This document shows, piece by piece, positions 1 through 64,000 of a DNA stretch of 64,000 nucleotides. The notes below the pieces were generated by a model that did not search any database, was not told where the DNA came from, and was given only the letters and a program-made list of their open reading frames with translations. Numbering within the stretch: position 1 is the stretch's first letter; each line of letters starts with the position of its first letter. Origin of the DNA: Pseudopyrenochaeta lycopersici (taxonomy: Eukaryota > Ascomycota > Dothideomycetes > Pleosporales > Pseudopyrenochaetaceae); the NCBI GenBank assembly GCA_003313425.1, contig NHZP01000019.1, positions 248,001 to 312,000 of the forward strand. Reading direction: 5' to 3'. A program made the position numbers and the translations under genes.

Positions 1-250
1 TAGGATAGGAAACGTGGTGTGCGAGGTGCAGATAAGACTGTCAGGTATGGCGTTAGTTTGCGTCTCGGCACGGTCGGAGGCGCTTTGTCCCACGTACCTC
101 ACTCTCCAAGATGCTGTCCTTTGTTTTTATCGCACTGTTTTGCAGATTCTGATTTGAAGTGCCGTTGGATTGTTGATGCTGGTCCAGAGGTGAAGAAGGA
201 TCGAGATCAATCAAGCCCGTGTTGAGCTCCACGCGCGGTGCTTCAGACAT
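1..250 (-). CDS. Partial gene of unknown function, 5' end only
   Basis: Only the first coding exon (98-250, 51 codons) and the start of the second (1-37) are in the window; the rest lies off the left edge. The ATG is at 248-250. The first 51 residues are polar and rich in Ser, Asn and Gln, with no recognisable domain or signal peptide. The exon ends at a GTACGT donor. The proposed intron (38-97, 60 nt) has a CTAAC branch-like site and a CAG acceptor, and reading continues in phase 0 to the edge. The family cannot be named from this fragment. It could be spurious, but the intron signals are good. Confidence 0.5.
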
Positions 251-1146
251 GTTTGAGGCCGGCAGTTACTTTCAGATATCTTCAGTTGAGCAAGGGTTGG
301 AGCGGGGTATGGCTGGTGGATGGAGTGTATAAGCTGAGAATTAAAGCAGAGGAAATCAACAGAGACTATGGAATCGTTGTACAAAGCAATGACGCTAGGT
401 ATTTGGGCAGGCGCGACTGTCGTGTGCGCAATTTTGCCATGACGTTGTGGTCAATACGCAACAAACAAATCATGGCCGTGCCACTGCCAGCATCGCACCA
501 TACAGGTTTCACTTTCTCAGCATCCTATGTCATAGGTACGAACGAGCACCCCTTGTCGCAGTCCCTCCACGGCGCGTTGCTGCGTGTCAAGCTGCTCTTT
601 TCGTGGGGTGCCTTATGCTTTCCATTTTCGTGATGCCCCTAATTTGGGCAGTTTCGCATGTGAAAGCCGGTCTTAGCTCCTCAACCCTTTGCATGACGCA
701 ATAGCACGCTTGATGTAAACTCCAACACCATCTCAAGACATGATCCCTCGTGAATCTCCCTGAATACTTTATGCTCTCGTGATCACCCACCTGATGAAGA
801 GGTAAGACCTTGCGTCTGTCAGGTCCCGGTGCATGTGTCCCTGCGTCAAACCCCCTGTCCAATGAGACCAGCCATCCGTCAGGCAGTACATTTCACGTTT
901 GATATGCTCTTTTCCCCTCGGTGCAAATCAACACTGCAGTGCCTGATCATTTTGCAGACGTCATGCGGAATCAGAAGTAAAGTCTCCCATACGGTCAAAT
1001 CAAGCTAACCTCTATTGGCCTTGTGGCTGAAAGGCTCCTCGGAGAGTCAGGTGCACTCATTTTGATCTCGCTGATGTCGATTCAAGTTCAGGTCCATAAC
1101 ATCGTTACATTTTTCGATAAAGAGCTCTCGGAGTTCAAAGCTCCTT
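251..1146. other. Intergenic, no gene seen
   Basis: This stretch separates the start of the left-edge gene from the 3' end of the oxidoreductase. Short open frames here have no family-like composition, and I see no intron-supported gene, tRNA or repeat. It should hold the promoter of the left-edge gene. Confidence 0.5.
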
Positions 1147-2248
1147 CTACAAGCCAACATCGATGGGTATGTTCTCTCTCATCGATGCTTTTATCGCATC
1201 GCAAACTTTTACTGCTTGCAGTCCCTCAGAGCCCGAACATCGCGGAGCTTCCTCACCCCGAATAACCTCAATGAAATTCTTTATTTGAAGTTCAAAAGGA
1301 ATACTCAGTTCTGGTATTTCAAACTTGTTGCTTTGTAGTTGCTCAGTCCAGCTCTTATTTCCCGTCTTATACGTCCAGTGTGTTAAATCAGGAATACTTA
1401 AACTTCCTTCCGAACCGAACACCCTATAAAAGTCCTGTCCGATCTTGGGAATGGTTGGGTTCTCGCCCGTTCCAGCCTCGAAATTATGAGGCGATGGGAC
1501 TGCATCTGAGAGCAGAAACGTGCCTACCATACCGTTGGCGAACCTGAGCGTGATGGCTGCACCCTCTTCTGCTGAGTATCCTCTCTGGCTCAGTGACTTC
1601 TCAGCATATACACGAATGATAGGACCGAATAGATGATGAAGGATATCGACCTCATGGATGAGGTTGATAAGGATAGGACCCGCTGAGTCGAGGCGTCGCC
1701 AATCAGTCGGAGGATCAAAATACGACAGTGGTTTGAAAGTCGTCCATAAGCCATTTACAGCAATGAGACGACCTAGCGAAGGAATTAACTCCTTTGTAGC
1801 CACTACATAGGGATTGAAGCGGCGATGATGTCCAATCAATAAATGCCGATCATGTTTCACAGCGCATTCTATCTGCATCTCGTTCAGCGCTCTTACGCCG
1901 CAATCATGTGGAAGAACATACCAGGTCCCGGCCACTGACTACATCAACTGATATCGGCTTCTCACAAAGCACATGAACAGAGCTCTCAAGTAGCTCCTTT
2001 GAGATTGGCACATGCGTGTGATTCGGCGTACAGACTAACGCAGCATCTGGTTTGCAGGAGCTCAACATCGCCTGAACAGATTCGTACCAGGGGCATGCGA
2101 GCTTTGTGGCGACGTCTCGTGCAGCTGGGTTGGGATCAACGATACATGCGAGTTCTGCACCAGGTACTTTGAGCACGGCTGCGGCGTGCCTGGGCCCAAT
2201 CAAGCCAGTCCCAATAACAGCAATCCTGATTGGAGTTGTGAAAGTCAT
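1147..2248 (-). CDS. Gfo/Idh/MocA family NAD(P)-dependent oxidoreductase
   Basis: Two exons (1922-2248 and 1147-1872) are joined across a 49-nt intron with GTATGT donor, GCTGAAC branch and CAG acceptor, giving about 350 residues, the usual size for this family. The N-terminus carries a Rossmann nucleotide-binding motif (GTGLIGPRHA, about residues 11-20). The family EKP motif (CEKPIS, about residues 95-100) supplies the conserved Lys. The C-terminal half has the alpha/beta fold features of sugar or inositol dehydrogenases (EVDILHHLFG, a conserved histidine region). The start at 2248 was chosen because it lies just before the Rossmann strand; upstream codons do not look like this protein. The family oxidises or reduces sugars, inositols or other polyols using NAD(P). 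The substrate cannot be read from the sequence. Confidence 0.88.
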
Positions 2249-4525
2249 TATCGATTTGCAGGCCGTTTGTTTTCGTCCACTATCAATTGCCGATTGTCGA
2301 AGATGTAAGATACCGTAAAAAAAATGCTCGAGGGGACTACGTATACATGTTGCGAAATCGTATCCAAAGATAATCAAGTTGAAATAGAAGTTGAAATACG
2401 AGCCATCTGAAAGCTCGCATAGTCCAACTGTATCCGAGCAAACCCTTCTGTTAACATAATTCAATACCCGATTCTATCGGCTACTATCATGTTACGGAGG
2501 AAAAAGACTTATCCAACCAGCTAGTCCATACTTTGAATCAGGAGTTGATGGGTTCCTCAACGGATACCCAGCGTGTGGTCTTACCCTCGGATATCAATAC
2601 CATCATAATCAGGCTGTCATATTGTATACAGTGTGCAAAGGCTACAGAGCCTACTTTGTGCCTTGGCAAGGAACGATGAAGGATCAGGGGTATGTCTGGG
2701 CGAGATGTGTTGATCCTCTTCAGCTCCCGTCATGTAAAACGTGGATGTTTGCATTAAATTGTCGCTATTCATGTTCCCTGCCCAGACACAATCTCATCGC
2801 CGTCCGTGAGGCCCTACAATTGCTGTGGGTGACATCTCACAAGCGAAGACGCCCCCTTCCCACGTGGATTTTGACTACGTTACCGTGGTTTTGCATCTGG
2901 GCCGAGGCCACATTGGCGATGGCGAATGCCAGACACCAACATCAATATCCAGGCCGTGCCGCAGCTCAACTGGGATTAGCTACCGGACTAGTTCGAGTGC
3001 TCTGGTTATCGTTTGAGCTGGATGCACACGTGAGGTGCCAATAAAGCAGCGCATGAACTGAGTCACTCAGCTGTGGTACGCCTCCGCACCTTGATCGAGT
3101 AGCGGTGACGCTGTGGACTGTTGGCAGTGTGCCTTTGGTTCCAATTTTGCCCTGTAACATTCTGTTCCTGGGCAATTGAGGCGGTCACCATGGAGATGCG
3201 GTGTAACAACTGTGCAAGTGTACAGCAGTCTTGCACGCGTTCAGTAGCGAGGATTTTGAGCAGGCCTTACGCTTACGTACACCATGGTTTAGTTCCAACT
3301 TTCGGACATATGGGAAGATGAGGAGGTGCTGCGCTGTTGTGGGTGGAGAGCCGCTCCCTTGCCAGCCTTGTGGGGAGAGCATGTGAGGCCGAAAAGGCGG
3401 GGAGCTGTTGGACCTGCAGGGGCCAAAACAAGGGCGGCCACAAGGGCTTCTTACCTCCACGCGACAGTGGGGGTTATTTCCCAGCCCCTCACCACTGCTC
3501 AATCGCGCAATCAATACTGGGGCACGGCGCTCAACCGTTTTGGAGCTCTGCGATAATGCGCACTTGAAGCGCTGGCTAGCAAGGTTGATCATCAGTCTAG
3601 CCGGCCTCAGTCCTGGAACTGGGGACTGCCCAAGGGCCTTAACCGGCCAGGTTTGCGATAGCGAAGCAGACATCCACTGATCATGCGCGGCTCTAGATGT
3701 CCGCTTGCGTCCGGGAGCCGATCTCTTTTCGCCATTGGGGGTTGCCCTGCCCGACTCAGCCTTAGCCTGGCGTCAGCGTCGCTGGCGACAGACCATTGGG
3801 GGTGATTTGAGGTCGTGGCAGCCACTCAGCGGCACACAAAACCAGCTGCACCTCAAACCTCACCGCAGACACAGAGGCGAGGGCGCTATCACGGGAAGCG
3901 CAGCAATCATGCAGCCGGTCACAGGGGGTGGCAGTCAAACGCGCAGCAAGCGGTCCAGCTTGTTGCCTGCTAAACAGTCAATACCGCTCCGAGCCCTTGG
4001 AAGTGATAGTCTTCATGGTGAAGGCGTGTCCCAATCTGTCACAATATCGTAAGGAAGCGCCTATCAGCTGCGGCAGGAGTTGAGCCCAAGAACGTTGGTC
4101 GGTTGGCAAGGTCATGGCAGCCAGCCTGTGACGATCGAGACGGGCGACGAGCGAATGTGGCGCGCTCCGAATCCTGGCTAAGTGCCTGCCGCTGCGATAC
4201 CGTACCCACCGCGGCCTGCGTTATCATCTTCACCTCGCTGCCCGTGACTTTTCTCTCCTCCTCATCATTCACGCCATCGTCGCGAACACTCCAAAAACCG
4301 CATTGCCAGTGCTCCCTTGGGTCTGAGATCATACCCACTCTACCCACCCGATTCCTCGGTACGCCAGCAACGTCAGCCTGAGAAACGACATGGTCAAAGC
4401 GCTCGCCCACCGCAATCCAGCACCAGTGACCGCTATCGCTGCCACTCAAAAGCGATACTGAGCACGCGACATCCCGACAGCTCTCCCTCTGCGGAGGCGA
4501 GAGCCTGTTAGGGCTGCTCAGCAGC
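2249..4525. other. 2.3 kb gene-poor stretch
   Basis: This long interval lies between divergently transcribed genes. Its right half (about 3300-4500) is GC-rich and so contains many chance open frames on both strands. None shows a known domain or good splice signals. I see no transposase, terminal repeats or tRNA. The last few hundred bases should be the promoter and 5' leader of the membrane protein gene. Confidence 0.5.
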
Positions 4526-6276
4526 ATGATAATACCTCGCGACCTCTTCAACGCCTCGCCGCCAGATCGCCGCACCCGCGTAGCAAACAACCCTACTCTT
4601 CTCTACAGCTGGTGGTGCACCGTCTTCTCCATCGTCATCATAGGCTTCCGATTATCTGGCCGCTACATCCGCAATGAACGGCTTTTTCGCGAGGACAAGA
4701 TCATGGCCTGGAGCGTCATTCCGCTCGTCGCTCGCATGGGTTTCGTGCATGTGGTCCTCATCTATGGCACCAACAACGTCGATATCACAGATCTCGTAGA
4801 TCCCGTCAAGATCCGCCGCCGTGAGATTGGTTCACAAATGGTCCTCGCCGCTAGGATCTTCTATGCTATGTTGTACGTACATTCTTTTGTCGTGTTCGCA
4901 CTTTTGACTAACACGTGCCCAGCATCTGGATGGCTAAATTCACCGTTTCTGAATTTCTGAAACGCCTGACGGAACGCTTCTGGAAGAAAGGCTACGAATG
5001 GGGCTTGCGTGGTATCCGCATATTCCTCATTGTCACTTTCGTCATGGTCTTTATTGCTACATTAGCAGAGTGCCGCCCTACCACTCACTACTGGCAAGTC
5101 ATTCCGGATCCAGGACCGCAATGCCGGCAAGGCTACGCACAGCTCCTTACTATGGGCATCACTGATATCATTACGGACGTGCTGCTCGTCGCCTTTCCCA
5201 TTCCGATCATCGTTCAATCTGGCATGCCTATAAAGCGGAAGATCTCTCTCATCGGACTCTTCTCATTGTCCATCATCCTGATCATCGTTACGGCTGCGCG
5301 GATGCCCTCAGTCATTGCTAAGAAAGGTCTACAACAATTTCGTACAGTATTCGCATCATCAGAGATTCTTGCTGCCGCCATCGTTTCCAACGCCATCATC
5401 CTAGGCTCATTCCTGCGCGATAGAGGCATCAAGAAACAGAAATTTAAAGCTCCTTCGACTACAGACAGCATGGAACGTAGAGGATCAGCACGAAGATATC
5501 CAAACCCAGCATGTAGCAGTGACGAAGATCTTGCACGATCACTTGGCTACCGGACAAAGCCGGAACTCGCCGAGAAGGCTTCTAGTTTACCGAGGCCAGC
5601 ACCTGTGGCTGACCTCGATCTATTGTCGTCGAATAAACAGCCTGGACCTTTCGCAGACAACAGCTGGCAATTTCCGGGGCAGGAGCCCAACATGCTGCAG
5701 ACAAATGGGGATGCAAATCGGAAAGCAGAGGATTTACGTGATCCATTGCCGAGTCCACGCGGCGGAAGACGCGTGTCTTGGTTTGATGTGGGCGGCCTTC
5801 TGGACAATTCGGCAGTTGCGCCCTCACCAACCGATTCGGTCATCACGCACGACTTCGCATCTCAACCCAGAAGAGGGTCTAGAGCCTCTAACTCGATAAT
5901 GACGAACGCTCGGGCATATCCACCCCCAGCCAGGCGGTCATCACGGCTTTCACAACAATCGGAAGACTATGAGATGTCTGTCCGGCCGAGCCATCAATTG
6001 CAGGATCCGGGCGGTTTACTCTCTGAGGACCCTGAGCAAGAAGCAGCCCAGTCCTTCCCGTCTCCACCGTCACGCTCCTCAGCCGGATTCGCTCTACGCA
6101 ATGAGCCATCTTCGTCCCTCCACCGCACTTCTACACAGACAAGCTATGACGTCCCATCATTACAAGATGCAGGCGGACTACTTGCTTCCCGCCAATATGC
6201 GCCGATTAAGCGCAGCACGACCCATACCAGTTACGACGTCCCATCGTTAAAGGACGCCGGTGGTCTGCTTTCCTGA
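4526..6276 (+). CDS. Pth11-like seven-helix rhodopsin-fold membrane protein
   Basis: Exons 4526-4872 and 4923-6276 are joined across a 50-nt intron (GTACGT donor, GACTAAC branch, CAG acceptor), giving 566 residues. The first ~320 residues hold several hydrophobic helices, including segments around 28-48, 60-85, 150-175 and 215-290. Conserved features of the fungal rhodopsin/Pth11-like integral membrane family are present, such as the Trp/Lys-rich loop after the third helix and the Ser-Asn-Ala-Ile-Ile-Leu-Gly end of the last helix. The long cytoplasmic tail is disordered and rich in Ser and Pro. It repeats a short D-x-G-G-L-L motif at least four times, the last copy at the extreme C-terminus. 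Family members are predicted surface receptors; some sense host surfaces in plant pathogens. Ligand and signalling partner are unknown here. Confidence 0.85.
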
Positions 6277-6980
6277 CCATCTATTATTTTCAAAGTTTCT
6301 TCTCCTTTTGCGTGATACCCTAGCCCTCGTGGCTTCCCTTGCATTTGCATAGCCTGCCTACTGCTTCTGCGTTGTTTCTTTATGTTATCATATGTGCTCG
6401 ATATTCCCACATGGCTGGCGTTTAATGGGGTATGATTTATGGATGATGTCATGGCGTGGCCGAAATCTTTGGGGCTGCAGTTGATTTATCGCTATGCATT
6501 AGCATGGACGATCGAGCTCAAAGATTTCGCCTGTAGATAGTTGGGTAGGAATACGGTTGGGCTTGAGCATAATTGCCACAATGGTCGAGAGTAGTAGAGT
6601 TGATGTTGCGCACGTCAAGCCCGGCACATTGCCCGATCAATTAGATGAATATAATATACAGACTTCGGCTCCTGATGCTCTCTTACCCGGAAACTTGGCG
6701 CTAATCGCGTAGCACAAATGATCGACGCACCAAACAAATGAACAACGGCTTTGCATCCCGACCTTACGGGTCGCTAAATTAAACGTGGAGGCGTGCGACG
6801 AGTCGGTGTTCGGGGATTATTCAGGACGTTCATGATGCTTGCCGTCAACGGCTTTTGCGGGAAACCTGCATAAGATAGGGTCAAAGCTTTCATGCATCGC
6901 CGATTTCTTTATGCTTTTCTCCAGCTCCTGGTCGCTTGTTCCCCGCCTCGTTCACGATCACAGTAGAGCGTCAACCCCCA
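6277..6980. other. Intergenic, promoter of JmjC gene
   Basis: This contains the 3' region of the membrane protein gene and the upstream region of the JmjC gene, both on the plus strand. I see no further gene, tRNA or repeat. Confidence 0.5.
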
Positions 6981-8558
6981 ATGATGCAAGATGATACGCC
7001 TACGCTACTAGATATCATTCAATTAACCCGCTCTGAACTCACTACAGCAAGCAAAGACGATCCCATCCGCGAATGCGGCCGCGCTGCGCTCTCGCTTCTG
7101 CGCTCCGATCCCGAGCTATGCCTAAAGCTTGCGTATCAGAAGTTGCATGATGTGCCGTACAAAGAGGTGAAGACATGCTGGAGACGGTTGTATACGGATG
7201 CGAGCTTGTGGAAGGTGGTGCGACTAGTCGAGAAGCGAGAAAAAGCAAAGCTAGGTAATGAAGAGTTGGAAAGCAACGAAGATGAACTGAGCAATAGACG
7301 ACGAAACTGGGACTGGATAGATGAGGCAGTCAGGTTGTTGGATATGACGCTCATCTTGACGGCTGCACCATGGAGGGAAGAGGTTGTAGCATTGTGGTTC
7401 ACAATTTTGAAGGAGATATTGCCTCCCCATGGTTCTCAAGCAGAGTCCCCCAATTTCCATGCCCCAGAACGACAAGTTAAGAGGAGAAAGCTATCTTCGT
7501 CCTGCGAAGCCTCGCGAATGCCATTAAGCTTCCCAACCGACCTTCCAGAGCCTCCACCTATGCTTCGGTACCCTATCCCTCGGGCGAACAGTCTGAGTTT
7601 ATCAGGTTTTCAGACACGAGTCTGTGACACTAAGACGCATACCCCACTCATTATAGCAGATGCGATACAGCACTGGCCTGCCCTTGACGAGCGACCATGG
7701 AACAGTCCAAGATATCTGCTGGAGCAGACACTCGGAGGTAGGAGGCTGGTGCCAGTCGAGATTGGGAAAAGCTATACCGATGATGGCTGGGGACAGCGGA
7801 TCGTGACTTTCCGAGAGTTTATGAAGACTTACATGCTCGACGCTGATACGAGCGGCGACGTGAAAATTGCGGAAAGATCCTGCACAAACAGCCTTTCAAG
7901 CAATGAACTAGATGTGAATCCAATCAACAACCCGCAAGAATTAAGTCAAGGAAAGACAAGACAAACAGGCTACCTAGCCCAACATGATCTTTTTGCCCAA
8001 GTCCCATCCCTCCGGGCCGATATCAGTATCCCAGATTACTGCTATTGCGATCCGGCGCCATCTCCACACCTTACACATATCAAACCCATATCAAAGCTCG
8101 ACGAGCCTCTCCTGAATGCCTGGTTTGGCCCAGCAGGTACTATCTCGCCTCTGCATACGGACCCGTATCACAACATCCTCGCACAGGTTGTGGGCTACAA
8201 GTACGTGAGATTGTATGCGCCTAGAGAAACGGAGAAGTTGTACCCGAGGAGCGTTGATGAAAATGGCGTGGATATGAGTAATACGAGTCAGGTGGATCTG
8301 GATGAAGCTATGCAAGTGTGGCCTGCAATAACATGCTGGAGCAAGGATAATGCGAGTCGAGGAGTTGCGGAGGAGATATCCAGTGTAGAGAAGGAGCTGA
8401 GGAGGAAGGACTTCGAGACTCGATTTTCACGCTTCAAGGATGCAGAGTATATTGAAGGTATCCTCGGACCGGGCGAGTGTCTTTACCTCCCTGTGGGATG
8501 GTGGCACTATGTAAGAAGCTTGACAACAAGTTTTAGTGTAAGCTTTTGGTTCAACTGA
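6981..8558 (+). CDS. JmjC-domain (cupin) Fe(II)/2-oxoglutarate dioxygenase, JMJD5/KDM8-like
   Basis: A single exon encodes 525 residues from the ATG at 6981; the frame extends a little upstream but without an ATG. The N-terminal ~200 residues are helical, as in JMJD5-type proteins. The JmjC core occupies the C-terminal ~330 residues. The iron ligands are visible: His and Asp in PLHTDPYHN (about residues 391-399) and the distal His in PVGWWHY near the C-terminus, followed by the typical SFSVSFWF ending strand. The Lys/Tyr-rich strand after the first motif (GYKYVRLYAP) is the expected 2-oxoglutarate contact region. Family members hydroxylate protein arginines or act on histones or tRNA. The actual substrate is not readable. 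The protein lies head-to-head in convergence with the histidine kinase gene. Confidence 0.88.
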   Translation: MMQDDTPTLLDIIQLTRSELTTASKDDPIRECGRAALSLLRSDPELCLKLAYQKLHDVPYKEVKTCWRRLYTDASLWKVVRLVEKREKAKLGNEELESNEDELSNRRRNWDWIDEAVRLLDMTLILTAAPWREEVVALWFTILKEILPPHGSQAESPNFHAPERQVKRRKLSSSCEASRMPLSFPTDLPEPPPMLRYPIPRANSLSLSGFQTRVCDTKTHTPLIIADAIQHWPALDERPWNSPRYLLEQTLGGRRLVPVEIGKSYTDDGWGQRIVTFREFMKTYMLDADTSGDVKIAERSCTNSLSSNELDVNPINNPQELSQGKTRQTGYLAQHDLFAQVPSLRADISIPDYCYCDPAPSPHLTHIKPISKLDEPLLNAWFGPAGTISPLHTDPYHNILAQVVGYKYVRLYAPRETEKLYPRSVDENGVDMSNTSQVDLDEAMQVWPAITCWSKDNASRGVAEEISSVEKELRRKDFETRFSRFKDAEYIEGILGPGECLYLPVGWWHYVRSLTTSFSVSFWFN

Positions 8559-9023
8559 ACCTCACTTCATTGCATTTCCCAATTTCTCACTCATCACCTC
8601 CCACTTCCTCGTTTTCAACATGGGAAACAGGCAATTAGAAGGGGGCAGCTCATGGTCTGTCACTCAATCATGTCCCGTTCCAGCGGCTCACCATACTCAT
8701 AATTATTCACAGTGTACAATTTTGAGCGACTCCCAAAATTCTATAATGTGTTCATTCCAGCTTCATCTATTCGTGATCCGTCGTTTAAGCTCATACTCGG
8801 GAGTACTACTATGCTACGCTAAAACAAATGCTAAACAGTATGAAACAAAAGTCAGGGCGGGCCAAAGGCCACGCCGAAGGAGCAGATATGGGTATAATCG
8901 CTATCCCTTTTACGCCCAAATGCGTACGCTATTGTCCAAGGCCCACTGCCAGCAATAAGCCTACTCAGTGCCCCTCTCGCTTGACCATGTGGACTTTAGG
9001 CTCTCATGCTGCTGATCTGCTTC
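8559..9023. other. Convergent 3' intergenic region
   Basis: This is the shared 3' space between the JmjC gene (+) and the histidine kinase gene (-). No further gene seen. Confidence 0.5.
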
Positions 9024-12000
9024 CTATTCCTGAATCTCGACCTGTTTTTGCACTGTATTGCTCTCATCAAGCGCCGTTATATCTACACTCACGAGGCGCT
9101 CTTTCTCATCAGTTCCATCCAGGTTCAGGAGCTCCTCGCGCATTTCAGCCTTCATTTTCACTTTCTCTTGCTCCAGTTCCAATTTCGCTTTGTCTTGACC
9201 TGTCACAACGCCTTTGAGCACGACCTCTAGCTCTGAGAGCCGCACCGGCTTAATCAAAAAGAGATTGATGCCGCTTGAGTTCGCTTCTTGTTGAATGTCT
9301 GCATCGGCTACGCCTGTCAAGGCGATGATTGTCACTTTGGGCAGCCCATTTCTGATTTCGTGGGCACGAATCTGACGTGTCGCTTCGAGACCATCCATCT
9401 CTGGCATGTTGATATCCATGAGCACCACATCAATATGCTTTGTTTCATCAGAGCCTGACAGAGACGAGTGTACAGTCCTGTAATGGTTGAGAGCTTCAAG
9501 ACCGTTCGTTGCGAGAACATGGCGATGCTCGAGTTTGTTGACGAAGGTGCGGAGAAGTCGAAGATTGATCGGATTGTCGTCAACGCAGAGACAATTTAGT
9601 GACCGTAATGGTTTCGAATAGACAGACTTCTTGGCTGAGGCCGTGCTAACTGCTCGTATTTCAGGAGCGCTACTCACTGAAGTCAGAATTGGCCGAGAGG
9701 CCTCGATCACACGCAATGTGTCAGGACTTTGCGGTGGTGTATTCTCCTTGAGACTGAGTTGCGTCATCTTTGGCAAACTAGAATCGGTGTCACTGGTATG
9801 CATCGCCAGGCGGTTGGCGTGCCGGTGAAGACATGACGATAACGCATTTGCCATTTTGTGGGGTCCAACAGGTTGGGATATACATTCGAAGATGATGCCT
9901 GGGACGGTGATCGCGGTCGTTGACTGAGCAGATGCCGCACCCTGGCAAACGACGATGACCGGCGCCTTCGATGCTAGCTCCGGGGTTTTGCTGTGCTGAG
10001 CGCGCAAATCCTTCGCACATACCTCAGTAGCAATGATTAGGTCGGGCGCAACAGAGCCATGACGGTCATCGCATCGTTTCATCCCGAACCATTCTTTGCA
10101 TAGACTGTCGAGAGCCTTCATGGACAGCTTCGTTGCCGTCTTATTCTTGAGACTCCGGACAAAATATTCCTCCTCTTCGTTGAAACCCACAAAGCATACA
10201 TTCAGCCCTTTCGTCTGCTTCCTGATATCCCGTAGTTGCTGCTCCTTGTCTTTCTCAGGACCGCTAGCATATAACGCTGGTGATATACTTGATTCTTTTA
10301 GTGGACAACTGACTGTGAACTTTGTGCCGCGCCCTTTTTCACTTCGAACTTCCACATCGCCTCCCAGGGACTCGACGATCTGCTTGACAATGCTGAGGCC
10401 CAATCCAGTACCTTGGCTCAAGGGATTTTCTTGCGCGAATGAGTGGAAAAGCCTGTCATTGACATAGTCTTGCGACATCCCAATGCCAGAGTCGGTGACG
10501 GAGAAGCGAAAATCGCAACACTCATCAGTTGCGCCTTTCTTCTTTTTGACTTCAAGTTTGACTTTGATGTATCCTGCAGGGGTATACTTCAAGCTATTGC
10601 CGAACAAATTCATAATCACACGGCGCCAGGCCCCGGGTTGAGTTCGAAAGACGTAATTGTCACACTGATTGATATCGAGGATTACTGTAATCGAAGGCTT
10701 GTCGGGCTCAGAAATGGATGATTCGTAAGTCTGTGCAGATGTCTTCGCGTACGAGTAGCCGGCGAATACGCTCTCGACCACATCCTCTGTTAAAACGCTC
10801 ATATCAACGTCGTTGATAAGTGTCATGATGTCATTTGTATGTGGCTGGCCAGGACTGATTATGTGCTTCGCGCTTGGAGTGCGCTTCTTTTGGCGTTTCG
10901 ATGCTCCCCTGGTTAGGTTGTTGATCTTAGCAAAGTCAAGGACCTGGACTGGTTAGTACATACATCTGGATGCATTCGGTAAGCTATTGCTACTTACATG
11001 ATTGATCGTCTCTAATAAAGTTTTGCCGCATGTCTCTATGGTCGCTACATGAGAAGTTTGTTGATTATCGAGAGAAGAGTCATTCAACAGGTCGGTCATG
11101 CCGAGGATGCCATGTAGGGGAGATCGCAGCTCATGACTGATTGAAGAAATAAAATCGGCCTTTGCTGCATCCGCTAATTTGGTATCCAGGCGGGCTATCT
11201 CCGCCATGACGGAATTGCTGAAAGCCGCCAGGTAGCTCAACTCTTGCTCACTGGTGAAGACACGCATGGGATCTGAACTCCAGATGATAGCGCTCGCAAA
11301 CCATCGATCGCGGTGCATGTCCCATAATGGATATAAAACTAAGCTCCGAGCCTTGGGAAAAACGCTCCTGAGGAAATTTTCATCGTCTATACTCCTCGTG
11401 GACTCTGACTTTCGAGATACGGTGAAGGGGAATCCATCAGAAAATTCTAACTCACCGCCACCCGCACCACCGCTTGACGGAGAATTGATAGCTGGCGTAC
11501 TGTCATCATCATCAAAATTGAATATTTGGCCATGTGAGTAAGACCGTAGAAGGTGTCGTAAGACACTCTCAGACATGGAATACTCAACTTCAGCAGTCAT
11601 AGAGCCACGATTGGTCTTGCTCAGGGCTGACCCAAGCAGAACACAGGGTTTGTCGGGTTCTGGCAATCCCTCTGACAAGTCATCGTCCACGAGTCCACCG
11701 AAAGTACTGATCTTAGCGTCAAAAAATGCAGCACCGTCTGTTTCCGTTGCATCAACGATCATGCTTGCGGCTCTACTGAAGGCAGCCCTAATCTCCGGAG
11801 CAATCCTATTTTTCTGATCGTTGTCCGCTGATGATGTTGTCTTAGTGGTTACGTCGGAAACGCGAGTATCGGGCATTGTGTCGGACATAGGCGTGGGAGC
11901 TGTGCTCGCAGGGTGGATGCTGGATGGTGTTGCAGTCCTCGGGCTTGTCACACTCTGCACACTTGACTCCACACTATCATATCGATTAAGTACATGCGAT

Positions 12001-12988
12001 TGTTGCGTCGCGTTGGAGGACCCAGAAGCGCGTTGGCGTTGGGTAGGCATGTTGTCTGGTGGACTAGTGGACGGCGGTTGTTCTGAATCCCAAGGGTCTT
12101 GCCACCAGTTCTCCAGGTCACTTTTCCCTTCCGCAAATGATCCTAAGCTCTTTACCATTATCTTGCCTCTGCGATGATCCTCTGTGGCTCGTGTCATCTC
12201 GAGGTGGCGCATCACCGCACCAGCCATATCTTTAAGAAACTGCAGTTGGTGAGAGGAGATACCATCCCTGGGCTTGTCGTCTAAGACGCAGAAAGTACCA
12301 ATGTTGTGACCGCTCGGGCTTCGGATGGGAACACCGGCGTAGAAGCGAGAATGTGGTGGTCCTGCTACAAATGGGTAGTTTCTGAAACGGTGATCTTCTC
12401 TCAAATCATTCACGATGAGCGATGGGACCTCATTGTAGTGATCGTTGGGTAAGCCAGAATAGTTTGAGGGTAGATTGACGGTATAGTAGCATATGCTCTT
12501 TCTCTTAGGAAAAATAGTACTGCCCCAGCAAAGGCGGTCTTCTTCGAATTCCGGCTCTCCAGTGTGTAGGGATAGTGTTCTTGTGGCCTCGGCGAGGATA
12601 TAGCAGTCCCGGCGATCGAAGAAAGATATGAGACATCTTCGCGTATTCAGGCGAAGGGCTCCCAACTGCGCAAACGCAGTCAAGGACTTATCCTCAGACG
12701 GTCGTGGCGCGTCTCCTACGGGCAGCGCAGGGACACAGGGAATCGCTTGCGCAGGGTCGACGGCGAGTGAGGGCGAGGATAGACGGCTCAGGGCTCCCTC
12801 AAATCTGGGATGCTGAGGGTAGTAACTGCAAAAATGACGTGAGCGTTGCCCGGCTGGCTATACCTTCGCGACCCCGGGTGTACGAACCGATAGAACTCGC
12901 GTTCTTTCAGCGCGAGATCATGCTCCATTTTCTTTCTGGGCTTGCCAGTATAAGAGCGCGGTGTCGCGACACCGTGGGGGTCAGCCAT
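9024..12988 (-). CDS. Hybrid sensor histidine kinase with GAF domain and C-terminal receiver
   Basis: Three exons (12864-12988, 10998-12825, 9024-10943) give 1290 residues. The introns are 12826-12863 (only 38 nt) and 10944-10997 (54 nt, TACTAAC branch). A GAF-type sensor region follows residue ~85; its core (about 100-250) has the fungal HHK signature of a redox/light-type GAF. A long Ser/Thr-rich linker follows. The HisKA H-box SHELRSPLHG puts the phosphorylated His at about 606. The HATPase_c N-box (Asn about 767), G1 (DSGIGM) and G2 (GTGLGLSI) are intact. The receiver has the acidic pair, phospho-acceptor Asp at about 1161 in MDINMPEMDG, and the Thr and Lys of its switch. It should pass phosphate through an Hpt protein to response regulators controlling stress MAPK or development. 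The stimulus is unknown. Exon 1 begins with a conserved-looking MADPHGVATPRS start and shares a ~1 kb divergent promoter with the NAD synthetase gene. Confidence 0.92.
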
Positions 12989-13973
12989 GCCGATTTATCA
13001 CTGGAGGGTCCGCAGTGGCGGCAAAGGGCATCCACCATGCCCTCGCACCCCTCGCACAAGCCACCGAATTGCTCGTAGCCTAAACCGCAATTGCAAATCG
13101 CAAGAAGGACGCTCTGGGGATCTGACCCTGGCGTTGTTTTGTGAAAAGAGTCTGCCCAGAAGTGCCTGTCTGGGCGACGGCCATTTGACGGCGGAACCTT
13201 CCTTCTAACGAGGGCCGCACTCAAATCACGAGAATCGGAAGGAAGATTAGCGTGTCAAGCAGCCCTGGAAAAGGCGACGGCAGCGGAAACAAGCCGCCCA
13301 GCCTACCAAGAGAACGAAGTCAATGTTCAAGGCCTCGACGTCATTCGGTCGGTGCGTTGAGAGGAGATATTTGATAGTACGCAAGTCGCAATAGGCTGTG
13401 CTACAAATCAGGGCGCGGTCTCTGGCGGAGCGGAAATGTTGTGCCTGCGCTCCACCACATTCGGCCGAATATGCGTAGATCGCGCGCGGCCTCTTCGTGG
13501 CGAGTGCGACGCCAGCGGTTGATGTAGGCCGACATCCAGATCGCCTACTGGGGTCTGGCTTGGCACAGAAATGACGCTAGTTCCGAAAAAAGCACTAGCA
13601 GCGTGCCCCTCCATAGTCGACTACCGATAAGGTGCCGAGACAGGCTCGCAGAGCCTCATCGTGACGGAAGGTACCCTTTTCAACTTTTTGAAAGGCATCC
13701 AGCTTCACATCGTTGACTGAATCTCTCTCTTCCGTGTCTGCAAGGATATCCGAGAACCTGCGGATTCAAGTCTTTGACCACGGAAAGCCTGGTTGACTCA
13801 TTCCCAAACGGCAATATCAATCTCAGACCGTCCTACAGCTCCTCTTTGTCGGTGACCTGTGTCAACAAACATACATCTTCAAATTACATCGCACTGCACA
13901 TCCTCCAGCTCAGCTGTCTAGACCAGATAGATATCATCCCACATCGAAGACCACATCGGTCTCTCCCGCGAAG
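12989..13973. promoter_or_regulatory. Divergent promoter between histidine kinase and NAD synthetase
   Basis: This 985-bp interval contains the 5' regions of two divergently transcribed genes. Pyrimidine-rich tracts occur close to the NAD synthetase ATG at 13974, as is common for fungal start regions. I see no open frame with family features and name no specific factor site. Confidence 0.5.
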
Positions 13974-16900
13974 ATGAAGTGCATAGTAGTTTCTACATGC
14001 AATCTCAATCAATGGGCCCGTAAGTTATGACTAAATCCAACCGCGTTATCGTTATTGACTTCGAGAAGTGGATTTTGAGGGTAACCGAGATCGTATCAAG
14101 GAGAGTATACGCATAGCGAAAGAACGTAACTCCTCACTACGAACAGGACCAGAGCTTGAAGTGCCAGGTACGCCGTTCCTTGGGGCTGTGCATATCGAAA
14201 TCTCTTTTCTGTTTTCAACTAGTCAGCGATATTAACTTCCAACCAGGATATGGCTGTCTTGACCACCACTTGGAGCTTGACGTTATCCGCCACGTACGTA
14301 TCTCCACTCAGATATTGTCTCTACTATATACTAATCCAAGGTTGCAACTTCAGTCTTGGGAAATGCTAGCATCTATTTTACTGGACGAATCCTGCCATGG
14401 CATTCTTCTTGACATTGGCATGCCAGTGCTGCATAGGGGGACCCGATACAACGCGAGGATCATATGCAAAGATGGCAAGATTCTCTTGATTCGACCAAAG
14501 TTGTATCTCGCGCAAGAAGGAAATGGTAAGCTGTCCCAGAATGCTGCCCCTTGAATATGCCATCGCTTAGAGCTCTGCTGAATCATTACAGTATGTCAGC
14601 CTACGTTCCTGGTTATGCCAGTTCCCATGGTCATGCACCGCAAAGAGCAACCCCGTTTCAAGGTAATTTCAAGTACGCAAGAACAACATACTAATTTGTG
14701 TGCTTTGACAGTACAGAGAGATGCGCTATTTCACAGTGAGTCTGCAGGAACACATCCTGGATCATGGCTGATTTAGCATAGCCTTGGAATCGTCCAGCAT
14801 ATTGCGAAGAATATGAGCTCCGCGAGCTTCCCGAGGCTTGCTTGAAGCTACAGGGCTCCAAGTCGTGTCTTATAGGTGACGGAATCGTCGAAGCTAGTGA
14901 TTGTATGTGATAATTCCTACTCGGGTTATTTTTGGAGCGCATGCTGACTTCTATTTTCACAATAGGCACGATTGGAGCTGAAACCTGGTATTATCAACAA
15001 GTACCATCATTTCAAGTTGAGAATCTGCTGACATTATTCACAGTGAAGAACTGTATGTTTCTTTGGTGCATCAACAGACCTGCGTCGAACTCTTTAGGGT
15101 TTGTTTGGGAACTTTCAAACAGAGCTGACTTTGTTGACATCACAGTTTCACTCCATACAGTCCGCACAATTCACTGTAAGATCTCTCTGCCTAATGCATG
15201 CATTTGGAGAATCCAAGACTCACATGTATTTTTAGGTCTCTGGCAGGCTGTGAGATCATCACAAGTACGCAAAACGATTCTTTACAGATAGGTCATGAGA
15301 TCGACAGGAATACTGACATTACCTACCCATTCAGATAGCTCTGGCTCCCACCACGAATTAAGGAAGGTGAGTTCGTTCGTTTCACTTTGAAACTTACACT
15401 TCCGGCTTCCCAATGTTACTATTACTCTCTAGCTTTGCGCGTGACGAATGTAAATTACTTTGTTCGCGACTGACATGCTTTGTCTAGCTTGACACCAGAA
15501 TAGCCTTGATTCAAGAAGCTACACGAAAGTGTGGTGGTATCTATCTCTATGCGTAAGTTCTTCCTATACTTCCTTCGCTCCAGGAAATATACTTACTTTA
15601 GTTCAGTAATCAGCAAGGATGTAAGTTGAGTCCAACGGCTACTTGAGATGATGGGCAAAGCTATTGCGTGCTGTGGTACTAACAACATAGGTGACGGAGA
15701 CAGACTGTACTACGATGGATGTGCCATGATCAGTAAGTAAATTCACTTGGAAAGACCGCCTGATACTGACTAATGTGCTTAGTCGTTAATGGTACCATTC
15801 GAGCTCAAGGTTCTCAATTTGTATGTCCCATCCAAATCACACCTCCACAAAATACAAACTTGTCTTATGGTCCTTCGCTCTTAAATGTTTACTAAGGCAC
15901 ATGATACTCCCAGAGTCTGAAGTCGGTTGAGGTTATATCTGCGACAGTATCTCTGGAAGAAGTGTGGGCCTATCGTACTTCGCCTTCACGGGGCCTTCAG
16001 GCTATTACAGCGCCCCAGTATGAGAGAGTCAAATTGGACTTTAAACTCTCAAAGTCAGAACACGAATTCAACTCAGACATGGTCCCAGACTCAGGTATAT
16101 TTCTTGTAATAGTCGTGTTGATCTCAAGCTAATTGTGGTGTTAGCCCAGCCGCTTCGGACTCATACTCGTGCGTTTATCTGTATGGATGGTAGATGACAC
16201 TCATACTAACGTTGTGGTATCACTTTTAGCCGAAGAAGAGATCGCTATGGGTCCTGCCTGTTGGCTCGCTGACTACTTGTTCCGGTCCAAAGCGGCCGGG
16301 TTTTTCAGTAAGCTTCGTCATTTTAGGTGTCACGGTGCCATTTGCTAAAAGATGCTTCAATAGTTCCGCTCTCGGGTGGATTAGACAGTGCTTCTACTGC
16401 GACTATTGTATACTCGATGTGTACGATTATTATGAGAGAACTGGACGAAGGGAACGAAACTGTAAAGGCAAATGTTCTCCGACTATGGGGTGCATATCAT
16501 CCACAAGGCTCTCTTCCCACGACAGCCAAAGAGTAAGTCATCATTCTAAATTCGGGCCAGATTTGAAATTTAAATGGTATACAGGTTGTGCTCAGTGATT
16601 TTACACACATCATTCTTAGGAATGGCAAAGCAATCTTCCCAGGAGACCCGTAGCCGTGCCCAACGTCTAGCAGACGCCATTGGTTGCTACCATCTTTCCG
16701 TGGATATTGTAAGTATTTATGAAAAGATCATATTTAAACCATATACTGAAGTTATATTTTCAACCTAGGACAACATTTTCGCAGCACAGAAAGACCTCCT
16801 CACTCAAGCGACAGGATTTGCCCCAGCTTTCCGCTCGGATGGTGGACAGCCCGCTGAAAAGTGAGTTCTCCCTATTAGCTCCACAAGAGTGATTGTTGTA

Positions 16901-18742
16901 ACCAGAAAACCTTGCAGTCTTGCTCTTCAGAATATTCAGGCTCGTAGTAGGATGGTGTCGTCATATTACTTCGCGCAACTCTTACCTACTGTACGCAAGC
17001 GATCTGGCGGAGGCAGCCTTCTAGTCCTTGGATCTGGCAACGTCGATGAATGTCTCAGAGGGTATCTAACAAAGTACGATTGCTCAAGTGCTGTAGGTTT
17101 ACGCGTTCCAAGGCCACGATTTAAACACTTACTAATGCTTTGAATTTCAGGATCTGAACCCTATTGGTAAGAGCTTCTAGCGGGGCACGCCTGATGCAAA
17201 TACTAAATTCATATCTCAACTACCTAGGTTCTATAAGCAAGGGTAAGCTCTCAGTCCAATAATGCTCGTATGTTGTACGCTGAACGATATATCTAGTCGA
17301 CCTTAAGAGCTTCCTTCGGTATGCGATAACGGCTCTGGACTTGCCCATCCTATCGTAAGTCATCCTGAGTTCAAAATTATCACTTATGAGACACTGACAT
17401 ACAATTCAATTAGGGAGTTTCTAGAGTAAGGAAACCGCTCGTAGCATGCGGAGCCATACTGACTGCATCCATAGAGCTACTCCAACTGCGGAATTGGAGC
17501 CGATTACGGTCCGTCAAGAACCTAGGCATACCTTTGTTGAGAACAAGACACTGACTTCATATTCCCAAAACAGGACGATTAGTAAGTATAACACTGTCAT
17601 AATGTATAAAATCCGCTAACTTCAAATCTCACTTTAGCGTACAAAGTGAGCAAATTTGCATACGAGCAGTTGAAGACATAGACATACTGACTTGTTGCTT
17701 CTAATAGGTGATGAAGCTGATAGTAAGTCATACTCTAGATAGGCTTCACCAGCTTTTATCCACCCCCTTTGATGACACTAACGATTTTAGTGGGCATGAC
17801 CGTATGTCGACTCCACGATTGCGTTGCAAGCACAATACTGACCTCGAAAAGTACGCTGAACTCTCGGAGTTCGGCAAACTCCGTAAAGAGGCTAAACTTG
17901 GTAACGATTCCCCAGAACTATGCTTGACGATGTCACTGACTCTCATACTCTAACAGGCCCGGTATGTCCAAAATTCGAACGGAATGCGTGAAGCCTACGC
18001 TCTCATGACGACCATACTTGCAATGATGACGCTGACTCTGTGTTTACTCCTAGTTTGGAATGTTCATGCGTCTATCTCACTTGTGGCGAGATAAACTTTC
18101 CATCCGCGAGATTGCAGATAAGGTGAAGAGGTTCAATCATTACTACGTAGGTTACCTCTGTTCCACTCATGCGAATTTATGGAGTCTATGATATGCTTTC
18201 AAAGGATGATAGCTGACATCTGAACTAGGCGATTAACAGGCACAAGGTACGAATGCCATTGCAACTGCATAAAACCTATACACGCTCCGAATCCCTTCCT
18301 ATTACATTCGCCCCTGCTAACTCCACCACTACCTACGCAGATGACTACGATGACGCCGGTTAGTATCTCTGTACGTCTTTGTGACTATATTCTAACTCCT
18401 CTTAGGCCTATCACGCCGAAGCCTACAGTATGTGGTTCCAAGACGTTACCTTTCGATCTTACTACATTCACTGCTAACGTTTGCTGCAAAAAGGCCCTGA
18501 TGATAACCGCTTCGATCTGAGGCCCTTCCTGTACGTAACCAATTTGCACGATCTGCTTGAGAGATATAGACTGACTCCGTACCTCGCTCTAGATACCCAC
18601 CGTTCTATGAGGTATGTGTTCGTATTGATTTACTTGAAAGTATTGTGATACGCTGACTTTTACGAAGTCTTGGAGCTTCAAGAAGATTGACGAAGCGGTG
18701 GCGAGGATTGAAGAGGCGGAGAAGAAGAAAGGGGCTGCATAG
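13974..18742 (+). CDS. QNS1: Glutamine-dependent NAD+ synthetase with 39 intron positions
   Basis: This enzyme converts nicotinate adenine dinucleotide plus glutamine and ATP to NAD+. The protein is 714 residues. The glutaminase domain has the triad Glu44, Lys113 and Cys177; the synthetase domain has the ATP PP-loop [10 protein letters not shown] (about 359-368). Exons: 13974-14019, 14069-14167, 14247-14293, 14354-14524, 14712-14735, 14782-14902, 14966-14987, 15044-15052, 15146-15175, 15236-15264, 15335-15366, 15488-15552, 15607-15620, 15691-15732, 15783-15820, 15914-16094, 16145-16168, 16230-16307, 16364-16532, 16585-16708, 16769-16860, 16918-17092, 17151-17166, 17228-17242, 17297-17354, 17414-17425, 17475-17508, 17574-17581, 17638-17645, 17708-17722, 17791-17801, 17852-17900, 17957-17961, 18054-18146, 18229-18246, 18341-18358, 18406-18427, 18494-18530, 18593-18611, 18668-18742. 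All introns are GT-AG and all junctions keep frame. Each restores family sequence I know, for example [29 protein letters not shown] and [15 protein letters not shown]. The spliced length equals yeast Qns1. No frameshift or premature stop remains, so it looks functional. Such intron density is extreme for an ascomycete. Confidence 0.95.
14525..14711 (+). other. Probable stwintron (intron nested in another intron's donor)
   Basis: Within the NAD synthetase gene, an inner GT-AG intron (14526-14591, GTAAGC to ACAG) sits between the first and second base of an outer donor. Removing it joins G at 14525 to TATGT at 14592 and creates a GTATGT donor. The outer intron then runs to the CAG at 14709-14711, with a TACTAAT branch-like site. 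Double splicing gives EGN followed directly by YREMRYFT, the conserved glutaminase sequence, and a total of 714 residues. The alternative keeps 14592-14662 as an in-frame exon that adds 24 residues absent from the family. I infer the stwintron reading from conservation and length. Confidence 0.75.
17151..18611 (+). other. Microexon cluster in the NAD synthetase gene
   Basis: In this 1.46-kb part of the gene, 17 exons alternate with 16 introns, most of 47-94 nt. Exon lengths are, in order, 16, 15, 58, 12, 34, 8, 8, 15, 11, 49, 5, 93, 18, 18, 22, 37 and 19 nt. The 5-nt exon (17957-17961, GCCCG) and the two 8-nt exons (17574-17581 and 17638-17645) are needed to read LGPFGMF and DDYVQSDEAD in frame. 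Each is flanked by a CAG or TAG acceptor and a GT donor. Confidence 0.85.
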
Positions 18743-19108
18743 AAGAGATCTTGCTAGGCAGGTGAGGGCTCAAAAAGTTCAGACGTGATATAGCTATTGT
18801 GCGACGAAGAAGGAGCACACGTCCAGGATGTGGTCTGAGTAAATACTGGTATAGATGGGGAGCTTGTACTCAATTGCTTCTTGGTGCAGTGCAGAGGTGG
18901 ACTCAAGGGCGGTGTTGCACTGGAGGCGAGTGTTCATCTCCCATCAACATAAGAACATGCGTGTTTGTAGATAATCTCAGCTCAATTACATAAGAATCCT
19001 TTGAATTCCGTTGATTGATTCAAGACGCATCATCACGCCATACTTGCGTTCATTCCACTCTGTCAATGCTGCAGTGTACCTTTGATTACAATCCTCTGCC
19101 ATGAACTC
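18743..19108. other. Convergent 3' intergenic region
   Basis: Shared 3' space between the NAD synthetase (+) and the HET-like gene (-). I see nothing else in it. Confidence 0.5.
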
Positions 19109-20350
19109 TCATCTGAGTACAATGTCCTTCTTCATCGGGCTCCGCTGTGACCAAGCGTCCTCGTGGATTCTGGCAATTGCGACTCTCTCTGCATGCCCTC
19201 CAACCCACTTGATCAGCATAACATTTAGCATCTTCCATGGGCCAGCCTCGAAAAGCTCGTCATCAAAATCGGCCACCTCCTCATCCCACAGGAAACGCTC
19301 GCCATCCCAGATCGGCGTGCCGGGTGGGTGCATTGTTGGTAAAACAGGTCGTCGGGTCTGTTCCGCGGGCTCGCGGCGAAGATTCCGTGATAGGAGGACG
19401 AACTCGAAAGGTCCGGTCGATGATGGCGCTGAAATAGAGGATTCAAAGTCCATTATAACACCGCAGTGCTGCCCCTTATCGTTCAAGAGCTGTGAGCATG
19501 GAATATCCTTGTCGTGATACTGCAGTTGCTCAGACGTGAAGCCCTCTGCTGAGATGGTTGAAGTCGTGAATCTCAACGTCTTTGACTCAGTGCTGGTATC
19601 AGATCCCCTTGGCGCGTGGAAGTAGGGCGGATACTTGATCCGGAGGGAGTTGCACTTCTCCCGCCGAACGGTGTAGGGTGATTCTTCTGGTCCTATGTGC
19701 AGATTCACAATCTCGGAGCGGAACCACTCTCCTTCACTTCTTGGAGCTCTGTAAACGTCCGGGCAGCTTGTCGGGTCGAATGGAAAGTTGACAGGTCCAT
19801 GATAGGCTGTCCAGCTCCATGATGGCTCATCTGTATCCTGCCTTGTGGCCTTTCCTGCGGGACACCACAGGAGCGAGAAATCGAATGCTGCCTCTGGTAG
19901 TCCGTGAAGAAACTGACCACCACAGTTCTTGGTGAGAGCTTTCGAGGCTTTGGAGAAACTCGGAGATGGGAATTCCATTTTGGGCGAAATCTCTGTGCTG
20001 ACCAGCTGGTTGTACTTCCGGAATCCATAGAACCAATTCTCGACCTCGTCGAACTCTAAATCTTGCGACTGATTACTCGTCAGGCTTGCGTTTGATGAGG
20101 AGCGCAGCCTGTTGACCATCCCTCGGAAGGATGTTTGACGCCCAGATCTGCTGGATTGTGCTGAGCGAGTGTCATCGTTACTGCTGGACCCTGAAGTAGA
20201 TTGTGGCAATAGAAGCCCGTTTGCAGTGCTGGGTCTGGAGCCTACTTCTTGCGCTGGATTCTTCCTCCGTGACATTGAGCGGCGAACCCAAGATGGCGAC
20301 AATCTGTCCATAGCCGATGGAGTATCTGTAGACATGACAAGCAGCGACAT
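19109..20350 (-). CDS. HET-protein-like C-terminal region without a HET domain
   Basis: A single exon encodes 413 residues. The first ~130 are low-complexity, basic and Ser-rich. The remainder resembles the region that follows the HET domain in fungal incompatibility proteins: the LLWCPAGK segment, then EPSWSWTAYHGPVNFP (the SWSWA signature) at about residues 178-193, then a C-terminal VMLIKW...RIHEDAW...KKDIVLR block. The N-terminal HET domain itself, with its conserved TLSH and hydrophobic blocks, is absent in this frame and I see none upstream. The protein is therefore either a stand-alone family of this C-terminal module or a truncated descendant. HET proteins trigger cell death after fusion of unlike hyphae, but without the HET domain that role cannot be assumed. 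The ATG at 20350 is used; a second Met five codons downstream is also possible. Confidence 0.7.
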   Translation of the reverse strand: MSLLVMSTDTPSAMDRLSPSWVRRSMSRRKNPAQEVGSRPSTANGLLLPQSTSGSSSNDDTRSAQSSRSGRQTSFRGMVNRLRSSSNASLTSNQSQDLEFDEVENWFYGFRKYNQLVSTEISPKMEFPSPSFSKASKALTKNCGGQFLHGLPEAAFDFSLLWCPAGKATRQDTDEPSWSWTAYHGPVNFPFDPTSCPDVYRAPRSEGEWFRSEIVNLHIGPEESPYTVRREKCNSLRIKYPPYFHAPRGSDTSTESKTLRFTTSTISAEGFTSEQLQYHDKDIPCSQLLNDKGQHCGVIMDFESSISAPSSTGPFEFVLLSRNLRREPAEQTRRPVLPTMHPPGTPIWDGERFLWDEEVADFDDELFEAGPWKMLNVMLIKWVGGHAERVAIARIHEDAWSQRSPMKKDIVLR

Positions 20351-21165
20351 GGAGGATTATCGGAAAACAGCAAGAAACTGGGTGGGTTTTTGGGGTCTTG
20401 CAGGGTTGACGAATCGCGAGGCGACTGCAGAAAAACGGTAGGTTTGTTGAAGATTCTCAAGGCAGTCGCGAGTCATCACAACGACTGCCCTCCCCTTTTA
20501 GTCTACCAGCGCCTCTTTGATGATTGCCGCCGTCCAGACTGCGCCCCCTCCAGCCGTTTTTCTCGCATGTCAGGAGGTGACGACTCCCAGACACTAAGCG
20601 CAGTGGTAATGATGTGATCCAAGTGGCTGTGCTGGAGTCTGGACAACCGGTGGAGCCGGACCTACAGGCCTGTCCCGCTGAAACTGCACGCGAGCGAACT
20701 CTGATATGGATGGAGTCGCACATCATACTCCATGCAATGATTGGGTCGATGACCGTCATGGTCGTTGGCCGTGCCAGTGGGCATAGGAGGCGGCAATGCT
20801 CAAGGCAGGCACAAGCGGCAGCGCAAAGGTTTTCGCAAGAATGCCACAGCCGTTATATGCCTTGGTCTAGTCAATCCTACTCGCATCGAGTGTCAGAAGA
20901 CGCACGTTTAGTGTGTAGTCAAGCTTTGCAATGTGATGGCTCTTGCTTGTGGAAGCTTGGTAGCGACAGCCACATGTGGCTGATGTGAGGGGTGGCGGGG
21001 TGCAGTCTCATTCGGCAGGCTCCAATCGTGACGCGTTTCTCCCGCAGCTCCATATAGTTTTCGCTGTGGGCTCCAGATTCAGGTCGTGAGCTTAGAAGAC
21101 TCCGCTTTCGAGCTCCACCTGCCGAACGGGCACTTTGCAATACCAGCCGAAGACAAACCGCAGCC
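20351..21165. promoter_or_regulatory. Divergent intergenic region
   Basis: The HET-like gene and the RING gene start away from each other across this 815-bp interval, so it should hold both promoters. No intron-supported gene, tRNA or repeat is visible. Confidence 0.5.
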
Positions 21166-21876
21166 ATGTCTGGCTACGAGAGTGAGTTTGCGCAAACGCC
21201 GAGGAGCCACGACAAAGCAGCAATTGACCTGTTGCAGTCGAGCACAACATCTCTGCCAAAGACGACAAACCGCGACAACCTCCCCGCCGGCCTGACCTAT
21301 CTACCTTCTTCTCGCAGCTCGAGTTGGTCGATACCTCGGACCCCCAAGCACACACAAACGCCCATGCAGTCCCTCAGCCCGAAAACATGGCGGCGGCATT
21401 TCGCTTGCTCGCCAACGCCTTCGAGACGATGCGCGGACGACCTGCGGACGAGATCAGCGGGGAAAACGATTTGCTGGCCAACATGATCGAGGTGCTGCGG
21501 CAGAATGCAGACGATCCACCCACGGAACTCAAGGGCGTGCCTGATAGCTTCTTGGACGAGCTGGAGAGGGTGCCCAAGAAGGCTCTGAAGCCCACCGACA
21601 CCTGCCCCATTTGTGTGAACCCATTTCTTGACGGTAAGCTGTGTGTCGCAAGCGAAGGGATCCCCGCTTACTCAAAATGTGCCCCCAGATGAGTATCCGC
21701 TTGTCGTCCAACTGCCCTGTCACAAGGACCACCGCTTCGACCTCGACTGCATTGCGCCTTGGCTTAAATTAAACTCAACGTGCCCGCTTGATCGCAAGGA
21801 GCTTCTAAAGAAAAAGGAACCCCCGCCAAAGCCCGTAGATGACGACGAAGAGGAGTACGACGACATGTACGCTTGA
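21166..21876 (+). CDS. RING-finger protein, probable E3 ubiquitin ligase
   Basis: Three exons (21166-21181, 21238-21633, 21689-21876) encode 199 residues. Exon 1 is only 16 nt and gives MSGYE plus the first base of Ile; the introns are 56 and 55 nt. The protein begins with a polar stretch. It has a helical middle with the conserved MAAAFRLLANAF segment and ends in a RING of the C3H2C3 type. CPIC lies at about residue 127, then after about 20 residues the PCHKDHRFDLDC core and the final CPLDR pair. The C-terminus is a short Lys/Pro then acidic tail ending EEYDDMYA, which is conserved in fungal relatives. It should bind an E2 and ubiquitinate targets; none is known from context. The splice model is supported by restored MSGYEIEHN and FLDDEYPLVV. 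Confidence 0.88.
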
Positions 21877-22060
21877 TTTCCGAGTCAACGCACATCATTG
21901 CATTGCCATGGAGTCGGGGCTTTACCAGTATACCTCGTCTGTGAATCTGTCTTCACAGGAACTACGCTTCACGGAGCTATTTGGGCACGCCCTACGGTCA
22001 AAAGGTTGTTCGCGTCATTCATACCTCAAACCCGAATGCCCTAAATATCTCGTACCCACG

Positions 22061-22572
22061 TTACGCTTTATTCACGGACGAAATGAACGTCGTCTGGGCA
22101 ACGTCTACTTTCTTCCCAATGCCCGTGCCCCTCGTCTTCATTGTTTCAACCAGGATATCAAATGTTTGTGGTGTCAGCTCTGACCGGTCGCTGCAGCTAG
22201 CGGCAACAAGACCACTTCCATCATTGCCGCAGCATAAGAGCACGCAGGAGTTCGTCAGACTTGATGAAGATCCTGATATGCCAACAATCATCATAGACAT
22301 TTTCCGGTGTACCTACCTCTTATAACGACCATGCCAAGTTGCGCAATAACTGTCCTGCACAGATCGCTGAATACAGGTTCTTTTGTGAACGTGACTGTCT
22401 GCGCTTCTCTCAGACCACCCACCAGGGCCTTATTCTTTCGTACGCTTGGCGTTGGCCCACCAGGACGTACCATTTGAACAACTTGGGCAATGACCTGCAG
22501 CAGAACGATTAACTTAAACCTTTGCACGGAATCTGTAGCTACAGGCTCTGGCGAATGCTTTGTGATGCCCAA
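22061..22572 (-). CDS. Possible small two-exon gene, unrecognised
   Basis: Open frames 22317-22572 and 22061-22272 join in phase across a 44-nt GT-AG intron (GTAGGT donor, TCAG acceptor) to give about 155 residues from an ATG to a stop. The N-terminal part reads like an amphipathic helix. The second part has a Cys/Ser-rich segment and ends ISSVNKA. I recognise no family. The intron lacks a strong branch site, so this may be chance. It lies in the gap between the RING gene and the transcription factor. Confidence 0.28.
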
Positions 22573-23439
22573 ACTCCAGCGGCTTATCTTAGGCTATGGT
22601 TGTCATATACCTCAAAATTAGCGGCGGAAACACTGATCCGCTATGATTACAAAATAAATCCACCCGGACCCGAGCAACTCGCGCTGATTTCGTCGGAATC
22701 CGACGCCACGTCGTTTAGCAATACGACTTATGTTTTGCTATGTTTTCGACGCCGGGCAAGGGCTGCCGAGACCGGGGATAATCAACACATTTGGCCGATA
22801 CATCAAGGAAACTCTTGATCTCGGTCTTCGGCAGCATAGCGACTGGAAATCCCAGGGGCGTGGCTCCAAAGGTCTTCTTGGTAATCGAAGCACTTTTGTT
22901 GCGATGAGGAGTACGTTCCGGACGCTGCTTTATGGTGCATTGCCTTGTCAAGTGCCTCGCGCGAGACGGAGATAGGGGGGCTAAGCGCTAGGATTTATTC
23001 TCCGGACATGGATTGCTCCATGCCGACTCTGCCGCTTCACCACTTGGTTCGGATAGTTATCAAATCGTACATCGAACGTGGATAATGCGAGAGACCTTTG
23101 CACACGTTGCGCCGCGCGGGCAGGCTGCAATTATAGTGAACGTAACATCTGCTTGAAACTTGACAGGGCCATGGGACTAGTCGAGATTTTGCCAAGGTAG
23201 ATTTGGTAGGACTTGGTAATGTGGAGTAATCCTCGGAGCTATTACTGGCATAAGTGCGGACGAATCGCCGGCCGAAAACCAACGGGGCTCGGCTCCACAC
23301 CAACATTTGCCATCGCAACACCTTCACCCCACTATATGGAGCAGAATGGCTGCTGCTGAACAATATGCATTGATCTACAGCAAGCACACTGAAGTCGTCA
23401 TAGAAGGTATTGTTTCATCGTGTGATTCTTTGATTAGCC
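22573..23439. other. Intergenic, upstream of transcription factor
   Basis: No convincing gene, tRNA or repeat. This should include the promoter of the transcription factor gene that starts at 23440. Confidence 0.45.
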
Positions 23440-25546
23440 ATGATGGATTCAGTGAGCAATGCAACCCATGACGGGAATAAAAAACGACCACCAAAGGGCC
23501 TACGCAGGGCTTGTTGGGAATGTGAGATTAACTTTCGATGACGATCGAGTTTCTCGAGCGAAATACTAATCTTTTCGGTAGGCAAAAGACGGAAGATTCA
23601 AGGGAACTCAAGCCAAACAAACCTCGGCTCCCTGCAACACAACATGAACAACTTTGGTTCAGATCGGCTAGGAACAGATAGTGCTTGCTCTGTACATATT
23701 GGTGAGAGGCTTAGCAAACTCGAGCAACTCTTCGACAAATTTGTGTGTCGTAAGAACCCCACTGATGGCACCTCACCTGAGTCTCTCCGAAGCCCAACTC
23801 TCGTCGGCTCAAGCGACAACGAGCACAAGTTTGGACTACCAGAGATCTCCAGTGATGCGCAAAGTATGTCTTCCATAGGCGAGGGAATCGTAAGTTGATC
23901 GCTCTGTTACTGTACTTCTGCTATACTTACATGCACAGCTCGGCGCACAAACTTGGACTTCAGCACCTTCCATACGCACATTGGTCGATAAGACAGAGAA
24001 CCGACAGCCTTCAAATTGCGATAATGTACATCGAACATTGGTCGCATTACTGCCTTCGCAGCATGATGCAGACATCATCTTCGAGTCATCCAATGGCTGG
24101 ATGATTCTTGATGGCATTTATAGAGCGCCCGCAGATATTTATGTCAACAAAGACCGCCAGTCATACGCTTTGAGTATGCTGGCCATTGCTCGAGAGCGTT
24201 CTATCATCGTCGCTCGCACATTGCTCCATCTGGCTATCTGCATCAACTCACTGCCGCCCGAGTTCGATCAATCTCGATTATCGAGCATGTGGAACCTCGA
24301 TGCTACCATGGAGAATTACGTGACCACCGTCACCACTCTGGTCACTTCCTCCGACGAACAGATGCTGACTCTCCATGGGCTCGAGACGCTCCTGCTACTC
24401 GCTCTCTACCACCTGAACAGTGCTTCGCTCCGCAAGTCCTGGCTCATAATTCGACGCGGCACGAATCTAGCTCACCTCATGGGCTTCCAGCGCATCATCA
24501 CACAGCCAGATCTCGAACCACCAGTTGCAGCAGTGTCAAACGCCAAAGCCATCTGGCGCCATTTTGTTGACCTGGACAGATACTTAGGCTTGCACCTTCG
24601 CCTTCCGTTCGCCGCAGACGACTATCCGCTTCACGAGGACGCCAACCTACATGAGATTCACAAATCAAAGATCAATGTGATATCGCGGCAGATTGCAGAA
24701 CTTGACCGCGATGTCTCGCCTCAAGCCTATGCCACTGCCCTCGCAATGGACGAAAAGCTCGAGGTGATTATGAGAGAGATGCCTAAGGACTTTTGGGAAG
24801 TGCCAAATATCCCGTCGACTGCACGCTCACCGGAGTCTTATTTTGCACTGGAAAGGCTGATGGTGCAGATGTGGCACTTTGAGATGAAAATCTTTATTCA
24901 TCTACCCTATTTACTCAGAGCGCCTCTTGAGAGCCGGTACGACTTCTCCAAGGTCACGGCCCTGCAGGCTAGTCGCAACGTTCTGATGAGATGGTTCGCT
25001 CTTCGAAATGCGTGTATCACCCAAGCCTGCTGTCGCTTTGCTGAAATTGGCGTGTTCATCGCAGCAGTGACGCTTACATTAGACATTGTCATCGAGCTAG
25101 GGACGAAAGAGAAGAGTGAGGTGCAGAGGACGAAGGGAACTGACTTCGCCATGATCTGCCGCCTCATTGGGGAGATGGAGAAGCTAGCCAAGGCAAGCCC
25201 GCGTGAAAAGATTGCAGCTCGTAGTGCGGTCGTCCTCAAGAAGATCCTGTCATCACTCGATCCCAGCAAGCAACCTGCGGGCAAGGCGCGGTTCACTGTA
25301 CCGTATTTCGGTACCGTAGAGCTCGAGTTTAAGAAGCTACCTGTCCGGCCGGCATTCAATATTGATTCGGACACGGCGAAGATGGCGAATGCCCCTGCTA
25401 CAGGTGAGCACCTTCCGGTGTTCTCTTTCATCAGCAATGCGCTCTGGCCACCAACGGAAGGCGCCTTGGACGAGGAATTCGATTGGGACATTGTACTGTT
25501 TGATGGTCTTGAAGACCGCGATATCGAGGGCAATTGGATATTTTGA
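23440..25546 (+). CDS. Fungal-specific transcription factor with incomplete Zn2Cys6 cluster
   Basis: Exons 23440-23521, 23582-23889 and 23939-25546 encode 665 residues. The N-terminus reads RRACWECKRRKIQ (from about residue 24), the exact start of a fungal Zn2Cys6 cluster with its first CxxC and basic helix. The sequence then runs into GNSSQTNLG without the remaining four cysteines. A short heptad-like segment (IGERLSKLEQLFDKFV) matches the usual linker and dimerisation helix. The rest is the fungal_trans (middle homology) domain, including the RRGTNLAHLMGF and WRHFVDLDRYLGLHLRLPF motifs. It was probably derived from a full binuclear cluster regulator. Loss of the second cysteine half would abolish or alter DNA binding, unless a splice form I cannot see restores it. 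The target genes are unknown; a ~870-bp upstream gap precedes it. Confidence 0.82.
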
Positions 25547-26648
25547 TGGCTCTACTGATGAAGGTTGCTGGCCACCGCATCTTCGCCACCGAGGCGTGAG
25601 TCGAGCCATCATGTCACCACGCAGATGTGATACGCCGGAGATATGGGTGAATATCTCCAGGTTAGATTGAGGTTCAACAAACGGTCCACATGTCAAAGCC
25701 GAGTCGCTCCTATTTCGGACACGGTTGACTTTGACCTGCATATGCAGCGTTTAGTACCGCAGCACCCAGGCGCAACATGTCCCATTTTGGCAAGGTTTGC
25801 ATAACGTTCTAGCATGGATACCTGGAGTTTGGGCGCTTTAGTATTCGGATTCGTATTGGCGCTCTTTTGTTCTTGGGTTCTAGTTTTTGTTTTGCGGTCT
25901 TCTGGAATATGATATCCCGGCGTGTGCGGCAAAATGTAGCCATTAAGCGGCATGGATAATTTTGTACTAGTGCAGTAGTGCACGATTTGTGTCTTTGGCC
26001 TGTAATACCGACCAGCGTTTCTTTTTGCATGATGCATGGGACGAGATTGAGCAGAATGCGCAAGGCAGAAGGGGCTTCAAACATCGATTCGAAGTCGTTA
26101 CAATTAGAAATTTTTGCATGGCCGAGGAGAGATAGAGGCCCATCACTGATAACCAGTCGTTTGCAAGTCTAGGCGGTGGTGCTTGTGATGTGCCGATGTC
26201 TGATAGGCTGAGCGACGGCTGCATTCCAGCATCAGGAGGCCGAATGCGTGTCTCGCCATCTCACCTTGGCGTGTGCTGGATAGGCATATCTGGCGCTGGG
26301 CGCGCTGCGAGCAGAAGTGAAAGTGAAGTTGTTTTGTGCCGCCATTGCCTGGAGTGAGGCTGCGATCGCTCTGAGACGACAAGGCCGATCTGCTCGCCTT
26401 GGATGTCCTCGCTTCCGTGGGCCCTGACTTGCGACTTGGACAGCCAGCCATCAACGCCTTCCGGGCACACGACCACATTCGCTTCCACAAGACGACCCCA
26501 CGCTTCCTCTGGCTCCCATTCTGGCGCTGCAGACGCCCTTGCTCTCCTCTGCATGTCTTTTCAGTATATGCCCGTGCCGCTCTGTCCCTCCAGACTGCCT
26601 CATCGGGCGCGCCTTTGCTAGCCCCCCGACCCGCGGCCTCCAGGAAGC
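25547..26648. other. Intergenic 1.1 kb
   Basis: No supported gene. The right end (about 26400-26648) is C-rich and contains chance frames on both strands; it is probably the promoter and leader of the downstream gene. Confidence 0.45.
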
Positions 26649-29600
26649 ATGAGCACGCAACAGCAGAGCCAGACGGACCTCTTCTGGGACAATGAGGCCC
26701 GTAACCGCCCCCAACCAGCCATCACCGCTACCGGCGCGATAAGACAGACTGGCGCGGACAAGCAGGATGCCGTCCTCAGCCTCTTCGAGTCGGTCATCAC
26801 GTCCTACCCACCCGTCCTGGAGTCGCTCCTCGCGCAGATCTCCACCGTCGCCCTCCTCGAGCTCTACCATACTTCACAATACCTGCGCAACTTTCTGCAA
26901 AAATACCCGCTAGCATGGAAGACGCTGTCCTTTCGGCTGCCTCAGCCTGCCGTCACAAACATGGGCTCACCGGGCAATGAGACACCAGAGAGCAGAGAGC
27001 GGCAATCAAAAGCCTACTCCTTCGACGCTCTACTGAAGCAAATAATCGCCCCAAATGGGGCACGGCTGACGAGTCTGGACCTCTGCAATACCGCCGTCAC
27101 GGGCATCGCTCTCGTTGGCAGCGTGCTTGCGCCGCGAATCGATACTCTCCAACACTTGTCTGTACGAGGCTGCAAGAACGTCTCCATCAAGTACCACATT
27201 GTGCCCTTTTTGGAGCCATACACATTGAAAGATGCGCCCTGGATGCAGAAAGATCTCGCCCTCAAGAGCCTCTATACCTACCGCTGTCGACACCACCGCC
27301 GACGACCCTATCTCCCCTCTTCTCTCATTCGGAGAGACTCCGACTCCGACCCGACCCACCAGCTTATCGAGATATGTCACCAGTTAGGAATATGGACGGA
27401 TACCGCATGGTGTCCAAGCCCCGGAGGAAGGTGCTTTCGGAGAAAAGACTACCATGCTGGAAGAGCAGGACCGCAGAACATGGAGGTGTGGGTCCCCTTT
27501 GACAGACTCTGGAGGTCAGGGAATCGCTTAGGACCTGTGGATGGCACAAGAACGCTAGGCGACCACGATGGCCGACTATGGGAAATCGCCGAAACTGGGG
27601 AGGATGGCGAGCCGCTGGGTCCAGAGAATGGAGACCCTGCCAAAGAGGGTAAACATGTGCCTGCACATCTCAGGAGCAGTCACAACACCTTCGTCAAAGA
27701 CGTCAAGTGCTCACAGTGCAACGACGTCATTCTGGAGCGCTGCGAGTCGTGCAGTGTTCGCATGCACTGTATGGGATGCCGGAAAACGCTTTGCGCCAGC
27801 TGCGCCTTCAACAGGCCAATACCCAAAAAACGAGTCAAGACCAGGCATTTCGCAAATCTAGCCTTTGGGAGTAGCAGTACCTTGGGTAGCACACTTGGCC
27901 AGGCAGCTGGGTCGGCTGCGGCATTAGAAGACAGGATTCGAGAAGAAAAAGTTGAGAGAAACCGCTTCTGGTGGGCCCCAGGTGCAGCCCGATCTCCAAA
28001 TCTGATGAACGAGAGCGCACACGATGATGATGACTCTTCTGACTCAGAAGATGGCGTCAATCTCAACGCCGGCATGCTTGTATCAGCGGCGACTCGCGAG
28101 CCCCCGAAGCTGAACATGCATTGGTGTTGTCTGGAGCCAATCTTCTCTGGCGGCGGTGGCATTGCCGTTCTGGGTACTGGACTAGGTGGCAGAGGGGCCG
28201 ACAAGATTCGAGCAGCGCCCTTACCACGCACCAAGCAGTTCGAAGATCCAGACTTCTCGAACCAGCTTCGGCCGGTTGACTATATTCGCGAACTGAAGAA
28301 TAATGGGTTGTACGAATATGTTCTTGGCGAGGACGTTGATATCCTTTCGTACCTGAGACAGGATTCCCTGGATCTACAGCAACAAACTTGTCCACGAGGT
28401 CTGTGTAATGACTGCTACCGGAGTTTTAGATGGAAGGTGTCATGTCGGGCCTGCAAGAGTCCTATTTGCAAAGAACATGACTTTAGGGCGCTGAAGGTCC
28501 GCAAATGTGGGTATCGAGATCTCCATACAGAGCGCGAGCATGTTCGATCACACAATGAGCCGCCGCAGCGCCTGGTTATCCCTGAGTTCAATCCAAACAG
28601 GGCTCCTACTCCAGATCCAGAACGTACACCGACCGCATCTTCACACAACGATATCTTTTCTACCGCTGACAACGAGTCCGAATCCTCTGAAACGCCCATG
28701 TCACAATCGCAGATCTTAGTCACCCCTTCTGCGCTTGCCTCTGTGGAAATGTCTGCTACACCATCACTGGACTCAATGTCAACATCGGACCCCTTCTCGC
28801 TAGCAACATCATTGTCTTACGTCCCCGTCAGCTCATCTCGGCCTCGCTCATTCAGCGTGTCTGGTGTCCGGGGCCGCAATTCTGGCTCCTGGCCTACGTC
28901 GCCTCGCGTCCCCCCAAACTCGATAACGAATCCGCTTCCACTACCATGCAATCCACGACATCCCGTTCAGTGGGAAGGCTGTGGAGCCTATTTTTGTCAG
29001 TATCCAAGACCGGTCGGGGACAATCGACCTCAGTGTCCGGCACTGCTGAAGGAGTGCTCAGAATGTGCTGTCCTTGTTTGTGATGTGAGTCCAACTCTCT
29101 ATTGTTCAACCATAAGCTGCGACTAATGATTGTGTAGCAATGCGCCGCATCAAACCCACCGTGCACATGCACTTATTGCACTGTCAACTATCACTGCCCT
29201 ATGTGCACCCGCAAATCCAACGTACGCGCAAAATGTCGTCTCGAGGCTGAGATCATGGCGAAGAAGGAAGCAGAGCTCCGTGCGATAGCGAAGCTGGAGA
29301 AAGACCGATTAGAGCGAGGACAAGCGGATGAGTTGGCAGGCGCGATGTCTGAATTCTTTGCTCAGTTTTATGACGAAGGTATTTCATTAGACAATGGCGG
29401 ACACGCTGAGAATTCGCTGAGCTCGTCTTTGTCTGAGCTGCCTATTCCAAGCCCAGACTCGATTACGGTTACAACTGAATTTGGGGTTATGGCAGAGCCG
29501 GCAAATACGACCACAATCAGTGCAGCTGGCCCATCGCCATATCACCACGCTTTCGACCATTCGGACGAAGAAGAAAACAATGTGGAAATGACTGAGAATC

Positions 29601-29881
29601 TGCAGGAGAATATGGGAATGGTTCAACAGGAAGTAGCTCACTTACAGCTGCCAATACAAGTGGCTGCTCTGCCGCTGCAGTTGACGCCGGATGTTGAGGC
29701 AGAGCATGTACAGGATCAGGATGAGGAGGATGTAAACGATACTGGTGAAGAGGCGGATATCGATACCGATGACTTTGACGCAGATGCAGAGAGTGCGATC
29801 ATTGAAGAATTCATCGATGACGGGCATGAGGGTGGATTGCTCACGCCTACCACGACGCATACCACGACACATGCCACTTGA
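26649..29881 (+). CDS. Large conserved fungal protein with F-box-like/LRR-like start and cysteine-rich zinc-binding clusters
   Basis: Exons 26649-29084 and 29138-29881 (53-nt intron) encode about 1059 residues. Residues ~35-100 look F-box-like (ITSYPPVLESLLAQISTVALLELYHTS). They are followed by a short leucine-rich segment with LTSLDLCNTAVTG and LQHLSVRGCKN repeats. Several Cys/His clusters follow: CSQC...CESC...CMGC...CASC near 353-390, CPRGLCNDC...CRAC...CKEHD near 579-615, and a last one split by the intron, CSECAVLVCD then CTCTYCTVNYHCPMC. The last resembles a RING or zinc-ribbon. The C-terminal ~200 residues are acidic and Glu/Asp-rich. I know this architecture as an unnamed conserved filamentous-fungal protein, possibly a ubiquitin-ligase adaptor; that role is inference from the F-box-like and RING-like parts. 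Confidence 0.75.
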
Positions 29882-30665
29882 GACTCGTCGCACACGCCAC
29901 GACTCGACTGCACAACCGATAGATTGTAAGGGTATATGATTGAAGGGCGCAAAGGGTGCATTTGAGCTCGATATATTTCGCATCTTCATGGCATATTTGT
30001 CTTTTTTTCTTCCTTTTCAGCGCGTTGGAGGTCTACGGGTCAGACTGATGGGCTTGGGAGGGATAGTGAAGGAGCATAGGAAACCGTATAAGTGATATCC
30101 AGGCCATGAATGCAACGGAATGGAGGGGGAGTCGGAGGAATTAGCGCTCGCATTTTGGGAGTTTTTGATATCGTTTGGCATATAAATCGATCATTGCCTG
30201 TCTCTCTTCATTATTGATTGATATTCCTGTCGCCAGGCCGCGGAACCGTCAGGTGAGTATGAGCAAGGGTGTGTGAGCTTGAGCCGAAGGCTGAACCTGC
30301 CTAATTGGGCAAGTACCGGGAAAGTGTGGATTCACGCAGATGCTCAGACCTGAGGCTGAGCTTAGGGATTGAGTCAGTGCCGAATCACCTTACGAACACT
30401 TATTGTCAAATTATATTTCTTCCTGACCGGAAAATTGAGTGATAAATCAATCAAATATAGCAATTGATGCATGTGATGAATGTGATAAATGAACTTTTTG
30501 TTATTCTCCTCAGCGGATGTGCTGAAGACTTGTCTAAGCTAACCAGAGCATGTGGCTCGGCCTTCCCTCAATCCTCAAAGGAGAAATGGGCGAGACCAAC
30601 ATTCGTGATCTTCGTGGTATCGTTCGAAGCTACCTGTTACACCAACAAACACCAGCAGACCCAGC
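29882..30665. other. Convergent 3' intergenic region
   Basis: 3' space shared by the cysteine-rich protein gene (+) and RPL7 (-). No gene, tRNA or snoRNA recognised. Confidence 0.5.
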
Positions 30666-31543
30666 TTAGTTCATTTGCCTGACGAGCTGGTTGATGAACT
30701 CCTCGCGGTTGCCAAGATCACCACCCTCGATGAAATGCCTGAACTTGCGGGTGCGGAAGCCACCAGTGGGGGAGGAGAGCTTGAAGGGCCAGAGGAAGTT
30801 GGAGGCCTGCTTGAAGTTGGGGCCGACGGTGTAGATCTCGTGGATGAGATCCTCGACGGAGGTGATGCCGAACTTCTCGAGGCTGCCCTCGATGACGTCG
30901 TTGTTGGTGATGGGGATGCGCTGCTTGTTGACCTTGGCGTGACCGCGCTTGTAGATGAGCTCACGAACGGTCTTCAAGTTGGGGTATCCGTAGGCGACGA
31001 AGGGCTCGACAATCTTCAGCATCTCGCTGGTGGCCTTGGTGAGCCTGATGAAGACTCCGTTGTTGATCTGGAGGAGACGGAGGAGCTGGAGGGTCTTGCG
31101 CTTCTTAGGGTCGATCTTGTTGATACCCTTGATGCGGACTACGAAGACGAGCTTGTTCTCGGCGGGGACATAGAGGGAGTTGTCCCTCTTCGCGGCACGC
31201 TTGGCCTCGATGACATCGCGCTTCGCCTTAACGTACTCCTGGTTGTACTTCTCGGCGCGCTTGAAGATGGTCTCGCGCTTCTGCTTGTTGGCCTAAGAAA
31301 GTCTTAGCCAACTGTGATGCTCCTATCCGCTTGCGCAGGTTCTGGGAGGCTATTATCCTACCTCACGCTTCTTCTTCAGATCGGCGGCTTGCGAGTCCGT
31401 CGTCTTCTGGTGGGCCTTCTGCTTCTTGAGCACCGACTCGGGGACGGCGATGTCGTTGTGGGTGGGGACGCTGCAGACGCAGGTAGGTTAGTATCAAGGC
31501 CATTGCGAGCGTTGAGATTATTGACTTACGATGAGCGGGCCAT
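30666..31543 (-). CDS. RPL7: 60S ribosomal protein L7 (uL30)
   Basis: Three exons (31530-31543, 31362-31470, 30666-31292) encode 249 residues, the usual size. The first exon is only 14 nt (MARS plus two bases). The introns are 59 nt (TACTAAC branch) and 69 nt. The N-terminal Lys-rich helix ([22 protein letters not shown]) is followed by the uL30 core and the characteristic [21 protein letters not shown] and [16 protein letters not shown] segments. It ends [10 protein letters not shown] as in other L7 proteins. Neither intron is long enough to host a typical box C/D snoRNA. Translation role: structural protein of the large subunit near the 5S RNP. The gene is divergent from TRM4 with only 244 bp between the start codons. 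Confidence 0.97.
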
Positions 31544-31787
31544 TTTGCTGGTGGTTAGTTGGGCTTGTCGGTTGTCAGAAAGCTGGAGAGAGAAGTTTTG
31601 GATGGGGTTCGAAATCAGTGTGCGCGCTCGGACCACGCCAAGACTGGCTGCAAGGTAGGGCGCATGCCCCACCAATTACGGGTCCAGCTTCGCGGAGCTG
31701 CTCGACATTTTCTTGAGCTCAAACTCGCGACTGCTGCTGCGCTTCGGAGCAATTCGCAGCCTATTCCACAGTCCCATATATTGAAAA
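31544..31787. promoter_or_regulatory. Bidirectional promoter of RPL7 and TRM4
   Basis: The 244 bp between the two ATGs must contain both promoters. A GGTAGGGC sequence occurs near its middle; it resembles the conserved promoter elements of fungal ribosomal protein genes, but this is only a resemblance. Co-regulation of a ribosomal protein and a tRNA methyltransferase would be biologically sensible. Confidence 0.6.
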
Positions 31788-34432
31788 ATGGCACGAGGAG
31801 GTCGCGTGAGTATCTGCGCCCAATATTGCCATTATGCTGAACTGACTCAATCCAGGGCGGTGGTCGCAAACCATTTCGTGGTAAAGGCAGAGGCCGAGGC
31901 GGCGGTGGTGGTGGTGGAGGAGGAGGCAGAGACACTCGAACGGATGCATGGTCAGACATTGCGCGCAAGAATGAGCTATTCGAGAGCTACTACCGCATGG
32001 GCGGCTTCTTGGAAGAAGCAGAGTTCGAGGAAATGTGGACAGCCCTCCAAAGCGATCTACCTAACAGCTTTCGTTTCACCGGCACCAAGTCCGACGCCCT
32101 CGCAGTGCGCGAAATCTTCAAGCAGAGATACGTTCCAGCCATTGCGGCCAAAAAGTTCGAAGGCAAGCCAGTACCGCCTCCGGAAGCGGTGCAGGCCTTC
32201 CCTGACGAGCTGGTCTGGCATATGAAGACTCATAAAAAGGTCATTCGTCGACATGCGCCGTTCGCCGACTTCCAGAAGTTTCTTGTCGCCGAAGCTGCAT
32301 CGGGGAATATCAGTCGACAAGAGGTCGTCAGCATGATTCCGCCCCACTTTCTCGACGTGAAGCCGGGCATGGTAGTCTTGGACATGTGCGCTGCACCAGG
32401 CAGCAAATCAGCGCAACTGGCTGAGATGATCCATGGAGACGAAGAAGAGCGAGTTCGGCGGGCAGCCAACGGCGAGTCTGTAGATCTTGCGGAGGGAGGT
32501 GACTATAGCGACGACGGACGATCCACTGGTCTCCTCATCGCCAATGATACCGACTACAAGCGAGCTGGCATGTTGGTCCACCAGGTCAAGCGACTCAATT
32601 TCCCCAACTTGATCGTTACGCAACACGACGCCTCGATATTCCCTTCAATCGAACTCCCTAGCAAAGACGGCCAGAAGAAGCAGTACTTGAAGTACGATAG
32701 GATATTGGCTGACGTGCCATGCTCTGGTGATGGCACCGCTCGCAAGAATCCCAATGTCTGGCAGAAGTGGACACCCAAGGATGGCCTCGGTCTGCACAAT
32801 CTACAATTACGTATCCTGTTCCGTGGTCTGCAAATGCTCAAGAAGGGTGGCCGCATGGTGTACTCCACCTGCAGTATGAACCCTGTGGAGAATGAGGCAG
32901 TTGTGGCTGCAGCTATCGAGGCTTGTGGAGGAAACTCCAAGGTCAAACTGGTAGATTGTTCTGACCACCTGCCCAACCTGAAGCGGAAACCGGGCCTCAA
33001 TTCGTGGAAGGTGCTCGATACATCATCCATTCCAGGAGGAGAGAAAGACAAAACTGCTCATATGTTTACCAGCTGGGAAGCTTACCAGAAAGCAAAGGCC
33101 AAGTATGAGGTCGATGAACCGACACGTCAATTCTCCACCAAAATAACTGCCGGCTGCTTCCCACCAATCGCAAAGTCTCCTGAGGACAGAATTCCGCTCG
33201 AGAACTGCATCCGTGTGTATCCCCACCTACAAGACACTGGAGGCTTCTTCATCGCAATCATCGAAAAGCTAGATGACATCAAGATTGCACAAATATTGAA
33301 CCCAGAGAACGCCGCAAAGGCACAAAGGTCGCAGGGACATGCTGAGAAGACAACTGACGCATCTATTCCTACGCCGGAGGAGAACGTTGTTGAGGCGGAT
33401 GCTACTAAGGCCGAAGACAATACTTCTGACAGTACCGCCCCGCTGAAGCGTAAGTTGGAAGAGTCTGAGGAGACCGTATCCGCGAAGAAGGCCAAGGCGG
33501 TTGAGAGTGCAAATACTGAGCCCGCTGAGAACGGTTCAGCCCAGACCGAGGAGCCTGTTCTCGCAGCTAATGGATCCACTACAAACGGTTCAAACACACA
33601 ACCAGCAACGCCCAAAGACGCTCGTCTGAAGCCCGAGAATCAGAGCCAAAACAAGGAGTACTTCGAGTACTTGGCATCCGACGATCCTACGATAACCTCG
33701 ATCTTGGATTTCTTCGGTATCTCATCACGCTTCCCACGCGATCGCTTCATGGTCAAGAACAAGGAGGGCCTCTCTCTTAACAAAATATACTACACGTCCG
33801 CTTTTGCAAAGACGATTATCTCGCAAAACAAGGATCGCGGTATGAAGTTTATCCACTGTGGTGTTGTCATGTTCGTCGCCCACAAGATTAAGGATAAAGA
33901 CTACACGCACGCACCATGGCGATTACAAAACGAGGGTATACGCATTCTAGAGCCATGGGCGAGCAAACGCATTGTCAATTGCACAAGCAAGCAGACGCTA
34001 CATCAGCTCATTGTAGAGATGTTCCCGAAACTGCCCAAAGAGGGAGACACAGGTTTGGGTGAAGTGGGCGACCAGCTGCAGAAAATGGATATTGGGTGCT
34101 GCTTTGTCCGCATCGAAAAGGATGAAGAGCAGGGCATTCCTTTCCGCATGGTACTCCCGCTGTGGAGACATCCCGGCAGTGCCAATCTCATGGTTGACAA
34201 AGATGACCGCAAGGCGATGCTATTGCGCTTGTTCAACGAGAAGGACACGGAGATTATCAACCATGTCGCTGATAAGGCCAAGGCGGAGCTCAAGGCCAAG
34301 GAAGAGGCGGAGATGGAGGACATCAAGGCAGCAGGCGATGTGAGTGATGGTGAGCAGGCGACCGAGGCAGCGATCGCGGAAGAGGAAGAGGGTGGTGTGA
34401 ATGTAGATGTTGACATGGAGGATGATGCGTAA
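31788..34432 (+). CDS. TRM4: tRNA (cytosine-5)-methyltransferase, NCL1/Trm4 (NSUN2 family)
   Basis: Exons 31788-31805 and 31856-34432, joined across a 50-nt intron, encode 864 residues. The N-terminus is Arg/Gly-rich (a run of Gly codons). A class I SAM methyltransferase core follows: motif I DMCAAPGSKSAQL at about 180-190, the PCSGDGT motif IV with Cys at about 292, and the TCS catalytic motif of m5C RNA methyltransferases at about 343. The long C-terminal region (from about 440) contains an acidic low-complexity linker, then a conserved domain with KIYYTSAFAK and a Lys/Glu tail, as in fungal Trm4. It uses S-adenosylmethionine to make m5C at several tRNA positions. It acts in the nucleus. 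Confidence 0.94.
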
Positions 34433-34703
34433 AGAATCACTCAAATGACTTGTACGCATACAAGAGGTGGGTTGAGAAGACTTGTGTCCTTGGATACATG
34501 GGATATGCATTTGGTTCGGCGTTAGCTTTTGACTTGTATTTTTTTTCCCAAGGAATCTATGACTAGGGTATCGTTCAAACATAAAAATGAGCATGAGCAA
34601 TATTTCCACGTCTCTATTAAAGTATTATTCTCGTTCAAGTTGTGTCTCCTTCACATCTGGTCTCAGTATACATCGGGACTGATAATCGGTATAGAAGGTC
34701 GGC

Positions 34704-36232
34704 CTAAGACTTCTCGCCAGCCACCGTCTTCACGCTCTTTCCGCTCTTCATACTCTTCACGCTCTTCAAGCTCTTCTTGCTCGCCGACCGCTTGAGCTTG
34801 GCTTTGAGCTTCTTCCACTTCTGTTGCAACGAGTCCGTTCCCTCTTCTTCGTGCTCTCGTACACTTCTGCTGTCACTCTCAAGACTGCCTCGAGGATATG
34901 TGACCTCACTTCCCAGGTCGACGCTCTCTACGTTCCTTTGGTGGTGCTGGAGCTGATGGGCGTTTGTGAATGGCTTTGACGGGGATTTGGGCTTGCCGAG
35001 TAACATAAATTCAAGCGTCTGCCAGGCCGCCATGTTCGCAATCGGGCTATCGTTTGAGTTACCCTGGACTTCTGGGTTTTTCCATGGACAGTGTTCACGG
35101 TGTGATTCGAGGAGGTTGAGCCGTAAACTTTCGATCGGTACGTTCAATTTCTTACTCATCTCTTTGAGCCGTGTGTCTGATGACAGCCAAAGCCCGAGAC
35201 GTTGGAAGCAGTGGTTGCATACTGCAAGGCTAATCCGCGATTCTGATACGCCTGTCCATCCAAACAGGGCGAATGCGAAAGCTACCATTTCCGCAGATGA
35301 TCTAGGCGGCTCGATCGCGGTTTCCTGGCCTTTGAAGTATGTAGCAGGGATGCGCTTCAATATATCTTGGATTGATGGGTCCGGGTAGATGATGTTCTCT
35401 AACAGAGGAAGGTCGGCGGCCATTGGTGTGAAGGAGGAGTAACGATTGAGGAGTTCTGCTGAGCTCTTTGTCCGCGATGCAATGGCAATATGATATATAT
35501 CCTCTGCCCAACTTGTTAGCCTATGTCTTTGATTCAACGAGCCTGACACGTACCCTGACAGCCTGCCTTCCTCCACATGCACTCTTCAGAATGGCCGGTG
35601 ACGACCAACTCGCGATATCTTTCCACCAGAGCGTCATCAACATCTACAGCAAGATCCTCGCTCGTGTCGATGTCCTTTCCATTTACGTCTTTCCGCTTCG
35701 GCCTCAATTTGACGGCAACACGCTTCTCGCAACCACCCTTACAGGCGACTGTGTTCCACGTATCACAACTCCAGCCCCTCTTGGCCCATTCAACCTCGCT
35801 GATTGCATCCGGTTTGGTGGTCCACTTCTTGACATCAGCGAAGGTTTTCAGTCTCTCTAAAAACTGTTCTTGGCTAAAGGGCTGAAAGTTTGGGGCTTTG
35901 CGTGGTGTAGTGGCTATAGGGGCTTGTTTACTTCCAACGACTCTGACTGTGCCTTCTCTTCGCGGAACGAGGAGCTGTTCTTTGAGCAGTCGTATGCGTT
36001 CTTGACCCTCAGTTATGTTCCTCTGCCGTTCCGCACTGAGGTTCGCACTTCGCGGGCGCTTGTTGGGCGGTTCGGGAGTAGCAGGCGGTGACAGAGACAT
36101 GACTGATGCGTTGGACTCTTGGAGCGTGCTCGCTAGTGAAGTGGTCGAAGTGCTGGCGGTCAGGTTGTCGAGAAGCTTGTGGAACTTGCGCTTTGTGGTC
36201 GCGAGCGCTGGCTGAGAATCGGCGGATGCCAT
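34704..36232 (-). CDS. C3HC zinc-finger protein, Rsm1/ZC3HC1-like
   Basis: Exons 35554-36232 and 34704-35503 with a 50-nt intron encode 492 residues. Residues ~145-225 form the C3HC-type zinc finger. They carry a WSCDTWNTVACKGGC pair and the distal GHSEECMWRKAGC (His-x-x-x-Cys), whose conserved GC precedes the intron; splicing restores GCQEDIYHI. The second half includes the family's Rsm1 domain (SRISLAVCNHCFQRLGLW). The C-terminal tail is basic and very Ser/Lys-rich. Relatives are nuclear-pore or mRNA-export associated (S. pombe Rsm1) and, in animals, NIPA. The N-terminal ~120 residues are disordered and may include phosphorylation sites. Confidence 0.82.
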
Positions 36233-36632
36233 GCTGGGAGTGTAAGAGCGGTGTTGCCGGCGTTATCTGATACGTCACGGCCTGACTCCGAATGAGTGGA
36301 ATGCGCGCCGTCACCTGGCGAGAGCGGTCTCTTAGTGACGATGTTTTGTTTACCTCTCCAGACGTCGGATATGCCGGCGTAGTAAAGCCGTTAAGCTAGC
36401 CGAAAAGAGATTGAGAATACTGCATCTACTGTCTCCAAGTTCTTCAGAGAAAGAATAAACTCTCGAAAGTCTTGGGAAGCTTTCCTGGTCCGTGCCTGTT
36501 GGTGTTGTTCGTTACCATGGCGGTCGCTCCACGCATTAGGAAACCCCCGGTGGCCGCACCGAGCGCTAGTGTTACGTCAAGCCAACCCACATCACACCCC
36601 ACCAAGCAACTGACCTGCATAGCTTTTAGCTC
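36233..36632. promoter_or_regulatory. Divergent promoter between Rsm1-like and MET22
   Basis: 400 bp between two divergent starts. No gene seen. Confidence 0.5.
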
Positions 36633-37889
36633 ATGCCCGCCCCAATTGCGCCATCTAGATTCTTTTTTCTGGCCCTCGTCATCCTGGCTTTCTCACTACT
36701 TAATCCCTCTTTGATCTCCCGCAGTGCCGCTCGGCTGTCGCAATTGAAGCAGCATATTTACCCCTCCCCCGCAATTTTCCATTCCACATCGCCATACTCG
36801 AATTCCAGTCGGAAACTACACACAATGGCCTACGAGAAGGAACTGGAGATTGCTCTCCTAGCCGTCCAAAGGGCTGCCATCCTCACCAAGTCGGTCTATT
36901 CGAGTCACTCCAAGGGCACCCTCTCCAAGAACGACTCCTCACCCGTCACAATCGGCGACTTTGGCGCCCAGGCCCTGATCATCGCGTCAATAAAACATGT
37001 CTTCCCGCAAGATGAAGTCGTTGGCGAAGAAGTTGCCGACGAACTTCGCAAGAATGAGTCGCTCCGTGATCTAGTCTGGGAGTTGGTGCAAGCCGCGAAA
37101 CTGGACGACAGCTCCGCAGAGGACAAGATCGGTGGCCCAATTAAGAGCGCAGACGATATGCTGACGGCAATTGATAACGGAAGGAGCGAGGGAGGCAGGA
37201 AAGGCAGGATCTGGGCACTCGACCCCATTGACGGCACAAAGGGTTTCTTGCGTGGTGGACAATACGCGGTATGCCTCGGATTGTTGGTGGATGGCATACC
37301 AACCGTTGGTGTAATCGGTTGCCCCAACCTCCCCGTTGACGACCAAGCCCCGCTTGACTCCTCAACCGGGAAAGACGCCGACGACAAGGAGGGCAAGGGT
37401 GTGTTGTTCGGTGCCGTGAAGGGTGAAGGCGCAACAAGCCGCCCACTCACCAGCGGCGCTTTACAAGAGCCAAAGAAGATATCCATGAAGCCGCTTCCTG
37501 ATGTTTCGCAAGCAACATTTTGCGAATCTGTCGAGGCAGGCCACTCATCGCAAGGCGACAATGCCGCCATCGCATCGAAGCTCGGTATCACCAAGCCTTC
37601 AGTACGAATGGACTCGCAAGCCAAGTATGGATCCATTGCGCGCGGAGCAGGAGATTTATATCTTCGACTTCCCACTAGCAAGACATATCAGGAGAAAATT
37701 TGGGATCACGCTGCAGGCGTCGTCCTTGTGCAGGAGGCAGGTGGAGAGGTCAGTGATGCATATGGCAAGCCTCTAGATTTCGGCATTGGTAGAACACTCA
37801 AGGAAAACAAGGGCGTGGTTGCTGCACCAAAAGATGCCTTCCCCAAGGTAATCGCAGTTGTCAAGGAGGTATTAAGCGCTAAGGAATAA
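36633..37889 (+). CDS. MET22: 3'(2'),5'-bisphosphate nucleotidase (Met22/Hal2), with N-terminal extension
   Basis: A single exon encodes 418 residues from the ATG at 36633. From a second in-frame ATG at 36825 the protein is 354 residues, the normal length. The inositol-monophosphatase-like core has the metal site EEVADE (about residues 138-143 in the long form), WALDPIDGTKGFLRGGQYA (about 191-209) and WDHAAG near the C-terminus. The enzyme removes the 3' phosphate of PAP formed in sulfate assimilation, is sensitive to lithium and sodium, and protects RNA-processing enzymes. The first 64 residues of the long form contain a hydrophobic helix (FFFLALVILAFSLL). They could be a mitochondrial or ER signal or simply a 5' leader. 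Confidence 0.95.
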   Translation: MPAPIAPSRFFFLALVILAFSLLNPSLISRSAARLSQLKQHIYPSPAIFHSTSPYSNSSRKLHTMAYEKELEIALLAVQRAAILTKSVYSSHSKGTLSKNDSSPVTIGDFGAQALIIASIKHVFPQDEVVGEEVADELRKNESLRDLVWELVQAAKLDDSSAEDKIGGPIKSADDMLTAIDNGRSEGGRKGRIWALDPIDGTKGFLRGGQYAVCLGLLVDGIPTVGVIGCPNLPVDDQAPLDSSTGKDADDKEGKGVLFGAVKGEGATSRPLTSGALQEPKKISMKPLPDVSQATFCESVEAGHSSQGDNAAIASKLGITKPSVRMDSQAKYGSIARGAGDLYLRLPTSKTYQEKIWDHAAGVVLVQEAGGEVSDAYGKPLDFGIGRTLKENKGVVAAPKDAFPKVIAVVKEVLSAKE

Positions 37890-37969
37890 GATTGTCCTCA
37901 GTCCTTGAAGTATCATCTGTAACATCATAGATTCATATCGAACAGAGCGAGATCTCGCCCTTTTGCTGT

Positions 37970-39676
37970 CTAATCCTCCCTAGTCTTCACCAAGCCTCTA
38001 ATCTTCCCAAATGGCGAGGGCACAAAATGGTCCCTCCATTCCATGTCTGCTGCTGTTGTATACCCCGTCGTCGTGATCTGGAACCTTCGAAAGAGATGTG
38101 CCGTTGTTAGATGTAAAGTGGCATACGCAAGACTGTAATTGTCTGTCAGCAACAACCAATATACGCGGACTGGAGCAGGGGAATATACTTGATGCCGACG
38201 CAAGACCTGGAGCCACGAGAGAACGAAAGCATCTGCCGGTCACGTACTTTGTACGTTTCAGGATCACAGAGCCATCGCTCGGGGTCAAATGTAAACGGGT
38301 CGGGGAAAGCATTTGGGTCAGTGTTTTGTAGGTAAATCCCAGACGTTACTGTCATCTGCTACAATGTCAGTAATTTTTCTAGTCTCGAACGAACAAAAAA
38401 TTATAGAATAATGCACTTACACCACCCGGTACGAACACCTCTCCGAATCTCGCCCCCTCTTTGGGCACTCTCCTAGATATCCTGCCAGGAGCCCCGTAAC
38501 TCAATCTCAAGCCTTCTTTGACTACAGCTCGGAGGTACTCAAAGCCTTTCCCTTCCAGACTTGCTGAGCCCACGACCTCCTCTTTCCTCCTGATTCCGCG
38601 CTTCAGCTCTGCAAGCAGTTTTGCCTCAATTGCAGGGTCCTGCGTGACATGCCAGAGTATGTTTCCAAGTGTGTTGGCAGTTGTGTCTGTTCCCGCGACA
38701 ATCATCAGACATCCGTCCGCTACCATGTCTGCCTTGGGCGGCGTGACTTGTCCCTTGGATAAATCAGGGCGAAGCATGAGGTCGAACATTGTTGGAACCT
38801 TCTCCTCTCCTCCCCTATCCCCAACCTCTTCCCCCTCCTTCCCCTTCTTCTCGTCCGCGTCCCTAATCGAGTCCTCAACCCGCTCCCGCGCCAGCCGCTC
38901 CACGAGCTGGAACCCGTAAACTGGCGGAAACTTTTTCTTCCTCACTTTCTCTGGCAACGCAAAGATGAGCTTGTTGAGCAAGTCGAAGAAATTAGGGAAG
39001 TAAGCTGGCACCAGGGCTAATTCGAATCCTTCCATGAAAGTCTCCACTGTGTGATTTCTAAATCCTGGGCTTCCCAAGGCGTCTAAGTCGCTTTGGAAAC
39101 AGTAGTCCATCACCACATCGGCGGTTAGACAGCGGAATGCGTAGAAGAAGTTCACCACTGTGTTTTCCGCTTCGGAGAGCGTGGAGAGGAATTGTACGAG
39201 TTTCTTGCCGTGGAGTGTGGGCTCGACTCATGAGATGGCAGCTTTGGAGAAGAAAGGAGACAAGAATTCTTTCCGTTTCTTAGTCTCAGCCAGCGTAATT
39301 TTGGATTGCAGTGAGCCGGTCAGGAACGGATTGTTCTGCCAGATGCGGGCGAATGGTGTGCCCACACAGTGAATCCTGCCCCTCATCAAACTGAAGCTAT
39401 ACAAATGGGTCAAATGGAGACTTACTGATTGTAGCCTTCCAGATCGGCTATGTGGACTTCGTTTGGCTGTATTCTAATAATCGGGCCATACTTCTTGTGC
39501 ATTTCAGGGAGGAGTTTGATGAGACCTGGTGTAAGGATATCGTAATACGCACTCCATAGCGTCGTTGCAGCTGCTAATTTTGGCCCTGGGAAGGACGCCA
39601 GAGGATGAAAGTAAAGTCGATATATGGTTTTGGCAATGATATAGAGAAGGAATGCAGCAAAGACGAGTGCGAACAT
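37970..39676 (-). pseudogene. Cytochrome P450 with one in-frame stop codon
   Basis: Four exons (39426-39676, 38421-39375, 38189-38355, 37970-38132) would encode about 510 residues with all P450 landmarks. These are an N-terminal membrane anchor (MFALVFAAFLLYIIA), the PGPKLA hinge, the I-helix AGTDTT, the EGLR of the K-helix, PERW, and the heme loop FSRGSRSCVGI, whose intron keeps the frame. In exon 2 a TGA at 39228-39230 interrupts an otherwise continuous frame, where a CGA Arg codon would be expected. No alternative splice around it is visible, and no frameshift occurs. It is either a recent pseudogene by one C-to-T change or an assembly error. If functional, it would be an ER monooxygenase of unknown substrate. 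Confidence 0.8.
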
Positions 39677-40337
39677 GATTGATACTCACTCTACTTTCTC
39701 GAACTAAAATTTACTTTTCGACAAACTCGCAAGAATGCCGCATGTAATTATACATGCAGCTAGAACTGACTTTTCAATAAGTCTGGGGAAAGTGAGGTAA
39801 GCACCAAATGCGCCATGTTCAATGCCAACATACCGTATCTAGGCACAAACGGCGAATGACCACAGATCTGCCAAGCAAAGGTATTTTGTAGCTTTGAAAA
39901 GTACTAGTTTTCTTAGGAAGGAATATAGAGATGTGGTTCGGCATCTTTTTTCTTGATTGTCCACTCACCGGAGTCGGTATTTACGAATCATGGCCAAAAT
40001 GCAAGTCAATGTAGCCATCGAAGCTGCCTCAAGTCCTTGGATTCTAGAACAGAAGATCGAGTGTGGAATTAGTAGAAGGCCATTATTTATGTCACGATAC
40101 TGAACAACATGGGGCTTGGATATGTTCTGGTCCATCTGGGCTTATGCAGAGTGATTGCATTCTGTCAGCGCTAGTATGCTACTTTTAAGTTGAGCTAACC
40201 AACAAACGTAGCAAAGAGTGCAGACAAGAACTCAAAGTCTTGTTTCCAGCCACCATCTTACAGTCACATGAAAATTTGCGGGGTTGAGCGACATGAATAC
40301 TTGGTTGTCTGAGATCTTACTACAACACTACTACATC
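39677..40337. other. Intergenic
   Basis: Upstream of the P450 and downstream of the phospholipase-like gene. No gene or repeat recognised. Confidence 0.45.
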
Positions 40338-41756
40338 CTAACCCAAACGATCTCTACACATATTGATTGCAATGTCGGCTGTTCCGCCGTCAAAGAAATC
40401 ATTCATCAATACCACGACGCATTCTTCCCTCGTAAGATTCCTGCCAGTATCGCCTCGCAATAGCGGCAAGATCTTGCTGTCGCACACTGGCTTGGTCGCC
40501 AGAATAGGACTGGTGGATACATCTGCCTCCAGTACACTTGCAATGATCACATCTCGAATATTCGTCGCAGTTGCCTGGCACTGTAGCAGTAAAAGAGGAT
40601 GGCCTTGTGGTGGATTCTGCGCCATTCGGTTGAGTTTATCAACCATGGAGTCGCCCGTCAGTGTCGCGTTTGCGGCGTCGTCGTAGTTGGAAACCTGGCT
40701 TACGTTCTGAAGAACAATCAACCTCTTCTTCTCATTCCGCAGATCCCTAACACTCTTGCCCATCATGTCGTCTTGGTTGCCGACTTGGATATCTTTGTCC
40801 CTCAGCACATCGTTGAGGACGCCTCGGAGTTCATCGTCATTGGGTCGTGGGCAGTCGCCTGGAACTCCGTCCCAGCGGTTTTGCACAACGATGATTTCGT
40901 CACCGTGTTCCTGCAAGAATCGTACAATGTCGGCGAGAAATTGCTTGTAAAGCATCCCGGGGATTGCACCATGTTGAAAGTACCATGTGTCTTCCAGAGG
41001 AGAGACGCGCTGCATTTGGCGATGACACTTTGCCGGTCTGAACTCAAAGTACCTCGCGCCAATCTTGAGAATGGTATCGAGACCATCCTTTTGCGTGATA
41101 GCTAGGGCACGGATGATATCCGGTGCAATACGATTGATTGCTCCGTCACCGACTTTGTTGAAGATGTCAAAAATGTTAGGGAGACTGCGGCCCAGTGCTT
41201 CCTTGATGATCCCCGTTCCCGCATTCTTCAGCAATTCCATACTTGTTTGCATACTATTCATCCCAATGTCATGCGCAGACGGCAAGACCATCTTTTTGAA
41301 TGGTCGATTCGACTTGTCGTCTCCCTGCGGAATGACATCGCGCATCCAGTTCTCGTAGTTCCTCGTAACCGTGATATAGCACTGATGCTGCTTCGGCAAC
41401 TGCGCGAGTCCAGGCCCAGCATCGTAAAAGCCATACGCCACAATCAATTCTCCATTGTCGACAAAGATGCTAGGCGTTTGGCTCATGTTGACCATGGTAC
41501 CATTCTCCAATTTCCCTGTCATGGTATTCACATCGACCCATTGCTTCGTTAGCTCGCGGCCATCACGACGGACGGTGAACTCGAATTTCCCCGTAAAGTC
41601 GAAAGGCCCAAGGTTTTTCTTGTCAACTTCGAGGTGATCAATTGTGAACTCATGTTGATTGCTTCGTTTGATGTTTTTCTTAGGAACGGTGAACTCGATC
41701 TCGACACCGTTCACGGCAATATAGGTGTAACATTTGACACCCTTTGACGGCATCAT
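40338..41756 (-). CDS. PI-PLC X-domain-like phosphodiesterase
   Basis: A single exon encodes 472 residues. The catalytic pair of a phosphatidylinositol-specific phospholipase C X domain is visible: His in LPSAHDIGM at about 161 and the second His in the FQHGAIPG segment at about 262, with the barrel strands ARYFEFRP and DEIIVVQNRWDG between and after. The N-terminal ~130 residues are beta-rich with an IEFTVPKKN start, a fungal accessory region. There is no signal peptide and no EF or C2 domain, so it is the single-domain fungal/bacterial type. It should cleave phosphatidylinositol or GPI-like head groups; the true substrate is unknown. Confidence 0.82.
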   Translation of the reverse strand: MMPSKGVKCYTYIAVNGVEIEFTVPKKNIKRSNQHEFTIDHLEVDKKNLGPFDFTGKFEFTVRRDGRELTKQWVDVNTMTGKLENGTMVNMSQTPSIFVDNGELIVAYGFYDAGPGLAQLPKQHQCYITVTRNYENWMRDVIPQGDDKSNRPFKKMVLPSAHDIGMNSMQTSMELLKNAGTGIIKEALGRSLPNIFDIFNKVGDGAINRIAPDIIRALAITQKDGLDTILKIGARYFEFRPAKCHRQMQRVSPLEDTWYFQHGAIPGMLYKQFLADIVRFLQEHGDEIIVVQNRWDGVPGDCPRPNDDELRGVLNDVLRDKDIQVGNQDDMMGKSVRDLRNEKKRLIVLQNVSQVSNYDDAANATLTGDSMVDKLNRMAQNPPQGHPLLLLQCQATATNIRDVIIASVLEADVSTSPILATKPVCDSKILPLLRGDTGRNLTREECVVVLMNDFFDGGTADIAINMCRDRLG

Positions 41757-42269
41757 GAAAACAGACTTCTTTTCTTTGTCCCGTAATGTTTAGTTTTGCT
41801 ATGATGGCACCTGGGATGGAAAGCTATCCTCGTTGTATAATGTTGTCGTTTCTAGTGGCTTTGTTGCATGGCCTCGGTGGGTGTTGCGAGGGGAAATCGA
41901 CGGTTCCAGCTGAGGCTGGAATGCCAATGCGGGGTGGCATCTTTATACGACTAGGTCGCAAAGATCTAGACGCCATTTCAGATCCGGGACATGCAGGCTT
42001 TTAGCGGTGGCTCAGCTGTGGTGTTGACGTGGATCTCCGCCAGGTACACCAATGAAGCAATGCATCGCTCACACGCTAATCGGTTCGTTCGGAGAATGTG
42101 GGGTCATTCAACAGAACAAAGGGTTGTAGTCACAGATGTTAAGCCCTCAGCACGGCTTCACGGCACACTTGGAAAGAATTTTTGGCCTAAAAGCTTTCAA
42201 GTGTATTGATAGGCCGCGTCATTAAGCAGAAGACAAGCCACACCCTGCATTCCATTACTTCTTGCCATA
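41757..42269. other. Intergenic
   Basis: Upstream of the phospholipase-like gene, downstream of the GMC gene. Nothing recognised. Confidence 0.45.
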
Positions 42270-44161
<1,892 letters not shown>

Positions 44162-45332
44162 GACTGCAGTAAGACTGTCTCAGGTACCATTAACGAACAC
44201 CTTCAATCCACAAAATACAATTGATACTATATCAACTTCCAAGAACAGATGCAAAAGCACACCCTCCATATTGAACGCTCTCATCTAACCTATATGTATT
44301 GGCACCAACACGAGCATTGGCCACCGAGCCAGCCAAAATATCATAAAAGTACGCATCGTCCATCTAACCCAGCCCAGCCTTCGGTGCAGGATTCGATTTT
44401 CCCCAAGTCTACCGTGTTGGCTGCATTCGCTATTGGTGGAATGCGCTCCAATGGGGGCCTGAATTGCGAAGCTTGCTTGCCTAGGTCCCCGATTTCCCCT
44501 CGGTTTTCTGCCCATTACATATGGATGTGTGCGTTTGGTGATCGCCCGCGTCTGCAGGGTAAGCAGCCGCGTAGAGTTGGAGGATTTATCCGGACCGGTG
44601 GTCCCGGGAATGTGTGTTCACCCGGGTAGATGGGATACTCTCGCATACGGCGGTAAACATAGGATATGGACCAGGTGATACAAGTCAGCCTCTCGAAAGG
44701 TTCGCGTCTGCTTGGCTATGAGGATGACGGAAGGTTAAGGCCGTACCGTTCATCTTTCGTAGTCGCTAAGGGCGGTTGAGCTTTCGCATATCATCAAAAC
44801 GATGACGAACCACAATAGGTTAGAAATCAGTATAAATATAAAAGCCCCCAACTGAATTCGTTATATACTTTGCCTAACGACTAAACTCTTCCATCCTAGT
44901 TCGGCTTCCTTTCACTCTCGATCATCCAACGTCTTACACCTACAAGCCTCTCGCGATTGCCATTTCCCTAAGCGAGGCCAACTCGAACCTTGAAAGGTGA
45001 GTCGAAGTCTCAAACTCGGGTCTGCTAGCTATCTGATGAGGTTGCAAGCGACCAGGATCAGAAGGTTCAAGGAAAGAAAAACGAAGCCGAGCCAAGATAG
45101 GAAAGAAAGCTTCGTCGCAGCGAAGCGAGGCGAAACAGGTGAGGAAATAAGAAATACTCCAATCCATAAGGAGCGCCATACCCAATGCCCGCATACCAAT
45201 GCACCGTATCCAAAAACCGTTTCCACCATCTGGACGCCGTGTAATATCAAACAATTTCGTCATGCGAACAAGATGTTGTGCTTCTAACACACCGTTGATA
45301 AACATAAAACCCCTTTGCCAAGTCTTGTTGAC
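44162..45332. other. Intergenic 1.2 kb
   Basis: Promoter side of the secreted GMC gene and 3' side of the spindle pole gene, both minus strand. Short frames only, no convincing gene. Confidence 0.45.
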
Positions 45333-48300
45333 TTAGCGTACGTTTGTTCTCCACCCTTCTAGCGCACCATAGCTCACATCATCCTCAATGTCTGTGTCAT
45401 TAAACCCTTCCCAAGGCAGCTCTTGAGTCTCACCATCCTCCAAGTCTGCGGTCGTTGCCCTTCCGACCTCGATGCTCTCGTCTTCATCCACAAAACTCCT
45501 AATTGTGACTTTCTTCGCTTTCTTCTCTGGCTCAGCTTTCTCTTCCTCAGCGCGGACTTGTTGGGTAAGATTCTCCACATCAAGCTCGGTAAGCTCATCA
45601 GTCTGCTGACCTTCGAGGACGTCGTAGAGATTGTAGATCTGTGTGTCTTTGATCTCAAGGCGGCGAAGGATCTCTTGAATTGAGGCGTTAAGTTCACGGC
45701 GCTTACGATTGCCGAGGCTGACGTCGTGTGATTCGAGCATAGCACGCATGACGGCAAGCTCCATGTGCAGATGTGTCCGCTCATCTTGAAGTTCCTTCAC
45801 TACCAAAGCAAGAGCCTCCTTAGGTGAGCGAGCGGGTCGTAGCGTAGCATCAACATCGTCAGGCATGCGGGAGGATACAGGTATGAGTTTGGGAACACGG
45901 AAGGCGTCGGCCGAGGTAGATATGCCTTCGCGGCGGCACACAGTACAGTTCGTGTTGTCGTGGTCTTTGCTGGTATACTTGTGCAAGTCATTGATCGTAA
46001 TAGTGGTTTGCCTGTGCGTATCAAGTTTGATGTCAGGAACGATGAACGCTGAAGTCATCTCAGTAGGAGCACTTCGGCGCCGGCGGCCCGTGTTGCTGAG
46101 CATCGATGCGTCAACGGCTGATTGCCTCGTCTGTGTTGCTTCTGCGTCCCCATCAAGATTGGACAAATTGCCTGTAACATCCTCTTCGAATTGTGTTCGC
46201 TGCGTGTTCTCTTTCAGCGAGGATTTTCGTGGCAGAGATGGTCGACGTTCGCTCTTAGCCGACGTAACAGACCGAGCTGTGTCTTCGCGAGCCTGTCGTT
46301 GAGATTGAACTGTTTCCTCGCGAGCTGGTTGCTCCACTGGCGCAGAGGAAGCGCGGCGACGCGCAGCGGCTCGCTCTTCTTCCAAGGCACGTCGAAGCTG
46401 TGCGATCTGGTTGCTATCAATGAAGCTTAGCTCGGTCAGGTCTAGATCGACAGGAGGCTGGACAGTCGTCGTAGGCTTTGCAGGAGCAAGTCCGCGCGAG
46501 GTGTATGGAGTGCCTCGTGGCGCAAGAGAGAGGTCAGTTGTTGATTCCACATCACTCTCAACACGGGCGTTCTTAGCAGCCGGAATGGGCGCGGAGACGC
46601 TTCGATTCGAGAATCGTGAAACCCCAGTATATGCCTTGCGGGGGCTCTCTTCGAACTGGCTCAACTGCTGTGATGCGCTGACGGCCCTACTATTGCGGAC
46701 CTCTTGCTGTACTCGGTTCTTGATGCGAGTGCGGGTGTCTTCGCGGCGATAACTCGGTTTGCGCTGTAATGGTTCTGCAAATGCATGCTCCTTGCCCTTG
46801 CCCTTCGACTTGGGGGCGAAGGTGTCAAAGTCTTGATCATTCGCTTCCCTAATACTGAGAACTTCGCGAGTCATATCCAGGGTCTTTCGAGCCGCGTCTT
46901 CACGCTGCTGAATCTTCCTCCTCAAATCAATCTCTTTCCTGGCCCACTGCTCGTTCTCGTCTTCGTGCTGGGCCGTCAGCTGGGCGAGCTCATTTCGCAA
47001 ATGCTCGTTGTCGAGTCGCATAGCATCATTGGTCTCTTCTTGGGACATATCTTGGAATTGACGAATGGTCTCATCGCGGCGGTCGACCTGCGCCTGTAAC
47101 GCTGACTGCTGTCGAGACCAGCGTTTGGCCTCCTCTTCGCGCTTCGCCTTCAAGCTTGCTACCTGCAATTTCAGTGACTCGTGATCAGCCTTCAGTCTGG
47201 CATATTCGGCCTGCTCTTGGCGCGCCTTGCGCAGCTCAATGTCCTTGCGAGAGAGCTGTTGAGTGTTTTCATCATGCTGAGCGCGAACGCGAGCCAGTTC
47301 AGCATGCAAGGTCGCGTTTTCCTTTTCTGTTGCGTTCGCGGCCTGATCGAAGTGTTGTCTTAGCTGAACAGTTTCTTCTCGATGCTGCGAATGCTCCTCC
47401 TCAAGCTGATGCCGAAGTTGCTCATTTTCGGCTCGAAGGACGTCGATTTCCTGGCGAAGAGTATCGTTCTCGGTGCTTAAAGCTCCTTTCTCATTTTTCA
47501 GCTCCTCACACGTCTGGAACGCCACACCAAGCTGGCTTGCCATATTGTCACGTTCGGTATTTAGTCGCTTCTTCTCGATCTCAAGGACAGCTACTTTCCG
47601 GTCAGCTCGGTCGAGCTTCGTTCGGAGCGTTTGTACGGTCGCATCTAGACCTGTAATGTGTTAGTGTTGGGTCGAAACATTCATTCGGAGTGCACTTACG
47701 CGTCTTCTCGACCTTCCAGCTACTTTTGCCGCTATCAGAGTCTTGCGCACTGTCACTTCGTCGGAGCTTCTCCTGGGCTTGAGTTGTAGCTCTTAGCTCA
47801 ATCAACTCCAGTTCCTGCTCCTCTAGCTTCTTGTCCTGTTCTGCACGCTCATGCTCCATCTGGGCAACCTTGTCTTGTAACAGCTGAAGTGCAGCGAAGA
47901 TCACCTTCTCTTCCTCAGGTATGGGAACACTTTCCACAGGTATGTGATGTGAGCGATGGCCTCCATTAGGCGGGGCGGCGAAGCGCGATCGTGCTGGTGC
48001 ATTTTTGGAGAATACTGGGGTCCCGTCATCGAACACGCCCGAGACTAACTCGGTAAGATTAGGGAGATCAGGCAAGATAAATGACTGCGCAGTCGCGTTT
48101 TGAGCTGCAGTTGATCGTGATCGAGATGTTGCATTGACGCGTGGAGAGGCTTCGACAACGCCATCAATCTGGAGAGATGTTTGTCGGCTACGATTGCCCC
48201 AGCGCGTGTTCTTGGTGGAATCCATGGTTACAGTAGGTGGTCGTTGATCCATGAAAGAGGACTCATCCTCCGAGATTTTTGCGTGCAGTTGTGCGAGTGA

Positions 48301-48909
48301 CGTGCGTTTCCTCTCTTGGTTTGTTACTATGGCTGGCGAGTTGCGTGGTGATGCAGTCTCATAGTCGTTACGCGAGGCGCGTCGTATCTGTGCGTCGCGT
48401 CGAAGGCTTCCAGTCTCCGCTAAATGTGACTTGCGCGAGCGGTTGGTTGGTGGCGTAATATCGTAGAGACTGTTGAACTGGGAGCTCTTGTTCGGTGTGC
48501 CACGGTTGCTGCGGTTGACTCCACGCGCCTGTTCGATTGGCATGTCCTCCTCTTCTGACAGACTGTGGTCGAAGTCCCCGAATTCTTTGTTTACCATTGA
48601 TGTGTCTGGGTTAGGTTGTTCAGAGCGGAACATGTGCCAGGTGTTGACCTTTTTCGCGGTCGAGCGAATGCGTGGGTATTGTGGGAGGGTGTTTGTGTCG
48701 TCCTCGAATTTGTGCTGTGTTGACATCAAGATGTCTGGATCGTTGAAGAAATTGGACGTTTCTGTGTCGAAGCCCGAGTGCTTGGTAGGATTCGAGTCGC
48801 TCGGCGGCGGTGAGGGTGATGTAATATTTCGTGGGCTGTGGCTCAGGCTGCGTGAAAGTTCACGAATGGCGCGCGCTTTCCCGTCGCTGGTGGGCGGAGA
48901 AGATTGCAT
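45333..48909 (-). CDS. Spindle-pole-body coiled-coil protein, Cep57/Ppc89-like
   Basis: Exons 47700-48909 and 45333-47650 with a 49-nt intron (CACTAAC branch) encode about 1175 residues. The first ~370 are disordered and Ser/Thr-rich. Long coiled coils follow (about 370-640), with heptads of Glu, Leu, Arg and Gln. The second half contains the conserved fungal segment DLHKYTSKDHDNTNCTVCRREG (a Cys pair) and a Cep57-type microtubule-binding region with a regular heptad block (REELNA...IQEILRRLEIKDTQIYNLYDVLEGQQ). S. pombe Ppc89 and human Cep57 anchor spindle-pole or centrosome components. This function fits but is inferred from architecture. Confidence 0.78.
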
Positions 48910-49448
48910 TGGTGAATATGAGGCTGCTATGGCCGCTTTGTTGATGGTCGTGGCGCGTCGTAGAGTACGTGTCTAGGGTATAGAAAGAAATGCTTTGCAA
49001 ATATTATTGGGTCCAGAAGAGCATATCCAAGAAAATTCACAGCCCGTATGCAGTTGGGCAACCTAGAACGCGTGGGTGGAAAGTGCAACGCAGTGATGCT
49101 CTGGAGAATTGAAGATGAGGCGGGCGTGTTGACACAACAAACAGTCAAAGCGCCTGGACCCACTTGCGTGCGTCGCCAATCAGGACCTTCGCCAACCTAC
49201 GTATCAAGAACACAAAATGCCCGTACTTGCATTTAATACATTGTCTATAAATGCTGGTAAATTACCATGTAGCCTGAAACCTCCAATCTCCAGCCACTCT
49301 GCACTTTTTGGTCTCCACATCACAATAAGTGTGTCCTTTAAGGAGTCGAGGCTGGATGAATATTACTGGACTCAATTGAACACTAGTTAGAAGTATCATG
49401 AGCCCTTCAGTGGACCTTCAACGACCCCATCTTTCAACAATTTTCCTA
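48910..49448. other. Intergenic
   Basis: Between two minus-strand genes; includes the promoter of the spindle pole gene. Nothing further recognised. Confidence 0.45.
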
Positions 49449-51622
49449 TTAAAAACCGTCCCAAGTCACGGCTCTCCTTGCACAGAGACGGTCCATTTTT
49501 AACGAGATGCTCAAAACGAGTACATGCAGTGACAGAAGCACAACCGACCCAGCCAATGCGCTTAAAGTCGTGTATCTACCCATCGACCTAACGCCAAAGC
49601 CGATATGCAGGAAATCAAACGAAGCGATGCAAAGTAGGGGGTATACAACCCAGGGATCCGCAGCAAAGGGCTGGCAAGGAGAGAGGAGACTAAAAGCCTT
49701 CGCGCAGAAAAGAATAATCTTCGTGGCTCCGATCAGTGCTGGGTTTCTTAGCAAGCCATATAGTGTCGAAGGCAGGTGGGGTGGTGGTGGAGGCAACATG
49801 AGCCGTTGAGGCGAAGGAGTTCTCAAGGCTGATGACGACGGGGGCGGGAAGTCTAATTTCCTGGGCCTCAACACGACTGCGCCATCTTCATCTGACTTTC
49901 TTCTAGTGGGCTGTGGGGGTGGAGGACTGGGCGAGCGCTCCGTGACTGATGCTCCAAGCCTCGAGCGACCGGGACGTGCATAATTGACAGAGTTTCTCTT
50001 CCGGTGGGCTTGTGCAGGCGATGGGCTAGGCGTATCCGCACGAGAAATGCGGGGATTAAACTCGTCAAGCCCAGATGGGCCCGCGTATGTATTGAACTCA
50101 TCAAATACCAAGGGTGACTTGAGCACATGCAAGATCTCCTCGGCTCCGGGGCGCTCATCTGGAGTCAGAGCAAGCAGGCGCTTGAGGGATCTGTAAAGCT
50201 TCTCAGGTAGGTCTGACCGTACGCGTTGTTCGTCGTCAATGCCGGTCCATGTAGATATTTCTGCACGGAGCTGGTCTAGATCTTCATTGTCTTCATCAAT
50301 ACCATCCGCATTCCGATATGGCAGCCGTGCAAAGCACATGAAGTAGACGATCATGCCTAGAGAAAAGATATCGGACTTGGTTGTGAAGTTGCCAAACGCG
50401 CCCCCTGGAAGCTCCTGCCGAAGCACCTCGGGGGCACAATATGAGATTGTGCCCGTAGCTCCAGTGGAGTTTCTTGCAACATTTGCCGATTGCACTTCTC
50501 CAAAATCACTAACCAGGACTCTGACTTTGTGCCCTGTGTTATGGAGTAGACAGTTGCTCGGCTTCAGGTCTCGATGGATATAGCCGTTCGCGTGGAGATG
50601 GTTCAGGCCAGATGTGATGTCTTTGAAGAACGATATGATCTCCTCGAACTGCATGCGACGCGGTCCATTAATGTCTTCAGGATCTTCCAGCTGCCCTTTA
50701 GACCTCCGCCTCAGCCGTTCCTTGAGTTGTTCCGTAGTGATGGTTGTTTTAACAGAATCCAGAATATAGCTATGCAGATCTCCACCATTGCAGTACTGTT
50801 GCAGGATGAACGCGCAAGGGACGCTGGGCCCAAAGTTCGATATCTGGAAATCCTCCAGCCAAACGTGGCGGTATGAGACCAAATTCTGGTGTGATAGGGT
50901 CTGGAGAAGTTGCACTTCAATTAGCACCTTCTCAAGCCACTCGTGATCGTCCCCCACGGGCACTCGCTTGCATGCAAACTTGCCCAGCTGTACACCGTCG
51001 AGAACGTGCTGAACTAGTAGAACAACGCCCTTGCCTCCCCGGCCTAGTTCGCGCTCTTCCACAAAAAAGCTCTTGAAATAATTGGGGCTGAAGGCCCTCG
51101 CGGATATGCCCTGGCTCCGTGGAGGGACCGGCGCACTGCCTACGAATTCAGCTCCAGGCGGCGCATGGAACCCACTCGGTTTGCCTTGGAGAGGTGGTGG
51201 TGGTAGTTGTTTATGAGGCGAGGATGGCCGTGATCCTTCTGCAGAGCCCGGCTGGCTTCTGCGCAACATCTGAAAGTATCCTGGGTTGACGAAGCCATTC
51301 TCGGTGTCCGATAGGGTGTGCTCGTGATCCCCACTCTCGTCTTCATCGTGTGGTGAAGGCTCGCGGTATGGCCGGCGGCAGTACGGACAGGAGGTGTCGT
51401 CAACAGCAGTGGTTCGAGATGCATCGCGGAGAGACAGTTGCTTAGACTGTTGGTCGTAGACGACTACTGCGGAACCGTGGCGCCTGCAGCCAACGTTAGC
51501 CCAAGTTTTGTTTTGATAATGTCGGCCTGAGGTGCTCTGAAAACCTACAAGACGATTTCCCGTGACTCTGCCGGCGCATATGGTATGAGCGACATGCTCC
51601 TGTGCCGTTCGCGATCGTCCAT
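49449..51622 (-). CDS. IKS1: Serine/threonine protein kinase, Iks1-like, with C-terminal membrane segments
   Basis: Exons 51549-51622 and 49449-51483 with a 65-nt intron encode 702 residues. The start MDDRERHRS leads to the conserved LIPYAPAESREIVLRH block, which splicing restores. A CPYC...RPYREP zinc-like pair follows. The kinase domain spans about 165-470, with GRGGKGVV, ACKRV Lys, HRDLKPSNCLL at about 328, SDFGE at about 351 and the APE region. A Pro/Ser-rich linker follows, and the last ~100 residues contain two or three hydrophobic helices. Yeast Iks1 has the same kinase-plus-membrane layout. Substrates are unknown. Confidence 0.88.
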
Positions 51623-52291
51623 GGTTGACCGCTATATAGTCCTCACACCACACACTGGCGACCACGCAACGTTCTCCACACTGCCAGCGCAACGCCCTCG
51701 CCCGTGCCAAACAGATGCTCAAGCTTCTGCGACACTTTTTGCCACCGCGATAGCCTTGTTGAGGTGTGGTGATCGTTGTGCGTGGAAGCGGGGAAGGTGC
51801 GGGTATGTGCGAGAAGCTTCCTCAGTCGACTGCCCAAAGCTGGTCGCAGCACAGAGGGCGAACTACTTCGCTATATTTCTCTTGATTGGGCATGGCCGTA
51901 ATACCTGGATAGCGTTGTTTGTTGTCATGCTATGTTGTTGTTCTTGTTCTGGCACGATTCCGGTGGGGGATGGTACTCTAAGACGAGGGATCCTAGCGGG
52001 CCGTGTATAGATTGAGCAAGGGAAGCACGACTATCGCACTACGCTGCTTAATAGCCGGTAAGATCTCATTGGTTGGCAATAAAAAACAATCACAATCTCC
52101 GTAGAGCTGAATGCCGTCAAACGGATATACTGCTTGATTGAGAGCTCTATTGGGCATTGGGACCATGCAGCCTGTCTCGTACATTCATATTGCCATCATT
52201 TCTCCATCAGCTTCTGACATTTTGGACGCCATTTGATGACTGTACTTCTCCAGATGCTCCTCGGGTCACCCTTAGAATCCTGGCGCAGCGT
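51623..52291. other. Intergenic
   Basis: Upstream of the Iks1-like gene and downstream of the epimerase. No gene recognised. Confidence 0.45.
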
Positions 52292-53400
52292 CTAGAGCAA
52301 GCTCTTGACAAGCATGCCACCTTCCCAGACCTCACCCTTCTCCACCTTCTGCCAGCCATCGACCGCGCCAATCTCAACACAGACCATGTTCTTATAGCCA
52401 TCGTCCGGTGAGAAGTCACCCATTGACTTAGCCTTCTCAATCCATGGGTTCCAGGTCACAGTATCCTTGACATTGTCGCGAATTACGTCGAAGCGCGGCT
52501 TGCCGTCCTCGACAATCGAAGTGGTATCTTGCTTGATATCCTTGTAGACACGGTCGACTTCGCCCGTGAACTTGAGAGAGTTGTCCGACTGAGTATGGGT
52601 AGTAGCGTCGAGGACTTTGTCAATGTACTCGGTGGCGGAGAGGCCAGTGACTGCGACCTTGGAGATGTCCTACGCACTTCCCGTCAGTAGCTGTGCTAGT
52701 TCGTGCCTTGACCGAGTTGCTTACCTGAATCTTGAAGTAGGTGTGTAGCAAGAACTGGAACTCGAAGCTCTCCTCGCCCTCGTTTCGGACCGTGATGACA
52801 GCCTGCAGACTATCCTTGGCCAGCGTGACACTGTAGACTAGTCCAAAATCCAGCGGCCATGCCTTGCGTGCCTCCTCGCTAAGACCCTGACGACTTAACC
52901 CAAAGTCAAGCTTGACGGACTCGGACTGCAGAGCATCCTCGGCGGTTGACTTGCCCAGGTACTCCCAGCGCGATGCGCGGGCGAAGCCGTGTTGTGGAAG
53001 CGAGGATGTGGGGTGACCTGATTTCGGAGGGGGACCAAAGACCTGGTTGCATGTCTGTCAGCGACGATTCAATGTCTCTCCGGCCCAGTTCCCAGAGCTG
53101 AGGTTGACCCATGGAACTCGATCAACTACGCACCGGGAACACGACGGGAATTCCACCCCTCACAGCTTTCTGCCCAGTCAAGTCGGCCTTCTCACTGAGC
53201 CACAAATTCTCCGTCTTGCCGCCATTGCTCTTCCAGCTGGTAACGGTAGCACCGAATAGCAGCACCTCGACGCTCTCCCCAGATGGCAGCGTTGCAACCA
53301 CTTTCTGGCTGCCGTCCTGTCCTACGATGTCGACCTGAGCTCCCGGAGCAGACGCAGTAGGCGCATTCAATGCAGAGGGACGATTCGCGCGTTCGACCAT
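52292..53400 (-). CDS. Glucose-6-phosphate 1-epimerase (hexose-6-phosphate mutarotase)
   Basis: Exons 53134-53400, 52725-53042 and 52292-52669, separated by introns of 91 and 55 nt, encode 320 residues. The aldose-1-epimerase beta-supersandwich fold is recognised by GATVTSWKS, ADLTGQKAVRGGIPVVFPVFGPP, the catalytic His of LPQHGFAR, and the catalytic Glu region CVEIGAVDGW near the C-terminus. The length and the VRGGIP-FG signature match yeast YMR099C-type enzymes, which interconvert the alpha and beta anomers of glucose 6-phosphate in the cytosol. No signal peptide or odd feature is seen. Confidence 0.93.
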
Positions 53401-54004
53401 TGTGAGGCCGTGTGTATGCTTCTGTATGGGGGAAGCTCGAGGTGATGGCGGGGGTACTCAGCGAGCTCGTAGTGTGCAGCAAAGGCGGGTCAGCTTGCAG
53501 AGATTACCGTTGACAATTAAATCAAAGGCAGGATAAATCTCGACCAAGAGCAGCGTACTAGTAGATACAGCCGGTGGCGCCTTGTTCAAGAATGATGTGA
53601 TGGAAAGGAAGGAGGGGCACAGTTCGATCAACAGACCAACCCCACCATGCACCAAGCAGCCCTGAAACGCACAACACGTTTCAGGTGAACTGCTCTGCAT
53701 TTGCCAGACCCGTCTAAATAGGCATCATTGGGTCTTCTAAACCTTCTGTGCATATATTGCACCGTTGGAGTAGCATCCCAAAGTCGAGCTGCATTCTCTT
53801 GCATATCCGGAGAGCATTGGCCCACCAGAGCTCTATCAATTTACCTAAGCTTAAGCTTTGTAGGCGCCCGAGACCCTCCAATCATCACTTCACATGCTGG
53901 CAACAGTCTGGGTTCATCCTCACAAATGATATTCGAACAAGTGCTGTGCGTGCTCGATATCTGCTCGGCGTGTGAAGTCATCACGAGACTCATCACATTA
54001 CCTC
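53401..54004. other. Intergenic
   Basis: Promoter side of the epimerase and 3' side of the second GMC gene. No gene recognised. Confidence 0.45.
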
Positions 54005-55920
54005 TTACCGCCTCAAAACTTCTTTCGGCCCGTATCTCATCCTAATCGTCTCAGCAGCAATCTTCCCCACCGCATATGCACATGCAACGGGATGTGCATT
54101 CACCAAGAGTGGCGAGACGCTCAAATCTACCACCCTCAGTCCCTCGATACCCCTCACTCGGAACTGTGGATCCACAACAGCTTCACCATGCACTCCACTC
54201 CCCATCCTACACGTGCCGCTCATATGCCACGTGCTTCTTAGGTTGGTCTTGACAAAGTCTAGAATGTCTTCCTCAGACTCGCTGGCTGGCCTTTTCGCCC
54301 ATCCTTCAATAGTCGCCGCGATCCTTGGCGTTTTGAGGAAGGACAGGACCGACTTCGCAGCATTAATGAGGACCTTTTGGTCATACGGGTGTGCCATCAG
54401 TCGTGGATCGAAGAGGGCGGGTTCTCGTGGGTCGGCGCTCTGAAGCTTCACGAAGCCCCGACTCTGTGGATTCATCAAAACAGCAACACTGCTTAGATAC
54501 TGCCGGGGCGGCCCAGGAGGTGGTGGCCCTAGCATAGGCAAACCGGTGCAAAACTCCCAAGAGGGTATTGTAGGCTTACTGAGGTGGTCCTGTGTCTGTT
54601 GATTCAAGGACTGGAACTCTATCGACGAGTAGATATCTTCATCTTTGAGGAAGCCCATAATATATGACCCATTGACATATGCCAGCGGTCCCGTACCGTG
54701 CTGCGCGAATTCTGAGCGCGCTGCTGTGAGAGCATCTGAGCCTGGACGAAGCTTGTTCGGTTCGCGAGTCGAATCCTTCACGACGGCGCTAATAGGGAAG
54801 TGACAATGGTCCTGGAGGTTCTTGCCTACACCAGGTAGATCTTGAACGGTTGGGATCCCAAGCAAAGCGAGATCCGCTGCTGGGCCGACTCCAGAAAGAA
54901 GGAGGAGTTTGGGTGAGTCAAGGGCACCAGCCGAGAGGATGACTTCCTTTTCTGCAAAAACTATATTCTTCCGTCAGATTTCACCTTGACCAGCAAGCTC
55001 AATATTCACTTACACTTCTCTTCGTCAACACTCTCAACACCAACCGCCCTTCCCTCCTCAAACAGCACCTTAGCAACCTGAACACCCGTGATTAGTCTTA
55101 GGTTTTCTGGAACTGAACTCAAGTACGCCGTCTTTGCTGTAACTCTGACTCCCTGCGTACTGGTGGCAGGACAAACGCCGACACCAATTGGGTCCCCACT
55201 GCTCAGATCTCGATTCACCTGGAAGCCGTGCTCTTCCACGCCTTCCATAGAAGTAAGTATATGGCTCTCCCACTGCTGTGACCACTCGACATTCACTGGC
55301 CCAGAGTGGCCGTGGGCATTTTGGTCGATACCTACGTACTTCCCCTTTGCGTCTTCGTATCCGGGATCAGAAAGGGTCTCGATGCTATCGAACACCTTGC
55401 GGATATTCTCCCAGCCAAAGTCTGCGTTGCCAACAAGGCGTGCCCACTCGTCGTAATCATCTCTCGGCCCTCTAGTCCACAAACCGAAATTGATCAAACT
55501 GGATCCACCGAGACCTAATGGCATTATTAGTGAAATCTTCTTTCAGATGTGATTCTGAATTCCACCAAAAGAGGAACTCCTACCTTTTCCCCGTGAATAG
55601 TCTACTACCCTCCCATCCAAGCTTTCCTGGGGAGCGGTCTGATAGCCGTAGTTCAACCCAGGTGTCATCAATGCGGTATAGCGATCATACAGCAGCGCAT
55701 TATCAGCTCCAGAGTCGCCAGCTTCAAGGAGAAGAATGCGGAGTGAGGGCAGGGATGATGCAAGATTGGCCGCCAGTGCTGTGCCGGAAGGTCCGGCTAG
55801 ATTATGTTACTTAGCAAAGCCCTAAGCATGTAGACATGAGAAAAGGGTGTCGTTCAATAGAAAATAGTACATACCGCCAACGACGATAAAATCATACTTT
55901 TCCGTCTTACTCGCCGCCAT
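54005..55920 (-). CDS. GMC oxidoreductase (choline/alcohol-oxidase-like, AA3 group)
   Basis: Exons 55875-55920, 55584-55796, 55014-55514 and 54005-54960 encode 571 residues. The FAD-binding GAGPSG is at 15-20. The signature 1 region reads RGKGLGGSSLINFGLW, with a conserved LILLLEAG strand. Signature 2 is the VILSAGALDSPKLLLLSGVGP block. The catalytic His is in STWHMSGTCRMG, and the second active-site residue in VNAHPVACAYAVGKIAAE. No signal peptide is seen, so it is intracellular, unlike the GMC protein at 42270. Likely role: oxidising an aliphatic alcohol, choline-type or aryl compound with O2 or another acceptor; the substrate cannot be read. Splice sites of all three introns (78, 69 and 53 nt) are regular. 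Confidence 0.9.
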
Positions 55921-56541
55921 CAAAGGTATTCAGTTTGACAGGGAAAGCTCACAAAGCAGCTATCTCGATACTTTTCTTTTCACGTTTTGGTAGTTCAATC
56001 GCGGTCTTATATTTGAATATCCTGATCCAGATTACTCATATAAAATGTTACTCATCTACTGTCCCCAGCATATTCTATGCATCGGCCGCTGCTCCCCGCC
56101 ACTCATCGACATCCTACCTATTGAGGGAGCATGAGCGTTGAGACCAGGTTGCATGTGCTATTTACGTATCCCAGTGCTGACTATCACTATGCATCTAGTG
56201 TGTAAGATTGATGCACCTTGATCTGCATTGAAAAGCGGGACTTGCCAATCGTGGTTGCATTTCACGCCTCCTGACACGTTCTAGCTGAATCTCGGATACT
56301 AGCAAGCTATGGTCTTTTCAGGCGCTTCATGCACGTCTTCACTGGCCATGATTAGGGTACGATACAAAACATTTCCTGTGGAAGCCTCAAGTTTTCTAAA
56401 GACGCTTCATTAGGTGTAGGAAGCATTAATCTACGTATACACATGAGAGCTATACATATCCAGAGGTATCATCATGGTTTTTCTCCGCTTTCCCTCGCAA
56501 ACTCCCCTCCCCTTTACATATATTTCCCGGTAGGTTTACAG
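55921..56541. other. Intergenic
   Basis: Promoter side of the GMC gene and 3' side of RIF1. No gene recognised. Confidence 0.45.
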
Positions 56542-59500
56542 TCACTGATCGTGAGCCCTTTGACCCGCTGCATGCACCTGTCTTCTAATATCGAAAAGTG
56601 CATCGTCAATCTCTCTCTCCTCTTCCCGCCCAAGCACCAACTGTGGCGCACTGAAAAGATAGTCTTTGAGACTCCTGAGCTGGTTAATGATGCTTCGAGG
56701 GGTAAGGATGACGCGTTCGGTGAATGAGCGATTGGGTGTGCTGGCCCCGGTAGGCGTTGGCTGGGCCTGGCCATGTTCTGCGATTTCGGGTGCTACAATT
56801 GTGACTTGTTCGTCTGCAATAGGTGTAGTGGTGACAAGATCTCCAGCAGCTGGGGTAATATGCACTGGCGAGCCGTACTCGGACGATCGCTTTGGCGTAA
56901 CCTGCACATGGCTAAGACGCTTTGTCTGCAAAGCTTGAGAAGGGCTATTCTTCGCCTCGCTCACGTCTTGGCTCCCGCTCTGCCTTGCCCGCTTAGGCGC
57001 AGGCGTATCTTCTACCAGAATATCTTGCGAATTCTCAACTTGACTGAGAAGCGACTGTGAGCGACGTACACCTCGTTTCCGATTCGTTTCAGGTACTACG
57101 ACGTGATTGGTGGGTGACTGAGCATTGGTCATCGACTTTCTCTTCTTGCTTGCGTCTTTCTTCTTTGGAGAGGCAACCACGATATTATCGAGCATTCCAT
57201 CTTCATCAGGTTGAGCAGGTGGTACAGTCCGCTCTAGAGAATCTTCCGTATTTTTAACAGATTTGTTTTGTTTCTTGGCGGGTGTTTGTTTGCGTTGTTT
57301 CCCGCTTGCTGACTGAGCAGGGCTAGACACTGCAGAGTGACGAGACGAGCGTCGAAGGTTTTGTGTCTTTGGCGTCCCTACCGCAGAAGGAACTTTGGCA
57401 AAAGAATCCCCGATACGACTTGTGCTGCTGGCGTCAATTTCACTTTTAGACTCCTTATGCGGGGTGGCAAGATTGGCGTGATTCTGAACTTGCGAGTCTT
57501 GGATTTCTAGGTCGCTACCATCGTGGCTGTTATCGATATTGGGGGACAATAGATGAGAGGCAGCATCCATGAAATGAGTATTTGACTCCTGCACTTCTTC
57601 GTCCGTTGATTGAGTCGCAGCGGCCAATTGTGCATACATATCGGCATCGATCTGCGCAGTGAGCTGAAGGTCAATAGTCGAACTCGGAAGTTCCGCCATG
57701 ACTGTATCTGTAAAGATGTCGTTTACCGAAAGTTCGTAATCATTGGGTCCCATCGCAACAGCTTCGAGAAGTGCATCTTCATCTATGGTGGTTCCGTCGT
57801 CGAAAGACATGGACTGCAAACTTTCAGGTTGTCGGTAGTCGAAGCTAGAGCCTGCGCGAACTTCATGGTTTACTTGTTCTACCCTCGAGTTGACGCCTTT
57901 CTCAAAGCGGGGTGGTGATGAACCTAGGTCATCGTTTGTGACGATATGACGAGTCCGCATCGCAGTTGGAGTAGCAATAATAGTATTATCACCGACAATA
58001 TTCTGTGTGCTCTTTCGGGCATGAGGAGTTGGTGACGATCCAAGGAAGACATCCATAGGACCCAGTGCCGCAAAAGCCTTCAATGGAGTGTGTCGAGAGG
58101 CCTGATTTTGCGAATTATTTGCACTCAGATGCTCCGAGTGCATCGCTGTCGGGGACGGCGCTGCCTCTGGTTGGGGCGAAACTGCGCCTACATTGGCGAA
58201 AAGACCAGTAGTAAGCCTTTGGCGCTCGATCACCTCCCTCTGTCGTTCAGTCAAAATTTGAGACTCTTGATTGAATGGGTTTGATGGTGACGAAACGATT
58301 GGCTCGAACTGTATTTGCGAATTGTCATGTCGCAGGCGGACCTTGGCTGTTTGGCGCGCAGATTGTCTTCGACTACCTACACTTGAAAGTGCTGGGGATC
58401 GAGATGCAGATCTGCGCGTAGCCTTGGATACCTTGAAAGGTGCTTGCTTTCCCCGAGGGCTTTTGAAAGCACGTGAAAGTTCTTCTACGCTTGAGTCGGA
58501 ATCGTAGAAGAAAAGTTCCTTGTCCTATTGCCACATCAGTGCTGCTAAAGATGAATATGCACGAGTACTTACAATGTCGTCATCTCGGCTTTCCAATGAT
58601 GGCAACGAAAGCTCAACAGTGCTACGCAATTGACGCAAAGTCTTTTCTAGATGAGGCGGATATCGTAAGCTCTCCTCTTTTCCGAAGGTAGCGTTCCACA
58701 TTGTGACTGAAATATTGACGATACTACGGCGCTTGCTCAAGAAACCTGCCAGGATTAAGGGCTCTAGATGCAAAAGAATCTGGCCATCCTTTCGCGGCAG
58801 CCTCTCGATAGCTTTGCTAATTTCTCTCCACATATTGCTAACCTAGAATTTGGTCAATATTTATGAGTTATCAATGAATTCAATGCACGAACCTCGTGAT
58901 GCAGAATCTTTAACGGTTGGCTTCTGCTTTGCATCTTCTTCTCCGGATCCTCAACCCATACTCGAATAACTTCTTGGGTCTTCCGCAAATAAACTGCAAG
59001 ATGAGAGGTTTGGCTATAGTGGATCGACGACCCAAGAGCAGCGAGAAAATTCTTTGTAGTCTCCACATCCTCGTTGTTGAGATCGCGATACGCAGCGCTT
59101 CCAATGGATACAATCGCACCATAGAGATGATTGTAAGGGTCAAAGTCCACGTTACGTCCTGTTGCTGGGGAGGATGGCCACAGATTCTGTCTGCCTTGAT
59201 CCAGAACGCGTCTGCTCATCTGTTGTGGAAGGTTTCGCAGGAGAATGCTGGCGTAGGGCAGACAGGACACTTTGTCTTCATCCATGGTACGTTTTAAAAT
59301 GTTTTCGGAGACCTTTTCGATGACAGCAATAACAAGAGCACCGTCTCCTGCCTCTTGACGAACGGTGTCAACAAAGGCCGATAGAATCTCCTGACCTCGG
59401 GGCATATTTAGCATATAAGCTGAGCCTAATCCAAGAAGGTCAACTACAGCCTCATATTCTTTACCAAACGAGCGTGAGACGCGCTCATTGGGATCAGATA

Positions 59501-61919
59501 TCTGCTCTTGAATAGCCGATCTAAGTAGGGCAGCAATCTGCGCCCAGAAGTTCAACGCAACTGCTGCTCTCGAAGACCCATCAACAGTAGAAGCACAGTC
59601 GCGTAGTAGGTCCAGCCGGCCAAGACGGGTGTTTTGAATATGGAAGCAGGGTTCAATGATCAATTTCATCGCACGCAGCCGAACGGAGTCTGCTAACTTC
59701 CCTTCAGACTGATTTACGATAAGGTCAAGAAGATAGAGAAGTGGCGATATCCGAGCACCTTGTTGCCGCGTCCGATGTGATGGCGTTGAGGCGACCTCGA
59801 ATTCATTGTCGCCATTTCTAGTTAGGCACTTGTCTGCGAACTGGAAGGCGCCGAGCTTCGCTACAACAGTCTCAATAAGAAAGCAGAACTTATTTGCCCA
59901 AAGGTCTTCTTTGTGCTGCGGAAGGGCCAGTTTGGCGGTGTGTCTATCCCAAAGCCGGCGGAGCAGGTTGACAATATGCGCCATCGCATCCTTGGTCTCG
60001 CTAGAAGCCATGACTTCTTTGCTGCTTGCCTCTACCAGCGAGTCCATGAGAGCCAGCCACATCACCTTAACAGGCTCGTCTTCCTGCTGCTCGTTCTCAG
60101 ACCAGGATGTCCCATCTAGCAGCGTTTCCACAAACTGGAGCACCAAGGGAAGTGATCTCCGTACCCACTTTGGATCCAACAAGGGCAATTCACTGCGCTG
60201 GATCATATACTGGGGTCGAAGGTCTAAGGCTCGATGTTCATTCCATGGTTTTCTGGAGCCATTCAGTAAAGCAGAGACGATTCGGCATGCAGCAACTGCC
60301 TGTTGCGTGGATGATGAGTGGATCAGTGGGTTCCAGAAGCCCGCTACGAACTCCGTCCAGTATCGATCGAGCTGGTCAAAGGAGGCTGTTGGCCGAAATG
60401 CGTAGTACAACAATGCTACATATCCAGAGGTGATGGCGTCACGTTCGGCCTTCTTCACTGGAATGCGTCGTTGAAGTTGGTGGAGGGGAATATTGAGGAA
60501 CATTTTTGTCCAGCCTTCAGAGGTATTTGGGGCCAAGTTGACGGTGTAAAGCAGAAAGCAGAAAGCGACATTGGCATGCACTTTCACCACTTCCTTTTCG
60601 GATCTTAGACATTTCTCGAAAACCTCAAGCCAGTCCTTCATGGCAGAAAAAGATTGGCCATGTAGGGAGTCTTGTAACAGGCCTGTGACAGCGGACCAGA
60701 TTTGGGGTACCATGGCTGCATTGTCACCTCCTAGCATCCTTTGCAGCTCTTGTGTCATGACTCTGGCCAAGGTCTCTCCATCAGTCCTGACGCGATTGAG
60801 GACTGAGAGAACCGATTTAGCGACATGGCGATCATGGCCAATTGTCTTTGCTGCAAATAAGGCGGTATCGAGGGCGCTCTGGTTGATGTCTTTCTGACCA
60901 GAAACCAAGGCTTTGACTGTATGCTTGAACCATCGCTCAGTGTGCTTGATCATGATATCCGGGCGTTGTTGGATCATCTTCCTGTAGATGCGTATCCGGT
61001 ACGCTTGCACCGAGAAGCCGCTGACGCGTTCATGTATGGTATCAAGTACGTCCAATATCTTCTCTACACGAGTTGTTGTCATGGTCCTGGGTCGAAAGCT
61101 TTGCTGCATGAGCACCGCCATATGGGTGTTGACGACAGTCTTTGGCATGGTACTGTCGCTGGCTACTTGGATGACACGTTCCACGATAAAGGAGCAGAAG
61201 TCGTCATCCATGGCAGATATTAAATCGGTAATTCGAAAGAGCGCCATGAGAAGCTTGAGGGCCTGGGCAATGAGCTGCGAGTCTAATCCTGTCCCTGATA
61301 GACTCGGGGCTTGCACATCTCGCCGTATAAATTGCGTTAATAGCGACATCTTGTGCTTGAGAGCCTGATCATCAGGAATCTTGTCGTAGGCCTGCATCGT
61401 CCGTTGCAGCGAATGATATGCATCCAGTCTCGACGATCGCTCCCCCGAGGCGAGCAGCTTTACGATTGATTCCAGCATCTCAGCGAATGTCTTGAATTTG
61501 TGAGCTGCAGCACCTTCGTCGGCTGGGGGAGGCGTCGGCGTCGAGTCGGACGGCTTGAGGATCGACTTGAGCGGTTTTAAGACGCGTGTCTGGGGGAGTG
61601 GCCGTAGCGGTGAACTACGCGTGGGCGTCCAGGACTGAGCAATCGATTTCTTGCTTGCTATTGTGCATGCTTGCAGCTCGAAGTTGACCCGCTTTGTCCT
61701 GCTTGCAGAGCTCGAGGGTATGCTGATGTCAGAGGAGGGTGATTGCTCGGGCGTGTTGAGCAGTGCTTTGGCTGCAGTGATGTTTGGTAGGACGGGCTTT
61801 TCACCAAACGGGTCGTCGAGGAACTGCAGCGTGTCGTCGGCGTCCTGGGCGTCGTCTTCGAGATCTTTGGGCGGAGTCGGTGGGCGAACAGAAAGAGAAT
61901 CAAACTTAGACAACACCAT
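56542..61919 (-). CDS. RIF1: Telomere and replication-timing regulator Rif1
   Basis: Exons 58893-61919, 58573-58842 and 56542-58524 (introns 50 and 48 nt) encode 1759 residues. The ATG at 61919 was chosen because the frame upstream (to 61949) is hydrophobic and atypical. Residues ~130-1080 form the large alpha-helical HEAT-like Rif1 N-terminal domain. Two protein phosphatase 1 docking motifs sit just before it: KRVNF (76-80) and KSILK (118-122). The C-terminal half is disordered and Ser/Lys-rich. Near its end is an arginine/aliphatic segment, VILTPRSIINQLRSLKDYLFSA, possibly the conserved C-terminal helix. Rif1 binds telomeres or late origins and recruits PP1 to counter DDK. Confidence 0.85.
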
Positions 61920-62589
61920 GGCTATGCTGAGAACGACTAACAGAAACAACAGACAGAGGTAAAGAATTGCGCTCGCATTGCCAGCCGTGAATGCGTAGTG
62001 GAGTTGCGTATGAAGCGATTATGGAGGTGGTCGACTACCCCGGCGCGGATGGCCCAGAAAGGCTGGCTGGGGCTGCACGTCGACGCGTTGGCGAGCACGC
62101 GCTATCGCGCTCGTGTAAAGTGCCTATTCTCTGGCCACCAACCCTCGACTAATAAACTCTACCCGCATTCCAAACAGATTGCAGATTATAACATGCAATT
62201 CACGATGACTATAGGCATTTTCTTTGATTTCTTTGACGTTATAAAGCGATCACCTGGACGCTGTGGACTCAGGGTCTGCGAGAGATCAGAGAAAATGCGC
62301 GTTGAGCTACCATTGCGCGTGTATAAGACCAAAGTCTAAAGAGCTAAATATGCACTCTCTTTCGACTGATTACAGTGGTCGATTGATTGTTGCTCTTCAA
62401 CGTCTTGCTCTGCGCCTTGTTCGTCTGAAGCCTCGGGACCTTGAAAGTTGCACCACCACATGTCCATGATTTTAGCGGGGCTTGAACCTCGAGCTTCATT
62501 CCACCATAGAACCTCGAACACTGCGGTATTGACACCTGTACCGCCCTTAATCTGCTACCGAAGCTCCTGCACACTTTTTGTCAGCTCAA
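61920..62589. promoter_or_regulatory. Divergent promoter between RIF1 and RIC8
   Basis: 670 bp between the two start codons, holding both promoters. One sequence near 62470-62490 resembles a tRNA T-loop on the minus strand but lacks the rest of a tRNA. No other gene seen. Confidence 0.5.
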
Positions 62590-64000
62590 ATGAACCCACA
62601 AAAGGTCGGAAAGGGTTCGTAGTGCGCCATGGCGCGCCTTGCAACTCTAGCCGCAGTACAATGCTAAGTAGACGACAGCGAAGCTTGACCATGTCACTAA
62701 ACTCCTTTCCGAGTTGAAAGCAGACCTAGACGCCTCCAAGTTGCCAACCAAGCGTATGTCGCTCGTTTCCCTTCACGACGATGTAATGCGCTCATAGGAC
62801 GCTTAGAAAGACAGCAACTGCTAGAGCAGCTCAAAGTATACGGTCGATCAGTCGAAAATTCGGATCCCATATTCACTCAAGATGTATGCGCAATGATTCG
62901 TACTTTGGAAGGCACACAATGACCGGCCCAGGGGTTGCGAACACTAGGTCGCTACGCGTTTGAGGGCGAATCGAACACAGCATCGCAAGAGGCTCTTCGA
63001 TGTATAGCCAATGCACTACTACTCGTGCCTAGGACACGCCAGATACTGGTTGACCTAGGCCATGGCCCACATGCAGCGGAGAGACTGAAGGCGAGCACAC
63101 TCTGATCAACTCTTAGTACCTATCACTATGTCTGACTGTCGTGTAGAGCGAAAGCATCGATGACGAATTCCTAGCTTCACGCGCACTCTTCCTCATGACC
63201 TACGATGCAAATCTCGACTACACTAAGCTCGTCCAAGAGAACCAACTTGCAGACAATATCCACGCCGCAATAGTTCGACATGCAAAGCGCTACTCCAAGT
63301 CAGCGCGGCGGCGTTCGCAAGAGCATACCCAGCCTATGGACCTCATGGCCCTCTCAGAAACACTCAAGCTCCTCTTCAACATCACACACTTCCATCCAGA
63401 CCTTATCGAACACTTCTCGAAATCCATACCGTATATTTTCAAGATCCTAGTGCAGAGAGACATACCCAAACCACCGCTGACTGCGCCGGTCAACTTCCTC
63501 ATCAATGCACTACTTAATCTTGATTTGGAAGATTCAAAGGAGCAACAACGGGAACTATTAGGCTACAAAGCTGCGTTCCCATCATTTGATCCGAATTGCA
63601 ATGCTGAGCAGCTCGTCAACATCCTTGGTCAGGCCATCGTGGCCTACCCTGAATCAGAGCTCGACAACACGGTTGCGCCACTCCTAACACTTATCCGCCG
63701 CATCTACGAGATAGCACCAGATGGCGTGAAGAGAACTATGGAGAAGCTCATCCTACCTACACCTGAAGAACGCGATAAGCCTATTGGGAAGTCTGACACG
63801 CTATCCTCTCGCCTCCTCAACCTATCTACCTCAGCACTGACGCCCACTCTCCGCGGCTCAATCTCTGCCATGATGTTTGAATTGTCGGGTAAAGACGCAT
63901 CAACATTTGTACAGAATGTAGGCTATGGTTATGCGTCAGGCTTCCTCATGTCGAACAACATCCCCATGCCAGAAGAGGCTATGCAGGCAAATGCGGCCAA
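62590..64000 (+). CDS. RIC8: Ric8/synembryn, guanine nucleotide exchange factor (partial, 3' end off window)
   Basis: Exons 62590-62614, 62679-62753, 62798-62883, 62932-63090 and 63147 onward read MNPQKVGK...LDHVTKLLSELKADL..., then EQLKVYGRS...DPIFTQDGLRTLGRYAF...LGHGPHAAERLK...SESIDDEFLASRALFLMTYD... and continue to the right edge. The LKVYGR, FLMTYD and NITHFHP segments are Ric8 signatures. The protein is an armadillo-repeat GEF and chaperone for G-alpha subunits. The first exon (25 nt) and its GTTCGT intron are inferred from phase and are the least certain part. The intron 63091-63146 begins GCGAGC, a GC-AG intron, needed to read RLK-SESIDDEF. Three introns are canonical. The remaining C-terminus is not in the window. 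Confidence 0.88.

Follow-up and report, generated by a model that had tools for sequence, protein, structure and literature searches.

The glutamine-dependent NAD+ synthetase of four Fusarium species is reported to contain 12-14 introns, which ranks it second in intron count among 226 core genes with a mean of 2.53, behind CTP synthetase and its record 15 introns (PMC5677156). This is the only report on an intron-dense QNS1 among the matches listed by our literature search. In Dothideomycetes intron gain is described through introner-like elements, which are recognisable copies and may be gained two per gene at once (PMC4457414). The [D1,2] stwintrons, in which an internal intron lies between bases 1 and 2 of the external donor (PMC12403724, PMC5639578), are said to multiply in Xylariales (PMC12403724). 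In Basidiomycetes, an alpha-amylase gene is described as having received 8-22 introns after transfer from bacteria, a number far above the genome average, with an untraceable source (PMC3584928).

The window analysed here is a stretch of 64,000 nucleotides of Pseudopyrenochaeta lycopersici (contig NHZP01000019.1). Its QNS1 encodes the same essential NAD-forming enzyme as the intron-rich Fusarium gene, with introns at 39 positions i.e. about three times the number reported there. The sequence-only reading of this window had supposed introns to be usually few in the QNS1 of fungi, which is contradicted by the Fusarium report (12-14 against 2.53). Intron richness of QNS1 was therefore known in Fusarium; new here are about 39 positions in 2,145 coding letters. 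Judging from sequence, we give a probability of about 0.62 to the reading that QNS1 is an intact, vertically inherited fungal gene whose 39 intron positions hold 40 spliceosomal introns of the ordinary kind, a state that would result from a gene-specific, long-term accumulation carried here to an extreme.

Gene model and product

The features of the locus are as follows.

13974..18742, +, QNS1 gene, 40 exons, 2145-nt CDS, 714 aa
14020..14068, +, intron 1, 49 nt, phase 1
14168..14246, +, intron 2, 79 nt, phase 1
14294..14353, +, intron 3, 60 nt, phase 0; sole multiple-of-3 intron without in-frame stop
14525..14711, +, intron position 4, predicted [D1,2] stwintron; joins GN|YREMR
G14525 + 14592-14711, +, external intron of the stwintron, 121 nt
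14526..14591, +, internal intron of the stwintron, 66 nt; splits the external donor G|TATGT; weak branch site
14736..14781, +, intron 5, 46 nt
14903..14965, +, intron 6, 63 nt
14988..15043, +, intron 7, 56 nt; within the Cys177 codon
15044..15052, +, 9-nt microexon; part of CEEL, conserved in 75/75 homologs
15053..15145, +, intron 8, 93 nt
15176..15235, +, intron 9, 60 nt
15265..15334, +, intron 10, 70 nt
15367..15487, +, intron 11, 121 nt
15553..15606, +, intron 12, 54 nt
15621..15690, +, intron 13, 70 nt
15733..15782, +, intron 14, 50 nt
15821..15913, +, intron 15, 93 nt
16095..16144, +, intron 16, 50 nt; exact ends vary with the guide protein
16169..16229, +, intron 17, 61 nt
16308..16363, +, intron 18, 56 nt; immediately 5' of the PP-loop SGGLDS
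16533..16584, +, intron 19, 52 nt
16709..16768, +, intron 20, 60 nt
16861..16917, +, intron 21, 57 nt
17093..17150, +, intron 22, 58 nt
17167..17227, +, intron 23, 61 nt
17243..17296, +, intron 24, 54 nt
17355..17413, +, intron 25, 59 nt; fused with 26 by some guides
17426..17474, +, intron 26, 49 nt; fused with 25 by some guides
17509..17573, +, intron 27, 65 nt; 27-29 fused at the highest intron cost
17582..17637, +, intron 28, 56 nt; as for 27
17646..17707, +, intron 29, 62 nt; as for 27
17723..17790, +, intron 30, 68 nt
17802..17851, +, intron 31, 50 nt
17901..17956, +, intron 32, 56 nt
17957..17961, +, 5-nt microexon; supplies the remainder of the Gly-Pro pair in LGPFGMF, conserved in 75/75 homologs
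17962..18053, +, intron 33, 92 nt
18147..18228, +, intron 34, 82 nt
18247..18340, +, intron 35, 94 nt
18359..18405, +, intron 36, 47 nt
18428..18493, +, intron 37, 66 nt
18531..18592, +, intron 38, 62 nt; fused with 39 by re-test guides
18612..18667, +, intron 39, 56 nt; adjoins a one-residue length difference; fused with 38 by re-test guides

By spliced alignment, the plus strand at 13974-18742 yields a full-length 714-residue Qns1 solely after intron removal at 39 positions. The model comprises 40 exons and a CDS of 2145 nt (ATG at 13974, TAG at 18740-18742), with 40 introns in total as one position (14525-14711) is nested; this corresponds to 18.2 introns per kb of CDS and a mean exon of 54 nt. 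The product carries Glu44, Lys113 and Cys177 together with the SGGLDS PP-loop, confirming in these respects the in-frame product first read from the letters. The three residues form the nitrilase-type Glu-Lys-Cys triad, which we take to be family-defining for Qns1/NADSYN1, and are identical in 75/75 homologs. A rough hand-made translation of 691 aa scored 740 bits against human NADSYN1.

All 38 simple introns start with GT and all 39 positions end with AG; the phases of the 39 positions are nearly even (14, 15 and 10). The size of 46-70 nt initially proposed for most introns is found for 32 of 40, the others reaching up to 121 nt. Thirteen exons are at most 20 nt long, the shortest having 5 nt.

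Robustness of the intron calls

The first guides were human NADSYN1, with five residues filled in by hand, and yeast Qns1, entered by hand; each gave 40 introns, 39 of them identical between both. The alignment was then repeated with one Poribacteria, one Chloroflexi and the human protein, the cost per intron being raised stepwise. Under these settings 35-38 introns stay, and 31-36 of the model's 39 keep their exact boundaries; introns 16, 25-29, 38 and 39 are the less stable calls among the misses listed. The limited exact recovery is what could be expected from over-parsing, i.e. fewer true introns, or from a pseudogene. But this seems very unlikely because 35-36 introns still remain at heavy cost per intron, and 38 of the 39 junctions align without a gap (±3 residues) in no fewer than 74 of the 75 homologs, with the catalytic residues kept in all 75. 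Moreover, the 5-nt exon encodes an invariant Gly-Pro, and the only other QNS1 trace found by protein search is a broken fragment. The remaining junction, that of intron 39 beside the length difference, is gapless in 0/75 homologs. CTRAY branch sites were counted in 29 of the 38 simple introns, against 6.6 ± 2.2 in shuffles.

A predicted stwintron at position 4

The sequence at 14525-14711 has the [D1,2] arrangement, its internal intron lying between donor bases 1 and 2 (G|TATGT), and it would require two consecutive splicing steps. Its removal restores the frame GN|YREMR, where 0/75 homologs have an insertion. Reading 14592-14663 as holding an additional exon of 71 nt, or a microexon of 5 nt, was rejected because either would add residues precisely there, between GN and YRE. 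No other stwintron appeared in the seven other introns of at least 78 nt, in a search whose branch-site threshold missed the known one too. Used as a single query against the 62.7-Mb genome (E up to 10), the stwintron matched only itself. It resembles the described [D1,2] stwintrons in architecture but is a single predicted case, for which this search gave no genomic sister copies.

QNS1 within its genome

To place QNS1 we used an intron-signal scan with no protein guidance, whose weights were hand-set after this gene had been read, on 998 two-kb windows (284 kb, less than 0.5% of the genome). QNS1 ranks first of the 998, with 15-18 signal introns per 2 kb against 9-11 in the best other. Each of eight chaperonin-family (PF00118) genes is matched in 1-4 segments (17 of 19 profile-match rows), with 0-3 gaps within domains, and PF00133 gives 1-3 segments per locus (12 rows, 8 loci). 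QNS1 has at least 10 times the introns found inside the domains of these eight chaperonin-family genes. The claim that the density is confined to one gene therefore holds in the genome sample, for the scan as for both families. In CTP synthetase of the same genome the N-terminal domain is matched in three segments, of which the last falls within a 385-residue open frame; viewed in these segments, the gene looks only modestly split in P. lycopersici.

The median site score is 7.0 for the 39 QNS1 positions and 6.8 for nine chaperonin-family gaps (Mann-Whitney P 0.53), the latter represented by the best-scoring candidate per gap, one of the nine being doubtful. On these scores the splice signals of QNS1 appear host-like, not detectably different from those of ordinary introns of the genome.

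Vertical or bacterial origin

Eukaryote-type NAD synthetases occur in Poribacteria and Chloroflexi (53-57% identity), and the alpha-amylase case offers a model in which a bacterial gene is acquired and then colonised by introns (PMC3584928). For QNS1 such an origin is barely credible and was rejected: in a quick tree of 31 rows, with yeast and human as the only eukaryote references, the protein does not nest in a bacterial clade. It is placed next to yeast (SH-aLRT 97) and, one step further out, human (99), away from all 28 bacterial rows. At 1.14, its branch is long compared with that of yeast (0.48), so the history of the gene is unusual in some way. Like the alpha-amylase gene, QNS1 carries introns in excess, with no traceable source, but at 39 positions and in a gene that groups with fungal and animal ones.

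Are the introns copies?

The density had been attributed to a recent burst; in this rival reading, introner-like elements or duplicating stwintrons would have been repeatedly inserted into QNS1. The extreme density against a normal sampled background fits this proposal, as does the presence of one stwintron of the type said to multiply. Dothideomycetes introner-like elements are moreover described as degenerating fast and as able to strike one gene more than once (PMC4457414). The intron sequences nevertheless show little mutual similarity. The best intron pair scores 26, inside the range of 60 shuffles (mean of maxima 23.2, highest 30). The mean similarity between introns is slightly but clearly above shuffles (12.63 versus 12.05 ± 0.07; 11.66 for reverse complements), a small excess in favour of the burst, though it may also stem from T runs and branch sites common to the introns. 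The whole gene, including the other introns, matched only itself in the 62.7-Mb genome (E up to 10, very common words being skipped), with no second DNA copy. Introner copies were rejected on these grounds, and the introns, compared with each other and with the genome, do not behave as recognisable copies of one element, in contrast to those described in Dothideomycetes.

Junction repeats are at chance (1.08 nt versus 1.01) and give no support to insertion with target duplication, although ascomycete introner families are described as devoid of such repeats. The similarity of introns to the CDS is at shuffle level (mean 18.1, null 17.8). Exon duplication was accordingly rejected as an intron source, and no tandem duplication of coding sequence, one form of the route once envisaged, is visible. 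Finally, introner-like elements are called long relative to regular introns of 50-55 bp (PMC4457414), and 32 of 40 introns here are 46-70 nt. A recent burst thus seems unlikely; it is mostly not supported and, like an intron-colonised bacterial gene, fits worse than long-term accumulation.

At another place the genome holds a broken QNS1 relic that is without introns at positions 1, 3 and 4; this fits gain after the copies split as well as loss in the relic.

Gain or retention

Most positions could instead be very old, few having been lost in this lineage. The 12-14 introns of the Fusarium counterpart (PMC5677156), the absence of close intron pairs and the location of introns in somewhat more conserved stretches (0.636 versus 0.547, P 0.013) are in line with this. 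But a density of 6-7 introns per kb is reported for the intron-rich genes found in vertebrates and in some further groups (PMC3174169), and QNS1 has nearly three times this density; retention alone therefore requires a far denser ancestor. The nearly even phases also argue against it, and we consider retention quite improbable, below even a burst.

Under long-term accumulation, QNS1 would gain or keep introns unusually easily in filamentous ascomycetes, as the Fusarium counts suggest, and this lineage would have reached 39 positions via many separate events across a long time rather than a burst of a single element. Each short intron may be recognised across itself (intron definition), which would allow exons of 5-15 nt to be kept. 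As a guess, intron loss by cDNA recombination might rarely strike QNS1, and the shortness and clear marking of the introns might be what makes gains tolerable.

Along the CDS, 18 of 39 introns lie in the final 27% (P 0.009), a cut picked afterwards; this 3' excess does not hold when scanned over all windows (P 0.14). A Kolmogorov-Smirnov test of the distribution gives P 0.036.

Splicing load

If each of 40 events succeeds at 98%, 45% of transcripts are fully spliced; by this arithmetic NAD synthesis could plausibly depend on splicing. A broader proposal would make QNS1 an intron sink of filamentous ascomycetes, with repeated gains in separate lineages. NAD output would be tied to splicing capacity because nearly any intron, if retained, disrupts the reading frame or introduces a stop codon, and the introns would therefore act as a brake or sensor of NAD homeostasis; we regard this as a long shot.

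QNS1 offers a test case for intron pile-up in a single gene, well beyond the richness of Fusarium, and together with the Fusarium genes it could make intron accumulation traceable across sequenced ascomycetes through one protein that is conserved and easy to align. The gene puts splicing to a stress test as well, with exons of 5, 8 and 9 nt amid introns of 46-121 nt. Annotation may well overlook such genes: the PF02540 profile reaches 23.6 bits on QNS1, for a cut-off of 21, and covers 45 positions only.

Gene model of QNS1

Protein-guided spliced alignment bears out the 39 intron positions and the 714-residue product that the sequence-only reading had claimed for QNS1. With human NADSYN1 (the five residues joining its two matched blocks supplied by hand) and yeast Qns1 (whole sequence entered by hand) as guides, 40 introns are called in each case, 39 being common to both. 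A parse from signals alone gave 49 introns, an overcall relative to the protein-guided alignment. The final model has a CDS of 2145 nt, introns totalling 2624 nt and a product of 714 residues.

Features of QNS1 (window coordinates)
13974 (ATG) to 18742 (TAG), plus strand: QNS1, 39 intron positions, 40 introns
14525-14711, plus strand: nested intron, called as two introns inside 14526-14711 and better read as one; internal intron 14526-14591

The two introns inside 14526-14711 (position 4) are better read as one nested intron (stwintron). The external donor G|TATGT is split by the internal intron, Gly-Asn is joined exactly to Tyr-Arg-Glu once both introns are out, and insertions at this site are absent from all 75 homologs. 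These homologs are yeast, human and 73 bacterial proteins, from 76 matched loci of which three were left out for having no frame within the length and motif limits.

For 38 of the 39 introns the alignment is gapless within 3 residues of the junction, in at least 74 of the 75 homologs each. Intron 39 is gapless there in none, because of a one-residue length difference. When Poribacteria, Chloroflexi or human guides were combined with a rising intron cost, 35-38 introns stayed, and 31-36 of these matched model introns exactly; the stwintron was supplied to the program as a permitted jump, so that this test says nothing about it. Introns 16, 25-29, 38 and 39 are uncertain. Invariant residues are encoded by a 9-nt microexon (part of CEEL around Cys177) and a 5-nt one (Gly-Pro); further microexons, e.g. 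of 8 and 12 nt, code for variable residues. Retention would cause a frame shift or a stop at 38 of the 39 positions, and a CTRAY branch site is found in 29 of the 38 simple introns (6.6 expected). The intron density observed in QNS1 is real and extreme.

Intron density elsewhere in the genome

The P. lycopersici genome amounts to 62.7 Mb in 188 contigs, and the window occupies 248001-312000 of contig C19. A protein-free signal scan covered 284 kb, less than 0.5% of the genome, in 998 windows of 2 kb on both strands. These were drawn from the 64-kb window itself, from two other stretches and from 20 sampled ones, each stretch being 10 kb long. QNS1 reaches 15-18 introns per 2 kb against 9-11 in the best window elsewhere and a 99th percentile of 9-10 across all windows, a comparison somewhat biased toward QNS1 because the weights were hand-set after this gene had been read. 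At the loosest setting, 30 of the 39 calls within QNS1 are model introns. One stretch of contig C17 (130001-140000) has raised intron-like signals on both strands, perhaps reflecting base composition and not genes.

In the chaperonin family PF00118, each of eight genes shows 1-4 matched segments; this count takes in 17 of 19 rows and leaves aside one 533-residue frame (C9) and part of a 2435-residue frame (C4). The tRNA-synthetase family PF00133 shows 1-3 at each of 8 loci (12 rows). Nicotinate phosphoribosyltransferase has two segments, both within a 475-residue open frame, and the CTP synthase N-terminal domain three, the last inside a 385-residue open frame. Given these low counts, the intron excess is not general among the sampled genes; it is absent from nicotinate phosphoribosyltransferase, the sole other NAD-pathway gene examined. 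CTP synthase (C23, 384261-385098), which has more introns than any other core gene in Fusarium, seems only modestly interrupted here.

Origin of the introns

A recent burst of intron gain, as had been proposed, finds no support in the sequence but keeps a low probability. When the 40 introns are compared all against all, the best pair scores 26 and stays within the range of the shuffled sets (60 shuffles; maxima with mean 23.2, highest 30); the mean similarity does show a small but clear excess (12.63 vs 12.05 ± 0.07), with a lower reverse-complement mean (11.66). Common branch sites and T runs are a putative explanation of this excess. Whole QNS1 and the stwintron, used as queries with very common words skipped, gave no further genome match up to E 10, the other introns being queried within the whole gene. 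Junction repeats do not exceed chance. As a reference for splice-site scores, the top-scoring candidate was taken for each of nine gaps in genes of the chaperonin family, one of them doubtful; no difference from the QNS1 introns is detectable. Spacing along the CDS is random-like (coefficient of variation 0.94 vs 0.96 in the null), with a weak 3' excess, and phases 0/1/2 number 14/15/10.

The premise that fungal QNS1 genes are intron-poor is contradicted by the Fusarium record: in four species, glutamine-dependent NAD+ synthetase carries 12-14 introns, the second-highest number among 226 core genes whose mean is 2.53 (PMC5677156). On this record, a long gene-specific history is favoured over a sudden burst as the more likely. 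Vertebrates and certain other groups have intron-rich genes, at 6-7 introns per kb (PMC3174169), against 18.2 in QNS1, and basidiomycete alpha-amylase genes of bacterial origin have 8-22 introns (PMC3584928); other papers covered are PMC4457414, PMC12403724, PMC9860276, PMC5639578 and PMC8476143. Among the matches listed, the open-access literature holds no account of an equally intron-dense QNS1.

Protein relationships and a second QNS1 trace

NAD synthetases of eukaryote type occur in Poribacteria and Chloroflexi genomes (stretches L036-L111), with an identity of 53-57%. Most of them align more closely with the yeast and human proteins than the window protein does. In a tree of 31 rows, including 28 of the 73 bacterial proteins, the window protein has a terminal branch of 1.14, against 0.48 for yeast. 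This tree marks it as a fast-evolving but vertical fungal Qns1.

A fragment on contig C51 (212849-213322; stretch L012, 4350-4823) resembles residues 1-123 of Qns1, is broken up and interrupted by stops, and is about half identical to yeast. It lacks introns at window-gene positions 1, 3 and 4 and, by eye, carries one near residue 98 that has no counterpart in the window gene. This fragment is a relic of a second QNS1, and therefore shows only that its source copy had a different structure. A weak PF02540 match (28 bits) on C50 (116031-116234) lies in a 662-residue open frame, perhaps of GMP synthase. Within the window, two adjoining open frames on the minus strand (9024-12683) encode GAF-HisKA parts and HATPase-receiver parts; these may belong to a single hybrid histidine kinase gene that a short intron or a frame change divides.
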